From Prosopocoilus inquinatus (Eukaryota; Arthropoda; Insecta; Coleoptera; Lucanidae): a stretch of 64,000 nucleotides of DNA. The notes under the pieces were generated by a model. The model saw only the letters and a list, made by a program, of their open reading frames with translations. It ran no database searches and had not been told where the DNA came from. Position numbers and translations under genes: made by a program. The stretch covers positions 5,704,001 through 5,768,000 of the forward strand of contig CM069869.1 in assembly GCA_036172665.1 (NCBI GenBank), in the 5' to 3' direction. Shown piece after piece: positions 1 through 64,000 of this stretch (position 1 is its first letter; each line of letters begins with the position of its first letter).

Positions 1-1429
1 AACACCAATGCCGAGTGCGAGAAGTTAGTTTTTACTTACCCGATTTTTTTAAGCGCCATAGGAAAGCCCTGCCATGACAATAATGCTTATGGATTTCTAT
101 AATACGCGTATCTAATTGTATTTCCGCGGTGTCTTTTTAATTAGCACCGCTAATACATACTTATCTCGAATGATTCGACACAAATTTAAAACGACCGACG
201 TTAATGATGACAGAGTGTGCGAGTACACGCCATCAATTTCCTTTCTACGTTAAAAAAGTTAATTGTCCCTTAGTTTCTTTAGAAGAAAAGAACGGTCAAG
301 CGATCGGAGTCTTTACGTCAGTAAAGTTAAAGTAAATCTTGTTTTGGTTCAATTCCAGAACGAATCGGGTTAAACTCGATCGTCAGAATTTTGAAATATT
401 TCAAATTACCAAATTGTGTTTGTGACTATCATGACTATCTTTCATTTTAGTTAATGGTCGTTTGTATGCGTTTGATTGAAAGAGGCGTACATACATCCAT
501 CATAGGCCTGATAAAAATCAGGCCTAAGAAGTGTATTCAGAATATCAAATCTGTGTATTCGAAGTATTTACGTATACCTTACGTTTCACTTTGAGGTGAA
601 AATAAGGAGCATTTCGGGTATCTATTTTACAATCAACAGTGTGAATTGAATCGACGGGGCAAACAGAACCGCGCCGCGCCGCGCCGTTCCGCATCTAAAT
701 TTAGTTCCTGTGTCACCGATTTATATTATTTCGGTCCAGTTTCCTGCTCGTCTGCGCGGACGATACGCGATGAATAAAATTAATGTGAGCTAATAAATTA
801 CACAATGTACTTAGCGCATGCTTTGACTACGTCGTGGTTCTATTAATATTAATCCAGTTGGGATCCGCGTGCATGAGAACCAGGAAACAGAGCTCTGTGC
901 AATATACCTTGGTATTTCATAGCCCGGTTACAGTTGCTTACAGTTCGCCGTGATTGGAATATTTTCCCTCACTTACCGGAAATCTAATAGAATGATTCAT
1001 TCCACTTCATATTTCTAGCGCTTTGCAGACCGAAAATAAACAGAATCGATCTAAGAAGTTACGTGTTTCTTTAATTCATGTACTAACTGAAAAGTTTTAT
1101 GCCTTTGAAGAGACGGGCATATCTTCATAGGCCTGATGATGATCGTTGGTGTTAACGATAAATCGGTTACGGACAATAGGGCGCGACCAATAGGGTGTAA
1201 CTAATTTGATGCGTAACACTAAGGCGCGAAAACACTAGGGCGTGAAGACACTAGGGCGCCGAAATCAAATGAAAATGAAAACCTAATATTGTGTGCCTAT
1301 GATAATTTTTATTTAATTAGCCTAACAGGTCATTTTTAAAAATTTTTAATTGGAGTAAACCATGACTTTTATGAACCAACAGTTAAAGTAAGTTTTTAAT
1401 GAATAAACAAGGCCTTAACTAATTCAATT
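1..1429. other. Non-coding stretch, no gene seen
   Basis: I see no credible coding region here. The stretch is AT-rich with scattered CpG. A short GC-rich tract of repeated CGCGC-like units lies near 668-686, and a small 16 bp tandem repeat near 1215-1263 is listed separately. No transposon terminus could be placed with confidence. Confidence 0.5.
1174..1263. repeat. Short tandem repeat, about 16 bp unit
   Basis: Three adjacent units occupy 1215-1230, 1231-1246 and 1247-1263, each built on the core AACACTAGGGCG followed by a short GAA-type spacer. Two looser relatives (AATAGGGCGCGACC and AATAGGGTGTAAC) precede them from about 1174. The units differ by one to three bases, so the array is old or imperfect. 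No function is evident. Confidence 0.5.
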
Positions 1430-1571
1430 TGAAAGAAATTGGATATAACCTCCTAACCGCAAAAAGTTTGTTTAAAAACTATATACGTATTTCGGCAGTT
1501 ATGCCGCCACCTTCAGTAGATGCCTTCTTCTTGATCACAAGAGAAGTGACTGTGTCACGCCTATCGCTACC

Positions 1572-1931
1572 TTATATACTAATTCGTTCCGCTCCAATGA
1601 AGTGCTGTCTAAAGCGGGCGTCTAACCGGATTGCGTCAACCAAGTCAAGCAACACGGAACCTGCCAAAGGCCCATAATTGGTGTTCATTAAATCTCTCTT
1701 ATTTTTATATATGAAAATGGTTTCAAACCCGTCTGGTTCCCTGTTGCTTGACGTTGCTTTTACTAACCGAAGATTGTTTAAATCTATTTTATGACTGGTG
1801 TCAAGAATATGTTGGGCAACACTGGATTTTTCAATTCTATTGTACTTTAAATGAGCTAAGTGTTCTTTAACAAGTGTCAGTATTTTTCTTATTTTTTGCC
1901 CAATATATTTTTTAGTACACACCCTTGACAA
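1572..1931 (-). pseudogene. Penelope-like GIY-YIG endonuclease fragment
   Basis: This 119-residue reading frame encodes the C-terminal endonuclease of a Penelope-like element. It begins near CTKKYIGQ, the YIG half of the GIY-YIG motif, followed by a KEHLAHLKYN stretch and a conserved tail (SSVAQHILDTSH). In this family the domain nicks target DNA to prime reverse transcription. The frame continues into the element's 3' terminal segment and ends there without the usual stop, so the last 25 or so residues are probably read-through. The Tyr-Ile-Gly core is visible, but the N-terminal half of the domain is lost. It lies downstream, in the same orientation, of the connector fragment at 2056-2334. 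Confidence 0.75.
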
Positions 1932-2055
1932 GATATTTCACAGATTCCTGATTTCTGATTTGGTTCAGTTTTGTCTTTAGGGTTTGCCAGTAAATGTTTT
2001 AAAGTATTATTATTAGCATGTGTGATTGTGTACCCCCGCGTTTAAAAAATGGTAT

Positions 2056-2334
2056 TTAAACCTTAGGAAAAATATTTGTCAAACGGAATTTTGATATGTT
2101 TAATTTTACCGATAACAAAGTGGTAAGTTCTTCGATGTTGGCTTTGTTCACAATTTTCCTTAACGTATTTTCTACAAAATCTACTGAGTAACCATTGTGG
2201 ATTGCTATATCTTTAATAAATCTGAGTTCTTTGTTGTATCTTTCTTTTGAGAGTGGGAAGTTGACTAATCTATTAAATAGAAAATAAATTGCAGAATACT
2301 TATGCGATAAGACATGTTGTGAGTCATGAACCAA
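2056..2334 (-). pseudogene. Penelope-like RT-to-endonuclease connector fragment
   Basis: This 92-residue frame matches the connector found again at 34480-34794, with shared blocks HNGYSVD, VENTLRKIVN and LTTLL. In Penelope-like proteins this segment lies between the reverse transcriptase and the GIY-YIG endonuclease. Its N-terminal part, with SHKYSAIYFLFNRLVNFPLS, is the end of the RT thumb region as I read it. It lies upstream of the minus-strand endonuclease piece at 1572-1931, so the two are probably one decayed copy with a gap or frameshift between them. No catalytic residues lie in this part. Confidence 0.65.
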
Positions 2335-2654
2335 ATCAGAAATCAGAAATCTGTGAAATATCTTGTCAAGTGTATACTAAAAAATATATTGGGCAAACAA
2401 GACGAAATATACTGACACGTTTCAAAGAACACTTAGCTCATTTAAAATACAATAGAATTGAAAAATCCAGTGTTGCCCAACATATTCTTGACACCAGTCA
2501 TAAAATAGATTTAAACAATCTCCGGTTAGTAAAAGCAACGTCAAGCAACAGGGAACTAGACGGGTTTGAAACCATTTTCATATATAAAAATAAGAGAGAT
2601 TTAATGAACACCGATCATGGTCTTACATTTAACGGTAGGAAGGCCTTGTACTAA
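2289..2654 (+). pseudogene. Penelope-like GIY-YIG endonuclease fragment
   Basis: The frame encodes a nearly full GIY-YIG domain: EICEISCQVYTKKYIGQTRR, then a TRFKEHLAHLKYN helix and an SSVAQHILDTSH tail, finishing with FETIFIYKNKRDLMNTDHG. The first 20 or so residues derive from the opposite-strand connector and are not part of the domain. The copy runs back to back with the minus-strand element at 1572-2334. The tail then joins a segment starting near 2624 (with TTAACGGTAGGAAGG) that recurs at 33704. A Tyr and an Arg or His expected in the active site are plausible here, but I cannot verify them without an alignment. Confidence 0.75.
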
Positions 2655-3267
2655 GGAGGTAAACGACGTGTCCAAGACAAAAATCCAAAAGTTCACAAAG
2701 AGTCAATAATATTAAAATGTATTGGAGACTGTGGTTTGTAGTACAAAAAAGTTTGTTTAAAAACTAGATACATATTTCGGCAGCTATGCTGGCATCTTCA
2801 ATAGATGCCTTCTTCTTGATCATAAGAGAAGTGACTGTGTCATACCTATCGCTACTTTATATACTAATTCGTTCCGCTCCAATGAAGCGTGCTCTCTAAA
2901 GCGGGCGTCTCACCGGATTGCGTCAACCAAGTCAAACAACACGGAACCTGCCAAAGGCCCATCATTAAATCTCTCTTATTTTTGTATATGAAAATGGTTT
3001 CAAACCCGTCTAAGTCCCTATTGCTCGACGTTGCTTTTACTAACCTAAGATTGTTTAAATCTATTTTATGACAGGTGTCAAAATTATGTTAGGCAACACT
3101 GGATTTTTCAATTCTATTGTACTTTAAACGAGCTAAGTGTTCTTTAAAACGTGTCAATATATTTCTTTTTGTTTGCGCAATATAATTTTTGTAGACCCTA
3201 GACAAAGTATTTAATGGATTCCTGATTTCTGACTTGATTCAGTTTTGTCTTTAGGGTTTGTCAGTAA

Positions 3268-3666
3268 ATGCTATTTAAACCTTTGGAACAATGTTTGTCA
3301 AACGGCATTTTTAAAACGCAGGGGCACTCAATCGCACATACCAATAATAATTCTTTAAAACGTTTATTGGCAAACCCTAAAGACAGAACTGTATCAAATC
3401 AGAAATCAGGAATCTATGAAATATCTTGTCAAGGGTGTACTAAAAAATATATTGGGCAAACAAAAAGAAATATACTGACACGTTTTAAAGAACACTTAGC
3501 TCATTTAAAGTACAATAGAATTGAAAAATCCAGTGTTGCCCAACATATTTTTGACACCAGTCATAAAATAGATTTAAGCAATCATAGGTTAGTAAAAGCA
3601 ACGTCAAGCAACAGGGAATTAGACGGGTTTGAAACCGTTTTCATATACAAAATAAGAGAGATTTAA
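3268..3666 (+). pseudogene. Penelope-like GIY-YIG endonuclease fragment
   Basis: This 132-residue frame has the best-preserved endonuclease of cluster 1: SGIYEISCQGCTKKYIGQTK contains both the GIY and YIG halves, followed by ILTRFKEHLAHLKYN and the conserved C-terminal tail. About 35 residues before the GIY motif (HSIAHTNNNSLKRLLANPKD) are the expected approach to the domain. A one-base change near 3650 shifts the frame, so the protein stops early, before the DLMNTDHG motif seen in sister copies. Downstream sequence to 3935 is the 3' terminal segment of the element. Confidence 0.8.
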
Positions 3667-3935
3667 TGAATACCGACCATGGGTCTCTGACAGGTTCCGT
3701 GTTGCTTGACTTGGTTGACGCAACCCGGTGAGGCGCTCGCTTTAGAGAGTACGCTTCATTGGAGCGGAACGAATTATGGGCATGACACTCTTGTGATCAA
3801 GAAGAAGGCATTTACTGAAGATGGCGGCATAACTAACGAAATACGTATATAGTTTTTAAACAAACTTTTTGTGGTTAGGAGGATAAATCCAATTTCTTTC
3901 TACTACAAACCACAGTCTCCAATACATTTTAATAA

Positions 3936-6731
3936 ATCAATTTGAACTAAATCAAGATTTAAGTTGTCTTATAAAAATTACCAATTACTCCGATTAAACA
4001 TTTTTTTAATGACTTATGGTTATATGATGCAAGAAGTATACATTGTGTTGAATGTGAATTTTTTAACAATCATACCTTCTGATCTATGAATGTGACGTTT
4101 TTTTCTGTTCACATCGCCAAAATTCTTTAGTTCTACAGGCATTAAGTCTATCAAAAACATAACAGTATCCGTTGTTATGAAATTTTCTTTTTCCTTTTTG
4201 AGAAGACAATTCCATTTTTCACAATATCTCAAAATAACTGATCACAAAGAAGAACTCAAAACACAACAACCGTGAGTGCAAGTGTGTGCAGAAATGACAG
4301 AAATTTGACACGAAGGGCATAACGTTGATAAATCATTTGGTTTTCAGGTGATTTGATTATATTTTAAATGCAGTAGAAAAGTAAGGTGTTTGAACGAAAA
4401 TAATAGAATTTAACAGAAAAATAAAAGAAACACAAGCACAACATTTTCTTGCCTTAGAACCGCAGCAGACTCGCGCCTTAGCGACGTCGCGCCCTACCAG
4501 CTGCGCCCAAATGTCCGAATCCAAGGATAAATGCTGTTTTTATTTCATTGTGAACAACACCTCAAACATATTCCTTCGACTTCCGTAAAAAATAATCGCC
4601 TTCACAACTTCCATCTTTCTATTTTAAATCCGGCTTTGATTTAATTAAGGCAAGTGCTAACTGAAGCCGTAGCAAATAAATTCGCTGAACGCGAGAGTAG
4701 TTCGCAATAAAATTTTCAAACTCCACAGTTTCTCTACAGGAAGTCACAGTTCATAATTATTACTGTTTCGAATCAGTTTATCCAATCGTCACTAAAAACC
4801 CGACTTCGCAAGACTTTCATAAGAAGTGACTTTAAATGCTTTTCAGCTCGCGTTTACGTAACCCGTCCGTAATTATCGAAACAGAAATCAACGAGTACGT
4901 TTCCTTCGTCACAACCTGATGACTTTAGGAGCTGCTTCCGTTGCACATCAATCGTTCGTGGCCGAGCTACTTCCGTTCCGATTGTATTAATAACTGGTGT
5001 AATTACATCTTTCCTCCTCTGCGTGTCCGCTTCGAGTGTCACTCGCCGGTGAAGGTCGACGATCAGACGTTCTATATTTAAAAAAAAGAAAGAGGAGAAA
5101 AAAAACGTTCGACGTCAAGGTTTACAAATTTCGGCGACGGTTGATGGTGCTACATTCCAATCAAAAGAATTGTTCCGCTTATAATAGTTCTCAAGAAAAA
5201 ATACGAAAATTATCTACAGGTTTTAATGTTATATCAGACGACATTATATGTATAAAGTTCTTCTCTCTACAATAACAAATAATTGAGTTAAAAACCTACA
5301 TGTCGAAGTCGATAACAAAGTGCAGCTAAAGTACTCTCCTTTGCTAGTCGGCTCGGTAAAGAAAATTTGACGTTTGCGGAATTAGAATATCTAATTTGTA
5401 GTGTACCAGGGTCGGATCTGTCCTTTACATACAACAAAACTCGTAAAGTTTAACGGAAATTCGCTACAGTTTGTTGCTAAATGTAATTTTTCCAATTTGA
5501 ATAACAGAAAGCAACATTTCTAAAACCCAATCGTCTACACGACACAGTACGCTAGAAATACTCTGCAATACTTATTTTAACAAATAGCACTTTATTATTC
5601 CGCTGTTTATAGTTCCGTGATGCTCGTTTTCTTCTCTTTTCAATAAAAGCTAACCCGGCTGCGCGTCGATGCCCTCTTATAGTTAACACGCGGTTGGAAA
5701 CGTCTAGAGCATTCGCGGTCCCACTAGATTGCTCTCCAGCTTTCCCGAAGTTACGTACCTGTGAGACGACCCGTCTTAAAAGGCCAGTGCCGTCTTGTCT
5801 AGTCACACACAAAATACCTCCCCCGAGTCCACATATATGACCCTATATAATTAATTGTGAGTCCCCTAGGTGGCCCTTGTGATGACGGTCGCTACATGGT
5901 CGCCGGGGTAGTTTTCGATCGATATGTTGATGGAAGAAGCGCCGAGAATATCGGCACAAGTGACCAAATTTTATTTGGAAATCCTCTTCGGTTTTCTTGC
6001 AGAAGTGAATTTCACTTGGTGTAACCCAGGTGAATTTAATACGGGCAGGACCGTATAAATAAGAATTCTCATACAATTTACAATAAATTCTCCGTTAAGC
6101 TTGAAAATGACATTAAATGATAAAAGAAAATGATCACTTACAAGAGTAAGGCGGCGGAGGGGGGAGGGGGGAGTGGCTGGATTAAAAAAGAACACGGATA
6201 GTAACTACACCAATGCCTCAAACAAAATCAGAAAAACGAAATAACCCACTTTTCATTTCCTCTTTGTCCCCAATTCTTTCAGCAGTCTGTACTGCGAAAT
6301 TGAACCTCCATTTTCTTTGTTAGTAGCGCCTGGTTTTCGAAAAGTAAGTCAGAAATCGATTTCTACTTCGTTTTCCACGGTTTACTCGAATACTGTCGAA
6401 CTGATTTACTATTTCGTATGTTCGCGTTCTTTCTCCTTAGTTTTAGTCACTCTCGTTTTCAGATAGATGTTTTACTTTTAAAGATATTTCGAATAAGAAT
6501 ACCAACGGTTTAAATATAAAATACATTCAAATAAAAATGTGAAATTGAGTTTACAAAAAAAATGCGCTTTTTTTAGAATAATTACAAAAAGAGAAAGTTT
6601 ATAATTCTATTAGAATCAAGTTTTCTTGGTTTAGAACAATCTGAAACAATATCCGGATCAACCAAAGTTTAACAATTAATAAATAACTAGAGCTAGTTAA
6701 AGTTAGCTTTTGCTAGCTTTTCCTTATACGC
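3936..6731. other. No gene recognised; possible old LTR remnant near 5520-5830
   Basis: No credible gene is seen in this 2.8 kb. On the minus strand, about 5830 to 5520 has a loose LTR look: a GGACTCGGGGGAGG start, a TATA-like AACTATAAGAGGG and an AATAATAAAG polyadenylation-like signal. No partner LTR or target duplication was found, so this is only a suggestion. A short G-rich tract lies at about 6154-6174. Confidence 0.35.
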
Positions 6732-6790
6732 CAGCGTTTCCCAAACTGTGGGGCGCGCCCCCCTAGGGGGGCGCATAAGACTTCAAAGGG
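6732..6790 (+). mobile_element. hAT-type terminal sequence remnant
   Basis: The sequence CAGCGTTTCCCAAACTGTGG followed by a GC-rich palindrome (six C, TA, six G within GCGC flanks) resembles the terminal inverted repeat of hAT-superfamily DNA transposons. No transposase and no convincing opposite end were found in the next several hundred bases, so this is a fragment or a derivative whose other end has decayed. Confidence 0.4.
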
Positions 6791-7147
6791 GGCCGGAGCA
6801 AAAAAAATTAAATGCAAATTGCAAGTAATTTATCATATTTTTTTTACAAATGATTGCCTATACATACAATCGCGAGCAATAATTTCTGGTCGTAATTAAT
6901 TGTGAAAGGTTCGCATCGAACTTATATTTTATATTATGCTAGGGCCACACTAGCGTTAACGTCTAACGTCCATTATCGTAATAATTAAGGCGTTAAAAAA
7001 TATAGATTAAACTTCGCGATAAATTGAATGGCTACACTTGCATTTGGCGTCAGGTCAATAAATGATGCGCTTTTTAATAAAATAATTTCAAGATGGAAAC
7101 TGGTGTACTCTTTGAGTGTAAATTATGATATTATGAATTGATTGTAT

Positions 7148-7475
7148 TGTGGCGAGCCAACCTGACTTAGCGCAAGGCGTCAGGAAGTCGGTCCGCTTCG
7201 GTGTGTCATCGGCCGTCACGCGGTCGGGCCCACATCGAACGGACTGGAATCTTCCCGAATAGAGACTTCCAGACGCCAGCAAATGATATAAAATGGCCCG
7301 GAGTTGACTCACCAGGCAGTGGAATTCGAACAGCGATCGGTCGAAGTTAGATTTTTAGTGTGTAAATAAATTGTTATAAATAAATTAGTTTTTAAGTTTT
7401 ATTAAATTACGGTTAAGTTTTTATCGAGTGTTTTATTCGTTTAAATAAATAAACTCAAACCCTAGAAACGTAACA
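7148..7475 (+). repeat. 5' LTR of the gypsy element
   Basis: The LTR begins TGTGGCGAGCC and ends CGTAACA. It contains a TATA box (TATAAAA, 7287-7293) about 140 bp in, followed by a CTCACCAGGC initiator-like region, and AT-rich polyadenylation-like AATAAA motifs near 7368-7384 and 7446-7454. It should supply promoter and 3' end formation for the element RNA. It differs from the 3' LTR only at offset 210. Confidence 0.97.
7287..7293 (+). promoter_or_regulatory. TATA box of the gypsy LTR
   Basis: TATAAAA lies within GATATAAAATGG, with GAGTTGACTCACC about 20 bases downstream as a likely start region. The same box recurs in the 3' LTR at 12356-12362, where it could drive transcription into flanking DNA. 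Confidence 0.65.
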
Positions 7476-7476
7476 G

Positions 7477-7494
7477 TGGTGTCAGGAGTGGGAT
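7477..7494 (+). other. Primer binding site, tRNA-Leu
   Basis: TGGTGTCAGGAGTGGGAT lies one base after the 5' LTR and is complementary over 18 nt to the 3' end of an animal tRNA-Leu of the CAG type (ATCCCACTCCTGACA plus CCA). It is where minus-strand DNA synthesis would be primed. The tRNA identity is from memory of the tRNA 3' sequence. Confidence 0.85.
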
Positions 7495-7557
7495 CGCTGT
7501 CAGAAATCCGGAGAAAGTCTTCAGGAATTCGAAGCAGACGTTGCGCGTCTGGCCCAG

Positions 7558-10521
7558 TTGGCATATCCCACAGCTCCTGTTGAATTCCTCAAATGTTTGA
7601 CGGTGCAGACCTTCATAGATGGAATCCGTGACCCAGACAACCAGCAGGCATTGAGAATGACCCATCCGAAGACGTCCAAGAACGCATTAGCTTATGCCTT
7701 GGAATTTGAAGCAGCGAGACGAGTCTCAAGAGGGCATGTCAAGGTGCGAGCGGCTATGGACTTCCAAGAGGAAGAAGAGGAAGAATCCGCTAACGCCAAG
7801 GTGGGATCTACTATAAAGGAGCGAGCCAGGGAGTATGCCACCGCCGAGGATGTTCGCCGCATTGTGGAACAGGTCTTCAAGCAGAAGAGGCCGCTGGTGT
7901 GGCCAGGAGGAAGGACATGTTCGCAGGCGATGTCCAAAGCCCAGACAGGATCCAAGGAAGCCACAGTTAAACTAAGCCGGGTCGGTGCAGAGGGGCAAAC
8001 GTCGACCCGTATTCAAAGGCCCCCAAAGACGAAAGCCAACCAAGTAATATTCCTACGGCAGTTAACCAGCAGTGTCTTCGTGGATGTCACCATTGATGAC
8101 ATTCCTCACACCATGTTGTTGGATACGGGTGCGACGAAGACCATCCTAAGACCCGACGTCATTAAGTCATCTGGACGCACCGAGCCGACCAAGTGGAGAC
8201 TGAAAACTGCAACTGGAACATCAGCAACTGTCCACGGTGAAGTAGAGGTTATCATCACCATTGGTTCAACTCCAATAAAACACCGTGCACTGGTGGCAGA
8301 TATAGAGGACGAGGCAATTTTGGGCATGGACGTCATGTGTGCCCACGGGTTCCAATTGGACTTAAAGCGTGGCGTAATGGCGGTCAATAATGAGGAGTTG
8401 GTTCTTCATCAACGAGGGGACGTGGCCGCTCGAGTAGTCCTCGCTGAAGACATTGTATTACCCAGCAGGACTGAGGTTATCGTCGACGCAAAACTGGACG
8501 GTGTTTTTCAAGATGGGCAAGTCATTATGGTTGAACCTAATACTGATGATCAAAGGATTGGAAGAGGAGTCCTCGTTGGGAAAATGTTGTTGACGGCGAA
8601 GAAGGAAGTACCTGTCCGCCTGATGAACGTCAATTGTTTCTCTGTCAATATCAAGAAAGGAACAATCTTGGGAAGCTGCACCATGGTGTCCTCCATCTCC
8701 CGGCAACTTGAAACAAACGTGCCAGAAGCGAAAGTCCCAAAGAAATTATGGGAAATGGTTATGTCAACAGCCCAGGAATTGACTCCAGACCAGAAGACAA
8801 AAGCAAAGAATCTGATCGGCCGCTATCAAGATGTATTTGAGGTAGAAAATGGATCCAAGGGAAGAACTGATGTCGTGAAACACAAAATAGAGACTGGAGA
8901 AGAAAGACCTATCCGTCAAGCTCCAAGGCGATTACCGTTGGCGAAGCGTGAGGAAGCGGAACGCATTATTCGCGAGATGGAAAAGGATAATGTAATAGAA
9001 CCATCAAGCAGCCCGTGGGCGTCACCAGTAGTACTTGTGAAGAAGAAGGATGGGTCCACCAGTTTCTGTGTAGACTACCGGTTACTCAATAATGTCACCA
9101 AGAAGGACAGCTATCCCCTGCTACGGATTGATAATACCCTGGACACCCTGGCCGGCTCAAAGATCTTCTCAACTTTGGACTTAAAGAGTGGATATTGGCA
9201 AGTGGAGCTGGCGCCCGAAGATCGAGAAAAGACGGCGTTTTCCATTGGTATGGGTCTGTGGCAGTTCACAGTGATGCCATTCAGATTATGTAATGCCCCA
9301 GCGACATTCGAGAGGTTAATGGAGACGGTTCTGAAAGGTCTGTCCTGGACAACGTGCATGGTGTACCTTGACGACATAATTGTCGTGGGAAAGACGTTCG
9401 ACGACCACCTAAGGAACCTGGAAGGAGTGTTCCAGCGGCTTCGCGGAGCTGGACTAGAGCTTAGCCTCAAGAAGTGTCACCTGTTCCAGAAGGAAGTGAA
9501 TTACCTGGGGCACATTGTTAATGGAAATGGAATCGCCGTGGACCCTGTGAAGATTCAGGTGGTGAAAGACTGGCCAATTCCCAGAAATAAACACCAAATA
9601 AGGAGTTTCCTTGGCCTGTGCACTTACTATCGGCGCTACGTTCCTGGATTTGCAGACATTGCTAAGCCGTTGACAAAACTCACTGAAGAAGGTCGTCCAT
9701 TTGAATGGGACCAACAGTGTCAAATTGGCTTTGAACAACTAAAGCAGTACTTGATTAGTGCTCCTATTCTGAGTTATCCTCTCCCGGAAGGAAAATTCGT
9801 CGTGGACACAGATGCTAGCAACGTTGGGATTGGTGGCGTACTCTCCCAGATACAAGAGGGGCAAGAGAAGGTGATCGGCTACTTCAGTAAAGTCCTATCA
9901 AAGCCGGAACGAAACTATTGCGTCACAAGAAGGGAATTGCTAGCCGTCGTAAAAACGATAGAACACTTCTACAAGTACTTGTATGGTAGACGCTTCCTGC
10001 TGAGGACCGACCACGCCGCTCTGAAATGGCTTCTCCGTTTCAAGAACCCAGAAGGACAAGTTGCACGATGGATCGAACGACTTCAGGAGTACGATTTTGA
10101 AATTCAGCATCGGGCAGGAACTAGCCATCGAAATGCCGATGCTTTGTCGAGAAGACCCTGTGCCGAAGACTGTAAGCACTGTAGTCGTTTGGACGAGAAA
10201 GTAGCCACGACTGCGAGGACAGCCATTGTTGACGACAAATGGCAAGCCGAAGAACTGCGAAGAGACCAGGAGAACGACCCGGATTTGAAATTAGTGCTAG
10301 AGTGGAAAAGCAGGGACGCGAGGCCTACCTGGGAAGAGGTAGCACCATGTGCACCGTCCGTAAAATCATACTGGGCGCAGTGGGACTCCATAGTGTTGGA
10401 TCGTGGTCTTCTGAGACGAAGCATAGAGAATCAGGAAGGCATGGAACAGAAGACACAGTTACTGATCCCCAAGAATAGGGTGCCAGAAGTTCTGAGGGAA
10501 CTTCACGATGGAACTTCGTGA
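7558..10521 (+). CDS. Gypsy gag remnant, protease, reverse transcriptase, RNase H
   Basis: The frame is open from 7474; 7558 is a TTG and the first in-frame ATG is at 7657, so no natural start is visible. Residues 1-115 are the C-terminal part of Gag. The aspartic protease has LLDTGAT at 187-193. The reverse transcriptase spans about 460-650, with VDYR at 505, YLDD at 603-606 and MPFRLCNAPATF at 573-584, where families usually have Gly rather than Arg. RNase H (about 745-865) keeps DTDAS, RREL, RTDHA and NADALSR. The integrase zinc-binding region begins near 983. The gag N-terminus is missing directly after the primer site. The in-frame TGA at 10519-10521 falls where the family has a small residue before the second zinc-binding His, separating RT from integrase. 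Confidence 0.92.
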   Translation: MAYPTAPVEFLKCLTVQTFIDGIRDPDNQQALRMTHPKTSKNALAYALEFEAARRVSRGHVKVRAAMDFQEEEEEESANAKVGSTIKERAREYATAEDVRRIVEQVFKQKRPLVWPGGRTCSQAMSKAQTGSKEATVKLSRVGAEGQTSTRIQRPPKTKANQVIFLRQLTSSVFVDVTIDDIPHTMLLDTGATKTILRPDVIKSSGRTEPTKWRLKTATGTSATVHGEVEVIITIGSTPIKHRALVADIEDEAILGMDVMCAHGFQLDLKRGVMAVNNEELVLHQRGDVAARVVLAEDIVLPSRTEVIVDAKLDGVFQDGQVIMVEPNTDDQRIGRGVLVGKMLLTAKKEVPVRLMNVNCFSVNIKKGTILGSCTMVSSISRQLETNVPEAKVPKKLWEMVMSTAQELTPDQKTKAKNLIGRYQDVFEVENGSKGRTDVVKHKIETGEERPIRQAPRRLPLAKREEAERIIREMEKDNVIEPSSSPWASPVVLVKKKDGSTSFCVDYRLLNNVTKKDSYPLLRIDNTLDTLAGSKIFSTLDLKSGYWQVELAPEDREKTAFSIGMGLWQFTVMPFRLCNAPATFERLMETVLKGLSWTTCMVYLDDIIVVGKTFDDHLRNLEGVFQRLRGAGLELSLKKCHLFQKEVNYLGHIVNGNGIAVDPVKIQVVKDWPIPRNKHQIRSFLGLCTYYRRYVPGFADIAKPLTKLTEEGRPFEWDQQCQIGFEQLKQYLISAPILSYPLPEGKFVVDTDASNVGIGGVLSQIQEGQEKVIGYFSKVLSKPERNYCVTRRELLAVVKTIEHFYKYLYGRRFLLRTDHAALKWLLRFKNPEGQVARWIERLQEYDFEIQHRAGTSHRNADALSRRPCAEDCKHCSRLDEKVATTARTAIVDDKWQAEELRRDQENDPDLKLVLEWKSRDARPTWEEVAPCAPSVKSYWAQWDSIVLDRGLLRRSIENQEGMEQKTQLLIPKNRVPEVLRELHDGTS
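7889..7975 (+). pseudogene. Gag zinc knuckle remnant in the +1 frame
   Basis: Reading +1 relative to pol, this stretch encodes RWCGQEEGHVRRRCPKP, matching the C-X2-C-X4-H-X4-C nucleocapsid zinc knuckle. The first Cys is replaced by Gly and there is one extra residue before the His. The frame ends at TAA 7973-7975. The upstream Gag region lies in the pol frame, so an indel near 7880-7890 must have shifted it. The arrangement suggests the family normally ends gag here and enters pol by a -1 frame change. Confidence 0.6.
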
Positions 10522-10545
10522 GGGCATCTGGGAGTTAAGAAGACT

Positions 10546-12234
10546 ATGGAGAAGGTGCGCGAAAGATTTTACTGGGTGAACTGCAAGGAAGACGTAAAGG
10601 ATTGGTGCAGAAAATGTGCAGTCTGCGCAGCAAGTAACGGCCCCCACAGGCGGGGTAAGGCTCCCATGAGACAGTACAACGTTGGAAGTCCTTTTGAGAG
10701 AGTTGCCATCGATGTAGCCGGACCGTTTCCAGAAACGAATGGTGGAAACAAGTACATCGTCGTGGTAATGGACTACTTTAGTAAGTGGGTTGAAGCTTAC
10801 GCCCTACCTAACCAAGAGGCGGTCACTATTGCGGAAGTCCTTGTCAGGGAATGGATCAGTCGGTATGGTGCACCTATGGAACTGCATTCAGACCAAGGAA
10901 GGAACTTTGAATCGGTCTTGTTCAAGAACGTGTGTACTCTGCTCGGCGTACGAAAAACTAGAACAACTGCACTCCACCCACAGTCGGACGGAATGGTGGA
11001 AAGGTTCAATAGAACCATCAACCGACATTTGTCCAAGGTCGTTTCCAATCATCAGAGGGACTGGGACACGTACATCCCCCTGTTTCTAATGGCATACCGC
11101 TCATCTGTTCATGAGACAACAGGGGAGACTCCCGCGAAAGTGGTATTCGGGCGAGAGCCGAGACTGCCCTGCGACCTGAAGTTTGGTGTGAAGCCTGGCG
11201 AAGTCTCTGCCGACGAAGATTACGTGAGCAAATTACGCAGGAAAATGGATGATATCCACAACCAAGTGCGTCACAGTATACAGACGGCCAGCGATCGGAT
11301 GAAGGAGCACTATGACATCAACGCTCAACACGGGGGATACCAACCTGGAGCACTGGTCTGGCTTTATAACCCCCAAAGACGTCGAGGCCTCTCCCCAAAA
11401 TTACAGATCTCTTGGGAAGGTCCTTACAAAGTGATGAAACGGATCAACGACGTCGTTTACCGCATCAAGAAGGTCCCCCATGGCAAACCCAAAGTAATCC
11501 ACTTCAACCGGATAGCCCCTTACCATGGAGAAGCAGATGAAGGGACAGTACAAAGGGCGCAAGTTTCCGAAGTGAACTTCGAAACCTTCATGTCTCATCA
11601 CGCCGAAGGAAGCAAGGCACGGTTTGGAGTGACCACGGAGAAGCAACAAGATCTCTTTAAAGTGCCACTGGAGTACAGTCTGGCCCACTGCGTAGCAGAA
11701 GACCTGAAAATGTCCAAAGGAATCGCTCAGGTGTTTAGGAAGAAATTTGGCCAAATCGAGGAGCTACGAAGACAGCATCCCGTGGTAGGCAAGAGCTTGC
11801 AGATCATTGATTCGACGGCAGATCGGAGGCGCCACGTGCATTATTTAGTCACTAAGAAGACATCAAGCGGTAAACCTGACTATGTGACTATGTGGAGAGC
11901 CCTATATAGCCTGAGGAGACAGCTAATAGAGAACCATCAGATGAAGTTAGCCATCCCCAAATTGGGCTGCGGATTGGACGGACTAGACTGGAGAGTAATC
12001 CGAAGCATGCTGGAAGTCATCTTCCACAGAACGGGAATTGAAGTCCTAGTCTGCAGCCACCACCCACAGGCAACAGTCAGCAACAGCAAAACCGTAGACT
12101 GTTACTTCTTCCAGACGGGAAGTTGCAAGAATGGGCCAGCATGTAGATTCCGACACCCTCCTTCAAGACTATCACCAGGAACATTTCGAGACGAAACGTT
12201 TCTAAGAGGGGGGCAGTGTGGCGAGCCAACCTGA
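10546..12234 (+). CDS. Gypsy integrase with C-terminal macro domain and CCCH zinc finger
   Basis: This is the in-frame continuation of pol after the TGA. Residues 1-30 hold the Cys pair of the integrase zinc finger (C24, C27). The catalytic triad is D56, D116 and E152, with the standard 35-residue D-E spacing. A GPY/F module lies at about 267-326 (WEGPYKV). Residues about 363-505 form a macro domain very like TARG1/OARD1: SLAHCVAEDLKMSKGIA, KKFG, YLVTKKTSSGKP and PKLGCGLDGLDW, keeping the Lys (437/438) and Asp (478) that in TARG1 form and resolve the lysyl-ADP-ribose intermediate. A CCCH finger follows: C519-X7-C527-X5-C533-X3-H537. The frame stops at TGA 12232-12234, inside the 3' LTR. A macro domain is not a standard gypsy component. 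Cleavage of ADP-ribose from proteins is inferred. Confidence 0.95.
   Translation: MEKVRERFYWVNCKEDVKDWCRKCAVCAASNGPHRRGKAPMRQYNVGSPFERVAIDVAGPFPETNGGNKYIVVVMDYFSKWVEAYALPNQEAVTIAEVLVREWISRYGAPMELHSDQGRNFESVLFKNVCTLLGVRKTRTTALHPQSDGMVERFNRTINRHLSKVVSNHQRDWDTYIPLFLMAYRSSVHETTGETPAKVVFGREPRLPCDLKFGVKPGEVSADEDYVSKLRRKMDDIHNQVRHSIQTASDRMKEHYDINAQHGGYQPGALVWLYNPQRRRGLSPKLQISWEGPYKVMKRINDVVYRIKKVPHGKPKVIHFNRIAPYHGEADEGTVQRAQVSEVNFETFMSHHAEGSKARFGVTTEKQQDLFKVPLEYSLAHCVAEDLKMSKGIAQVFRKKFGQIEELRRQHPVVGKSLQIIDSTADRRRHVHYLVTKKTSSGKPDYVTMWRALYSLRRQLIENHQMKLAIPKLGCGLDGLDWRVIRSMLEVIFHRTGIEVLVCSHHPQATVSNSKTVDCYFFQTGSCKNGPACRFRHPPSRLSPGTFRDETFLRGGQCGEPT
12203..12216 (+). other. Polypurine tract
   Basis: TAAGAGGGGGGCAG sits immediately upstream of the 3' LTR and is the expected plus-strand priming site. 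It is translated as part of the C-terminal end of the pol protein (RGGQ). Confidence 0.8.
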
Positions 12235-12544
12235 CTTAGCGCAAGGCGTCAGGAAGTCGGTCCGCTTCGGTGTGTCATCGGCCGTCACGCGGTCGGGCCC
12301 ACATCGAACGGACTGGAATCTTCCCGAATAGAGACTTCCAGACGCCAGCAAATGATATAAAATGGCCCGGAGTTGACTCACCAGGCAGTGGAATTCGAAC
12401 AGCGATCGGTCGAAGTTAGATTTTTACTGTGTAAATAAATTGTTATAAATAAATTAGTTTTTAAGTTTTATTAAATTACGGTTAAGTTTTTATCGAGTGT
12501 TTTATTCGTTTAAATAAATAAACTCAAACCCTAGAAACGTAACA
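12217..12544 (+). repeat. 3' LTR of the gypsy element
   Basis: This 328 bp copy is identical to the 5' LTR except for C at 12427 (G at 7358). It contains the pol stop codon at 12232-12234 and is followed by the GTAT target duplication at 12545-12548. Confidence 0.97.
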
Positions 12545-13069
12545 GTATTATTACTGGACTAGACAAAACCCAAGGCTAAAAACTCGATTATTTCATAATT
12601 ACTCGATTTGTTTTATCAGACCATTTCGTGCGAATGGCCCATATTCTAACCTCGTCGTTAATTTAGTAATGCCGTGATTAAATTCTCTATCACTCTCTTA
12701 CGCATTAAATTCGCATAAAGCTATATCGTTTTTGTTTATTTTAATCATGGCTTTAGTTACAAACGACTTTAATCATGAGATGAGAATACGGCCCATTGTA
12801 TTTAAAATCATTAATCAAGCTCAAGCTCTAACTACGCTCAAGCTTGAACACATAACAACTAAGCTAAGACCTGTTGGATGACTTAATTCACAAATGCTAG
12901 CTAGTGTGACCAAAATAAGCGTTAAATGACGCGCTAAATCCTTTTGATGTGTCAAAACAGACCGCCACCCAAGCTATCGTCTAACGTTTAACGCCATTCA
13001 TAACGACGATAACAAATTAGCTTGTTAAGTCATGGCTACACCTATGTTTAATGCCAAATAGTGTGGTCC

Positions 13070-14849
13070 TAGCATCATAGAATGCGTCGCATATAGCCGT
13101 ACTTCGTACTAAGGTTGGAACGTGCTATAAGAATAGTCTCTTAAATATTTATTTAGATTTTGATAGACAGTGACGACACCAAAATTTAATGCTTGCGATC
13201 TATGTACATATTCCGTGAGAATAAGCGTGCTGAAATGTAAATAAAATTCTGCATAACGAAACAAATTAATAAAATAATGCTAACGTGACATCATTGTATC
13301 CGTCTTCTGATCATCAAATATTAACGCGTCTCTGAACTCGAATAATTTTGTTTTCGACAAGTTTCCTTTTTTACTGAAATTCGTTTTAAAATCAAATTTT
13401 AGATTTTTTGCTTTTGAGTTTTCCATGATAAATAAAAGAAAATTGGACTCCGCATTATGAAGAATTTTGTGTTATTAAAAAAATTAGACAAGCGATTTCG
13501 GAAAATATGCGAAAATAAGAAGAAAAAATTCTATCGATTAGAATAATAAAATTTCGATTTTTTAAATACAACTTATGTCTTAAGTTGTATTTAAAAAATC
13601 GAAACTGATGATGGTCGCGGAAAGACGAAACGTTTGACTTCAATTCTGTTACTCTTATTCGAAGCAGAATCAAAAAGTGCCTGTAGAAAGTTAAATCAGA
13701 ATTTCAAAGTTATGTATAATAAAAGAGATACAGGGAGAAAAAGAAAATTGATTTTTTTACATGTTTATTAATATCTCAAAAAGAAATCAGAAAAAAATGA
13801 TTCTGTTAATGAATACGAGTTAGGCATTGCTTCGTGCAACTTTTCTTCCATTTAACCGAATTTGTATCTCTTAGGCCTTAGGAGATCCCTTCAGTGCACA
13901 CTCAATTTGAAGCAGCCGGTATACTCAGATATTATCAAGTTATTAGAATACTTTGTAGCACTCTTGCATTAACAGTATCGTAAATAAATTACAAGTGATT
14001 GTAACTATAAGAACTAATTCTCTTTATTTTCTTCAGGTGAGGCACATTATACTTAATTTTTTACAGCATTTCTGTAATGAACCAAGCAGTGCTGTGCTAC
14101 ACGCCGGTTTACGTAACCAATAAGAACTTCCTTCGCAACGTCCACTCTCAAATCCTTTTTGTTATCCTTCAAGACGAAAACAACCATATCTATCTAACGT
14201 GCAGAATGAAATCTGCGATCACAAACCAGAATCGATGATAATAGTTTCCGTCCGTCCTTGATTTTTATTAACGATCTGTAATTAATAGTATTAAACGGAC
14301 GCGAGGATTTCGTTGTGAATTTCTTCTTCTGCCGTCCGTCGGCGAGTCGTCGTCATGCTCGATTTGCTGCTAATCTAATAAAGTGGAAACGGTCTCGGCA
14401 AACGCCGTCCGGTCATAATTTATTTAAATTTGCCCACGCTAAAGTCCGGCAGGTATTTTAAGAACGTGCTAAATAAATTGCAAACGACGATTTTAACCGG
14501 CGGGATAAAATCGCTTATGTAACAACGCGTTCGTCCGTCCGTCCGTCCGTATCGGAACACGATCGTGATAACGCGTTGGGCAAATATGAAGCGACGATCG
14601 ATATTTCAAAATAAGACCGAACGTGTGTGGAGGCGATTGATGATTACAAGTGCACTCGTTTTTCCGATAATGGAAAATAAATATCAGGTGGAACGTTTCG
14701 TTTTCACACTTTAGATAACATCATCTACTTCAAGAAGTTTTTCTGAGGGCGTTGGTGCATTTTTGAATTGATAATTTACATTACATTTATTAATGAAATG
14801 AATCGTTTGAATTGATGCTTAAGAGAATAATTTGTAATCAAAAAGTGCT
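13070..14849. other. No gene recognised; contains a perfect short palindrome and a TCCG repeat
   Basis: No coding region is credible here. A perfect 24 bp inverted repeat at 13552-13604 is listed separately. A (TCCG)n-like microsatellite lies at about 14528-14551. The rest is AT-rich DNA without recognisable element termini. Confidence 0.45.
13552..13604. repeat. Perfect 24 bp inverted repeat, 5 nt loop
   Basis: Arms at 13552-13575 and 13581-13604 are exact reverse complements around the loop TGTCT. The arm is AT-rich and reads TTTCGATTTTTTAAATACAA and onward. It could form a hairpin in DNA or RNA. No matching copy was noticed elsewhere in the window. Confidence 0.9.
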
Positions 14850-14875
14850 CCCTCAACATAGCCCTCTTTGATCAT

Positions 14876-15392
14876 TTGGTCAATGTAATTGATACAGATA
14901 TTTCGGATCATTATTTAGTATATTGTGAGTCTCTTTTTGAATCTATCAAATCCAATTTAAATTATTTCACTTATCGTGATTTCAAAAATCTAAATTATAC
15001 ACGGTTTTATGACGCCTTGCGCTCAATTCCTTGGGAAAACATATACGACATTGCGGATGTAGATGAAAAAGCTTCGTTCTTTACTGAAAATATTCAGTGT
15101 TTACAAGATCTATACTTACCATTAAAAACCGTTAAAATATCAAAGCGTTATTCACCCTGGTTTACTGATGTGATTAAGTCCATGATACAAATGCGTAAAA
15201 ATGCTTTAGCTAAATTTAAAGGCTCAAAGAGTACTGTAGATTGGACATATTATAAAATACTGCGTAACTCTACCACGAACGCAATTCGACGTGAAAAGAA
15301 AGCTTATATGGAACATATTTTGAAACAAAAATCGTGTCGTCAGGTCTGGAGTACTCTCAGAGAGTTAGGTATTTGCGCATCTCGTAACGTAA
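14876..15392 (+). pseudogene. LINE endonuclease end and linker
   Basis: The frame encodes the last motif of an apurinic-type endonuclease (ISDHYLVYC), followed by the Lys-rich linker common in LINE ORF2 proteins (YSPWFTDVIKSMIQMRKNAL and FKGSKSTVDWTYYKILRNS). The open frame runs on to 15454, but the part after 15392 belongs to the inserted Harbinger element. LINE sequence resumes after 16611 in a different frame with VPDSIGNVDDINNFF. The N-terminal endonuclease is absent, so this copy is 5' truncated. Confidence 0.8.
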
Positions 15393-15532
15393 AGGTACGT
15401 GTCCATTTGAGAGTAGCTCTCGAGAGTATATATCCCAAATGGACACATATCTGAGAGTAACTATCGGAAAGTGCCTGTCAACTATCGAGAGCTAGCTCGC
15501 TGAGACTTGCTCTCAAGTGGACATGCTATTAC

Positions 15533-15810
15533 TTGCTTGCTTGGATAGTAACTCGCAGAATACGAACGTGTTTCGAATTTTTGAAAGTACTGCTGAGAGT
15601 GCATGTAGAAATAGCGCCTAAAAAAGAGTGGTCAAAAGATGAAACAATAGAATTGATTAGTGTATCCGAAGAAAACTCTGTTTTATGGAATATCAAATGT
15701 AAAGAATACCAAAATCAGGAAAATAAAGATAAAGTATTGAAAGAAATATCAGCAAATTTAATCGTACTGCAGAGGAAATGCAACGAAAATTGCATAATTT
15801 AAGAAACCAG
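15533..15810 (+). pseudogene. Harbinger MADF/Myb-like accessory protein remnant
   Basis: Residues 31-88 of the frame starting at 15533 match a MADF domain: KKEWSKDETIELISVSEENS, then VLWNIKCKEYQNQENK and KVLKEISANL. Harbinger elements encode such a DNA-binding protein that helps transposase reach the termini. A one-base shift near 15765 moves the natural continuation (TAEEMQRKLHNLRNQ) to another frame. That continuation ends exactly at a GTAAGC splice-donor-like site at 15811, so the ancestral gene probably had an intron here. The first 30 residues overlap subterminal repeats and may not be coding. Confidence 0.75.
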
Positions 15811-16244
15811 GTAAGCATATACATATTTATCTATATTTTATTATTAAATTATAATAATTTTATCAAATTATTAGAATGAAAACGAAAGAAAACCATGTTA
15901 TTAAAAGATTTTTAATGCTAAACATTAGCTTAAAAATATAGGTACAGTAGCGATCAAACGAATCGAGATCGATTGACAGTTTTGTAACCTTTATTGCTAG
16001 CGTCAACAAGGACGCGGTTAGCTCATAGTGGTCTCGATTAGGATTATCGCGACTGCACGTGTACACAAATCATAATCTGTCTTTTTAAAATTCACTATAA
16101 TGTTGAATAATTAAGAAAAGACCTCCTATTTTTTTTAAATTTTACTTACAATTAGTACTTTATAAAAAGATAAAAGTATAAATTTTTTATTAATGTTTAC
16201 AGTTATAAATTCAGCAATTTTATAGCAACTTAACGAAAATATGT

Positions 16245-16343
16245 TTTTACGATTTTTGGACCTACTAATTCTATTATCTGCTGAACCTGTACTGCATTCA
16301 TACGAAATTGCTGAGCATCCTCAATTTCAAGTTCTCTTGTCAA
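16245..16343 (-). pseudogene. Harbinger transposase N-terminal remnant
   Basis: On the minus strand this short stretch reads LTRELEIEDAQQFRMNAVQV followed by QQIIELVGPKI. It matches the region before the catalytic domain in Harbinger transposases, which have a characteristic FRM...LVGPKI pattern. The catalytic DDE domain is deleted. Orientation opposite to the MADF gene fits the superfamily layout. Confidence 0.7.
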
Positions 16344-16754
16344 CGTAAAACATACTCCTAGTTCCGATCTGCGCTAAATCCACGGTTTCACCCAGCAGCT
16401 TCTTCTAATTTTTCGTTCCTTTTTCCTTTTTGAAACTCGACGCTAAATATCAACAGTGGACACGGTTATGAGAGAACTGTCCGATAGTAAGCTCTCCGAC
16501 AGTCTGATAGTAAGCTCTCCGATAGTCAAATACTCTCAAATGGACAAACACTTGAGAGGACTTATCGAGAGTAACTCTCGCGAGTTTCTCTCGAATGGAG
16601 ACGTACCTTAAGACGTTCCTGATTCCATAGGTAACGTTGACGACATAAATAATTTCTTTATAAATTCAGTAAAACAATTCCAGACACCATATCAGATGAT
16701 ACTATTAAATTCTACTCTTCAAATACATTTCAAAATGTCTCTAGTGAATTTCAA

Positions 16755-17021
16755 TTGCGTTCTCTCACTGATCATGATACATTTAATATAATTAATTCCT
16801 TAAAATCTAATGCAGCTGGTTTTGATGGTATTTCTTTACAATTATGCATGCCTTTCATTGTCAAATTTAATACTCACATAATTAATTTCTGCTTTTCCCA
16901 ATCGAAATTTCCTGAGGTTTGGAAGCGTACCTTAGTAATGCCTTTACCTGAAGTTAAAGCTCCTCAGACGTTGTCAGATTTACGACCAATCAGCTTGCTC
17001 CCGCGCTTATGTCTAAAATAA
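16755..17021 (+). pseudogene. LINE reverse transcriptase, N-terminal fingers region
   Basis: The frame encodes the start of a non-LTR reverse transcriptase: LKSNAAGFDGISLQL, FPEVWKRTLVMPLPEVKAP and LSDLRPISLLP. These correspond to RT motifs 0-2 upstream of the catalytic Asp. A frameshift near 17010 and a TAG near 17087 interrupt the continuation into the palm region. Confidence 0.85.
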
Positions 17022-17191
17022 TTGAGAATGCCATTCAAAATCAACTTATACCATTTCTTAATCATAATAAAATATTACCGGATAATTAGTCAGGTTTCAG
17101 TGCTGGGTACAGTACCACGACTTCTCTCTTAAAAATTACGAACAATATTCTAAAGGCTACAGATAGAGGAGACCCGTCTGTTCTGATATTA

Positions 17192-17620
17192 TTGGATTAC
17201 TCTAAGGCCTTTGATACCATCGATCATAAACTGTTAACCGCAAAATTTCATTACTTTGGCTTGTCTGGCGGTGCTTCTAGTCTCTTGAGTTCTTATCTCC
17301 ACAGTCGACTTCAAGGTATCGCCCTTAATAACACTTTTTCGAATTTTCAGCCCATCACATCCGGTACGCCCCAGGGTTCCATTATTGCTCCTCTGTTATT
17401 TGTCCTATATACTGCCGATTTACATTCTAAATTAAACTGTAATTGGCATTGTTACGCTGATGACACACAAATTTATTTTCACTTCAATTCAGCCGATCTG
17501 GTGACCACTGAGAAAAGTATCAATGAAAATTTGAAACATTTGCTCGCTGTGTCTATAGATCATTCCCTGCATTTAAACGATAATAAATCTCAGGCTATTA
17601 TTTTGGAAAAAAACGCATAA
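17192..17620 (+). pseudogene. LINE reverse transcriptase, palm region
   Basis: This 142-residue frame has the catalytic core: LDYSKAFDTIDH with the first Asp, SGTPQGSIIAPLLFVLYTAD, and CYADDTQIY with the YADD box. It then continues to LHLNDNKSQAI. It belongs with the fragments at 16755 and 17818 as one decayed ORF2. The active-site residues are all present although the gene is broken. Confidence 0.88.
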
Positions 17621-17817
17621 GTGTTACAGACAACTTACAAATTTTCATTGATTCTCATAAACTTTAATTTTTAGAGTGCGTCAATAATCTTGGTCTCATT
17701 TTTGATTCACATTTACGATTTACGCAACATGTTAATAAATTAACACGAAAATCTTTTGGAATTTTAAAGTTTTCATATACCAATAAACATTTTCTAAATA
17801 AATCTCTACGTATACAA

Positions 17818-18033
17818 TTGTGTGAAACACTAATTTTATCTAGATTTAATTATGGTGATGTTGTTTACGGTCCGTGCCTTGACTTATCTTCTGCTAATAG
17901 AATTCAAAAAATTCAAAATGCGTGTCTGAGATTCATTTTTAACTTAAAACCACGTGATCATGTGAGCTGTAAATTGTCTGAAGCTAGATGGTTAAGTATG
18001 ACAGACAGAGAACTTTACATATGGGTTGCTTAG
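17818..18033 (+). pseudogene. LINE ORF2 C-terminal region
   Basis: The frame encodes LILSRFNYGDVVYGPCL and RIQKIQNACLRFIF, typical of the region after the reverse transcriptase in Jockey/CR1-like ORF2 proteins. It ends at 18033. Further degenerate coding sequence and the 3' untranslated region continue to about 18525. Confidence 0.75.
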
Positions 18034-18525
18034 TGCATAAAGTAATGTTATCGTCTACTCCGTATTACTTAAAATCTCTACTTATAACTCAAGGTAAAAC
18101 CACACGAAGTCAATTTGAGACGTACCAGCTAATTTGACACTCCGATTCACTCTACCTCCTCTTTCGAGCTGTCTTTTTCGTTTTCTGGGCCTAAGTTGTA
18201 CAATTCACTGCCTAAGGAACTTCGTTTTCAGTCTTTAGTACAATTTAAAAGAAAATAAGATTATCAGCCAGTAAACAGTGACCAACAGGTAAAGAATTAC
18301 CTTTAATTGTTGTATTATTTTGTTCAGCAAGTTACATTTATTTATGCCTTACATTTATTTATACCTTTATATCGTTTTTCTTGCTTCGTATTTCTTGTTT
18401 TCAGCATATGTATTCATTTGTCTTTTTTATATCCTACATGTATGTGATTAGGATGTTGGTTGAGTGGTCGAGCAGCAATTTTCTGAACTCCGCCAACAGA
18501 AATAAAGCCTTATTATTATTATTAT

Positions 18526-20117
18526 GATTTCGATCATTCGTTCATTTGAAAAAAAAAGAAAAAATTCATACGTTTACGAACAAAAATGATATTTCAGAAT
18601 CATTATAAAGCGCTGTGGTCTCGTTATGGTTAGAGCAATCTTTCCGATTCGTGACTAAAAGTAGAATAAAAAGTTAAGCCAAGTAACAGCAAGGGGTAAT
18701 TTCCATATTAAAAAGATATTAAAAAGACCTCGTGCGCTTAACTTTGGCGGATTTGTATCATAGTATGCAGGCATCATCCCCGTTGTTATGAAATAATACA
18801 GCAGTATGTGAAAAACTGATTTCATTTATTTACAAAGATTCAATATATTTTTTGCCGCTTTTAGCAGTTACGTTAACTCCTGGTCACTTAACGATCATGG
18901 TGGCAAGTTGCGCTGAGAAGCCAATCAGCTATTTCGAGCTAGTCTTTGAAAGAGGAGAGTTTGGATCAAAACAGATACGGGCGCCAGGAAGTAATCCCAG
19001 TTGATATGCGGATTGTGGAACCGTCTCCCAAGGATCCACAATCGAAAACTTCCAGGAGAGCTCTTAACACTCGGTCATCCAAGATAACTTTTAAGACGCA
19101 TCTAAACCCTACAACTCACTTAATAATAAATATATTTAGGCACTCGAAATCTTGGCATAACAAGAACGTTAGCCTTAAGGGCCTGATATAATCTAAATAA
19201 GTCATACTCGATACGATAGACAACTTAAGCAATGATTAAATTCAAGGTTTTAAAACCATGAAGAAATATTAACTAGTATACAAACATGAGAAAGTAGACA
19301 ATTAAATTACGTCAATTATAAAACAGAAGCTCGTTACTTTGGTTCTACTAAATCTATTTATGTGGCGGTGTGACGGTCGCAGTCAGATATCAGCAATTGA
19401 ATCGTCCACTAACGGGAATGTATCAAACTACGGTCAATGTTATCGTACCCCGTGATCTTCGAGCAGGAGCGTCGTAATGGCGACCTCGAGGAAACTGGAA
19501 CCGTCACTGTATGCAGTCGTTACAACTGAGGAGAAAACCGTAGCAAACGTAGAAGCGAAAATAGAAAACGAATTTCAAATACAAACGTGGTTAACATCGC
19601 AACATAATTACTTCTGATTTTAATGCAGATCCGGTTTATCTGCACGGAAGATTTGCTCGAAAGCAACTCAAAGGCATCATTCCAGATACAATGTATTATA
19701 GAATTCTGCAAAAATATGCACAAATTTGCAATGGAAACAGAACGTGGCGAGATGTAAAAATGTCCGCCGAAACGAGAAATCGATGATGTCGGAAACGGCC
19801 CGCTACCAGCAGAATGGCGAGCCAATCCGAACACAGGATGCGATCAACGTGATTGCCTAAAACCAATGTTATAGCTTTTCCAGTAGATGCACTAGCGTAG
19901 AACAAGTGTTTTTTCATCTCATTTTAACCTCATGTAATAATAAGAGATGGATATGCACTGACTGTGAACCAGTACAGCCATTAGAAAACGCTATTAGACA
20001 TTAAGATATCCAGAAATAATAATAATAGCAATCACAGAGCAATTCGGTATGATACACGGGAGCCCCGAGTGTTCAGGGCCCCGTGAATTATCCATTTCTT
20101 CAAAATAAATATTTAAT
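18526..20117. other. No gene recognised
   Basis: Nothing in this 1.6 kb could be assigned. Several short open frames exist on both strands without recognisable motifs. Confidence 0.4.
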
Positions 20118-20212
20118 TGTTCAGTGGTCGAGCAGCAATTTTGCTAAACTTCGCCAACAGAAATATAGTCGATATTTATTTACTTATTTATTTATTTATT
20201 TATTTATTATTT
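20118..20212 (+). mobile_element. LINE 3' end fragment with TTTA tail
   Basis: TCAGTGGTCGAGCAGCAATT and CGCCAACAGAAATA match the last 50 bp of the LINE that ends at 18525. They are followed by a (TTTA)n microsatellite at about 20173-20212 that serves as the tail. This is an extremely 5'-truncated insertion of the same family. Confidence 0.75.
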
Positions 20213-21197
20213 GTTTACCTGAAAATATATGTATATTTTTATTTACCTTTACCTTTACGTTTCGCGAAACGGATTGTTTGCTTTATCAAAAAGCACATTT
20301 TATTTTTTATTTTTTTATATCAATTCAAGTGTATTTGCAAACGTTACAATCACTGGCGGATATAAATTTGGAAAACATTTATTTCCAACTGGAGGGATGT
20401 GTAAACGCGTTGGGATTTTGTCTCCAATTCTTGTAAAAGACCGTACAAAGTTGGATCTCGATTTTCTTTGTACGTAGCATTTCTGGTTTTCCGTAAAAAA
20501 ACCAGAAAACGATTACCAATTCGTTTTCCACGGATGGCTCGAACGGCGTTTACATGTATTTTCAGAATTGTCGAAAATGTTTCACCCTTTCTAATTTCAA
20601 TCTCCTCGGACTTCAACTAAACAAAAAAAAAATTTACTTACGAGAATATTTCAAATCTGCTAACTTTTTTAAATATAAAAGTGTATTAACAAAACGTAAA
20701 ATTTAGTTTACAATCAATTATAAAAAAGGTACATTGTTAATTTTAATACAAACGAGTTTTCTATTAGTTAAGATTTTTAATAAAAAAAATTACGAACAAG
20801 AAACTAAATCAAGGTTTAAAAAACATAAATACCAATGAAAATATAATACTCCTAATAAATAATGATGGTGATGTTTCGATGGCATTTTCTATGAGTGGAA
20901 AATTCCTAATCGAGTGCATAATTAAGTGCCAAAATTGCACTTGCGCACGCTTGACCTCGCTCTACTGCAAACGCTGTGCGAACCGTCATTTTTTTGGAAA
21001 TTGGCCCTGACCAATCAAAGGGCCCCTTCACGGTCAAAAATTAGAAATTTAATTTAATTTAGCAAAATGTAAATTATGCAAAAAAGCTGAATTATAGAAA
21101 AGTTTTCTTAGTTAATAGATAAAGTTTAAATCGTTGGTGTGTAATAGTATTGCATTCTATTTTCTAGCACTTCTGTTGGTAGTCGATAAAATAGAAA
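20213..21197. other. No gene recognised
   Basis: AT-rich sequence with no supported gene. The small open frames around 20229-20616 overlap each other on both strands and show no domain. Confidence 0.4.
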
Positions 21198-22138
21198 TAC
21201 AGGATGTTCTTTTACTGTGTGCAAATATTTAAACCTGCAATGTATCATCATGAACGGCAACAATTGAACTCATATGTTCTTAACATAAATGTAATAGTTT
21301 TCGAGAAAAATGCAGCGGCAGATTTTCACTAAACCGTTTGAGAACTGCTGGCAAAGCTAAAAATGGAACACGGGCGCCTCTTCCGTTACGACCCGTAACC
21401 GAAGCAGGCCAGGGTCAGTGCCTTACTGGAAGTCGAGCAGGAACGACGTAACTCATCGCCGCTGCGATCAGCTGGTCCGCAAAACGTTTACAATTTAAAA
21501 TAACTTCACTGCAAGTAATTACAAGGTTAAGTATTAAATTAAAATCTAGTGCAACTCAAGAAGCTGCGGTTCGATATTGTCGAACAAATTAAAAGCGAGG
21601 TACAAAGAAATTGTAATTTCTCATTCCAAATTATTTTTAAAAGACTTATAAAAATTTTACCTTTACTTTGTTTCCAAGGACCGTAAGTAGTAATACTTTC
21701 ATAACATAGCTAGCAGCGAGATTGCAGCAAAAGTTTGTATACGTAAAAGGGTGAAGGAAGAACATTTTTAAAGCGCTTGCCTAATTGGTGCATAAATTTT
21801 CGGATTTATTCGTCAATAGTTGATAACGTGAAACATATTATTTCGCTCAGTGAACTAAAATTTTAAATAAAATAATTAATAAACGATATCAGTGATTATT
21901 ATTACGAAACTCTGCGTTGAACTTCGAGTGCGCTATCGGTGGGCGTGTTCATACCGAGAGGAAGGCGAAGTTGACCTTCCTATCTTTCTCGCACATTTCA
22001 GCAGTTCCAAACAAGTTGGTACATCCGAAATTTTTTGGCTATGATGCGGTAGCCGCCAAAAAATATCCGCAGAAGGTAGCACTTCGCGTACTTATACTGA
22101 GGTTTCTTTATTTGCACACAGTAAAAGAACACCCTGTT
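21198..22138. mobile_element. Non-autonomous terminal-inverted-repeat element, copy 1
   Basis: The left end reads TACAGGATGTTCTTTTACTG and continues TGTGCAAATA. The right end, reverse complemented, reads ACAGGGTGTTCTTTTACTG and TGTGCAAATA, an inverted match of about 30 bp. The internal sequence is non-coding and matches copy 2 at 23218-24183 at roughly four bases in five by eye. I see no transposase. A clear target duplication was not identified. Confidence 0.7.
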
Positions 22139-23217
22139 TACTTCAACCTCTTCTCAATTAAACAAAAACAAACTTGGGTTAATTGGGGTAATTGAGTCGA
22201 TTTCATAATCGAATTAAAGAGGACCTTAAAATAAAAGTCACGTTCTGATGTGTGAATAACTACGTTTTCGCATCTTTTTAGACATATGACTGTGACTTTA
22301 CTTTTAAAGTCTGCTTTAGTTTGGTTATGAAATCGAGCTTAAGTGCCCAATCAGCGTTAGCCCAGGGGCCTCAAAGTTAAAGGTCCGCCCCTGAGCGTTA
22401 ACGAAAACGTGATGTACGATGCGAGACAGCTCGCGAGAAAAATTCCGCGGTCTTGCGTAACAGCAAACAATATATCGGTCGCTGTGACATAATATGATGA
22501 AAGAAATTGAGCAAGCGATGTAAGCGCAGTACCGCAATGATTTGCGAAACTGCCTTTTACTTCCCGACTTGGTCGCGCCGATGCATGCGCACACATACGA
22601 GCCCATTTTTCTTGGCACTTGCTTACCTACGTACGTGTAACGGCTAGTTTCGCGTTAGTTTATGATGGGAGTGTTTATGTCTTGTAAAATTAACTTTTTT
22701 TTTAAATTAGGATTTTGTTGATCGATCACTAACGAAATTGTTAACGACTTTGTTATGAAATTATTATTATTTTCTAAATTTCTTTGTCTTTTTTCAATTT
22801 ATTTTTCTTCTGCTAACTAAACCCTCGTTGAAATACTTGGAATATTTTAATCGATGAGGGAGCGGCGTGTTAACAAACTCTACATATCAAGCAATTCTGG
22901 CACCGTGTTATGAATAAATTCTAGTTACACTCCCCCCCCCCCCATCAATTGCGGTGTGGAATTGAATTTAATTACCGACACGACGTTTGCTTTGCTCGCA
23001 GATCAAAGTCCTTTTTGTATGAAGGCATTTCATGCTGACAATTGAAATTTAAGTTGATTTTACTCTCGTTGGACTTAAAATAGAATGAAAACCTTATTTG
23101 CGAGAATATCGCAGATAAATATGCCCAATTTTTTGTAAATGTAACAATATATTAAAAAACGTCAAATTTAGTTTAAAACTTAATTTAGAAAAATTAAGAC
23201 TGATTGAAATTATGGAA
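22139..23217. other. No gene recognised; poly-C tract
   Basis: No credible gene. A run of 12 to 13 C lies near 22930-22943. The remaining sequence is AT-rich. Confidence 0.4.
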
Positions 23218-24183
23218 TACAGATTGTTCTTTTACTATGTGCAAATATTTATACTTAATAATATATCACCATAAAGGGCAACGATCGAACTCATATGTTT
23301 TTAACAAAAATTTAATAAACATATAAAATAGCGACATCTTAATATCGCTTTTTGACCTAACATTGCAGTAGGATAGACAAATTGAAGCGGGATTTGCTCT
23401 TAATGAGTCCCCCATGCAAGGCGGCCATGCTTGCTGTCAAAGCATAATGAAAGATTTTAGAAAAATTTAATAGTTTTCGAGAAAAATGCAGTGACAGATT
23501 TTCACTAAACCGTTTCACAACTGCTGGTATGGCTAAATGTGGAACGCGGTCGCCTCTTCAATTATGACCCGAAGCCGAAGTAGGCCAGGATCAGTACGCT
23601 ACTTGATCTTGAGCACGAACGACGTAAATCAGCCGCTCCGATCAACTGATCGGTCAAAACGTTTACAGTTTAAATTAATAAATTAATTAATTAATCGCTG
23701 CAAGTAATTACAAGTTTAAGTATTTTTAAATTAAAATCTAGTGCAATTCAAGAAGCTGCGGTTCGTAATTGCCGAACAAATTAAAAGCGAGGTACAAACA
23801 AATTGTCATTTCTCATTCCATATTATTTTTAATAGACTTATAAAAATTTACTTTTTTTCCATGGATTGTAAGTAGTAATACTGTCATAGCTAGCATCGAG
23901 ATTACAGTAAAAGTTTATTTACGTAAAAGGGTGAAAGATATCGGCGATTATTATTACGAAACGCTACGAAATGGGTTTGAATGCGGAACTGAGCGCGGGT
24001 CGGTGTGTAGAAGGCGTTGCGACCTTGCAAGTATTTCTCTCTCGCACATATCAACGGTTCCAAAGTGGAATCTCCCAAATTTTTTGGCTATATTACGGTA
24101 ACCACCGGAAAATACGCACAGAAGGTAGCATTTCGTGTACTTACACTGAGTTTCTTTTTTATTTGCAACAAGAACACCCTGTA
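23218..24183. mobile_element. Non-autonomous terminal-inverted-repeat element, copy 2
   Basis: This is the second copy of the family at 21198-22138. It shares the CAGATTGTTCTTTTACTATG left end, the AACACCCTGTA right end and the internal block around GAAGCCGAAGTAGGCCAGG. The terminal repeat is more eroded than in copy 1. A 143 bp insertion flanked by a 12 bp duplication lies inside it. Confidence 0.7.
23318..23460. mobile_element. 143 bp insertion with 12 bp target duplication
   Basis: Copy 1 has a single AAATGTAATA-type site where copy 2 has AAAAATTTAATA twice (23306-23317 and 23461-23472), with 143 bp between. The insert contains AGCGACATCTTAATATCGCT, a small imperfect palindrome. The size and long duplication fit a SINE or another target-primed insertion. 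The family is unknown to me. Confidence 0.55.
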
Positions 24184-24427
24184 TTAAATAATATTTTTTT
24201 TTTACAAATAATCAAAAATTCAAGATTACAAAATAAATAAATAACAATGAAATTGTAGCGTTAAATGAAAAAAAAATTGTTTGGAAAGAAAAGAGAATAT
24301 TCAGTACTTAAAAAAGCTTGTGTTTCACTTGAGAAATGAGAAAACTGATTAAAAAACAAATAAAATAAAATAAATTTCATGGAGGAACGAAGCGTATAGT
24401 TAGGTCTAGAAGCATCACTCGAGTAGA

Positions 24428-24843
24428 GATACGCGACTTCGACTACATAGTCGATAATATCGACTTATACCTTCAGTCGAATTAGTCGACTTACACTTGT
24501 CATCTGCCTTTAATCTCATTTGTTGATTAGTGGGTGTTCTTATTTAGAATGTGTTAATTAATAAATAAAATTTAGTTTAATTTTAGAATCCCTCCTTTTG
24601 TGCATGTGAAAATTTTTATCAAAATGCCGATGTAAAATTTGTTGTACAAAAAAATATTATCTATTTTGTATAAATACAAGTATTGTGCGGTACCTTTTAA
24701 AAATATTGCATTGCATGAGGTTATATTTACGAATCAATGTGAGAACCTGACTAAAATGTCGATTAATTATTCGACTTGCACTGTTCAATAATTAATCGCA
24801 GCTTAGTTGACTTGCATAAAATCGCTTAGTCGTCCATCTCTAT
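24428..24843. mobile_element. Possible short inverted-repeat element
   Basis: The left end TAGAGATACGCGACT and the reverse-complemented right end TAGAGATGGACGACT share an 11 of 15 match. Internal GTCGAC/AGTCGA repeats are frequent near the left. The right part is shared with 54100-54178. Target duplications are not clear, so this is a weak call. Confidence 0.3.
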
Positions 24844-26215
24844 ATTCCAGGGATCCGGATGATCGATTTCTGTATGCTCCCGCACTACTGAACCTTAATC
24901 CCTTGCAGATTGCTTCACAAGTGGAGAAAATTGGATGCTGCATTTGCTTTGCAAAAATTATCCCTAATTGTGTACAGAAATTAGGTGCAATATTGCGACT
25001 ACCGCCCGCTTCATTGTCCCCTGTAAGGAGTCATCCCCTGTGAAAAAAATCGAAGAAATGATGCTTCTGCTTAATATTGTTTAATCAAAACAAAGGTTTA
25101 AAAAAAAATTATGGTATCTCTGCGTACTGAATATCCGAACTTTTACATCTCAGCGAAACAATACGCATTTGGGAACACTATCTCGAATTGTCATACTCGG
25201 CTAGGCCATAGTTCATACTGGCACCCTTTATAACACGTGGTGGACCACGCCCGCCTTCTCTGAGCTACCTGTGGCAACATCTGTTGATGAAAAGCGACGC
25301 AAATTTTGCCACTTAGTTAAACAATAAGTATAATAAATGTTGGCTAGATTTTTTTTTGTTTAAATATTATAGACAAACAATACTATGTGAGGACGAAGTT
25401 ACAATACACATTCACTCACCATTGGTTAGGTCTCTCATTCCTAATGTTCATTCTTTCTTTCTCGCTTCCCTGACCGCAACAGGCACTGAAGGTAAACGTC
25501 TTAGTCTCCGGGCATCGCATTCCAATTCGATAAGGACCACGCAAATTATAAGTAACCCTTTACGAGTATCTATTCAGTAAAATGAAACATTCCACTTACT
25601 GCGGCCGTTTTCCCGGCCCCACCTGCTCCAGCGGCGAATCTAGAAGCTGTAGCTCCCTCATGATGATATTGGACACTGGGGAAGTAATCCTCGCACGTTG
25701 ACTTCTTATCTTCGCATGCATTACCCTCCACATTCACCTGTGGATACAAAACCCACCCCTCCCGATGGATATTAGAGTACCTTGCCTCCCGAGCATACCT
25801 TCTCAGGATCAGTTGATGTCATCGACTGCGTGAGTGTCACGCACCACTCCGTACTGGTCCAATGACTTCATCATGTCAGACCTTTCTGGATAATTCAATG
25901 CTGTCACCTGGTCAGGAATGCAATCAACCGAATTGCCACTCTCAATGGATGCAGAATACAGCTAATTGCTTTGCCGGTACCGTGCTCTTCATCGGTGCTG
26001 CTTGCACACCGCGGCAAGAGCCCCGATACCGTATGCTGGGGCACGGTAGCATTCTCTGGCCAACGCCCCGGATCACGTCCCGGACACTGTTCTGCTACCA
26101 GAATACCTCCGCATAACTCATGCCTCATGACACTCATACCGCATTGCCAATCGTGAGAGTATACAGCCCTAACACTTCTGTCAGAACATACCGTCTCAGG
26201 TCATATTCTGCAGAC
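24536..26215 (+). repeat. 1.7 kb dispersed repeat, copy 1
   Basis: From GTTCTTATTTAGAATGTG to CATATTCTGCAGAC this block matches 53885-55545 in the same orientation with few differences. It contains TTGGCTAGATTTTTTTTTG at about 25341, the terminal motif of the element described at 54674-55655. Small open frames (for example 25862-26116) are not conserved between the copies, so I regard the repeat as non-coding. Confidence 0.85.
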
Positions 26216-29200
26216 GCTCTCTAGTTCATGCCCGGCAACACACCGCGGCCAGCACATAACACATCTCTAATAAATCATCGCCTCCTCAAGGCTGATATTT
26301 CGTGAACAGCCCTCATCAAATATCCACTACACATTTTAACCACCTTCGCGAGTCCCGGTTATTCCACGTTCACCTACCGCGCTAACCCTCGGGAGACTGT
26401 CGTTCTTCTTCCGTTTTCTTTGCTGCCAAGACTAAACACGCCCCCATAGCATATTACCAAGCTAATAACGTAAACAAATATGTTAGTGCTTCAGAGATAT
26501 CCCGAGAATGCATAAACTTTCTTAGATTCTAAATTTGTAAAATAAATAACTACAACATAAATAAGCAAAATAAAAATGAATAGGTTAAAGGGAATGGAAA
26601 TACTTGTGGTATCACACTGTACGTATACAGGGTTCGTCTTTGGTACGTTTCCCTTTAAAAGCAGTTGACTCTCTTCAAATAGCTCATTGCAACCTTTATA
26701 AAATGTAAGCGTAGATTTAAATCAATATAAAACGTGTTTAATTAGGTCTGTTTCACATTGAAAATTCTTACACGTTGCGCGGATCATAAACAAAGTTCGG
26801 AATCTCTCTCTAGAATTATGTCAACACATCGGTGACACAAAATATTATTACCTATCGTCGGTGAGCATGAAAAGTAAGCGACAAATATTGGCATAATATT
26901 TATGTATTACTTTTCGAAGTCATGTCACTGTTAACAAACCATCGTGAATACCATTCGCCGCGTTCGGTTTATTGAAGTAGAAAATCGCCTTCTTGTTGAC
27001 AGAGATAATTGAATCTACCTATTCGGAGAGTGTGTGAAAATGCGTTAACCCAAATTTTTAATAATAATTTTCGTCTTGGGTCAGGCACTTATTTAATCGC
27101 GCGCTTCCTTAAAGAGGAGAACACGTTTTATTAGCGCAGGACAAATACGTTCGGCAAATGTTTGCGCTAGCATTCCGAGTATTTATTCGTACCTCGTCTT
27201 TTTTAATGGACATTTACCGCTTCCAAATTTATTCTATAAACACACGGTTATTAAAATACACACGCGCTTTTCGGATTACGTCATTAAACTAAATACTTGA
27301 ACTTGTGCATACGGAACTCGAAGGGGGCAAAACTATTGAACAAATTTGAGTATTGATTTGAAAGTTATCTTTTAACCTTGAAAAATTGTTTCCATGGTTA
27401 TTATTTTTCTATGTGAGATTTACAAAGGCACGGTAAAGAATCAGTAGGTAGTAGTGCGGGCGTTCAGAACGTGCACGCAGCAGCGAGAAATATTTTAATT
27501 TTATCTCATACTGAAGGATTAAACACCGTTCTCTCTTGCGCATTGATATTGGAACTTCTTTTTCAGCTGTCGCTCTCGCAATTGATTTCACGTTTTCATG
27601 CATATATCGACACACGGTTGAGTGCTCTTGTGGGGTCACCTAATATATCATTCACCGTGTACAAAGTGATACAGATAAATTGCCACATGCATATAGTGAA
27701 TGCCGATTGGTTGATTTGATATTTTTCAGTCTCACTTAATTTTTAATAAATATGCGAGGTGTCAGATAGCCCTTAATTTAAAATATACTTTTGTGGTAGA
27801 ATCTTAAATACGATTAAAAAATTCACGAAGTGAAATTGATTATAACTTTTAGAGACCATTCGCCTATTAAAAAAGTAATAAAGTGATCCAAAAGAGGTCT
27901 ATTTGAGTGCAATCATCCGAGATATGTACTACGTATTTCGATTAATACATTGACAAATTCTATTTTAAGTAGCACAAAGCATTCCATCTTCACGAGACTC
28001 GCGTATAGCATGCAACACCCGGATATTAATTAGCTAAATTAATTACGTCATCACTTATCCGTAGGAACGTAGGCTTTAAACGTTATGATCGCACTAAACA
28101 ACGTCCGTCTTATCTCTGGCAACATCTTTCACTTCATTGCTATCTGTAGTTTGTACGTACGTACGTACAAAACTCAACCTCAACTTCTTGCGCAAGGCAC
28201 CGCTGCACGGACGTTATTGTGTTTAACTGCGACAAGGCGCCGGCATGGATAATTGTCAAAATTATGTATGTCTTCGTTTACGATGACTGCCAATTTCTTC
28301 AGTTTAAATAACACAGCAAGTTTCAATTCATTTTAAATATTAGTAATGAGCATAAAAGCTACGTAATGAAAAAAAAAACTAAAACAAAAATAAATATGAG
28401 TTTACAGTTCACGGATGTTGTAGTTGCACATTTAAGAAATTTAGAATTTAAGAATGTTTATGCATTCTCGCTGTATTTGTTAAGCATAAGCATGTTTGTT
28501 TACGTTCTCGGTTTCGTAATATGATACGGGGGTGTATTTAGCCCAGGCAGGCAAGAAAAGAAAAGTTTACGGGGGTAAACGCGAAGGGTAAACGTATGCA
28601 GGAGGCGGGCTCACGATCGTGGTTAAAAAAGTACAGTTATTTAATAAGGGTTGCCTGCGAGATATTAACCGGAAGGAGGTGATGTTTCTTTTGTTAGAAA
28701 CTATATCAGCCTTGAGATGGCGATACTTAGCAAAGATAGTTTCGCAGTATTTCGCTGTTGGCTTGGCGAAGTGTAGGAAGCCGCTAAGCCGATGGTAACC
28801 CGAGCCCTCAAAGACGGTGTCGCTGTAAATCGATCCTAGTCTCTACGCAGCAAGAATCGCCGCTGGAGTGGCTGGGGTCGGAAAAGGCCTCGGTGAGTAA
28901 AACGTTCCATATTATTTAATAGATGCTCGTACATGGTTACTGGTAATTAAGACGTTTACTCTCAGCACCTTGCGGTTAGGAAAGCGAGAAAAAAAAATAC
29001 AGTGAATGAGAAACCCAATTAACTTATGCATGTGTTTCATTCAAATTTTTGATTGCAGATTAACTTTTAGTGGCATTTCTTCCTCAAGTGTATGTTATTA
29101 CAAGCCACTGATAGTAGTGAATAAGTTGAAGTGCGTCATTGACCTTGCAAAGTATTGATTTTTCTCGGATACTCCAGCGATTCCAAATAAATGGTACCCT

Positions 29201-29604
29201 TAACCAACCACCTCACAAGGTATCGTTTAGTTTTTAGTATTTTGTTTTGTACAACTTTTAATTTTACTGTAACGCAGTAAACACGCTACTGACTATGTAC
29301 AGAGAACGAGCACAATGGAAGAATCGTTGTGGTCTTGGATGGACACTGCGTTATATCTACGATTAGCTCAAACAAAAAAAGAGTGTGATTAGAGAGGGCC
29401 ATGAAAAGAGGAAAATTCCAAAAAAAAGAGATTATGTTAGGTGTCAGTATTAGTTTTAAAAATGTAGACGTGTGAAATCTGAGAGGTTGGACTGTCACAT
29501 TTAAAATGACACGGTGTTTGTAAATGTGCATTTTGGATCTGTTGTATCTTTTTTTAGCATCCCATCAGTATAATGTTAAATTATGATTAAATTAATATGG
29601 CTAT
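26216..29604. other. No gene recognised; possible non-coding first exon near 28690-28890
   Basis: No coding region is supported. TACGTACGTACGTAC at about 28156-28170 is a short palindromic microsatellite. The segment about 28650-28890 is less AT-rich and ends GGAAAAGGCCTCG followed by GTGAGTAAAAC, a good splice-donor match, so it could be an untranslated exon of a host gene. There is no supporting acceptor or promoter that I can define. Confidence 0.35.
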
Positions 29605-30080
29605 TTAGGTGGTTAGGAGGTTAATTGGCAATAATTTCGTGAAATTGAAGAGCAATAATATACGATAATTTTTATGAAACGTGTTGCGTCGCGAATAAAA
29701 AGGGGTCGAAATGGAGAAAGTTGGACCTATGTGTCTGGGTTTCTCGCTCAGCCCATGTGAAGTGGTTGAAGTAACGTAAAATTTAATAAGAAGCTGGGAC
29801 ACATTTTTATACACCCATTTCCTATTTAAACAATCAAGGAAATAAAACGACCAGAAATAATCTAGATTGACTGGTTACAGACCAACCATGCGCGGCCCTT
29901 GGGTGCACCAAATCCAACGAGATGTTTCAAAAAAATTGCTCAAAATGTATTGGCCGAGAATCAATTTGAACTTCCCCATCCGCATGTGAAGGTAGAGAGT
30001 AAAAACTTTCTAATTCTGATTGTTATCTCAGATTTATTGACAGTATCATCAGAAAAGTATAAAAATTTGATGACGTTGAA
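29605..30080 (+). repeat. About 470 bp dispersed repeat, copy 1
   Basis: Starting near GGTTAGGAGGTTAATTGGC this matches 36705-37175 in the same orientation, including GGGTCGAAATGGAG, the CCAAATCCAACGAGATG block and ATCAGAAAAGTATAAA. The second copy follows a PLE 3' end directly. No domain is recognisable in its short open frames, and the type of element is unknown. Confidence 0.8.
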
Positions 30081-31779
30081 GAAATTAATATGGCTATTTA
30101 CCTCGTAAAATATTCTCCTCGCAAAATTTCTCATTGTTTCACGCTTCAGCACTAAATCGATTGTATTGATTTTAAGGTTAAACTGATGTTGTTTACTTTT
30201 GTGTGACTAACTTCACAGTTGTTATTGGACGAGTTTACATATATGATTACATGTTGTTTGTCTCTTTGTATTTTGATTTTGTCATTTACCACTTTAATGG
30301 AATGTAGCAACAATTTACATTGTAATTTATTCATCTGTTTATTTTCGTTCACACTGATTTATAGAATTGGCAATACTGTATCATTGGGCTGCATTCGAAG
30401 TTCTTCGTCAAACGGCCTTACGTGTCTGAACTTACCCTCTCACACCTCATTGGTCGGATTAAGCTGAGCGGTGGGATTGGCCGACGATTTCAACCTTCGA
30501 GGGGCAGTTGCCGTTTTGAATCCTAGCCAATATGGTGGTTGTTTAAGTATTCATTTAAAAATTAACATTTAATTACCATTTTCTTGGTCATCCAAGTTAA
30601 TTTCACGTTTAATAATGTCATTGTTTCCCCATAAACATAAAGGGGTAAGTTAATTTCAATATTTCTTTCTTTTTCGTTGGATTTTTGCAAAAATATTGTG
30701 TTGCTACCGGAAGCTCGTGCCACGGCACTAATGGAAATTTTTCTTAGGAAAATCCGAGGGAGGTTTTACCTTTCCTTGAGTTAATTACTTCAGTCGAAAT
30801 CGTCCGTTGGCCAAGTGCTGAAATTCGTCCGTCGTTCATAACATATCAATCAATGAAATAGCGAAGAAATCGTTACCTTGCTGTCGCCTCCTTCACGAAG
30901 CATGTTCGATCGCCGTATGGGCTATGATGAGCTGAAAAAAAACACAGGAACTTCTGGCATTGGTGTGGATAGACAGTAGCAGGTCAAATTCTTCTTTTAT
31001 TTTACCCGGATATATTTGCGCTCTTCAAAACCATTCTTTCTAAGTAAATAAATTTATTCAATACCCTTCAGGATTTCATCACACATAAGATATCTTAAAT
31101 ATTTACATAACAATTTTTTTTGGGTTAATATTAATCTACTTACTATTATAAAGTTTTGTTACGATTTAGTTAACGTACTTTGTTTACATAATAATTCATA
31201 TTTTTACTAATAATTTATATTTAACATAATTAATAATATTTTGGTGATTTAATATTTAATTACTCAGTTGAGAATTAATTTGCCTTTAGGGCTACCATTT
31301 AAAGAAAAGTATTTCTATGTATCATCAATGTGAAACGAAATTGAATTCAATATCGTGCAACTTATCAAACTGTCAATTTATAATAACGTATTTAGTCATA
31401 TTTATTATCAAATTTAATGCAACTACAAATTTCTTACTTAAATAATCTAAATTGCACATTTATCACCCTTTGTTTTGGTTTAACAACTTTGTTAAATATA
31501 TTTCTATATTTTTGGACGTTCTTCTATTTATTTCGTTTCAATTCAACATTTTTGCATTTTTGGTGGGTTTCCAAATTTTCTTTTGTTTGCTCTTTTGTTA
31601 TCCCTTTATTAATAATAATAAAAAATTTGGTGGCGCTCAAATTTCAAAATTTATGTTAAAATATAACTTCTGTTTTGTTCAGCTTCATATTGGAATATTT
31701 AATTTATTGAATCCTCGACTTTTGCTCTCCCATAAAAGGCCGAGTGCCGTTCGCACCTGTATAATCCTTTATAGGTTGA
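30081..31779. other. No gene recognised
   Basis: AT-rich DNA with short open frames on both strands, none with a recognisable motif. The hydrophobic open frames near 31417-31659 reflect T-rich composition. Confidence 0.4.
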
Positions 31780-33690
31780 TAAAAAAGGTAAACAGGACAC
31801 AGGACAAACAGCGCAAATATAAAGAAAAAGGGGAATATCTCAGGAACAGCATACTGAGTGCAAAGGAATGCAGCTGCGGCAAAACGAAAATACCAAATAG
31901 CAACACAAGATGAACTAAATGGTGGACGTATGATATATGAAGACAGAAACAAAAAAGAAAAGTGGAAAAAATATCTGACACAAGAAGAACCGATACAGAG
32001 AGAAAAGAAGAGAAGTTAAGGCCGCAATAAAGAAGGTAAAAAAACAAACCATGGAAGGAATTCGGGAGCAGAATGACAGAAAGCTATAGAGAGAAGCAAA
32101 ACTTATTCTATGGTACATTAAGACAGCTCAGACAGAGAAAAGAATATAGCATGCTGAACATAAAGGATAAATAGGGCAACATAATAACAAATGAGGATAA
32201 AATAATGGAACGTCGGAGAGAGTATTTCGAAGAGCTAACAGCTATTGACTTAGAAAGACATTAGAATGAGGGAGGGAGGCAGTGATAAATGTAAAGAAGA
32301 CCATGAGCGAGGATCAAATGAAGGAAGCAATAAGAAGGATAAAATTCGGCAAAGCGCCCGAGAAAGATAATGTCACGTAAGAAATGATAAATTGTATGGG
32401 AGGAGAAAATGTAAACAAACTAATGGAGTTAATGAACATTCTGATGAAAGCAAGAACACCCAAGGATTGGAAATCAGACTTTATATTACCAACATAAGAA
32501 GGGCGATAAAAGAGGCTGTAACAACTACAGAGGAATAACACTTACTAGGGAAGGTGTTAGAAAGATTAGTAGAAAAGGGAATAAGAAATAAAATAGAGAC
32601 AGCGCTAGAAGATACGCAAGGCGGATTTAGATAGAGCAGAAGTACACAAGACCTTATTATTTACGATTAAACAAACGAGTGAAAAAATAATAAGCAAGGC
32701 AAGTACGCAAATGCTTCATAGATGTGGAGAGAACTTTCGATAGAGCGCGAAGAGAGGACGTGTGGAAGGTGCTGAGAGTAAGAGGAATAAACAGAACATC
32801 ACAGAAGTAATAAAAGGTATATACAGGAAAAATACGAACGTAATTAGAATAAACAACAAAGAATCAAAAGAATTCGAAACAGACAAGACAGGGGGTTAAA
32901 CAGGGTTGCGTATTGAGCCCACTGCTATACATAACTTCACTAGATGGTATAATAAAGAAGGTAAAAAAAAAGATGAAAAAATTGACATTACGATACCGGC
33001 GAATGAAACCCACACAACTGAATGAACTGATATTCGGAGACGATATGATCTTGATTACGAAACCTACAAAATATGAAAATCAGTCTATAAAAAACAAAAG
33101 CCATGATAATATCAAACCCAGAGAACACATGATATAAGGCTGGACGGAAAACTAATTAAGCAAGTAGACTGTAAAAAAAAGAAAAAAAAGAAAATGGACA
33201 GGGAAATAAACATAAGAGTAGCAAGAGCAGGAGGAGTATTCAATACAATGAGGACAACACTTTTAGGAAAAAGATAAATACCAAAAAAATATCAAAACAG
33301 AGGTAGTAAAAAAAGTAGTTATACCAACGGTGAGTCATGGACACTAACTGAAAGACAAGAATCCAAGAATCCCGCACCACCGCAGTGGAAATGAGATTTA
33401 TGAGAAAAATAGATAACAAGAACAGAAGAGATAAAATAGTAGATGAAACATTCCGACGAAACTTAAAAATTGAACTTATCAACGAGAAAATTATTCAGGG
33501 ACAGCTTGATGTGAAAAATTCCGGACGTTAGACTCGTCAAAATAGTGTTCGAAACGCAAATGCCAGAAAAAAATAGGCGAAGAAGACAAAGAGCAAGATA
33601 GTTAGAGAGAATAAGAGAAGAAGTAGAGGGTAGCGGAATGGCTATGAACTTTAACCCAAGATAGACAACATTAGAGAGAAAAATACAAAA
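31780..33690 (+). mobile_element. Heavily decayed LINE with reverse transcriptase
   Basis: Conceptual reading of the plus strand across frames gives LINE ORF2 blocks in order: FYGTLRQLR and IITNEDKIMERRREYFEEL (about 32105-32240), KFGKAPEKDN (about 32340), TQGGFR (about 32615), IDVERTFDRARREDVWKVL (about 32720-32775), GVKQGCVLSPLLY (about 32895-32930), FGDDMILIT (about 33040-33060) and a C-terminal RNLKIELINEKIIQGQLDV block (about 33460-33510). Many stops and indels break it. The style (GVKQGCVLSP, F-DD box) differs from the LINEs at 14.8 and 40.6 kb, so it is a separate family. It ends where PLE sequence starts near 33704. Confidence 0.8.
32913..33137 (+). pseudogene. LINE reverse transcriptase fragment
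   Basis: This short frame contains LSPLLYITSLDGIIKKVKKK and the modified box IFGDDMILIT, corresponding to RT motifs between the catalytic Asp residues. The Tyr or Phe-Ala-Asp-Asp box has become FGDD. The preceding motif GVKQGC lies just upstream in another frame. It is part of the decayed LINE 31780-33690. Confidence 0.75.
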
Positions 33691-34133
33691 CTCAACTCCA
33701 CCAGCCTTACATTTAACGGTAGGAAGATCTTGCACTAAGGAGGTAAACGACATGTCCAAGACAATAATCCAAAAGTTCACAAAGAGTCAATATTAAAATG
33801 TATTGGAGACTGTGGTTTGTAGTACAAAGAAATTGGATTTAACCTCTAACCTAACTCAAAAAGTTTGTTTAAAAACTAGATACATATTTCGGCAGCTATG
33901 CTGCCATCTTTAGTAGATGCCTTCTTCTTGATCACAAGAGAAATGAATGTGTCATGCCTATCGCTACCTTATATACTAATTCGTTCCGCTCCAATGGAGC
34001 GTGCTCTCTAAAGCGAGCGTCTCACCGGATTGCGTCAACCAAGTCAAGCAACACGGAACCTACCAAAGGCCCATGATCGGTGTTCATTAAATCCCTCTTA
34101 TTTTTGTATATGAAAATGGTTTTAATGGTTTCT

Positions 34134-34620
34134 CACCACAAAAAGTTTGTTTAAAACAGAGATACGTATTTCGGCAGCTATGCTGCCATCTTCAGTAGAT
34201 GCCTTCTTCTTGATCACAAGAGAAGTGACTGTGTCATGCCTATCGCTACCTTTTATACTAATTCGTCCCGCGCTCCAATGAAGCGTGCTCTCTAAAGCGA
34301 GCGTCTCACTGGATTGCGTCAACCAAGTCAAGCAACAGGGAACCTGCCAGAGGGCCATGATCGGTGTTCATTAAATCTCTCTTATTTTTGTATACGAAAA
34401 TGGTTTTAAATCCGTCTAATTCCCTGTTGCTTGACGTTGCTTTTACTAACGTAAGTGTTCAAGTGTTCTTTAAAACGTGTCAGTATATTTCTTTTTGTTT
34501 GCCCAATTTATTTTTAGATACATCCTTGACGAGATATTTTATAGATTTCATAGACCTGTAAGATCTCCTAGCTTCCAACAACATAGAACAATGTAAGATA
34601 GATGAATTTTTAAAAATGCT
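34134..34620 (-). repeat. Left arm of PLE inverted repeat
   Basis: This arm pairs with 35290-35870 in opposite orientation. It reads inward from the 3' terminal segment (AGATACGTATTTCGGCAGC) through the endonuclease tail and a junction CTGTAAGATCTCCTAGCTTC. The terminal part of the arm is almost identical to its partner. The middle is shortened, because the endonuclease core is absent between about 34450 and 34480. Confidence 0.75.
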
Positions 34621-34794
34621 TTTTAAACTTTTGGAACAATGTTTGTCAAACGGAATTTTGATGTATTTGGATATGTTTGTTTCTACCGGTAACAAAGTGG
34701 TAAGGTTTTTGATGTTGGCTGCGTTTACAATTTTCCTTAAAGTATTTTCTACAACATCTACTGAGTAACCATTGTGGACTGCTACATCTTTCAT
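34480..34794 (-). pseudogene. Penelope-like connector fragment
   Basis: The N-terminal 50 residues (MKDVAVHNGYSVDVVENTLR, KIVNAANIKNLTTLLPVETN) match the connector at 2056-2334 and lie between reverse transcriptase and endonuclease in the intact protein. The remaining residues run into the junction shared by the inverted arms. It follows the reverse transcriptase fragment at 34937-35278 on the same strand, so the two belong to one minus-strand copy. Confidence 0.65.
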
Positions 34795-34936
34795 AAATCT
34801 GAGTTTCTTGTTGTATCTTTCTTTTGAGAGTGGGAAGTTGACTAATCTATTAAGTAGAAAAGAAATTGCAAAATGCTTATGCGATAGGACATGTTATGAG
34901 TCATTAACAATAAATCTGTTGGCGCTTGTTTCTTTC

Positions 34937-35278
34937 TTATATATTTATATCAAATTCTAATTTGTTCTCACTATTTCTAATAACCAAGGCACCTAGGAAT
35001 GGTAATTTCCCGTCAACCTCTTTTTCAACCGTGAATTTAATACTAGGAAATTTAGAATTTAAAATATCCAAAAAATCCTCCATTCTGCACTCCTTGGTAT
35101 TAAAAACAGCAAAAACATCATCTACACATAAAATTTTTGGGAAATAATTTTCTTTGAGGGAAGTTTCTAAATTAGACATAAAAAGATTAGCAGGATATGG
35201 TGACAAGCAGTTTCCCATTGAAGTCCCTTCGGTTTGTTTAAAAAATTCCCCATTCACTTGGAAACAATTTTGCGACAT
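34937..35278 (-). pseudogene. Penelope-like reverse transcriptase fragment
   Basis: This 113-residue frame is the clearest RT in either PLE cluster. It contains FFKQTEGTSMGNCLSPYPAN followed by LFMSNLE, then ILCVDDVFAVF, where the catalytic box is CVDD rather than the usual YVDD, and then GKLPFLGALVIR, the LPFLD-like motif after the box. These motifs are diagnostic of Penelope-like RTs. The N-terminal half with the first catalytic Asp is missing. Downstream on the minus strand lies the connector fragment. Confidence 0.88.
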
Positions 35279-35289
35279 TCATAAGTTTG

Positions 35290-35870
35290 TGAGTTGCAAA
35301 AATTCATCTATCTTACATTGTTCTATGTTGTTGGAAGCTAGGAGATCTTACAGGTCTATGAAATCTATGAAATATCTTGTCAAGGATGTATCTAAAAATA
35401 AATTGGGCAAACAAAAAGAAATATAATGACACATTTTAAAGAACACTTAGCTCATTTAAAGTACAATAGAATAGAAAAATCCAGTGTTGCCCAACATATT
35501 TTTGACACCAGTCATAAAATAGATTTAAACAATCGTAGGTTAGTAAAAGCAACGTCAAGCAACAGGGAATTAGAGGGGCTTAAAACAATTTTCATATACA
35601 AAAATAAGAGGGATTTAATGAACACCGATCATGGCCCTCTGGCAGGTTCCCTGTTGCTTGACTTGGTTGACGCAATCCAGTGAGACGCTCGCTTTAGAGA
35701 GCACGCTTCATTGGAGCGCGGGACGAATTAGTATAAAAGGTAGCGATAGGCATGACACAGTCACTTCTCTTGTGATCAAGAAGAAGGCATCTACTGAAGA
35801 TGGCAGCATAGCTGCCGAAATACGTATCTCTGTTTTAAACAAACTTTTTGTGGTGAGAAGGTTAAATACT
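35290..35870 (+). repeat. Right arm of PLE inverted repeat
   Basis: The partner of 34134-34620. It runs from AATTCATCTATCTTACATTG through the junction and the endonuclease to the 3' terminal segment ending in AAACAAACTTTTTGTGG. It retains the endonuclease lost from the left arm. Confidence 0.75.
35426..35683 (+). pseudogene. Penelope-like GIY-YIG endonuclease, C-terminal part
   Basis: The frame encodes THFKEHLAHLKYNRIEKSSV, the tail AQHIFDTSHKIDLNNRRL and KNKRDLMNTDHGPLAGS, matching the copies at 1.6-3.7 kb. The GIY-YIG core itself is just upstream (NKLGKQKEI remnant at about 35396) and is out of frame and eroded. The end of the frame enters the 3' terminal segment of the element. Confidence 0.7.
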
Positions 35871-35914
35871 TTTACTACTTCAAACCACAGTCTCCAATAC
35901 ATTTTAATAAAATA

Positions 35915-36600
35915 TTGAGGTAATGAAAAATAATGGAAATAAATACCAACAAAAGAAGAACACAAAACAAGGCAACATTTTACTAAGAGAATAAAAGTAT
36001 TGTATAAACTGAGAAGGAAAGAGATACAACAGGAATACAGGGTAAAATTAGAAAACCAGTTCGAACTAAAACAAAACAGACACGAAACAAGAGGAAACAT
36101 AGATGGTAGATGACTGGAACAATTTCAAAGAGAAAATACTAAACGCAGCGGTGGAAGTACGCGGAACTACACAAGCAAAGTAAACATAAGAAACACACAA
36201 CACGGTAGGACCAACAAGTTGAAGACGAAATAAAGAAGAAAAAGATGTTATGGAAACGATATCTAAACAACAAAAGGAAATGAACAGCGTTACAAAAGAA
36301 AGAAGAAATCAGTATCAGTAACGGAGGCGATAAGAAAAAAAGCTGGAAGGAATTTGGAAAGACCCTTGAGACCAATAGCAAAGAAAATATCAAGATGTTC
36401 TATAAAACGCTGAAGAGCTTAAGAAACAAGAAAGAACTTACCCTGACACAAATTAAACAAACAGAACAGGAGATGTACTGACCGATGGAAAAGACATCAA
36501 CGTAGGTAAGAGTTTCTTTGAACAGCTACTAGGAACAGAAGGAAATGTGAAATCTAACTAACCAATCCCAACTTAACTACAGATCGGATAGGAACGCTGA
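35915..36600 (+). mobile_element. LINE fragment upstream of the reverse transcriptase
   Basis: Reading across frames gives YKLRRKEIQQEYRVKLENQF, a basic linker, FYKTLKSLRNKKEL and DGKDINVGKSFFEQLLGTE. This corresponds to the segment just before RT in the LINE at 31780-33690. It is a different copy or a displaced 5' part of that copy. It ends at a PLE 3' terminal fragment. Confidence 0.65.
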
Positions 36601-36605
36601 AGGCA

Positions 36606-36720
36606 AAGTCAATTCTCTTGTGATCAAGAAGAAGGCATCTACTCAAGATGGCAGCATAGCTGCCGAAATACGTATCTAGTTTTTAAACAAACTTTTTGTG
36701 GTTAGGAGGTTAAATCCAAA
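36606..36720 (+). mobile_element. PLE 3' terminal fragment
   Basis: TCTTGTGATCAAGAAGAAGG through GGCAGCATAGCTGCCGAAAT to AAACTTTTTGTGGTTAGGAG is the same terminal segment as in both PLE clusters, here without coding sequence. Confidence 0.8.
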
Positions 36721-37175
36721 GAGTAAATTGATCAATTGGCAATAATTTCGTGAAATTTAAGAGAAATAATATACGATAATTTTTATAAAACGAAGTGTTT
36801 GCGTTGCGAAAAAAAAGGGGTCGAAATGGAGTCTATGTGTCTGGGTTTCTCTCTCGACCACGTTACAGCCCATGTGAAGTGGTTGTAACGCAAAACTTAA
36901 TAAGAGGCTGGGACTCATTTTTATACAGCCATTTCCTATTTAAACAATCAAGGAAATAAAACGACCAGAGATAATCCAAGACTGACTGGTTACGGTCCTT
37001 GGGTGCACCAAATCCAACGAGATGTTTCAAAAAAATTGCTCAAAATGTATTGCCCGAGAAACAATTTGAACTTCCCCCATTCGCATGTGAATGTAGAGAG
37101 TAAAGACTTTCTAATTCTGATTGTAATCTCAGACTTATTGACAATATCATCAGAAAAGTATAAACATTTTGAAGA
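36721..37175 (+). repeat. About 470 bp dispersed repeat, copy 2
   Basis: This matches 29605-30080 (see that entry) and follows a PLE 3' end. It carries the block CCAAATCCAACGAGATGTTT and ends near AAGTATAAACATTTTGAAG, where the two copies diverge. Confidence 0.8.
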
Positions 37176-37590
37176 AATTTTGTGGACCAGCTGCCCAACA
37201 TTACTTTATGAGCGTGTTCCGTTCGTGAAGGTAAAAATCTACGAAAATTTCTGTAAAACTAGCATTATTTACAGATTTATTCTCAAGAGCAATAATTATT
37301 GGAAACGGCATTGTACTCGTACTTCATGCATAAACTAATACTTGGACACATTTACCTTTTTTATAGCAATCTTGGAACCAAATTATTATTTTTTATAATG
37401 ACAAAGAACCTACTTGTTGTCTCTAATTTGATTTATTGAAGAACATGCTTCTTATTATGTCATATTAAAATTATTAACTCTGGGAAAGTAATAAGTTGAA
37501 AGTAAATTAGGTTTCAAAGTTTAAATATAATTGATTATTTTTTCCTTTACTCTTCGATTGATAAAATTTGCAATTGAAATCCAAAGTTAG

Positions 37591-37726
37591 TGTCTAATAG
37601 CGTTTTTCGCTGGCTGCACCAGTGTATCTTTATCTCGTTTTATTACGTAAAATGAACCGAGATGGAGATACACGCAGTGCGCACTGAACGCAAGAACGAC
37701 CAGTGGAAAACGCTGTAAGGTAGACA
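37591..37726. mobile_element. Short MITE-like inverted-repeat element
   Basis: The left end TGTCTAATAGCGTTTTTCGC pairs with the right end (reverse complement TGTCTACCTTACAGCGTTTTCC), sharing TGTCTA and AGCGTTTT with a small offset. At 136 bp it is palindrome-like throughout. The superfamily is uncertain. Confidence 0.45.
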
Positions 37727-39124
37727 CACAATTTGGTCCTATTTTTTTTTTGACCATTGAGAGCAGATACAGCCGTTCAATGCAAGTCACCAAATAAAAT
37801 GAGCGGTGAACCACATTTGGATCAGAATGACACTTTAAGAACGTGGAAAATGCCAAAACTGGGTACGTACATCGAGCCGCCAAAATACGAAGATAAGGTG
37901 TCAGCTCTGAAATTGAAGATGGCCGGAGCAGGTCGGACCAACCAGCACAAATAAATGCTCTTGCAAAAATCTAAGAAAATAAAAATACTGGATGTACAGT
38001 ACTTGATTTAAGTACTTAGAAAAAGAACGGTTGATAAAAATTTTTAATTTTAGCCCATAATGATGATGAACACAGAGATGAATTCAGAATCGGTCCAGGA
38101 CATGTAAAAATAAATTTCGGCCAACGAAATATGAAATGCTTTAATTCGAAAGTCTCAAAAATATGATGTAGTATGTCAAGGTCCTCTTGCTCGTGGGAAA
38201 TTTGTCAATTATACGAGATACGTGATGTCCGTGTTACTGCCCACTTAAAGAAGAAAGACATCTCCGGAATAAAATTTTCCGTACACGAATTCCAGGACCT
38301 CGTTCGTTACCAACTTTGGATGAGGAAGAAAGAAATTGGACACGGCGTCAGTTACAAGGAAGTTCCCGTGTACGACATGAACTTGATCCGTTGCGGGCGT
38401 CTTTATTTGAATGTACACGACGTCCGTACCGAAACAGCATGTAGAAGACTGTTATTAACGGCGCGATTAAAATTAGCATTCCGCGGAGCGTCCGCCGCAT
38501 GTAAGTTTCGTTTCCTGATCGCGAACCTCTGATTGACACGTATAATGATCGGCCTTTATTATTTCGCAAACCACACGATCCGGTACCGCTAGATTGACCG
38601 ACCGCAGCCCGTCCGGAACAGTTGTTCGCCGCAGACGACGGGCAGGCAGTATTTCTGCCCTTGAGTTCTTCGATCGCTCAATTTTCGAGCACGCCGCTAA
38701 CCTTTATTTGCTTCCGAGAAGCTCTTCTTGTGGACGGGAGTTAACGGTGCGGGCGAACGTTGTTTGCTCGCTTTACTTCGAGAGGTCTTAACGGAACCCT
38801 ACCACGACACAACGCGACGTACTCAACAGAGAAGTCATGTCCACTGCACACCTACATTTGTTAACCGAAAAAGGATGTAACTATAAAAAAAATCAAGCGC
38901 TTAGTTTTCTTATCAAGAATTTATTTAAAAATTGCATTACGCCATCGATTGGAGAAGAGCCCCAATTGTTATGCTGAAGAAATAAGCCTCCAAGTCCACA
39001 CTTGGAATAATAGCAAAAAAACTATTGTTCGATTCTTATTGACGGTCGAATTTCTAGGAGTTCGTAGTGAATTTAACGCTGGAAGGAACACTCCCCTGTC
39101 TCCCCAGTTGCCCCGAGACGTAGA
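37727..39124. other. No gene named; one candidate coding stretch inside
   Basis: Apart from the candidate exon at 38173-38532, I see no feature. A smaller open frame at 37757-37954 begins near ATGAGCGGTGAACC and ends GGTCGGACCAACCAGCACAAA with balanced codon use. It may be part of the same unknown gene or element. Confidence 0.3.
38173..38532 (+). CDS. Hypothetical open frame, possible host or viral-like exon
   Basis: I do not recognise this 119-residue frame. Its composition is mixed and protein-like (ISGIKFSVHEFQDLVRYQLW, EVPVYDMNLIRCGRLYLNVH), unlike the AT-driven open frames nearby, and the GC content rises locally. A splice-donor match, GCAT followed by GTAAGT, occurs at about 38499-38506, so coding may end there and the last dozen residues may be intronic. 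No signal peptide or membrane segment is evident. It could be an exon of a host gene, or a decayed insertion of viral or transposon origin. Confidence 0.25.
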   Translation: MSRSSCSWEICQLYEIRDVRVTAHLKKKDISGIKFSVHEFQDLVRYQLWMRKKEIGHGVSYKEVPVYDMNLIRCGRLYLNVHDVRTETACRRLLLTARLKLAFRGASAACKFRFLIANL

Positions 39125-39207
39125 CTGCCCTAAACTTTAGTGTTCAATTTACTTTGGAAGGGACCGCAACCCTTCCAAAGTAAATTGAACACTAAAGTTT
39201 AGGGCAG
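39125..39207. repeat. Perfect 38 bp inverted repeat, 7 nt loop
   Basis: Arms 39125-39162 and 39170-39207 are exact reverse complements around ACCGCAA. The arm begins CTGCCCTAAACTTTAGTG. If transcribed it would fold into a hairpin with no mismatch. The absence of any mismatch suggests a recent origin or selection for the fold. Confidence 0.95.
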
Positions 39208-40590
39208 CCTCGATTCATTTTGAAGAGGTGAAAGGTTTTCCTAACTTCTTTTTTGACATTGACTAGGTCTCGCTGGTGAAGCTAGCCCAATTTAAAATAT
39301 GCGAATTGCAGTAAGATTCGTTCTTTCCACTTGCTAGCTGAAAACAAAAGAACTTCTTTCACTCTTTCTTATTTTGGTACTGACCAAAATAACAACAGTA
39401 ACAATATTCGTCTGCTAACTGAAATGAACCACTATTTCATTAATTCATACCGAAATATGTTAAATTTGGAGAGTTTTAGTTACAAAAATTTTTCCGACAA
39501 GTTTTCTTGTAATTTTTTTATTTAATTATTGTAATGTGCTACTTCAATTGGAACCCTCTAGCTGTTAGCCTCTGATGATGGAACAAATCTGTTTCGAAAT
39601 ATAAGGTGTACAACAAAAGAGTGTCTTAAAAATAAAACCAGCCAAATCCTGTCGAACAACCCTGTAACCAAAACTCTCCAAATTTTGTGTTTCAACAAGT
39701 ACGACATACTTCCCAAGGTTTCGAAATATATTAACACAGAATAATTCGGTGGACAAATATTTAAAGACGATGACGCATACTTTTTCGTATTGTGTCTGAC
39801 TAATATTGAGGAAGTAAAAACACAAAAGTCGCATTCCTTTTGCTCCGATTCTCAGATAATCTCACCTCACTTCCCCTCCATCGTTGAAATTACACGTACC
39901 TTTTATTTCGAAGTGAGGAGGCAGAAGTGAGGAAGTTGTTCAGTAATGAGTGTTCAGTAGTGGGGGAAATTAATCACATGGTACTTAACAAAATATTTGA
40001 TGCTGAAAAGTTTGTTCTTGAAGAAGTCGCTGAAATATATTTCATTTAATTGAAAGAAATCCGTTTCAAACATCCTTAAATGTCTTTTAACGTATTATTT
40101 ACAAGTGTCATTTTTGAAATTTTGACATATCTTGACGTAAGAACTTCCTCAGTTTTCCCCTTTTCAGTAGTGCCATTCAGACAAATTATCATTCATTTTT
40201 TATGTGAGCTGAGCCAATCGTCTCAACTGCCCTAAGCGCAGCTTATTTGTAAACGGAACGCAACTCATACAACAACTAAATAATTCAAGCGTAGTAGTTC
40301 TAAAGTATCGTTTCGAGATTTTGCCTAAATTATTATCACATAAAATAAACTTTTCTCTTCAGTCAAGCACTTTTCCCCAAAAACATGTAAAATACTTTAA
40401 TCCTACCCATTCATAAAAAAAAGAAAGAAAGAAAAAAAATTACAGAAAAGATAGTTTTAATAACAAATTGTATTAAAAAAAAAATATGACAACAAAGCAG
40501 ATCTGAAACATCTTTGGGAGTACCTCATGAGTCAATCCTGGAGCCTCTCTTATTTCTCCTAAATGTAAATAATACACCGGAAGCAAGTAA
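39208..40590. other. No gene recognised
   Basis: No supported coding region. The sequence is AT-rich, with a run of AAAG/GAAA repeats near 40420-40440 just before the LINE fragment. Confidence 0.4.
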
Positions 40591-40601
40591 ATAAAATCAT
40601 A

Positions 40602-40874
40602 ATGACTTGTTGTAATAAAAAATCGACAGGATTTGATGAAGTTCCTTACACACTACTTAAAGAATCTGTAAAAGAAATACTCTCTCCTCATACATATGTG
40701 ATTAACAAATCTTTAATACACGGATACTTTCCGGACGAATTAAAAATATCTGTCATAGTGCCCGTTTACAAAGGTAAAGGCAGTGCAAAACAAATAGTGT
40801 ATTATAGGCCCATCGCACTACATTCAGTTTTCTCGAAAATATTCGAAAACATCCATAATATCAGAATTAACTAA
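40602..40874 (+). pseudogene. LINE reverse transcriptase, N-terminal region
   Basis: The frame carries NKKSTGFDEVPYTLLKESVK, the helix INKSLIHGYFPDELKISVIV, VYKGKGSAK and YYRPIALHSVFSKIFENI. These are RT motifs 0 to 2a. It stops at 40874 in the middle of the domain, where a frameshift leads to the continuation TNSLTRNNIITKEQHGFRTG. Confidence 0.85.
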
Positions 40875-40980
40875 TTCTCTAACTAGGAATAATATCATCA
40901 CAAAAGAACAACATGGTTTCCGAACTGGAAGGAGCACAAATACAGCTATATTCCAATTCTTAGAGGGCACATACGATGCG

Positions 40981-41253
40981 TTGGACGAAGACGACCTGGC
41001 TTTTGGAGTTTTTTATGATGTGACTAAAGCCTTCGATTGTGTAAATCTGGATTATCTATTAGAAAAGGCATATAATTACGGTATTCGAGGATGTGCTCAC
41101 GACTGGCTAAAAACGTATCTACAGGAACGAAGACAAACGATAAAAATTGAAGTTGAAGAGAATGGTTGTCAACGCACCATTAAAACAAGTGAAACAAAGA
41201 TTACCTCAAAGCTCCACCCTAGGACCAACACTGTTTACGTTGTACTTAAATGA
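40981..41253 (+). pseudogene. LINE reverse transcriptase, palm part 1
   Basis: The frame contains AFGVFYDVTKAFDCVNLDYL with the first catalytic Asp and IRGCAHDWLKTYLQERRQ. After about 41190 the true frame shifts by one, so the C-terminal residues listed in this frame are not genuine. The continuation is the frame 41147-41524. Confidence 0.83.
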
Positions 41254-41524
41254 TCTGCCTAACAGTGTGGATGCAATAAATTTAACACTTTATGCAGACG
41301 ACAGTTCGGCCTTAATAACTAATAACTTATATAGTGATATCGTTGCTAATACTAACAAACTGAATCGGCAAATCAGTGAGTGGTGCACAACTAATAGTTT
41401 AAAGTTAAATGATACAAAAACTTCCTTGATGTGTTTTAAAACTAAAAATAAGAGTCGATTAAAATTAGAGACTCCTCTAATCTGGTGTAACAAAAAAAGT
41501 TTAAAACTATATGCTGTGCCCTAA
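41147..41524 (+). pseudogene. LINE reverse transcriptase, palm part 2 with YADD
   Basis: From about residue 15 the frame continues the palm: QVKQRLPQSSTLGPTLFTLY, LNDLPNSVDAINLTLYADDS and EWCTTNSLKLNDTKTSLM. The usual PQGS turn is changed to PQSS. The YADD catalytic box is intact. Confidence 0.85.
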
Positions 41525-42122
41525 GGCGACTGAGACCACAAGTGTGTGACTTCACAATGAAAAACGTTTACTACGGCTATTTTCAAGCAATTTTGCTTTA
41601 TGGTTTAATGTTTTAGGGAAACGCGACACAAGCAACCAGTATTTTCAAACTACAAAAACGTGCTTTGCGAATAATAACAAAAAGTGACACTGGTACACAT
41701 TGTATACCTTTATTTAAGGCTTTAAAAATTCTAACCTTACCATGTTTATACATATATACCTGCTGTATTTTCGTGAAAGAAAATCTGTCAATCCTTATAA
41801 AAAATTCTGATATACATAATCACAATGTAAGAACATGAACATCTGAAAACTTGTGTGTTCCTAAACAGAGACTACACTTATACGGAAAGAGTCCCAAATG
41901 TATGAGTATCAAACTGTACAATGCCTTACCATCAGAAATTCGAAAAATCACATTGTTGAGTCTTTAAAGTGTTATTTAATCGAAAACAATTGTTATAACG
42001 CAGATTCGTATTTAACATTGTTGTGAATCCTATTGTAAATGCCAAATCATTTCATTGTATGTTCTGACCTGACATGTATTTTTTTTTTGATGTCGAATAA
42101 AATTATCATTATTATTATTATA

Positions 42123-42305
42123 AGTAGTGGATTATCTTTGCCGACCGACGATACATCGATTATTGAAATCGTTTCTATGATTATAAAATTTCAAACTATT
42201 GATGAAATAAAACAGAAATTAGAGAAGAACCTTTCCATACTACTGCATACTTGGATTTCAGATCATAATTTAAAGTTAAATCTGGAAAAAAATGTCACCT
42301 CTTAA
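42123..42305 (+). pseudogene. Short LINE reverse transcriptase fragment
   Basis: The plus strand reads LPTDDTSIIEIVSMIIKFQT, IDEIKQKLEKNLSILLHTWI and SDHNLKLNLEKNVT. This matches the segment after the catalytic DD box (TDD here) up to the LKLN motif in LINE reverse transcriptases. It directly follows the tail of the preceding LINE, so it is a separate small insertion or a relic target. Confidence 0.55.
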
Positions 42306-43129
42306 AGTCGAACATAGGTTTTAGGCCACAGAACAGAACGCACAATTTTTCAGAATTTTCACAGTTTCATGATGGATGAAAATAAAAAAGTATGCTCTTC
42401 ATCATTCGAAAGGTATTAAGGCCTCATTTTCGAAAAATTACACTTAAGAACGAGGTTTTGGAAGTAAAGTGAGGAGGATTAGTTGTTGTTTTGCTTTTTT
42501 CGTATTAGGTTAGAATTTGTGTATTCATAATTAGAGGAGGCTGTGATTGGTGTTATTTTATGCTGTGTGGTTGGATACGCCAAGAAATAAATAATAAATT
42601 GACGGTTGTCATATTTGAGGTTATGCTCGTGCTTTGTACAGTCTTTATTTTGTTATTTTATTTTGTGTGGATGCTAGTTTAAGTCCTTTTTTAGAATATT
42701 AGGGGAGCTTCCATAAGGCAAATCCGTTTATTATCAATTATTTAAAGAAAATAAATGTCACACTTCTGATATATCAAATTTTTAATTTCAAACTGCAAGC
42801 TTGTGAGGAGTGAAGTTAGGCGTGGTCCAAAGATGGAAAATTATTTGGAACTTTTAATCACACAGATGGCAAGCCAAAATTACAGAAAAGGAAAAGATTT
42901 TGGATTTCGCTTTTGGCAAACAACTTTTTTTTTATGTGGCACAATTAAAAAATAAGTTTGCACTGTCCAAAAATTATTTTAAACTTGTCCTGAACTGTTC
43001 TGTCAGTTTTTGTAACTTTTTGTAACTTCTGGAATTCTTAATTTTTTTGTCGGCGTCTTGTTCACTTGCGTAAATTATTTGTGTTATTTTTTTGGAATTT
43101 GGGGCGAAAAAATATTTTCAATTTTGTTA
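42306..43129. other. No gene recognised
   Basis: AT-rich sequence without a supported feature. Confidence 0.4.
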
Positions 43130-43475
43130 GAAATCGACTAAACTGTTTTACTTTGAGGCGGGCAAGGGAGGGCCAAAACGTCAGTCCGTTTAAAAACGGT
43201 CGGAGGGCGATTCCTGGCTAACTTCTAAACTTGATTTTGTTAGAACTGAACTTTAAGCCATTCTACTTTGATTGAGGCCCGTCTCAAGGAGGGAACAAAA
43301 CGTCGATCCATTATGAAACGGGCGGAAGGCAATTCCTGACTAACTTCTAAACTTAATTTTGTTAGAAATCGACTTTAAGCTCTGTTACTTTGATTGAGGC
43401 GGACAAGGGAGGCCAAAACGTCAATTCATTAGGGAAGGGGCAGAGGGCGATTCCTGGCTAATTTCTAAATAATCT
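43130..43475. repeat. About 120 bp imperfect tandem repeat, three units
   Basis: Units begin near 43155, 43274 and 43396 with GAGGCGGGCAAGGGAGG-like text and share CAAAACGTCA, GGCGATTCCTGGCTAACTTC and TTTGTTAGAAATCGACTTTA. Spacing is 119 and 122 bp. The units differ by roughly 10 to 15 percent by eye. No coding capacity is evident. Confidence 0.75.
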
Positions 43476-44533
43476 CAAACCAGAAACGATCAAACCATTA
43501 ACATGTGTTTCAAATTTTGGGGAAAAGAAAGGGGTGGTTTGTTTCTTTGTAATTTTTGTTTTGCTGTACCTAATACCAACTCAAATACAATGTATTACCG
43601 AACCTAAATTAATGGCTTAGTATAAAACCATACTGACAATGTCCACATCAGCTGCTTAGATCAGCGACAATGAACATTATTATTATTATTGTTATTATCA
43701 AGTTGAATTAAAAGTGGCACTAAAAGTTAAAGTAAAAGCCTCTCCTTAGAAACGGGGACGAGGTTGAGACCACTCCAATCAGTTTCCGTCCTCCAAGACA
43801 CCACGCAATAACAGACCAAGAAGTCGCACAATTGATGAAACCTCCTCCGAGGTTCCGCGATAATACTAAAATGTACGCCTCAGATGACGGACGAACCGCG
43901 AAAAACTCAAATTCAAACACCAGCACAGGGCCCTCGAGAGACCAATACGACGACTGCGTGCTCCAGCCGCGTCAAAAATTAATAAAGCCACACTTCGCTT
44001 TACCCCTAACGAAATAAGAAAGGGTTCGAACGAATCAAAATCATCAACAAAAGCCAACCTGGTATAAGATGACGCAAAGAAGACCATCAGCATGAAATGT
44101 CAAATGTGAACGCAATTTAATTTTTTCGTGGGAATAATAAGCGTACAAAAAATTGTAAATCCCGTATAACTTAAAAAGTGAGACGTCGCTGGATTTTATG
44201 ATCGTCTCGACGACGCCCATAGGCGGAATTTCGAGATAAAAACGATTGAAAACACATCAGGACATAGAAAGAAACCTTATTATTGAGATTTCAGGTTTAA
44301 TTAATAATTAACTTTTAACAAGTTCACATATTTATTACACAGGCTGGATAAAAAGTCTGAAGTACGTTAAATAATTTCTAAAACATTTTCTTTCTGTAAA
44401 TACGTTCGAACACGCCCATTTTGAGCATAAATCTACCATATTTTTGAGTGGTTCATTTATTTGTACAGTGAATTACACTCCTCCAAAAGGATATATTATT
44501 CTACATATAGTACTTGCATAAAAGTGTTATACA
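43476..44533. other. No gene named; weak open frame near 43832-44017
   Basis: The frame at 43832-44017 (MMKPPPRFRDNTKMYASDDG and following) has fairly even composition. Its end (AATTAATAAAGCC through AACCTGGTATAAGATGACG) loosely resembles the ends of the duplicated block at 48230-48330, so it may be part of a repeat. I cannot assign a function. A terminus-like ACACAGGCTGGATAAAAAGT lies at 44338. Confidence 0.3.
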
Positions 44534-46416
44534 GGATGTCCCACTTAAGGCGGATTCTTTCATACCTCTCTAGTTATTAATTTTACAAAAAAATATTTCA
44601 AATGAAAGTTCCACAGGATCATGTGGAGCACATTTTAAAATTAGTTTGACGTATACAGAGTGTTCCGTTTAACCTGGGCGTTAGTTCACTTCGTTATTTT
44701 AAATCGAATACCCTATATATTTTTACATTTTTGAGTTCTGGATTGAATTTTAATATGACCTTGTGTACCATACATAGGGTCTAATCTAAACCGTTTTCGC
44801 GTTATTCAACTTTTCAAAAAAAATTATCGCTCTTGCAGTACCTCAAACAAATGCAAATATCTTCCGAACAAATGACGTTAGGAACTTGTGGTTTCTTGCA
44901 AAAGTTTCGGTTTGAAACGCCTTTTTAGTTACACTGTAAAGAAAAATTCTAGCAACATAAGTTCTTAAAAAAATTAATCAACTTGAGAATACTCAAACTA
45001 TGATAACTATTTTTTTTTTAATGGAATGCGATATAACTTTTATCGTTGTTAGATGCGCTATTTAATTCTCTTTTCAGTGATATAGGGTTGTCAATATCTG
45101 TCGTTAATAATTTTTCCAGTATTAAAATTTTTTTACGATTTTTAAAAATACACGAAATATTGAGTTAGTTGCTGTGGTTACACAGCAAACAAATTATTTG
45201 TTTATCTTTCCCTAAGGTTATTAAGTATCACGCGACATTCAAAATGTTCAAATTAATCTTTAAGAAGGTCTCTTGCTTAAGAAAACATGACAGGTACGGA
45301 TTTTTGCTGTTGCCATGGATATTCAAGCTAATAAACCCTAAGAAGAAACTTTTTTTGTTATGGATAGATGTGTCCACATGACACAGCAAGACGTACTCCA
45401 GCAGTTGGAACATTTTTAAACGAATTCGCTGTTTTATGAAATCCTAAAATTGGGTCAAATGAAGATACTGAGCAGGTCAACTGACTGGTCCTCCTCCACG
45501 AATCCATTAATTCGTTAAAAAATGCTGAAATGCGTCTTGTTGTCTTCACATGTATCTATCCACAGCAATAGAAGTTTCTTCTTAGGGTTTATTAGCTTGG
45601 ATATCCATGGTAACAGTAAAATCCGTACCTGCCAAGTTTTCTTAAACAAGAGACCTTCTTAACGATTAATTTGAACATTTTGAATGTCGCGGGATACTTA
45701 ATAATCTTAGGGAAAGATAAAAAAAAAACAATTTGTTTGCTGTTTAACCATAGCAACTAACATCAAGGTCTCAATATTTAGTGTATTTTTAAAAATCGTA
45801 AAAAAAATTTTAATACTGAAGAAACTATTAACGACAGATATCGACAAACATATATCATTGAAAAGAGAATTAAATAGTGCATCTAATAATGGTAAAAGTT
45901 ATATACGGCATTCCATTTAAAAAAATAACGATGGTTATAGTAGTTTGAGTATTCTCACGTTTATTAATTTTTTTAAAGAACTTAGGTTGCTGGATTATTT
46001 TTTCTTTACATTGTAACTGTAAAAGCGTTTTAAGACGAAACTTTTGCAAAAAACCACAAGTCCCTAACGTCATTTGTTCGGAAGATACTTGCATTTGTTT
46101 GAGGTACTGCAAGAGCGATATTTTTTTTTAAAAGTTGAATAACGTGAAAACGTTTTAGATTAGACCATATGTATGTAGACAGGATCACATTAAAATTGAA
46201 TCTAGAACCCGAAAATGTAAAAATATTTAGGTTATTTCGTTTAAAATAAGGAAGTGACCTAACGCCCAGGCTAAACGGAACACTCTGTACACGTCAAACT
46301 AATTTTAAAATATGCCCCACATGATCCTGAGAAACTTTCATTTTGAAACATTTTTTTCGTAAAATTAATAACTAGAGAGATATGAAAGAATCCACCTTAA
46401 CTGGGACAGCCTGTAG
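44534..46416. mobile_element. 1.9 kb foldback element with arms of about 850 bp
   Basis: The left arm (about 44534-45375) and right arm (about 45548-46416) are inverted copies with a spacer of about 170 bp. Outer ends read ACAGGATGTCCCACTTAAGG on the left and ACAGGCTGTCCCAGTTAAGG on the right (reverse complement). Shared blocks include TCCTGTGGAACTTTCAT-like sequence, ACCTCAAACAAATGCAA and AAACCCTAAGAAGAAACTT. Arm divergence looks like roughly one base in eight to ten. No transposase is present. A motif ACAGAGTGTTCCGTTTAACC inside each arm resembles another terminus, so the arm may be composite. Confidence 0.85.
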
Positions 46417-46614
46417 AGTCACATAAGCACTTTCTTATATAAATGCAGCTTAAATAGGAGAGAAAGATGTGTCTAAACGAAACCAAACATTTGTTTAGGA
46501 AGATTACAGAAAAAAAATATTGAAAACGTTTCTATGCACCGCATCTATCTAGCGAAATAATAATAGGTACAATGTCGAAATGCTATATTATGAGCTTTTT
46601 TTCCATAAAACATC

Positions 46615-46985
46615 ATGTACAGGATATCTCAGACATGGTATTCATCCTTTATAATCTAACATTATTAGTGCCTTTAAAGTATCAAATCGTTTTCTGAAAA
46701 GTGTTACAAGAACTGCAAGAGCTACCTGATATCTTTTAAGCTAGAAAATATCCATTATTTTTCCAAAATTAGTGCGAAAAAATATTTAAATTATATTATA
46801 TTAAGAAAAAAAATATATATATATAAATAAAGAATCTGCACACATAACTTCATACGCTCGTAACTTGAAAAGTAACGATAATAGGAAACATTTTTTTGCG
46901 ATTTTAGAGTCGGATTGTATGTGGTATGTGACGTAAAGGATGGAAAATATTTTAGAGACATCCTGTATTTCTGTTATAGTTGGAA
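46615..46985. mobile_element. Possible small inverted-repeat element
   Basis: TACAGGATATCTCAGACATG on the left and TACAGGATGTCTCTAAAATA on the right (reverse complement) form inverted ends. Both are followed at a similar distance by CATCCTTTA. The terminal motif is like that of the foldback element next to it. A TA microsatellite lies at about 46807-46825. Confidence 0.45.
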
Positions 46986-47640
46986 AAAGAATTCAATGAA
47001 GTATCGGATTTAAGAAAAAAATTGGGGGCTGTTATTTAAAAAGAATTCGATTACTTCATTACTTGGAAAACTGTCAAAAATTGATTTCTACAAAGAGATG
47101 TGTACCTATTTTTTAAAAACAAGATTTACCTGTCTGAGCGTTTTTGCTTCGAGGAAAGAATTTTAAGTCTTATTTTTGTATGTATGTATGTATATTTTCT
47201 AGCAAATGGCGAACTTTAAATTCTATTAATTTCTTTAACTCCGCTATTTTCAGAGTTAAATCGTGTTTTCTTTTTCTTTTTTAGCAGACAAAAATACTCT
47301 TAGTAGTATTGTAATTGTTACAAATGTAATTTCTAATTATTTTTACTGCTAGTACTTTGGACTTATTTCGTTTTCTCCAAGGAATTATAATAAACTAAAA
47401 TCGCAATGACTTTAAATCACTTCAACTACCAACATCGTTACCATAAATACCAACAAACAACATATTAACATTAATGTAGATTGAAATGTATTGCACAATT
47501 TATTACGTCAATTTTTACATACGTTTTCTTCATATAATTTACATTAAATTATTTATCACGTAGTTTACTAGAAATTATTATTGTGTCATCCATCTACTTT
47601 CCTGAAATTTTAGAATTTTCTGCTGATTGCTGCCTGCTGT
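46986..47640. other. No gene recognised; GTAT microsatellite
   Basis: The only features seen are a (GTAT)n tract at about 47178-47195 and AT-rich single-copy-looking DNA. Confidence 0.4.
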
Positions 47641-49179
47641 TTTCTGTTTGAAGACAATTCAAGGTTACAAACCTAAAAACACCTTTTATTATTTATAGAT
47701 GGTAACAGAATAATCATGTGTTGCGGCTTGGAAAACTGCTCTTCAGGAAGCACTCTGTGTATCGAAGTTGAATCTGCGCAATATTAAAAAAAATATGTGT
47801 GTGGGAAACATTTCATGCCGCACCTATTTCGTTTGCTTTAGATTTAATTGAATTCTTATAACACAAACGGTCTCACGCTCTATTTTATTATCATAATGCA
47901 GCTTACATGGATTTTTTATCTAAAATACATCGACTATAAACCTTCGTAAAATCCTGGACATGCCAGCGTTTCTTGAACTGCCTCAAATAAGCAATACCAT
48001 CATCCATCCATTCCACCATCTTTTGCTATCATCTGTAAGTACGTGTCTTATTTTCTGTAGGAATGACTAAATTATTTAGTCTACACGACCATACAGTCAG
48101 CCAAACAGTTTTTGCACGACTAGTTCATGAGAATTACCGTTTTTTGCAAGTTGTTATTTTGACGGAGAGATTAAATTGCGTTCGCACTCGACTTTTAACG
48201 CTATTGGGCCTCTGAGCATGTTACCAATTAATAAACTCAAAACTGGCCGTGCTCCCTTTCAAAGTGAGGAGGGCTCGCACGAATCGAAAACATCGTGACA
48301 TCAGCAGGAACCATAATTAGGTATAAGGTGACATTTTATACTTGACATCTTGTACTTATCGAAAACATCATTACATCGCAGGAACCAACCGAGTATAAGA
48401 TATGATATTTTATACTCGGTTGGTTCTTCTTTTCTGTTTGAAAACAATTCAAGGTTACCAACCTAAAAACACCTTTTATTATTTATAGATGGTAACAGAA
48501 TAATCATGTGTTGCGGCTTGGAAAACTGCTCTTCAGGAAGCACTCTGTATCGAAGTTGAATCTGCGCAACATTAAAAAAATGTGTGTGTGGGAAACACTT
48601 CATGCCGCACCTATTTCGTTTGCTTTAGATTTAATTGAATTCTTATAACACAAATGGTCTCACGCTCTATTTTATTATCGTAATGCAGCTTACATGGATT
48701 CTTTATATAAAACACATCGGCCATAAACCGTCGTAAAATCCCGGACATGCCAGCGTTTCTTGAACTCCCTCAAATAAACAATATCGTCTGGAGTTTCTAT
48801 TTTTAGATATAATTCCATCATCTTTTGCTATCATCTGTAAGTACGTGTCTTATTTTCTGTGGGAATGACTAAATTATTTAGTCTACACGACCAGACAGTC
48901 AGCCAGACAGTTTTTGCACGACAAGTTCATGAGAATTACCGTTTTTTGCAAGTTGTTATTTTGACGGAGAGATTAAATTGCGTTCGCACTCGACTTTTAA
49001 CGCTGTTGGGCCTCCAAGCATGTTGCCCATTAATAAACTCAAAACTGGCCGTGCTCCCTTTCAAAGTGAGGAGGGCTCGCACGAATCGAAAACATCGTTA
49101 CATCGCAGGAACCAACCAAGGGTAAGATATGACGTTTTATATTCGGTAAGTTCCTGGCATTTTATACTGGGTTGGTTCC
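47641..49179 (+). repeat. Tandem duplication with 790 bp period
   Basis: Copy 1 starts at 47641 (TTTCTGTTTGAAGACAATTC) and copy 2 at 48431 with the same text apart from one or two bases. The match holds through TGTGTTGCGGCTTGG, TGCCGCACCTATTTCG and GGAGAGATTAAATTGCGTTC to the GGTTGGTTC end. A small insertion (48790-48815, GGAGTTTCTATTTTTAG region) and a few substitutions separate them. The open frames at 48859-49220 recur only partly in copy 1, so I do not call them genes. Confidence 0.88.
48382..48426. repeat. Perfect 17 bp inverted repeat at the duplication junction
   Basis: GAACCAACCGAGTATAA at 48382-48398 is mirrored exactly by 48410-48426, around an 11-base loop. It lies at the end of duplication copy 1, immediately before copy 2. 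Copy 2 ends with a degraded version. Confidence 0.9.
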
Positions 49180-50874
49180 AGCTTATGTTCGCCTACAAAG
49201 AAAAAATTGACGGTTTTTGAAAATTTGAACTTTTATTATTAATTATTATTTTATTATTTGCTTGCACTTTTTGAAAGTTAAAAGTAAATGACTCTATGAT
49301 AAAACCTTTCGAATTTAAATCAGGCCTTCATTTGTTTCTTTACAATTTGTTATTATTCTGATTAACCGCTTTTTTTTATAAGATAGAAAAACGGATGATT
49401 TTCGACGGAAATTACAAAAATCAAGCATTCATTTGTTTATTTGTATTTCATTACTGAAATTTATTTCTTATTGTAAGCAAATCTTTTTTTTTGATAATCA
49501 AGTCAAACTTTTATTTGTTTCTTTGTACGTCATTATTATAATTTTATTACTATTTTATGAGCAAGAAAAATCGACACGATTTTCAACGAGAAGTCTTTGG
49601 AATTTATGAGAATCAAGTTTTAATTTTTTTCAATTTTCTTCAATTTCTTTTGTCATATTAATTTTTGTTGTTGACACAGTAACATTTCGTACACTTTCTT
49701 CTTTTGTTTTCTGTCGGCGATATGATCCACTCCGCTCCAGAAACGCCGATAATCTTTCGTTTTTTTTTTTGTTCACCGCGTTCTTCGTATTCCGAAATTG
49801 CTTTTCAGTTCTTTTTCAGTTTCTTCATTTTTCTTGTCAGTTTTGATTCTTATACCCGGTTGCTTCCTGCTAATATCACGATGTTTCCTTGAAGTCGCCA
49901 GTCGTCTTGCGTTATCCTCAGGGCTCATTGGCGTGGTTTTCATGTGGGGGCTGCGGCCCCATGGCCAAAAGGCGAACAAGGCATGCTATTTCGGTTTCGA
50001 CAGGATTTATACGGCTACGGACGGATGTGACTTTGTGCCTGGTGGACTGAAACTCCTTGAAATTGTCTCAGCCCCGTCCTTGACGTTCAGGACATGTATG
50101 TTTGCGACTGTTGCTTCCTCTTTTCGTGCTGTAGTCGAACTATTCTTCGCTTACAGGCTTTAAGATCGTTTGTCATCCACGTGCAGTGTTCGTAGATACA
50201 ATAGGTTTTGAATTGGTAACATTCAACCTACTGCATTGTTTGTTTTTGCATGAACATAAACTTTGACTATTACTCCAGAACGGTTCGCTTTAATTTAACT
50301 AATACATTGTAACACGTTAATAATTTTTAGTATGTCTGATTAAAATTTTAAAGCAAACAGATTTTGTAATCGTATTTACTGCACCTTTCCGTAAATACGA
50401 CACGGATTCGTTCGTAACATTCCTCGCAAGGCGTCGTTTGTTTACTTTAGAAATCATTTCCTAAAACTGATAACGCCTATTTAATTAAGCAAACAGAAAA
50501 TTGGGTAAACCTGGCATCTAAATATCACAAGTGGCAGTTTCGCGCTACGAAAGTAAATAAATTGCCAAACGGATGATGGTGTTTTAAGGTGTACACACGG
50601 TCGGATAAAATGTTTTTTTTTTCGGTTCGTCGCCAGGTAGGATTGATTCCGGCGATTAGATAACGGAATTCACAGGTTTATTGAATTTGCTGCGGCGCTA
50701 TCTCGCTTTTTTATCTCGAGATTATACCGTCTGTTATGTGTATGAAATATCCTGTTTCCTATTTTATTGTTTTATCAATCTGAAATCGGCGTTTAATTGA
50801 TGGGGTTTAGTTTTTTTTTTTGCGATTACGACCTTGATAAATTGTTTGATGATTACGAAAATGCGTGCGTTTGT
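49180..50874. other. No gene recognised before the satellite
   Basis: No credible gene. The 121-residue open frame at 49798-50163 starts in a T-rich stretch and has no recognisable domain. On the opposite strand its 3' half reads ISRKQPGIR-like text that resembles the ends of the repeats at 44 and 48 kb. AT-rich single-copy-looking DNA precedes the satellite. Confidence 0.35.
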
Positions 50875-52730
50875 GCTCGTATGATACTGCAACCTAATGC
50901 AAAACAGGTGTTAGTTAAAGTTTTGGCTACAAGGATTCTTATTGGTTCAGTTATGGATTGATGTCTTTTCGAGCTCGGTCCGCGTATTACGCTCGTATGA
51001 TACTGCAACGTAAACCAAAACCGGTGTTACTTAAAGTTTTGGCTACGAGGACTCTTATTGGTTCAGTTATGGATTGATGTCTTTTCGAGCTCGGTCCGCG
51101 TATTACGCTCGTATGATACTGCAACGTAAACCAAAACCGGTGTTACTTAAAGTTTTGGCTACGAGGACTCTTATTGGTTCAGTTATGGATTGATGTCTTT
51201 TCGAGCTCGGTCCGCGTATTACGCTCGTATGATACTGCAACGTAAAGCAAAACCGGTGTTACTTAAAGTTTTGGCTACGAGGACTCTTATTGGTTCAGTT
51301 ATGGATTGATGTCTTTTCGAGCTCGGTCCGCGTATTACGCTCGTATGATACTGCAACGTAAAGCAAAACCGGTGTTACTTAAAGTTTTGGCTACGAGGAC
51401 TCTTATTGGTTCAGTTATGGATTGATGTCTTTTCGAGCTCGGTCCGCGTATTACGCTCGTATGATACTGCAACGTAAAGCAAAACCGGTGTTACTTAAAG
51501 TTTTGGCTACGAGGACTCTTATTGGTTCAGTTATGGATTGATGTCTTTTCGAGCTCGGTCCGCGTATTACGCTCGTATGATACTGCAACGTAAAGCAAAA
51601 CCGGTGTTACTTAAAGTTTTGGCTACGAGGACTCTTATTGGTTCAGTTATGGATTGATGTCTTTTCGAGCTCGGTCCGCGTATTACGCTCGTATGATACT
51701 GCAACGTAAAGCAAAACCGGTGTTACTTAAAGTTTTGGCTACGAGGACTCTTATTGGTTCAGTTATGGATTGATGTCTTTTCGAGCTCGGTCCGCGTATT
51801 ACGCTCGTATGATACTGCAACGTAAAGCAAAACCGGTGTTACTTAAAGTTTTGGCTACGAGGACTCTTATTGGTTCAGTTATGGATTGATGTCTTTTCGA
51901 GCTCGGTCCGCGTATTACGCTCGTATGATACTGCAACGTAAAGCAAAACCGGTGTTACTTAAAGTTTTGGCTACGAGGACTCTTATTGGTTCAGTTATGG
52001 ATTGATGTCTTTTCGAGCTCGGTCCGCGTATTACGCTCGTATGATACTGCAACGTAAAGCAAAACCGGTGTTACTTAAAGTTTTGGCTACGAGGACTCTT
52101 ATTGGTTCAGTTATGGATTGATGTCTTTTCGAGCTCGGTCCGCGTATTACGCTCGTATGATACTGCAACGTAAAGCAAAACCGGTGTTACTTAAAGTTTT
52201 GGCTACGAGGACTCTTATTGGTTCAGTTATGGATTGATGTCTTTTCGAGCTCGGTCCGCGTATTACGCTCGTATGATACTGCAACGTAAAGCAAAACCGG
52301 TGTTACTTAAAGTTTTGGCTACGAGGACTCTTATTGGTTCAGTTATGGATTGATGTCTTTTCGAGCTCGGTCCGCGTATTACGCTCGTATGATACTGCAA
52401 CGTAAAGCAAAACCGGTGTTACTTAAAGTTTTGGCTACGAGGACTCTTATTGGTTCAGTTATGGATTGATGTCTTTTCGAGCTCGGTCCGCGTATTACGC
52501 TCGTATGATACTGCAACGTAAAGCAAAACCGGTGTTACTTAAAGTTTTGGCTACGAGGACTCTTATTGGTTCAGTTATGGATTGATGTCTTTTCGAGCTC
52601 GGTCCGCGTATTACGCTCGTATGATACTGCAACGTAAAGCAAAAACGGTGTTACTTAAAGTTTTGGCTACGAGGACTCTTATTGATTCAGTTATGGACTG
52701 ATGTCTTTTTGAGCTCGGTCCGCGTATCGC
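50875..52730. repeat. Satellite array, 16 units of exactly 116 bp
   Basis: The start GCTCGTATGATACTGCAACG recurs at 50875, 50991, 51107, 51223 and every 116 bp up to 52615. Units 4-15 look identical. Units 2 and 3 share CGTAAACC where later units have CGTAAAGC. The first unit (ACCTAATGCAAAACAGG) and last unit (ATTGATTCAGTTATGGACTG) are the most diverged. This edge divergence is the usual result of unequal crossover homogenisation. No unit carries a long open frame or a recognised RNA motif. Confidence 0.97.
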
Positions 52731-53829
52731 GCAAAACGCAATCATTGGGCTTTAAACTGTGTAGCTTCAAACTCATCCCTTTAGACCGCGGTTCGAGTAA
52801 AGATAAGACGATTTCATTGGTTTACGATTACAGCAGGCGTTAGTTTTGCTTATAAAGTGTACATTACATTAGAGCAGTGACTTGCTTTAAAAGTACCGGA
52901 TAGTGAATGATTTTCTTGCATATTTTCATCTATGATCTAAAGCAATTGTTATGCGCCATTCGCCCTCGCAGATAGGTTGTACAGTCCGTACGTACAAAGG
53001 TTACCGTATAGTGTATGCGTATTTACCGACATATGGATGACTTTCACTGGAATTTATCGTAACAAAGCGATTCGTTCTTATCCATCAGCGCGCGCGCGCG
53101 CGTACGTTTCTTATGTTTATTAATTTTTCGAATTCCCCAAACAGAAAATGTTTCTTTAATATCGAATGAATATTATTTGGACGAGAACGTGCGACCTATC
53201 ATCCACGTCATTCTCGAAATTAAAACGTGCGAGGCGTCATGTCAGATTGAACGAAAATAAAAAAACAAAGGCGCCGATGGTGCTTGAGGAAATCAAATGA
53301 AATGAACAAAGAGGAATTCGCTGTTTACACTTTGGAAACGCACAAAATGGTCGCAACGAAATTAGACCGAAACTTTGTTGTTATGTGAGTCGCCGTCTGC
53401 GTCCGCGTCGCTTCAAAATAGTGTGTTCACCAGAAGTACCGCGATAAAGGCTTTCATCGCCGAAGTTAAAACAAGCCGGAAGTATGCGGCATTCCGACAA
53501 TATTTAGATACGCTGCATCTATTCCGTGAAAATATTATGCTTAGAAATAACCGACTAATAATAGATGTCGAACAAAGGAGAGAACAACTGAGAGCAGAGT
53601 TTGCTGCTGTTTGACGGTGTTTAGATTTTTTTTGTTGCTTGTTATAGATTAGCGGCGATGTACCTAATCCTTTCTCTACTAATTCATATGTAATCTGCAA
53701 ACAAAACAAAATTAATCTTATTATCGCATGGCCCGTAATTAACAGATTAAAAAAGAATCTGTTACCACCACTGGTAAGTACGTAAGTATTTTTTTTTAAT
53801 ATGTTTATCTACATATTCATATTTCATTT
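52731..53829. other. No gene recognised; GC microsatellite
   Basis: A (CG)n run lies at about 53088-53102. The open frame at 53375-53614 (AIKAFIAEVKTSRKYAAFRQ and LHLFRENIMLRNNRLIIDVE) has an amphipathic, protein-like look but no recognised domain. I leave it unassigned. Confidence 0.35.
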
Positions 53830-53884
53830 TGTTGGCTAGATTTTTTTTGTTTAAATATTATAGACAAACAATATTTTCTGAGGA

Positions 53885-55545
53885 GTTCTTATTTAGGATG
53901 TGTTGATTAATAAATCAAATTTAGTTTAATTTTAGAATCCCTCCTTTTGTGCATGTGAAAATTTTTATCAAAATGCCGATGGAAAATTTGTTGTACAAAA
54001 AAATATTATCTATTTTGTATAAATACAAGTACTGTGCGATACCTTTTAAAAATATTGCATTGCATGAGGTTATAGTAACGAATCAATGTGACAAGCTGAC
54101 TAAAATGTAGATTAATTATTCAACTTGCACTGTTCAATAATTACTTGTATAAAATCGCTTAGTCGTCCATCTCTATATTCGAGGGATCCGGAAGATCGAT
54201 TTCTTGTATGCTCCCGCACTACTGAAGCTTAATCCCTTCCAGATTGCTTCACAAGTAGAGAAAATTGGATGCTTCATTTGCTTTGCAAAAATTATCCCTA
54301 ATTGAGTGCAGAAATTAGGTGCAATATTGCGACTTTCGCCCGCTTCATTGTTCCCTGTAAGGAGTCATGCCCTGTGAAAAAAAATCGAAGAAATGTTGCT
54401 TCTGCTTAATATTGTTTACACAAAACAAAAGTTTCAAAAAAAAATTATGGCATCTCTGCGTAATGAATATCCGAACTTTTACATCTAAGCGAAACAATAC
54501 GCATTTGGGAACACTATCTCGAATTGTCATACTCGGCTAGGCCACAGTTCATACTGGCGCCCTTTATAACATCTGGTGGACCACGCCCGCCTTCTCTGAG
54601 CTACCTGTGGCAACATCTGTTGATGAAAAGCGACGCAAATTTTGCCACCTAGTTAAACAATAAGTATAATAAATGTTGGCTAGATTTTTTTTGTTTAAAT
54701 ATTATAGACAAACAATACTATGTGAGGACGGAGTTACAATACACATTCACTCACCATTGGTTAGGTCTCTCATTCCTAATGTTCTTTCTTTCTTTCTCGC
54801 TTCCTTGACCGCAACAGGCACTGAAGGTAAACGTCTTAGTCTCCGGGCATCGCATTCCAATTCGATAAGGACCAAGCAAATTATAAGTAACCCTTTACGA
54901 GAATCTATTCAGTAAAATGGAACATTCCACTTACCGGGGCCGTTTTCCCGGCCCCACCTGCTCCAGCGGCGAATCTAGAAGCTGTAGCTTCCTCGTGATG
55001 ATATTAGACACTGGGGAAGTCATCCTCGCACGTTGACTTCTTATCTTCGCATGCATAACCCCCCACATTCACCTATGGATACAAAACTCACCCCTCCCGA
55101 TGAATATTAGCATACCTTGCCCCCCGAGCATACGTTCTCAGGATCAGTTGATGTCACCGACTGCGTAAGTGTCAAGCATCACTCCGTACCGGTCCAATGA
55201 CATCATCATGTCAGACCTTTCTGGATAGCTCAATGCTATCACCTGGTCAGGAATGCAATCAACCGAATTCCCACTCAGAATGAATGCAGAATACAGCTAA
55301 TAGCATTGCCGGTACCGTGCTCTTCATCGGTGCTGCTTGCACACCGCGACAAACCTCATGATACCGTATGCTGGTGCACGGTACCATTCTCTGGTCAACG
55401 CCCCGGATCGCGTTCTGGACAATATTCTGCTACCAGAATATCGCCGCACAAAATCTTGACCCTCATACAGCATTGTCAATCGTGAGAATGTACCGCCCTA
55501 ACACTTCTGCCAGAACATACCATCTCAGGTCATATTCTGCAGACA
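53885..55545 (+). repeat. 1.7 kb dispersed repeat, copy 2
   Basis: This is the same-orientation copy of 24536-26215. It keeps the TGCATGTGAAAATTTTTATC block, GTGGACCACGCCCGCCTTC, ACCATTGGTTAGGTCTCTC and ATTCTGCAGAC end. It is flanked by partial terminal motifs TTGGCTAGATTTTTTTTG at 53832 and their inverse at about 55640. Confidence 0.85.
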
Positions 55546-55655
55546 CCGTTTAGCTAACGCAGAGTTTCTTGCTAATGCAAAATTTTGTCCTCACATAGTA
55601 TTGTTTATCTATAATATAATATATAATATTTGAACGAAAAAAAGTATAGCCAACA
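54674..55655. mobile_element. Terminal-inverted-repeat element within the 1.7 kb repeat
   Basis: The left terminus TGTTGGCTAGATTTTTTTTG continues to ACAATACTATGTGAGGAC at 54728. The right terminus, reverse complemented from 55655, reads TGTTGGCTATACTTTTTTTC and ends with the same ACAATACTATGTGAGGAC, giving about 55 bp imperfect inverted repeats. A partial direct copy of the left end lies at 53830. No transposase was found and no target duplication is clear. Confidence 0.6.
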
Positions 55656-57298
55656 AGAAGCTCATTTAAAACTTGATTTGCCTAAGTTGCTTGCGGAAAA
55701 TTTACGAAAATATGAGCGCAAAATTCTAATAAATTATAATGAAGTAATTGTACCTTCTGATTCAAGGAATGTGAGGTATTATTGCCTTGATCCAACTGAA
55801 TTAAAGAATTTCCAAAGAAACACATGATGTGGCCATCAGGATAACGGATTTTACACTTTATTCGGCAAGATTTTTGGTTATTTAGGTTTGGATCCTTTTG
55901 AATTCTGTAAAATTTTTGATTGAAAATTCAGTCAATAAATAAATTCAATATTCCAAGATTTTAGAAAATCTGTCACTTAGATAACATATCAGGCGAAAGT
56001 ACAACTTTTTCTGAATTTTGAAATTTATCAAGAAGCCTTTATGCTTTCCTCAAAATAATGGAACCCTTAGTAAAAATAGTTAGGTCGGAACATTTCCAAA
56101 CTTTTAAGTAGGCATTATCTCTTTTATTTCGTATTATAAATAAAGTATTCGTAAGATTCAAAATTCGAGGTATTCGTGATTCGGATTCGAACAAATTTAG
56201 GATTCACCTCACCTCACATATTCAAGACACGATTTACTGGTCTTCACCCTGCCTGGATTACAAAAGTTTTCAGGTACGGGCTGTTTTATTTTATGAAAAT
56301 CAAGGTTTGGTTTGAAGTAAATTTGAGTATCTTTAGAATATTCCCTAAGTATTTAGGGGTCTTGTTGAATGTAAAGTTGCATGCATTGAATAAGAGTTGG
56401 CAACGTCTCCTGTCTACTGCCTTATTGTAGCGGCACTATGCAATGAATGATGTTAAAAAACATTAGCTTATTACAGTTCAAATTACACAAGCAATTAACG
56501 TACTACACTTATTTTTATAAATAACACTTTATTATTGTCGCCCAAGATGCTCGCACTATCGCTCGCTCAATGTAAATTTCGAATTGCGCGCTGTCCTTCT
56601 TTTAAGACCAATATCTCGTTACAAGAAACGCCTCGAACGCTATGGAAGTAACACGAACTTTCTCGAACATTCCAAACAGCAGATGGCGTGCCTTCCAGAG
56701 AACGCATAACATTCCGTTGACACATAGAAAGTGTCAGTTAACTAAGAGATGGCTCCAATTGTCCAAATAATAAATTTATTAACGTCTAACTGTAACAACA
56801 TACACAGGCAGACAATGAAGGTTGATAACAATAGTAAATGTAATAATTAATTGTGTTACTACCAAGCTAATTATAAATAACACAACAGATCTGCTTTTGA
56901 GTGGTGTTATGTACATTATGATGATTTTTAATGACTGGAGATAGTTTGAATTTGGCTGCGTAAACATTGAATACTCATATTCGAGATCGTATTGATAGTT
57001 GGTAGTCATGTTGCTAACAGTAACCAATAAGATCTTTAATAAACGTTTCGCTCTGCGTTAATTCCGCTTCATGGGGACCCACACTCAGTGTTAAATTTTA
57101 GAGTCGACGTATTATTTTGACAATTGGTGAGTGACAGACAACGTAAATACAATTTAGCGCGGCGGTAAATTCAAACAATCCTCAATCAATAAAAAAAAAA
57201 ATACATTGTACATGATTTTCTGTTGTGTCACAATAACATTAACTCAGTACAGTTTATTGGTGTTAATTTTGGATGGTTCGGAGTTCATAAAACAAAAA
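55656..57298. other. No gene named; weak open frame near 55657-55827
   Basis: After the right terminus an open frame reads KLDLPKLLAENLRKYERKIL and RYYCLDPTELKNFQRN to 55827. It looks protein-like but has no domain I recognise. It could be a relic of the DNA into which the element inserted. The remainder is AT-rich with no supported feature. Confidence 0.3.
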
Positions 57299-57439
57299 AC
57301 AAAAACAAAACAAAATGTGATATTTTATACTGTTATAAGCCGCTGACTGGGGTGCCGAGTGCCGATGTGACATTGACATTCGGCACCCCAGCCTGCGGCT
57401 TATAACAGTAAAAAATATCACATTTTGTTTTGTTTTTGT
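57299..57439. repeat. 141 bp near-perfect palindrome
   Basis: The left half ACAAAAACAAAACAAAATG, then CTGTTATAAGCCGC and CTGGGGTGCCGA, is mirrored on the right with only a few mismatches (TATAC against TTTAC, CTGAC against AGGCT). Arms are about 65 bp around a short centre near 57366-57374. It could be a MITE or a hairpin RNA source. A simple A/C-rich run makes up the outer 25 bp. Confidence 0.9.
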
Positions 57440-59447
57440 ATTGCGGTCATAAATGACGCCCGAACGGGTGAGAGTTATATCGGGGTGCGCTAAAACCGTT
57501 CATAAATTCAATTTCAAACTAGACGCACCTTGCCCTTAAAGCGTTCTAAAATCGCAAGGGTGTAGCGCTCGGTGTGCGCTCCCAACTCCCCGGGTCAGAA
57601 GCGAGGTGAATTTCGCCCGACATGCGCAATATGTAAAATCATAGGTGCCTTACAGATGTGAGGCGAGACAAATTGAATACCTTATAAAATAAAATATATT
57701 TATTCTCCCTACTGAATGTAATTAATTTCTTTAAAGGATTTTGATATGATTTGTTTTTGGAACCAACAAAATTAAATATGGAACAAGGGTTAACTTCAAT
57801 AAGATTTAAATATTAAAGAATGTCTGTATCTGTAATACTCAGATTCAAGTAAGAAAATTAAAAATAAAAAATTGCACCACTCGGAGAACGTCTCTAATTA
57901 TTCAGAATTTTACCACACACTCGCAACGCTGTGGGCGAATCAGCCGTCATTACCCTCGGGGTAACGCTCTACCCTACACTTTCCATTTTTGAACGCACTC
58001 CTGTATAATGCAGAATTCGGTGTAGATGCAGATGAAAAGCATACCATCCGTATAGAGTATTCCAGAGAGAATGCGAAGAGTTCCATGCATTTCTAGGGAA
58101 TACGAAGTACGTAAACGTCACCTCAGTGAATCACATTTTATCATTACTCGAACCGAAGTCTAAAGAGATCAATTTGAAGATACACAGTTTTAAAAGTCAG
58201 CTAATGACTTTTGCTCAATAGGTACACGAACGACGCCGACGGTTGAAAAAGTCAATCCATAACTGCACCAATAGACAGTTTTGTAAGTAATCGGACCGTG
58301 GTCTAAATAAGCTATTTTAAAATATAATTAACAAACAAATGAAATAAACGATATATGTCGCAAATCTGTGCTCTCGTACATTACAATAATAAACAATCAG
58401 TTCATTAAAATAATAAAGCACTTAATTCTATAGAAATCAGATAAGTGAAAATCAGAATTCCGAATCTCATGTTCACTAGAGAGAGACTCACACTTGTCGA
58501 AATTACATTTACTGATCGATAATGATAACAACTCTTCAAGGAGTTACATCCTTTGTATAGGCCTATCCCCGCATTCGAAAATAAGTATTTTCCACAACTC
58601 ATACAGGACTCGAGTGATATCTGCCGAGATTAAAAAATGTGTTTTATCTGTAAATATGCCTACCTTCTCTAATTAACGAGATAGTGAATTCAAATGTTTG
58701 TTTTGTCGAGCCTACTTCCTCAAAAAAAAAAAAAATTAAGAAAATCGAAAATCGAAAGGTTCGCAGCACCGCATTCCCGCGCCGGCATTTAATCAAACAA
58801 TAATTTTTTTTTATCGCGACGTTTTAAACCTTAAGAAATTTATTGAGCCTAATAAACAAACATTCTACTACGCACTTCGTAAATATGAAATAATCGCGTT
58901 CGGCGCCAGGTGACGATTAAATTTTTTTTTTTTGTACGGGTTGCAAGGAACAGGATGATTAACACACATCCGTTTGATGTTTGATAAATCCCAACCATAC
59001 CGTTTCGAGAAAGCAGAAAGAAAAATAGACCGTTCGATTGTGATTATGATACGGTTGACCGGATTTCCTTCCCCAAGGAAGCTAAGTAGCTGGTTGGGTT
59101 ACGTTCGAGGAGACGGAAGGCCCGAAATCTTCGTTCCCACGGAACACAATGGAACCGAACGTCTTAAGAAAGGACACATTGCGTCTTGTGTTGTTGAGGA
59201 TCGACCATTGCGATTATATAAAACCAGTTTTCGTTTCATCCGCAATTTCTTATTGTGTTGTTAATGTCCCTTCCTTGTCGTCCTGATTGTAAGGCAGAAG
59301 TTTTATTGCTGTGCTTTTTTTCCGCAAACTGTCCAACTAACACAATAACTTTTAAATAAATCCTAGATTCCTGTAATCACAGATGTCTTTTGGGAATGCG
59401 ACCTGCACTGACCAAATTATAAAGTGGCATGATTAAAATTAATATTT
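57440..59447. other. No gene recognised; candidate TATA promoter near 59214
   Basis: CGATTATATAAAACC at about 59210-59224 is a strong TATA-like match, followed by TTTCATCCGC. The open frame across it (58974-59264) has no recognised domain. The segment 58145-58330 is one copy of a short repeat (see 59448). No other feature is supported. Confidence 0.3.
58145..58330 (+). repeat. About 185 bp dispersed repeat, copy 1
   Basis: It matches 59448-59640 in the same orientation through GTTTTAAAAGTCA, AGTAATCGGACCGTGGTC and AATAAGCTATTTTAAA-type blocks. The match is moderate, with several indels. Confidence 0.6.
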
Positions 59448-59640
59448 GAACCGAACTCTAAAAGAATCAATCAAAAATTTGAAGTTAGATAGTTTTAAAA
59501 GTCAATTAAAGAGTTTTAACCAGTACATGAACCGAGCTCGAAAATAAATCAGTCTATTACCGAATGAACCAATGAGAGTGAGCTATTTTGTAAACTAGTC
59601 GCGCCGTGGTCAAAATAAGCTGTTTTAAAGTAAAATTTGA
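59448..59640 (+). repeat. About 185 bp dispersed repeat, copy 2
   Basis: The partner of 58145-58330, with AGTTTTAAAAGTCAATTAA and CGCCGTGGTCAAAATAAGC. It lies directly upstream of the decayed gypsy element and may belong to the DNA it inserted into. Confidence 0.6.
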
Positions 59641-59764
59641 GCGCAGATTGGAATTAGGTTTTGCATCCGAAACCGCACGGAAAAATGTGGAAGACGTCAG
59701 AACTTTGTCAGGAAGTTCAATATTAATGATTAATAAGCAAGAAAAACTGGGAAAAAGCCAAGAA

Positions 59765-60335
59765 AATTAAAGCCCTGTCATCATTGTGGCAATGGACAAA
59801 TTGCGTGGCGAAAAAAATGCAAATTCAGAGACGCCATTACTGCAACAAGAAAAGACATATACAAAGCTTGTTTCAAAATATGAAGAAATATAAAAAAAGA
59901 AACAATATAAAAAAGCGAGTAAATCAAAGAACTGTAACTGAGTTGAAGATGACAAATGTGATTTGTATACTCTTAATTTGATCCATGCAGTTCAGAAGAA
60001 TGAAGAAAATTACGGCGAATGTCAAACTGAATGGAATGCAAGTTCTGATGGAGGTGGATTCTGGTGCAGTATGTATTCAAAGAAATTACAAAAAGTGGCG
60101 CTGAATTTACAGACATGGATTCAACAAGAAATTAATAGTTCGGGTGAGACGGTTACTAAAGTTCATTACAAAAACTTAAAAGTTGTTGTTTCGGATGGTG
60201 GAGGTTATGATTTTGTTGGGAAGAAATTGGTTTGCAAAATTGAGTATCACAATAAACGGAGTGTGCAGCATCAATAAGGACTTGCACACTTTATCACTAC
60301 TATTATTTCAACAATACCCTACAGTTTTTGGAGAG
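59765..60335 (+). pseudogene. Gypsy Gag zinc knuckle and protease remnant
   Basis: Reading across frames gives PCHHCGNGQIAWRKKCKFRD (an eroded CCHC zinc knuckle) at about 59770 and VNGMQVLMEVDSGAVCIQ at about 60025-60075, where DSGA is the aspartic protease active site. A later RMVEVMILLGRNWFAKL matches the LLGRNWL motif at the end of the protease. QQYPTVFGEKL follows and leads into the reverse transcriptase, which is cut here by the solo LTR. Several stops and frameshifts are present. Confidence 0.75.
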
Positions 60336-60339
60336 AAAC

Positions 60340-61692
60340 TGTTACAGTCGATTTTGTTATTACGCATTTATTTCCGATTCGGCTAAGAACTGGCAACGTT
60401 GCTACTGGACGCCTACCGGCAACGCTCGGCGTTGTGTCATCTGGCAACGCTGTAACATTCGCGGCAGGAAGCGATTCTTTCAAATTAATAATTTCTTATT
60501 GGTGTTTAATCTCCGTCTTCTGACGTCATAATTTTCCCATTGGTTTGGCCATTTTGTGTAGTCTATAAAACGGAAATCATCTTCTTCAGCGGCCATTGTG
60601 TATTACGGGCATTCCTTCTTCTGACTCGGGCGAGGGCAGACGCATATTCAGTGCTATCGACGGTTTGTGTTTGTTTAAACAAAACCACTTTTCTACGGAT
60701 TTTCCGGAAGCAAATATCTCTCCCGAGTCTTGTGGAACGTTTATACGTTCACGTCCAACGAGTTTGCTAAGTAGCAGGTATGTTTAATTAATTCGTTCGT
60801 TACACGTGGTTAATGGTTGTTCTTTCCGCCCCCTTTCAGAGTCGTTTGTTTGTTGTTGGTTATTGTTACTGATTGCATTAGTATTAGTACTGAGCGTTGG
60901 TATCAGTTCCCGAATGGGTATGTGAACATTTCGAATACGAAACGCACCTGTGTTTGAATCGCTGGACTCCGTTGCGACATTAGAGCGAGACAGACATCTG
61001 GAGTTGGACCGCCGTTGGCAGCATTGCTGATTGAAAATCGTCTTGGAACGAAGCGGCGCCTACCAACTAGTGACATCTTACGCTTCTCGCAGGAACTGGA
61101 GCTCAGCTGAGCGACAAAGAGTGACGTATACCATTATTATTTTGATTCGAATTGCATGCCGACTATTTTACCGGACACGAAAGCAACTTACGTATTTAAT
61201 AGTTCGTAACTTAGTTTAATATTTAAGTAACGTCTACGTAAATTTCGTGGTGTCTTTGGAGCACCGATTGTGAGGTCAGATCTGTCCATCCCGCGTATTA
61301 TGGTTATCATTTAAAGTTTTGATAGGTTACAATTTAAACATTGTTAAATTTTGTTCAACTAGTGTATGTGTGTGTTAATAAACACCGTATCACTGAACGT
61401 GTTTTGCTTATGTTAATCTCCTACTTTGAACGCATCAAGAGAGGAAAAATCTCCTGGAGAAAATTGAGAATACTTCAAGCGCGCACATTGAGGCCTTGGG
61501 AAAGCATCAAAGTGTGTTTGACAATTGGGAAGGTAATTCCCTGGCGCCCTATTTGTTTATATTTAGTTACCCCGCCCATTCTCCACCAAGTTCAGCCGTG
61601 GCAACCAGTTGTCCAAAGACAACGCTATCTGTTACCAGTATTACGATGTTGGAATCCAGGAGTATTAGCTTTTAAATCTTTTGGTGGTAACA
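60340..61692 (+). mobile_element. Solo LTR, 1353 bp, with AAAC target duplication
   Basis: The sequence starts TGTTACAGTCG and ends TGGTGGTAACA, so it has TGTTAC/GTAACA inverted ends. It is flanked by AAAC on both sides (60336-60339 and 61693-61696). Removing the LTR and one AAAC rejoins the host gypsy pol exactly in frame (VFGEK then LDKFFGDR), strong proof of the boundaries. It carries a TATA box (TATAAAA, 60564-60570) and an AATAAA at 61377-61382. A solo LTR results from recombination between two LTRs. Its parent family is not present elsewhere in the window. Confidence 0.92.
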
Positions 61693-61696
61693 AAAC

Positions 61697-62031
61697 TAGA
61701 CAAATTCTTTGGCGATCGAATTCAGCTGGAGTTGAAGGAAGATGCATCGCTTGTTTTCCTGAAAAGCAGGCGAGTTCCTTTCGCCCTTAAGCCAGATGTA
61801 GAAGAAGAACTAGAGAAATTACTTCAATGGGAGTTCTTTAAGCGTGATTATTCGAAATGCGTCAATGACCGTTGGCCATTGATCATTTCAAGAAACTACG
61901 ATGGGAAAAAAATGTGTGGAGACTACTGCAGTACGGTGAATAAGGCGTTGATAAAACTCATATCCGTCGAAGATGATAACCTTATTGCCACCCGCCACGA
62001 TGTTTTCGAAACTGGATTTATCCCAAGCTAA
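61697..62031 (+). pseudogene. Gypsy reverse transcriptase, N-terminal region
   Basis: The frame starts after the target duplication with LDKFFGDRIQLELKEDASLV, then FLKSRRVPFALKPDVEEELE and VNDRWPLIISRNYDGKKMCG. These are the approach and motifs 1-2 of the reverse transcriptase (RxVPFAL, DY after CG). It breaks near 62020, where the catalytic LDLSQA-like region (FIPSXPCVDEE) is eroded. Confidence 0.85.
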
Positions 62032-62110
62032 CCTTGTGTTGATGAGGAGGCAGCCAAGATCCTTACACTTAATACTCATAAAGGATTGTTCCAAGTGAAC
62101 CGTCTTCCTT

Positions 62111-62302
62111 TTGGAAGTTCAATCGCACCAGGCTTTTTTTCAGATTACTATGGATTCGTTAGTAGCTCCAATTCCGAGTGCAAAGGTATATTTGGACGAT
62201 ATCATTGTATTCGGAAGAAATCAAAAAGAACATGACAGTAACTTAAGAAAAGTCTTGGATAAATTACGAATTACAACAAATCTAAATACGAATTTTTATT
62301 GA
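62111..62302 (+). pseudogene. Gypsy reverse transcriptase, catalytic YLDD part
   Basis: After a frameshift in the FGxxxAPG...FFQ segment near 62140, the frame gives PSAKVYLDDIIVFGRNQKEH with the intact YLDD box (62189-62200) and LRKVLDKLRI. It runs on in another frame with YLGYIIGEEEVRPADRRMKA to about 62440, where a small insertion interrupts it. Confidence 0.85.
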
Positions 62303-62443
62303 AGAATATCGTATATTTAGGATATATAATTGGAGAAGAAGAAGTACGTCCTGCAGATAGACGTATGAAGGCAATTAAAGAAGCCCGAAGACCCACGAAT
62401 AAAGAAGAACTGCAATCATTTTTACGAATGGTAAACTTCTATA

Positions 62444-62712
62444 TCCGTGGTTGACTTCTTGACTGCCGGTTGGAACCGCGTGTCTCGGATTTCGTCTGCT
62501 GCCGACGTTTCTTTCTTCATTGCAGAAGAACTTCCTCAGGGCTGCTGCTGGTGGTGCTGCTGTTGCTGATGCTTCTTCTAAGTCGATGAGACTGTCTCAT
62601 AGTCTTCTGCAATGAAAAACGAAACGTTGGCAGTAAAAGAAATCCGAGAGACGCGATTCCAATCGGAAGTCAAGAATTCAACCATGGACGACGGCCGCGG
62701 AAGCTTTCAAGT
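62444..62712. mobile_element. 269 bp inverted-end insertion with 12 bp target duplication
   Basis: TAAACTTCTATA flanks the insert on both sides (62432-62443 and 62713-62724), and removing it restores the gypsy frame (VNFYNSFLKDKS). The ends are inverted copies over about 80 bp: TCCGTGGTTGACTTCTTGAC at the left and TCCATGGTTGAATTCTTGAC from the right, with 24 unpaired bases after it. The centre has CTG/GGT-rich repeats. The long duplication and inverted ends are similar to what Penelope-like insertions leave, but the class is unproven. Confidence 0.8.
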
Positions 62713-62879
62713 TAAACTTCTATAACAGTTTTCTAAAAGATAAATCGACTATAGTTGAGCTACTGCGCAGATTATTAGATAATAAACCAAGGCAATGGAC
62801 CGAACTAAAAAAAAAGCTTTATGCGAATTGAAAGGTCTATAGAGATCAGATTTAATTTTAACGCACTATGGTGAAAACA

Positions 62880-63158
62880 AAGAACTAGTCGTCAACTGTG
62901 AGTGATGAAATTGCCGTAGTCTTAGTTCATAGGAATAAAGACAAAGAGAAACCAATAGCTTTCCGGTGTCGTACGTTGGGAAAATCTGAAAGAAAATACC
63001 GCCGAATAGACAAAGAAGCTTTGGCGATTGTTGAGGGAGTTAAATATTTTCATCAATACGTCGCCGTCGCTGGAAGAAAATTTACAGATCATTGACCTCT
63101 TTTAGGACTATAAACACCAAAGAAGCCGATTCCGACGGTTTTGTCACCTACTATGTTA
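62880..63158 (+). pseudogene. Gypsy RNase H remnant
   Basis: Blocks NKELVVNCDVSDEIAVVLVH, KPIAFRCRTLGKSERKYRRI, KEALAIVEGVKYFHQYVAVA and GRKFTDH match RNase H of a gypsy element, including the Asp, Glu and Asp of the active site. A stop follows FTDH, and another frame continues to about 63158, where the second small insertion begins. The motif KENANADCLSR survives downstream at about 63380. Confidence 0.8.
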
Positions 63159-63159
63159 A

Positions 63160-63347
63160 GATGGTTGAATTCTTGGCTTTCAGTTGGAACCGCGTGTCTC
63201 GGATTTCTTCTGCTACCGACGTTTCGTTCTTCATTGCAGAAGAAATTCCTCAGGGCTGCTGGTGGTGGTGATCCTGCTGCTGCTGGTGGTGTTCCTACTG
63301 TATCTTGTTAGTCGTTGAGACTAAGATAGTGTTTGACTTTGAGTGCT
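63160..63347. mobile_element. Second inverted-end insertion, one end only
   Basis: GTTGAATTCTTGGCTTTCAG through CATTGCAGAAGAAATTCCTC matches the left part of the insert at 62444-62712. CTG/GGT-rich repeats follow, but the right inverted arm is mostly lost. It interrupts the gypsy RNase H between MLRWL and NYILEYGKGKENAN. A target duplication is not clear. Confidence 0.65.
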
Positions 63348-63369
63348 TATAATTACATTCTGGAATATG

Positions 63370-64000
63370 GAAAAGGGAAAGAAAATGCCAACGCCTGATT
63401 GCCTTAGTCGAATTTTCAGACGATGACGATTCAATTAAGTGGCACCTCCGAAAAACACTATTGCTGGAATCTCAGAACAAGCCTGTTCCAGTCAAGGAGA
63501 TTCAGAAATGTACTCTGAAAGATGAAGATTTGGAGAACATTCTTTATTCGATTTGGCGTCAACGGCCGACGACAGAAATTTCTGAAGAATATGAACTATT
63601 ACACTGCAGAAAAAATAAAATATCATTAATAAAGACAGTTTGCTTTGGGGAAATCGATCAATAGCACCTGAAGTCACACGGGAAAGATTCTTGGAATTAT
63701 TATACGCAAATCATCCGGGAATCGTAGCTATGAAAGCGTGTGCTTGAAGCTGTGGTGGTCTAATGTAGATAGGGAAAGTCCATTAAATCCATGGTCCACT
63801 TTGCACGTATATTTCGCAGGCCCTAATAAAGCCAAAATTTACTAATTGTTGTTGACCCAATGTCAAAATGGCTTGAAGTAGATATTATGAAATGAGTCAC
63901 TAAGACTTCAGGAAAATATTTGTCAGATTGGAAATTCCAGACCTTATTGATTCGGATAATGGACGTCCTTTTGATACGAAAGAGCTTCACGAATTCTACG
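63370..64000 (+). pseudogene. Gypsy integrase N-terminal remnant, cut by window end
   Basis: The region reads on from RNase H with a linker (QKCTLKDEDLENILYSIW and LLHCRKNKISLI). Then NHPGIVAMKAC...WWSNVDRE marks the integrase zinc finger. At about 63820-63880, FAGPNKAKIYLIVVDPMSKW and LEV correspond to the first catalytic block (Asp replaced in this copy's DxxGP position). ISD.GRPF-like text near 63950 corresponds to the second. Stops and frameshifts are frequent. Confidence 0.7.

Follow-up and report, generated by a model that had tools for sequence, protein, structure and literature searches.

The window analysed here, 64,000 nucleotides of the stag beetle Prosopocoilus inquinatus (contig CM069869.1, positions 5,704,001 to 5,768,000), contains a young Ty3/gypsy element at positions 7148–12544 (Table 1). 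Its two LTRs of 328 bp each differ at 1 of 328 bases, and GTAT stands on both sides. Assignment to Ty3/gypsy follows from the Pfam domain order protease (PR), reverse transcriptase (RT), RNase H (RH) and integrase (IN), together with the LTRs and the short target duplication; the closest solved structure to the window RT is that of Ty3 (4ol8, E 5.3e-55). Since an in-frame stop (10519–10521) separates the two ORFs and gag lacks its 5' portion, this copy is defective. Among the best 150 copies listed elsewhere in the same genome, single open frames around the macro match reach 1992 aa. Downstream of the element, the stretch 14831–15802 holds two further ORFs of 207 and 113 aa, the longer of which looks like a piece of a non-LTR retrotransposon.

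Table 1. Features of the Ty3/gypsy element, in window coordinates
Feature	Position	Strand	Basis
5' LTR (TG...CA, 328 bp)	7148..7475	+	GTAT just outside (target-site duplication); 1 mismatch in 328 against 3' LTR
Probable primer-binding site (approximate), directly 3' of 5' LTR	7476..7495	+	inferred from sequence
ORF of 1015 aa: gag C-terminal part, protease, reverse transcriptase, RNase H	7474..10521	+	Pfam Asp_protease_2, RVT_1, RT_RNaseH; gag by inference
ORF of 570 aa: integrase, macro domain, CCCH finger; final codons inside 3' LTR	10522..12234	+	ORF list, Pfam
Integrase H2C2 zinc-binding domain (part)	10522..10638	+	PF17921
Integrase core (rve)	10690..10971	+	PF00665
Integrase C-terminal p58/GPY-F-like domain	11419..11520	+	PF22938
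TARG1/OARD1-class macro domain	11617..12060	+	sequence and structural matches
Lys codon aligned with human TARG1 catalytic Lys	11854..11856	+	alignment; invariant column
Asp codon aligned with human TARG1 catalytic Asp	11977..11979	+	alignment; invariant column
CCCH zinc finger	12088..12162	+	PF00642, 28.0 bits (also 26.5), above cut-off of 20.5
Purine-rich tract (approximate) 5' of 3' LTR, translated within LRRGQC/LRGGQC tail	12204..12216	+	sequence
3' LTR	12217..12544	+	LTR comparison

The segment between the integrase and the CCCH finger is homologous across the whole domain to human TARG1 (OARD1/C6orf130, ALC1-like class), which is the top match at E about 6e-29 (residues 31–171 of 194). 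The next match is 5m3i, by its title a DarG macrodomain, at E 7e-06. The predicted model of the window domain has the TARG1/OARD1 (ALC1-like) fold, and structural alignments place it at about 33–37% identity to human TARG1; this comparison covered model residues 29–178, the macro part, with the CCCH finger outside. In BFVD, similar macro folds came from insect virga-like, negev-like and flavi-like virus proteins, VP8 of Kadipiro virus and an iridescent virus. Both residues of the catalytic Lys/Asp pair are matched, presumably K84 and D125 in human numbering. One passage of PMC7050489 gives Glu125 as the TARG1 residue, where the aligned human sequence has Asp. The general Macro profile of Pfam (PF01661) scores the window domain at 15.6 and 17.5 bits, below its curated cut-off of 22. 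Among relatives described below, L044, L047 and L031 reach this cut-off, L050, L039 and L093 stay below it, and L096 has no PF01661 match in the Pfam scan; E-values to TARG1 are 5e-38 for L050, 1e-42 for L047 and 2e-29 for L096. The Lys and Asp columns are invariant in an alignment of 52 of 224 proteins plus the window, and the pair is kept in 36 of 36 rows. This count was made after P0152, P0132, P0100 (by eye a virus-like protein), P0098, P0110, P0112 and P0086 had been dropped, the last being the single row with Asp changed to Asn. The window segment is a TARG1-class macro domain that forms part of Pol in this gypsy family. The initial annotation had read it as a cellular enzyme domain of this class with the Lys and Asp reported as catalytic; homology, predicted fold and catalytic pair bear this out, and the macro match on which that reading depended is significant.

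We then turned to the question of how widely the fusion occurs. A search of the beetle's own genome with the macro domain gave 1424 first-look candidates, the best 150 of which are 98–100% identical to the window domain, and 149 of these best-scored copies have no internal stop. More diverged copies are also present (97% in L042, 94% in L049). Matches are evenly spaced at two places, at G000 C9:28344878, 28351049 and 28357220 (6171 bases apart) and at C5:47386744, 47398226 and 47409708 (11482 bases apart), which are probably tandem arrays of elements. Among public proteins, 104 of 259 candidates matched at E up to 0.001; for a shorter set the figure was 158 of 195, with 120 among the matches listed. 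Integrase C-terminal sequence adjoins the macro domain in Aromia, Exocentrus, Harmonia, Pyrocoelia (motif only) and Leptinotarsa, and macro-domain pieces of this kind occur in Callosobruchus, Gonioctena, Holotrichia and Aquatica. In sequences with two intact ends, 38–46 residues separate the integrase motif from the macro match and 12–14 residues the macro match from the CCCH finger; broken gene models fall outside these ranges or miss the integrase motif or the CCCH finger. Many own-genome copies, several species and conserved spacing make the fusion a feature of the family and not of one odd copy, and the contrary outcome named at the outset, a single fused copy with a macro part from a downstream host gene, is not what we found.

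Selection was estimated on copies chosen independently of the macro domain. A 501-base integrase search of the own genome gave 986 first-look candidates, of which 40 were scored, and 20 copies were sampled from the 39 others on this list. The macro frame is open and both Lys and Asp are kept in 20 of 20. Distinct changes in the macro domain comprise 18 synonymous and 20 nonsynonymous ones, against an expectation of 78% nonsynonymous (omega 0.32), which indicates purifying selection with a binomial p of 5e-4 if the changes are independent. In the same copies, the CCCH/tail part has an omega of 0.56, which is not significant (p 0.19). A first set of dN/dS values (macro 0.16, IN 0.21, CCCH/tail 0.45) was discarded as biased because similarity of the macro protein had served to rank the copies. 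For other families, six pairs of closely related copies have dN/dS of 0.29–0.79. The macro domain diverges faster than the IN core, with identities of 58–63% versus 74–84% in the same five pairs; RT identity is 81% in the only pair with a whole RT.

Further families surfaced when the own genome was searched with a beetle host macro domain. By Pfam and profile their layouts are CCHC-PR-macro (L031), PR-macro (L044 and L050), PR-macro-RT (L039), RH-macro (L093 by Pfam, L096 by profile) and, in family e (L047), RH-H2C2-IN-p58-macro. Macro domain and RT share one frame in L064–L072, and the public protein P0227 reads RT-RH-macro-IN. The macro domain thus stands at three different Pol positions among the gypsy families of one genome. 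The proposed fusion to the integrase C-terminus is real in the window family, but the link to integrase is not the essential part, since in other families the macro domain lies between PR and RT or else between RH and IN. An RT search sampled ten further gypsy copies in pieces, about eight families by RT, with L079/L080 and L081/L082 as near-identical pairs. Between RH and IN, two of these families (L074, L078) contain a full macro domain and two (L075, L076) a shortened macro-like segment. The remaining four families (six copies) gave no macro match in the pieces read; in two of these copies the reading missed about 0.7 kb around RNase H, a part covered in their near-identical partners. Because four sampled families gave no match and two have the domain shortened, part of the wider gypsy group can dispense with the macro domain or is losing it. 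Shortened segments with the N-terminal part gone lie directly before the integrase zinc-binding motif in L094, L095 and P0227 (residues 907–1006), in the last case after a full macro domain. At least one (L095) has no GCGLD motif by eye. The families with shortened segments are outside the 36 rows above, and no tree includes the L094 and L095 segments or the second P0227 segment.

How often the domain was acquired was addressed with trees whose rows were picked by hand from the 224 proteins. In an RT tree of 22 rows, the window groups with P0229 and family e (87/84), the PR-macro-RT families b, d and g form one group (100/100) and families a, c and h another (100/97), and the RH-IN types are interspersed with macro-less families. 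This tree needs 7 changes among four states, with two shortened segments scored as RH-IN. In the macro trees, whose later versions include a few intron-derived residues at exon joins of host rows, the IN-macro-CCCH rows form one clade (100/99) and the two PR-macro-RT groups form two (99/97 and 97/92; in the other tree 94/76 and 91/88). These trees need 5 or 6 changes between cell and retroelement, and their deep forks are weak. The tests do not reject a single origin for the retroelement macro domains as a whole (p-AU 0.159, 0.059, 0.16 and 0.218), nor one clade of all PR-macro-RT rows (0.28, 0.139) or of IN-macro-CCCH rows with family e (0.252). The trees are compatible both with several captures and with one capture plus transfer between elements.

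As to the source, beetle TARG1-like genes (Tribolium LOC661444, P0090; own genome, C5:3752904) have macro domains about 39–48% identical to that of the window. They differ in that they are genes of the host and, as judged by eye, contain either long stretches of low complexity or several macro domains in repeat. The own-genome gene (L041, G000 C5:3748000-3757900) has two or more macro domains, and the frame of each breaks at a similar place, probably at an intron. Within one of these domains, a 57-nt GT...AG stretch after ...GIAVNFR (L041 4865–4921), from its frame and borders apparently an intron, interrupts the domain. It is missing in the element copies, which fits capture from processed RNA. 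Athalia LOC105684241 (P0225) likewise has repeated macro domains. The first tree (17 element and 32 other rows) nested the retroelement rows as one clade (98/99) among beetle host genes; this nesting disappeared once more retroelement families were added, and one clade of retroelement rows with beetle genes has a p-AU of 0.328. The suggested capture of a cellular enzyme of TARG1 class by a gypsy element is supported. Nesting in beetle genes appeared in the first tree only, and the beetle's own TARG1-like gene is a possible source.

Retroviral dUTPase is an extra hydrolase in Pro/Pol whose place varies by lineage and can also lie between RH and IN; it resembles the macro domain in its varying Pol place and differs in enzyme and substrate. 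Chromoviruses are Ty3/gypsy elements with a chromodomain after integrase, the same place as in the window family, but no chromodomain was found there in a Pfam scan of the window ORFs at E up to 1. Human TARG1 shares fold, whole-domain sequence and catalytic residues with the window domain, which differs in sitting in a retroelement polyprotein and is known here from sequence. Some fish epsilon-like ERVs include macro-domain ORFs, according to a passage of PMC4977317 citing Basta et al. 2009. As described there, these are LTR retroelements with a macro domain, but in additional ORFs, whereas here the domain is of TARG1 class, in frame within Pol and in Ty3/gypsy. Literature searches, judged on titles and abstract openings, found no gypsy macro domain. 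Within the scope of these searches, the view that this is not a described standard gypsy module stands for gypsy and needs qualifying by the fish ERVs as presented in that passage; the in-frame TARG1-class Pol domain recurs unusually often.

What might the domain do? Judged by its predicted fold, catalytic pair, conserved place, purifying selection, many copies and recurrence in other gypsy families, it is probably an active TARG1-class (ADP-ribosyl)hydrolase used by the element. Against this count its faster divergence than IN or RT, the dN/dS of up to 0.79 (from 0.29) in the copy pairs of other families, and the sampled families in which it is shortened or gave no match. Because its place in Pol varies while the catalytic pair is kept, an enzyme carried in the particle would be the best explanation. 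Since it occupies three Pol places, we infer that it is packaged alongside RT and IN, and that it works inside the particle or preintegration complex. There it may strip ADP-ribose set by host transferases on the ends of element RNA or cDNA or on element proteins. With the mark gone, RNA and cDNA ends would stay fit for reverse transcription and integration. RNA binding may come from the CCCH finger, since the window's ORF showed no CCHC knuckle. Passages of PMC7050489, PMC8501950 and PMC8385414 describe removal by TARG1 of ADP-ribose from Glu/Asp, from end phosphates of DNA and RNA and from thymidine in single-stranded DNA, human TARG1 acting in vitro on both Glu/Asp-linked and nucleic-acid-linked ADP-ribose; PMC7050489 adds O-acyl-ADP-ribose esters. 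Nucleic-acid ends are a plausible substrate because reverse transcription yields single-stranded DNA and free ends, and in the window family, where the domain adjoins integrase, action on cDNA ends could be favoured. Particle or host proteins would be equally plausible; integrase, chromatin and defence proteins, named in the initial annotation, would be putative targets. That nucleic-acid ends are the main substrate we consider possible but less likely than not.

Viral macrodomains such as those of coronaviruses and alphaviruses counter host ADP-ribosylation, and the element's domain could in the same way counter a protein-directed defence, its substrates being host or particle proteins and not nucleic acid. 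This is a possibility that we take seriously without thinking it probable: the BFVD matches to macro folds of insect RNA viruses and Kadipiro virus suit it, but we know of no protein-ADP-ribosylation defence in beetles, and the reading overlaps that of an element-borne hydrolase, differing only in substrate. That several gypsy lineages within a single genome keep a hydrolase-type domain, at three Pol places, points to a need that recurs. The insect cell may contain an activity that ADP-ribosylates the nucleic acid or protein of retroelements, and the presence of the domain in other families at other places suggests that erasing the mark helps elements to spread. In its boldest form, which we consider unlikely, insect gypsy elements would have taken up TARG1 several times at different Pol positions since hosts ADP-ribosylate retroelement RNA or cDNA ends as an undescribed defence, and the domain would be a general de-ADP-ribosylation module of the particle, a counterpart of dUTPase. 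DarT (PF14487), as a mark-setting transferase, had 0 matches in the own genome. Such a need would open a possible insect defence to testing and might provide TARG1-type enzymes with natural substrates; according to a passage of the review PMC8385414, the physiological role of these enzymes has yet to be elucidated.

The element's domain might instead be a reader: by binding ADP-ribosylated chromatin, at DNA breaks for instance, it would direct integration there in the way that chromodomains do for chromoviruses. Chromodomains occupy the integrase C-terminus in other Ty3/gypsy elements, the macro domain sits at the integrase C-terminus in the window family and family e, and macro domains include readers, as noted in part of PMC7050489. 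A reader has no obvious need for the hydrolytic pair kept in 36 of 36 rows, and other families have the domain at a distance from the integrase C-terminus, in the PR-RT or RH-IN interval; this function is improbable. Slightly more improbable still is a domain that handles a metabolite (O-acetyl-ADP-ribose or free ADP-ribose) or merely binds RNA, with no mark reversed on the element: the cleavage of O-acyl-ADP-ribose esters mentioned above and the adjoining CCCH finger would agree with it, but presence in several gypsy lineages suggests a benefit tied to the element. A passenger or annotation artefact, meaning host sequence beside one insertion or a fused gene model, is hardly credible and was rejected, because the macro domain of many own-genome copies shares one frame with IN and is followed by the 3' LTR, keeps its spacing across several species and is under purifying selection, even though the public Leptinotarsa protein P0111 is annotated 'ADP-ribose glycohydrolase OARD1-like' despite its integrase p58 C-terminal domain.

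Annotators should be warned that at least one retroelement piece, P0111, has been named as an OARD1-like host enzyme. Another record, P0228, is filed under the powdery mildew Erysiphe pulchra; it has integrase, macro domain and a CCCH-like motif, groups with Harmonia axyridis and is probably beetle DNA in the Erysiphe pulchra assembly.
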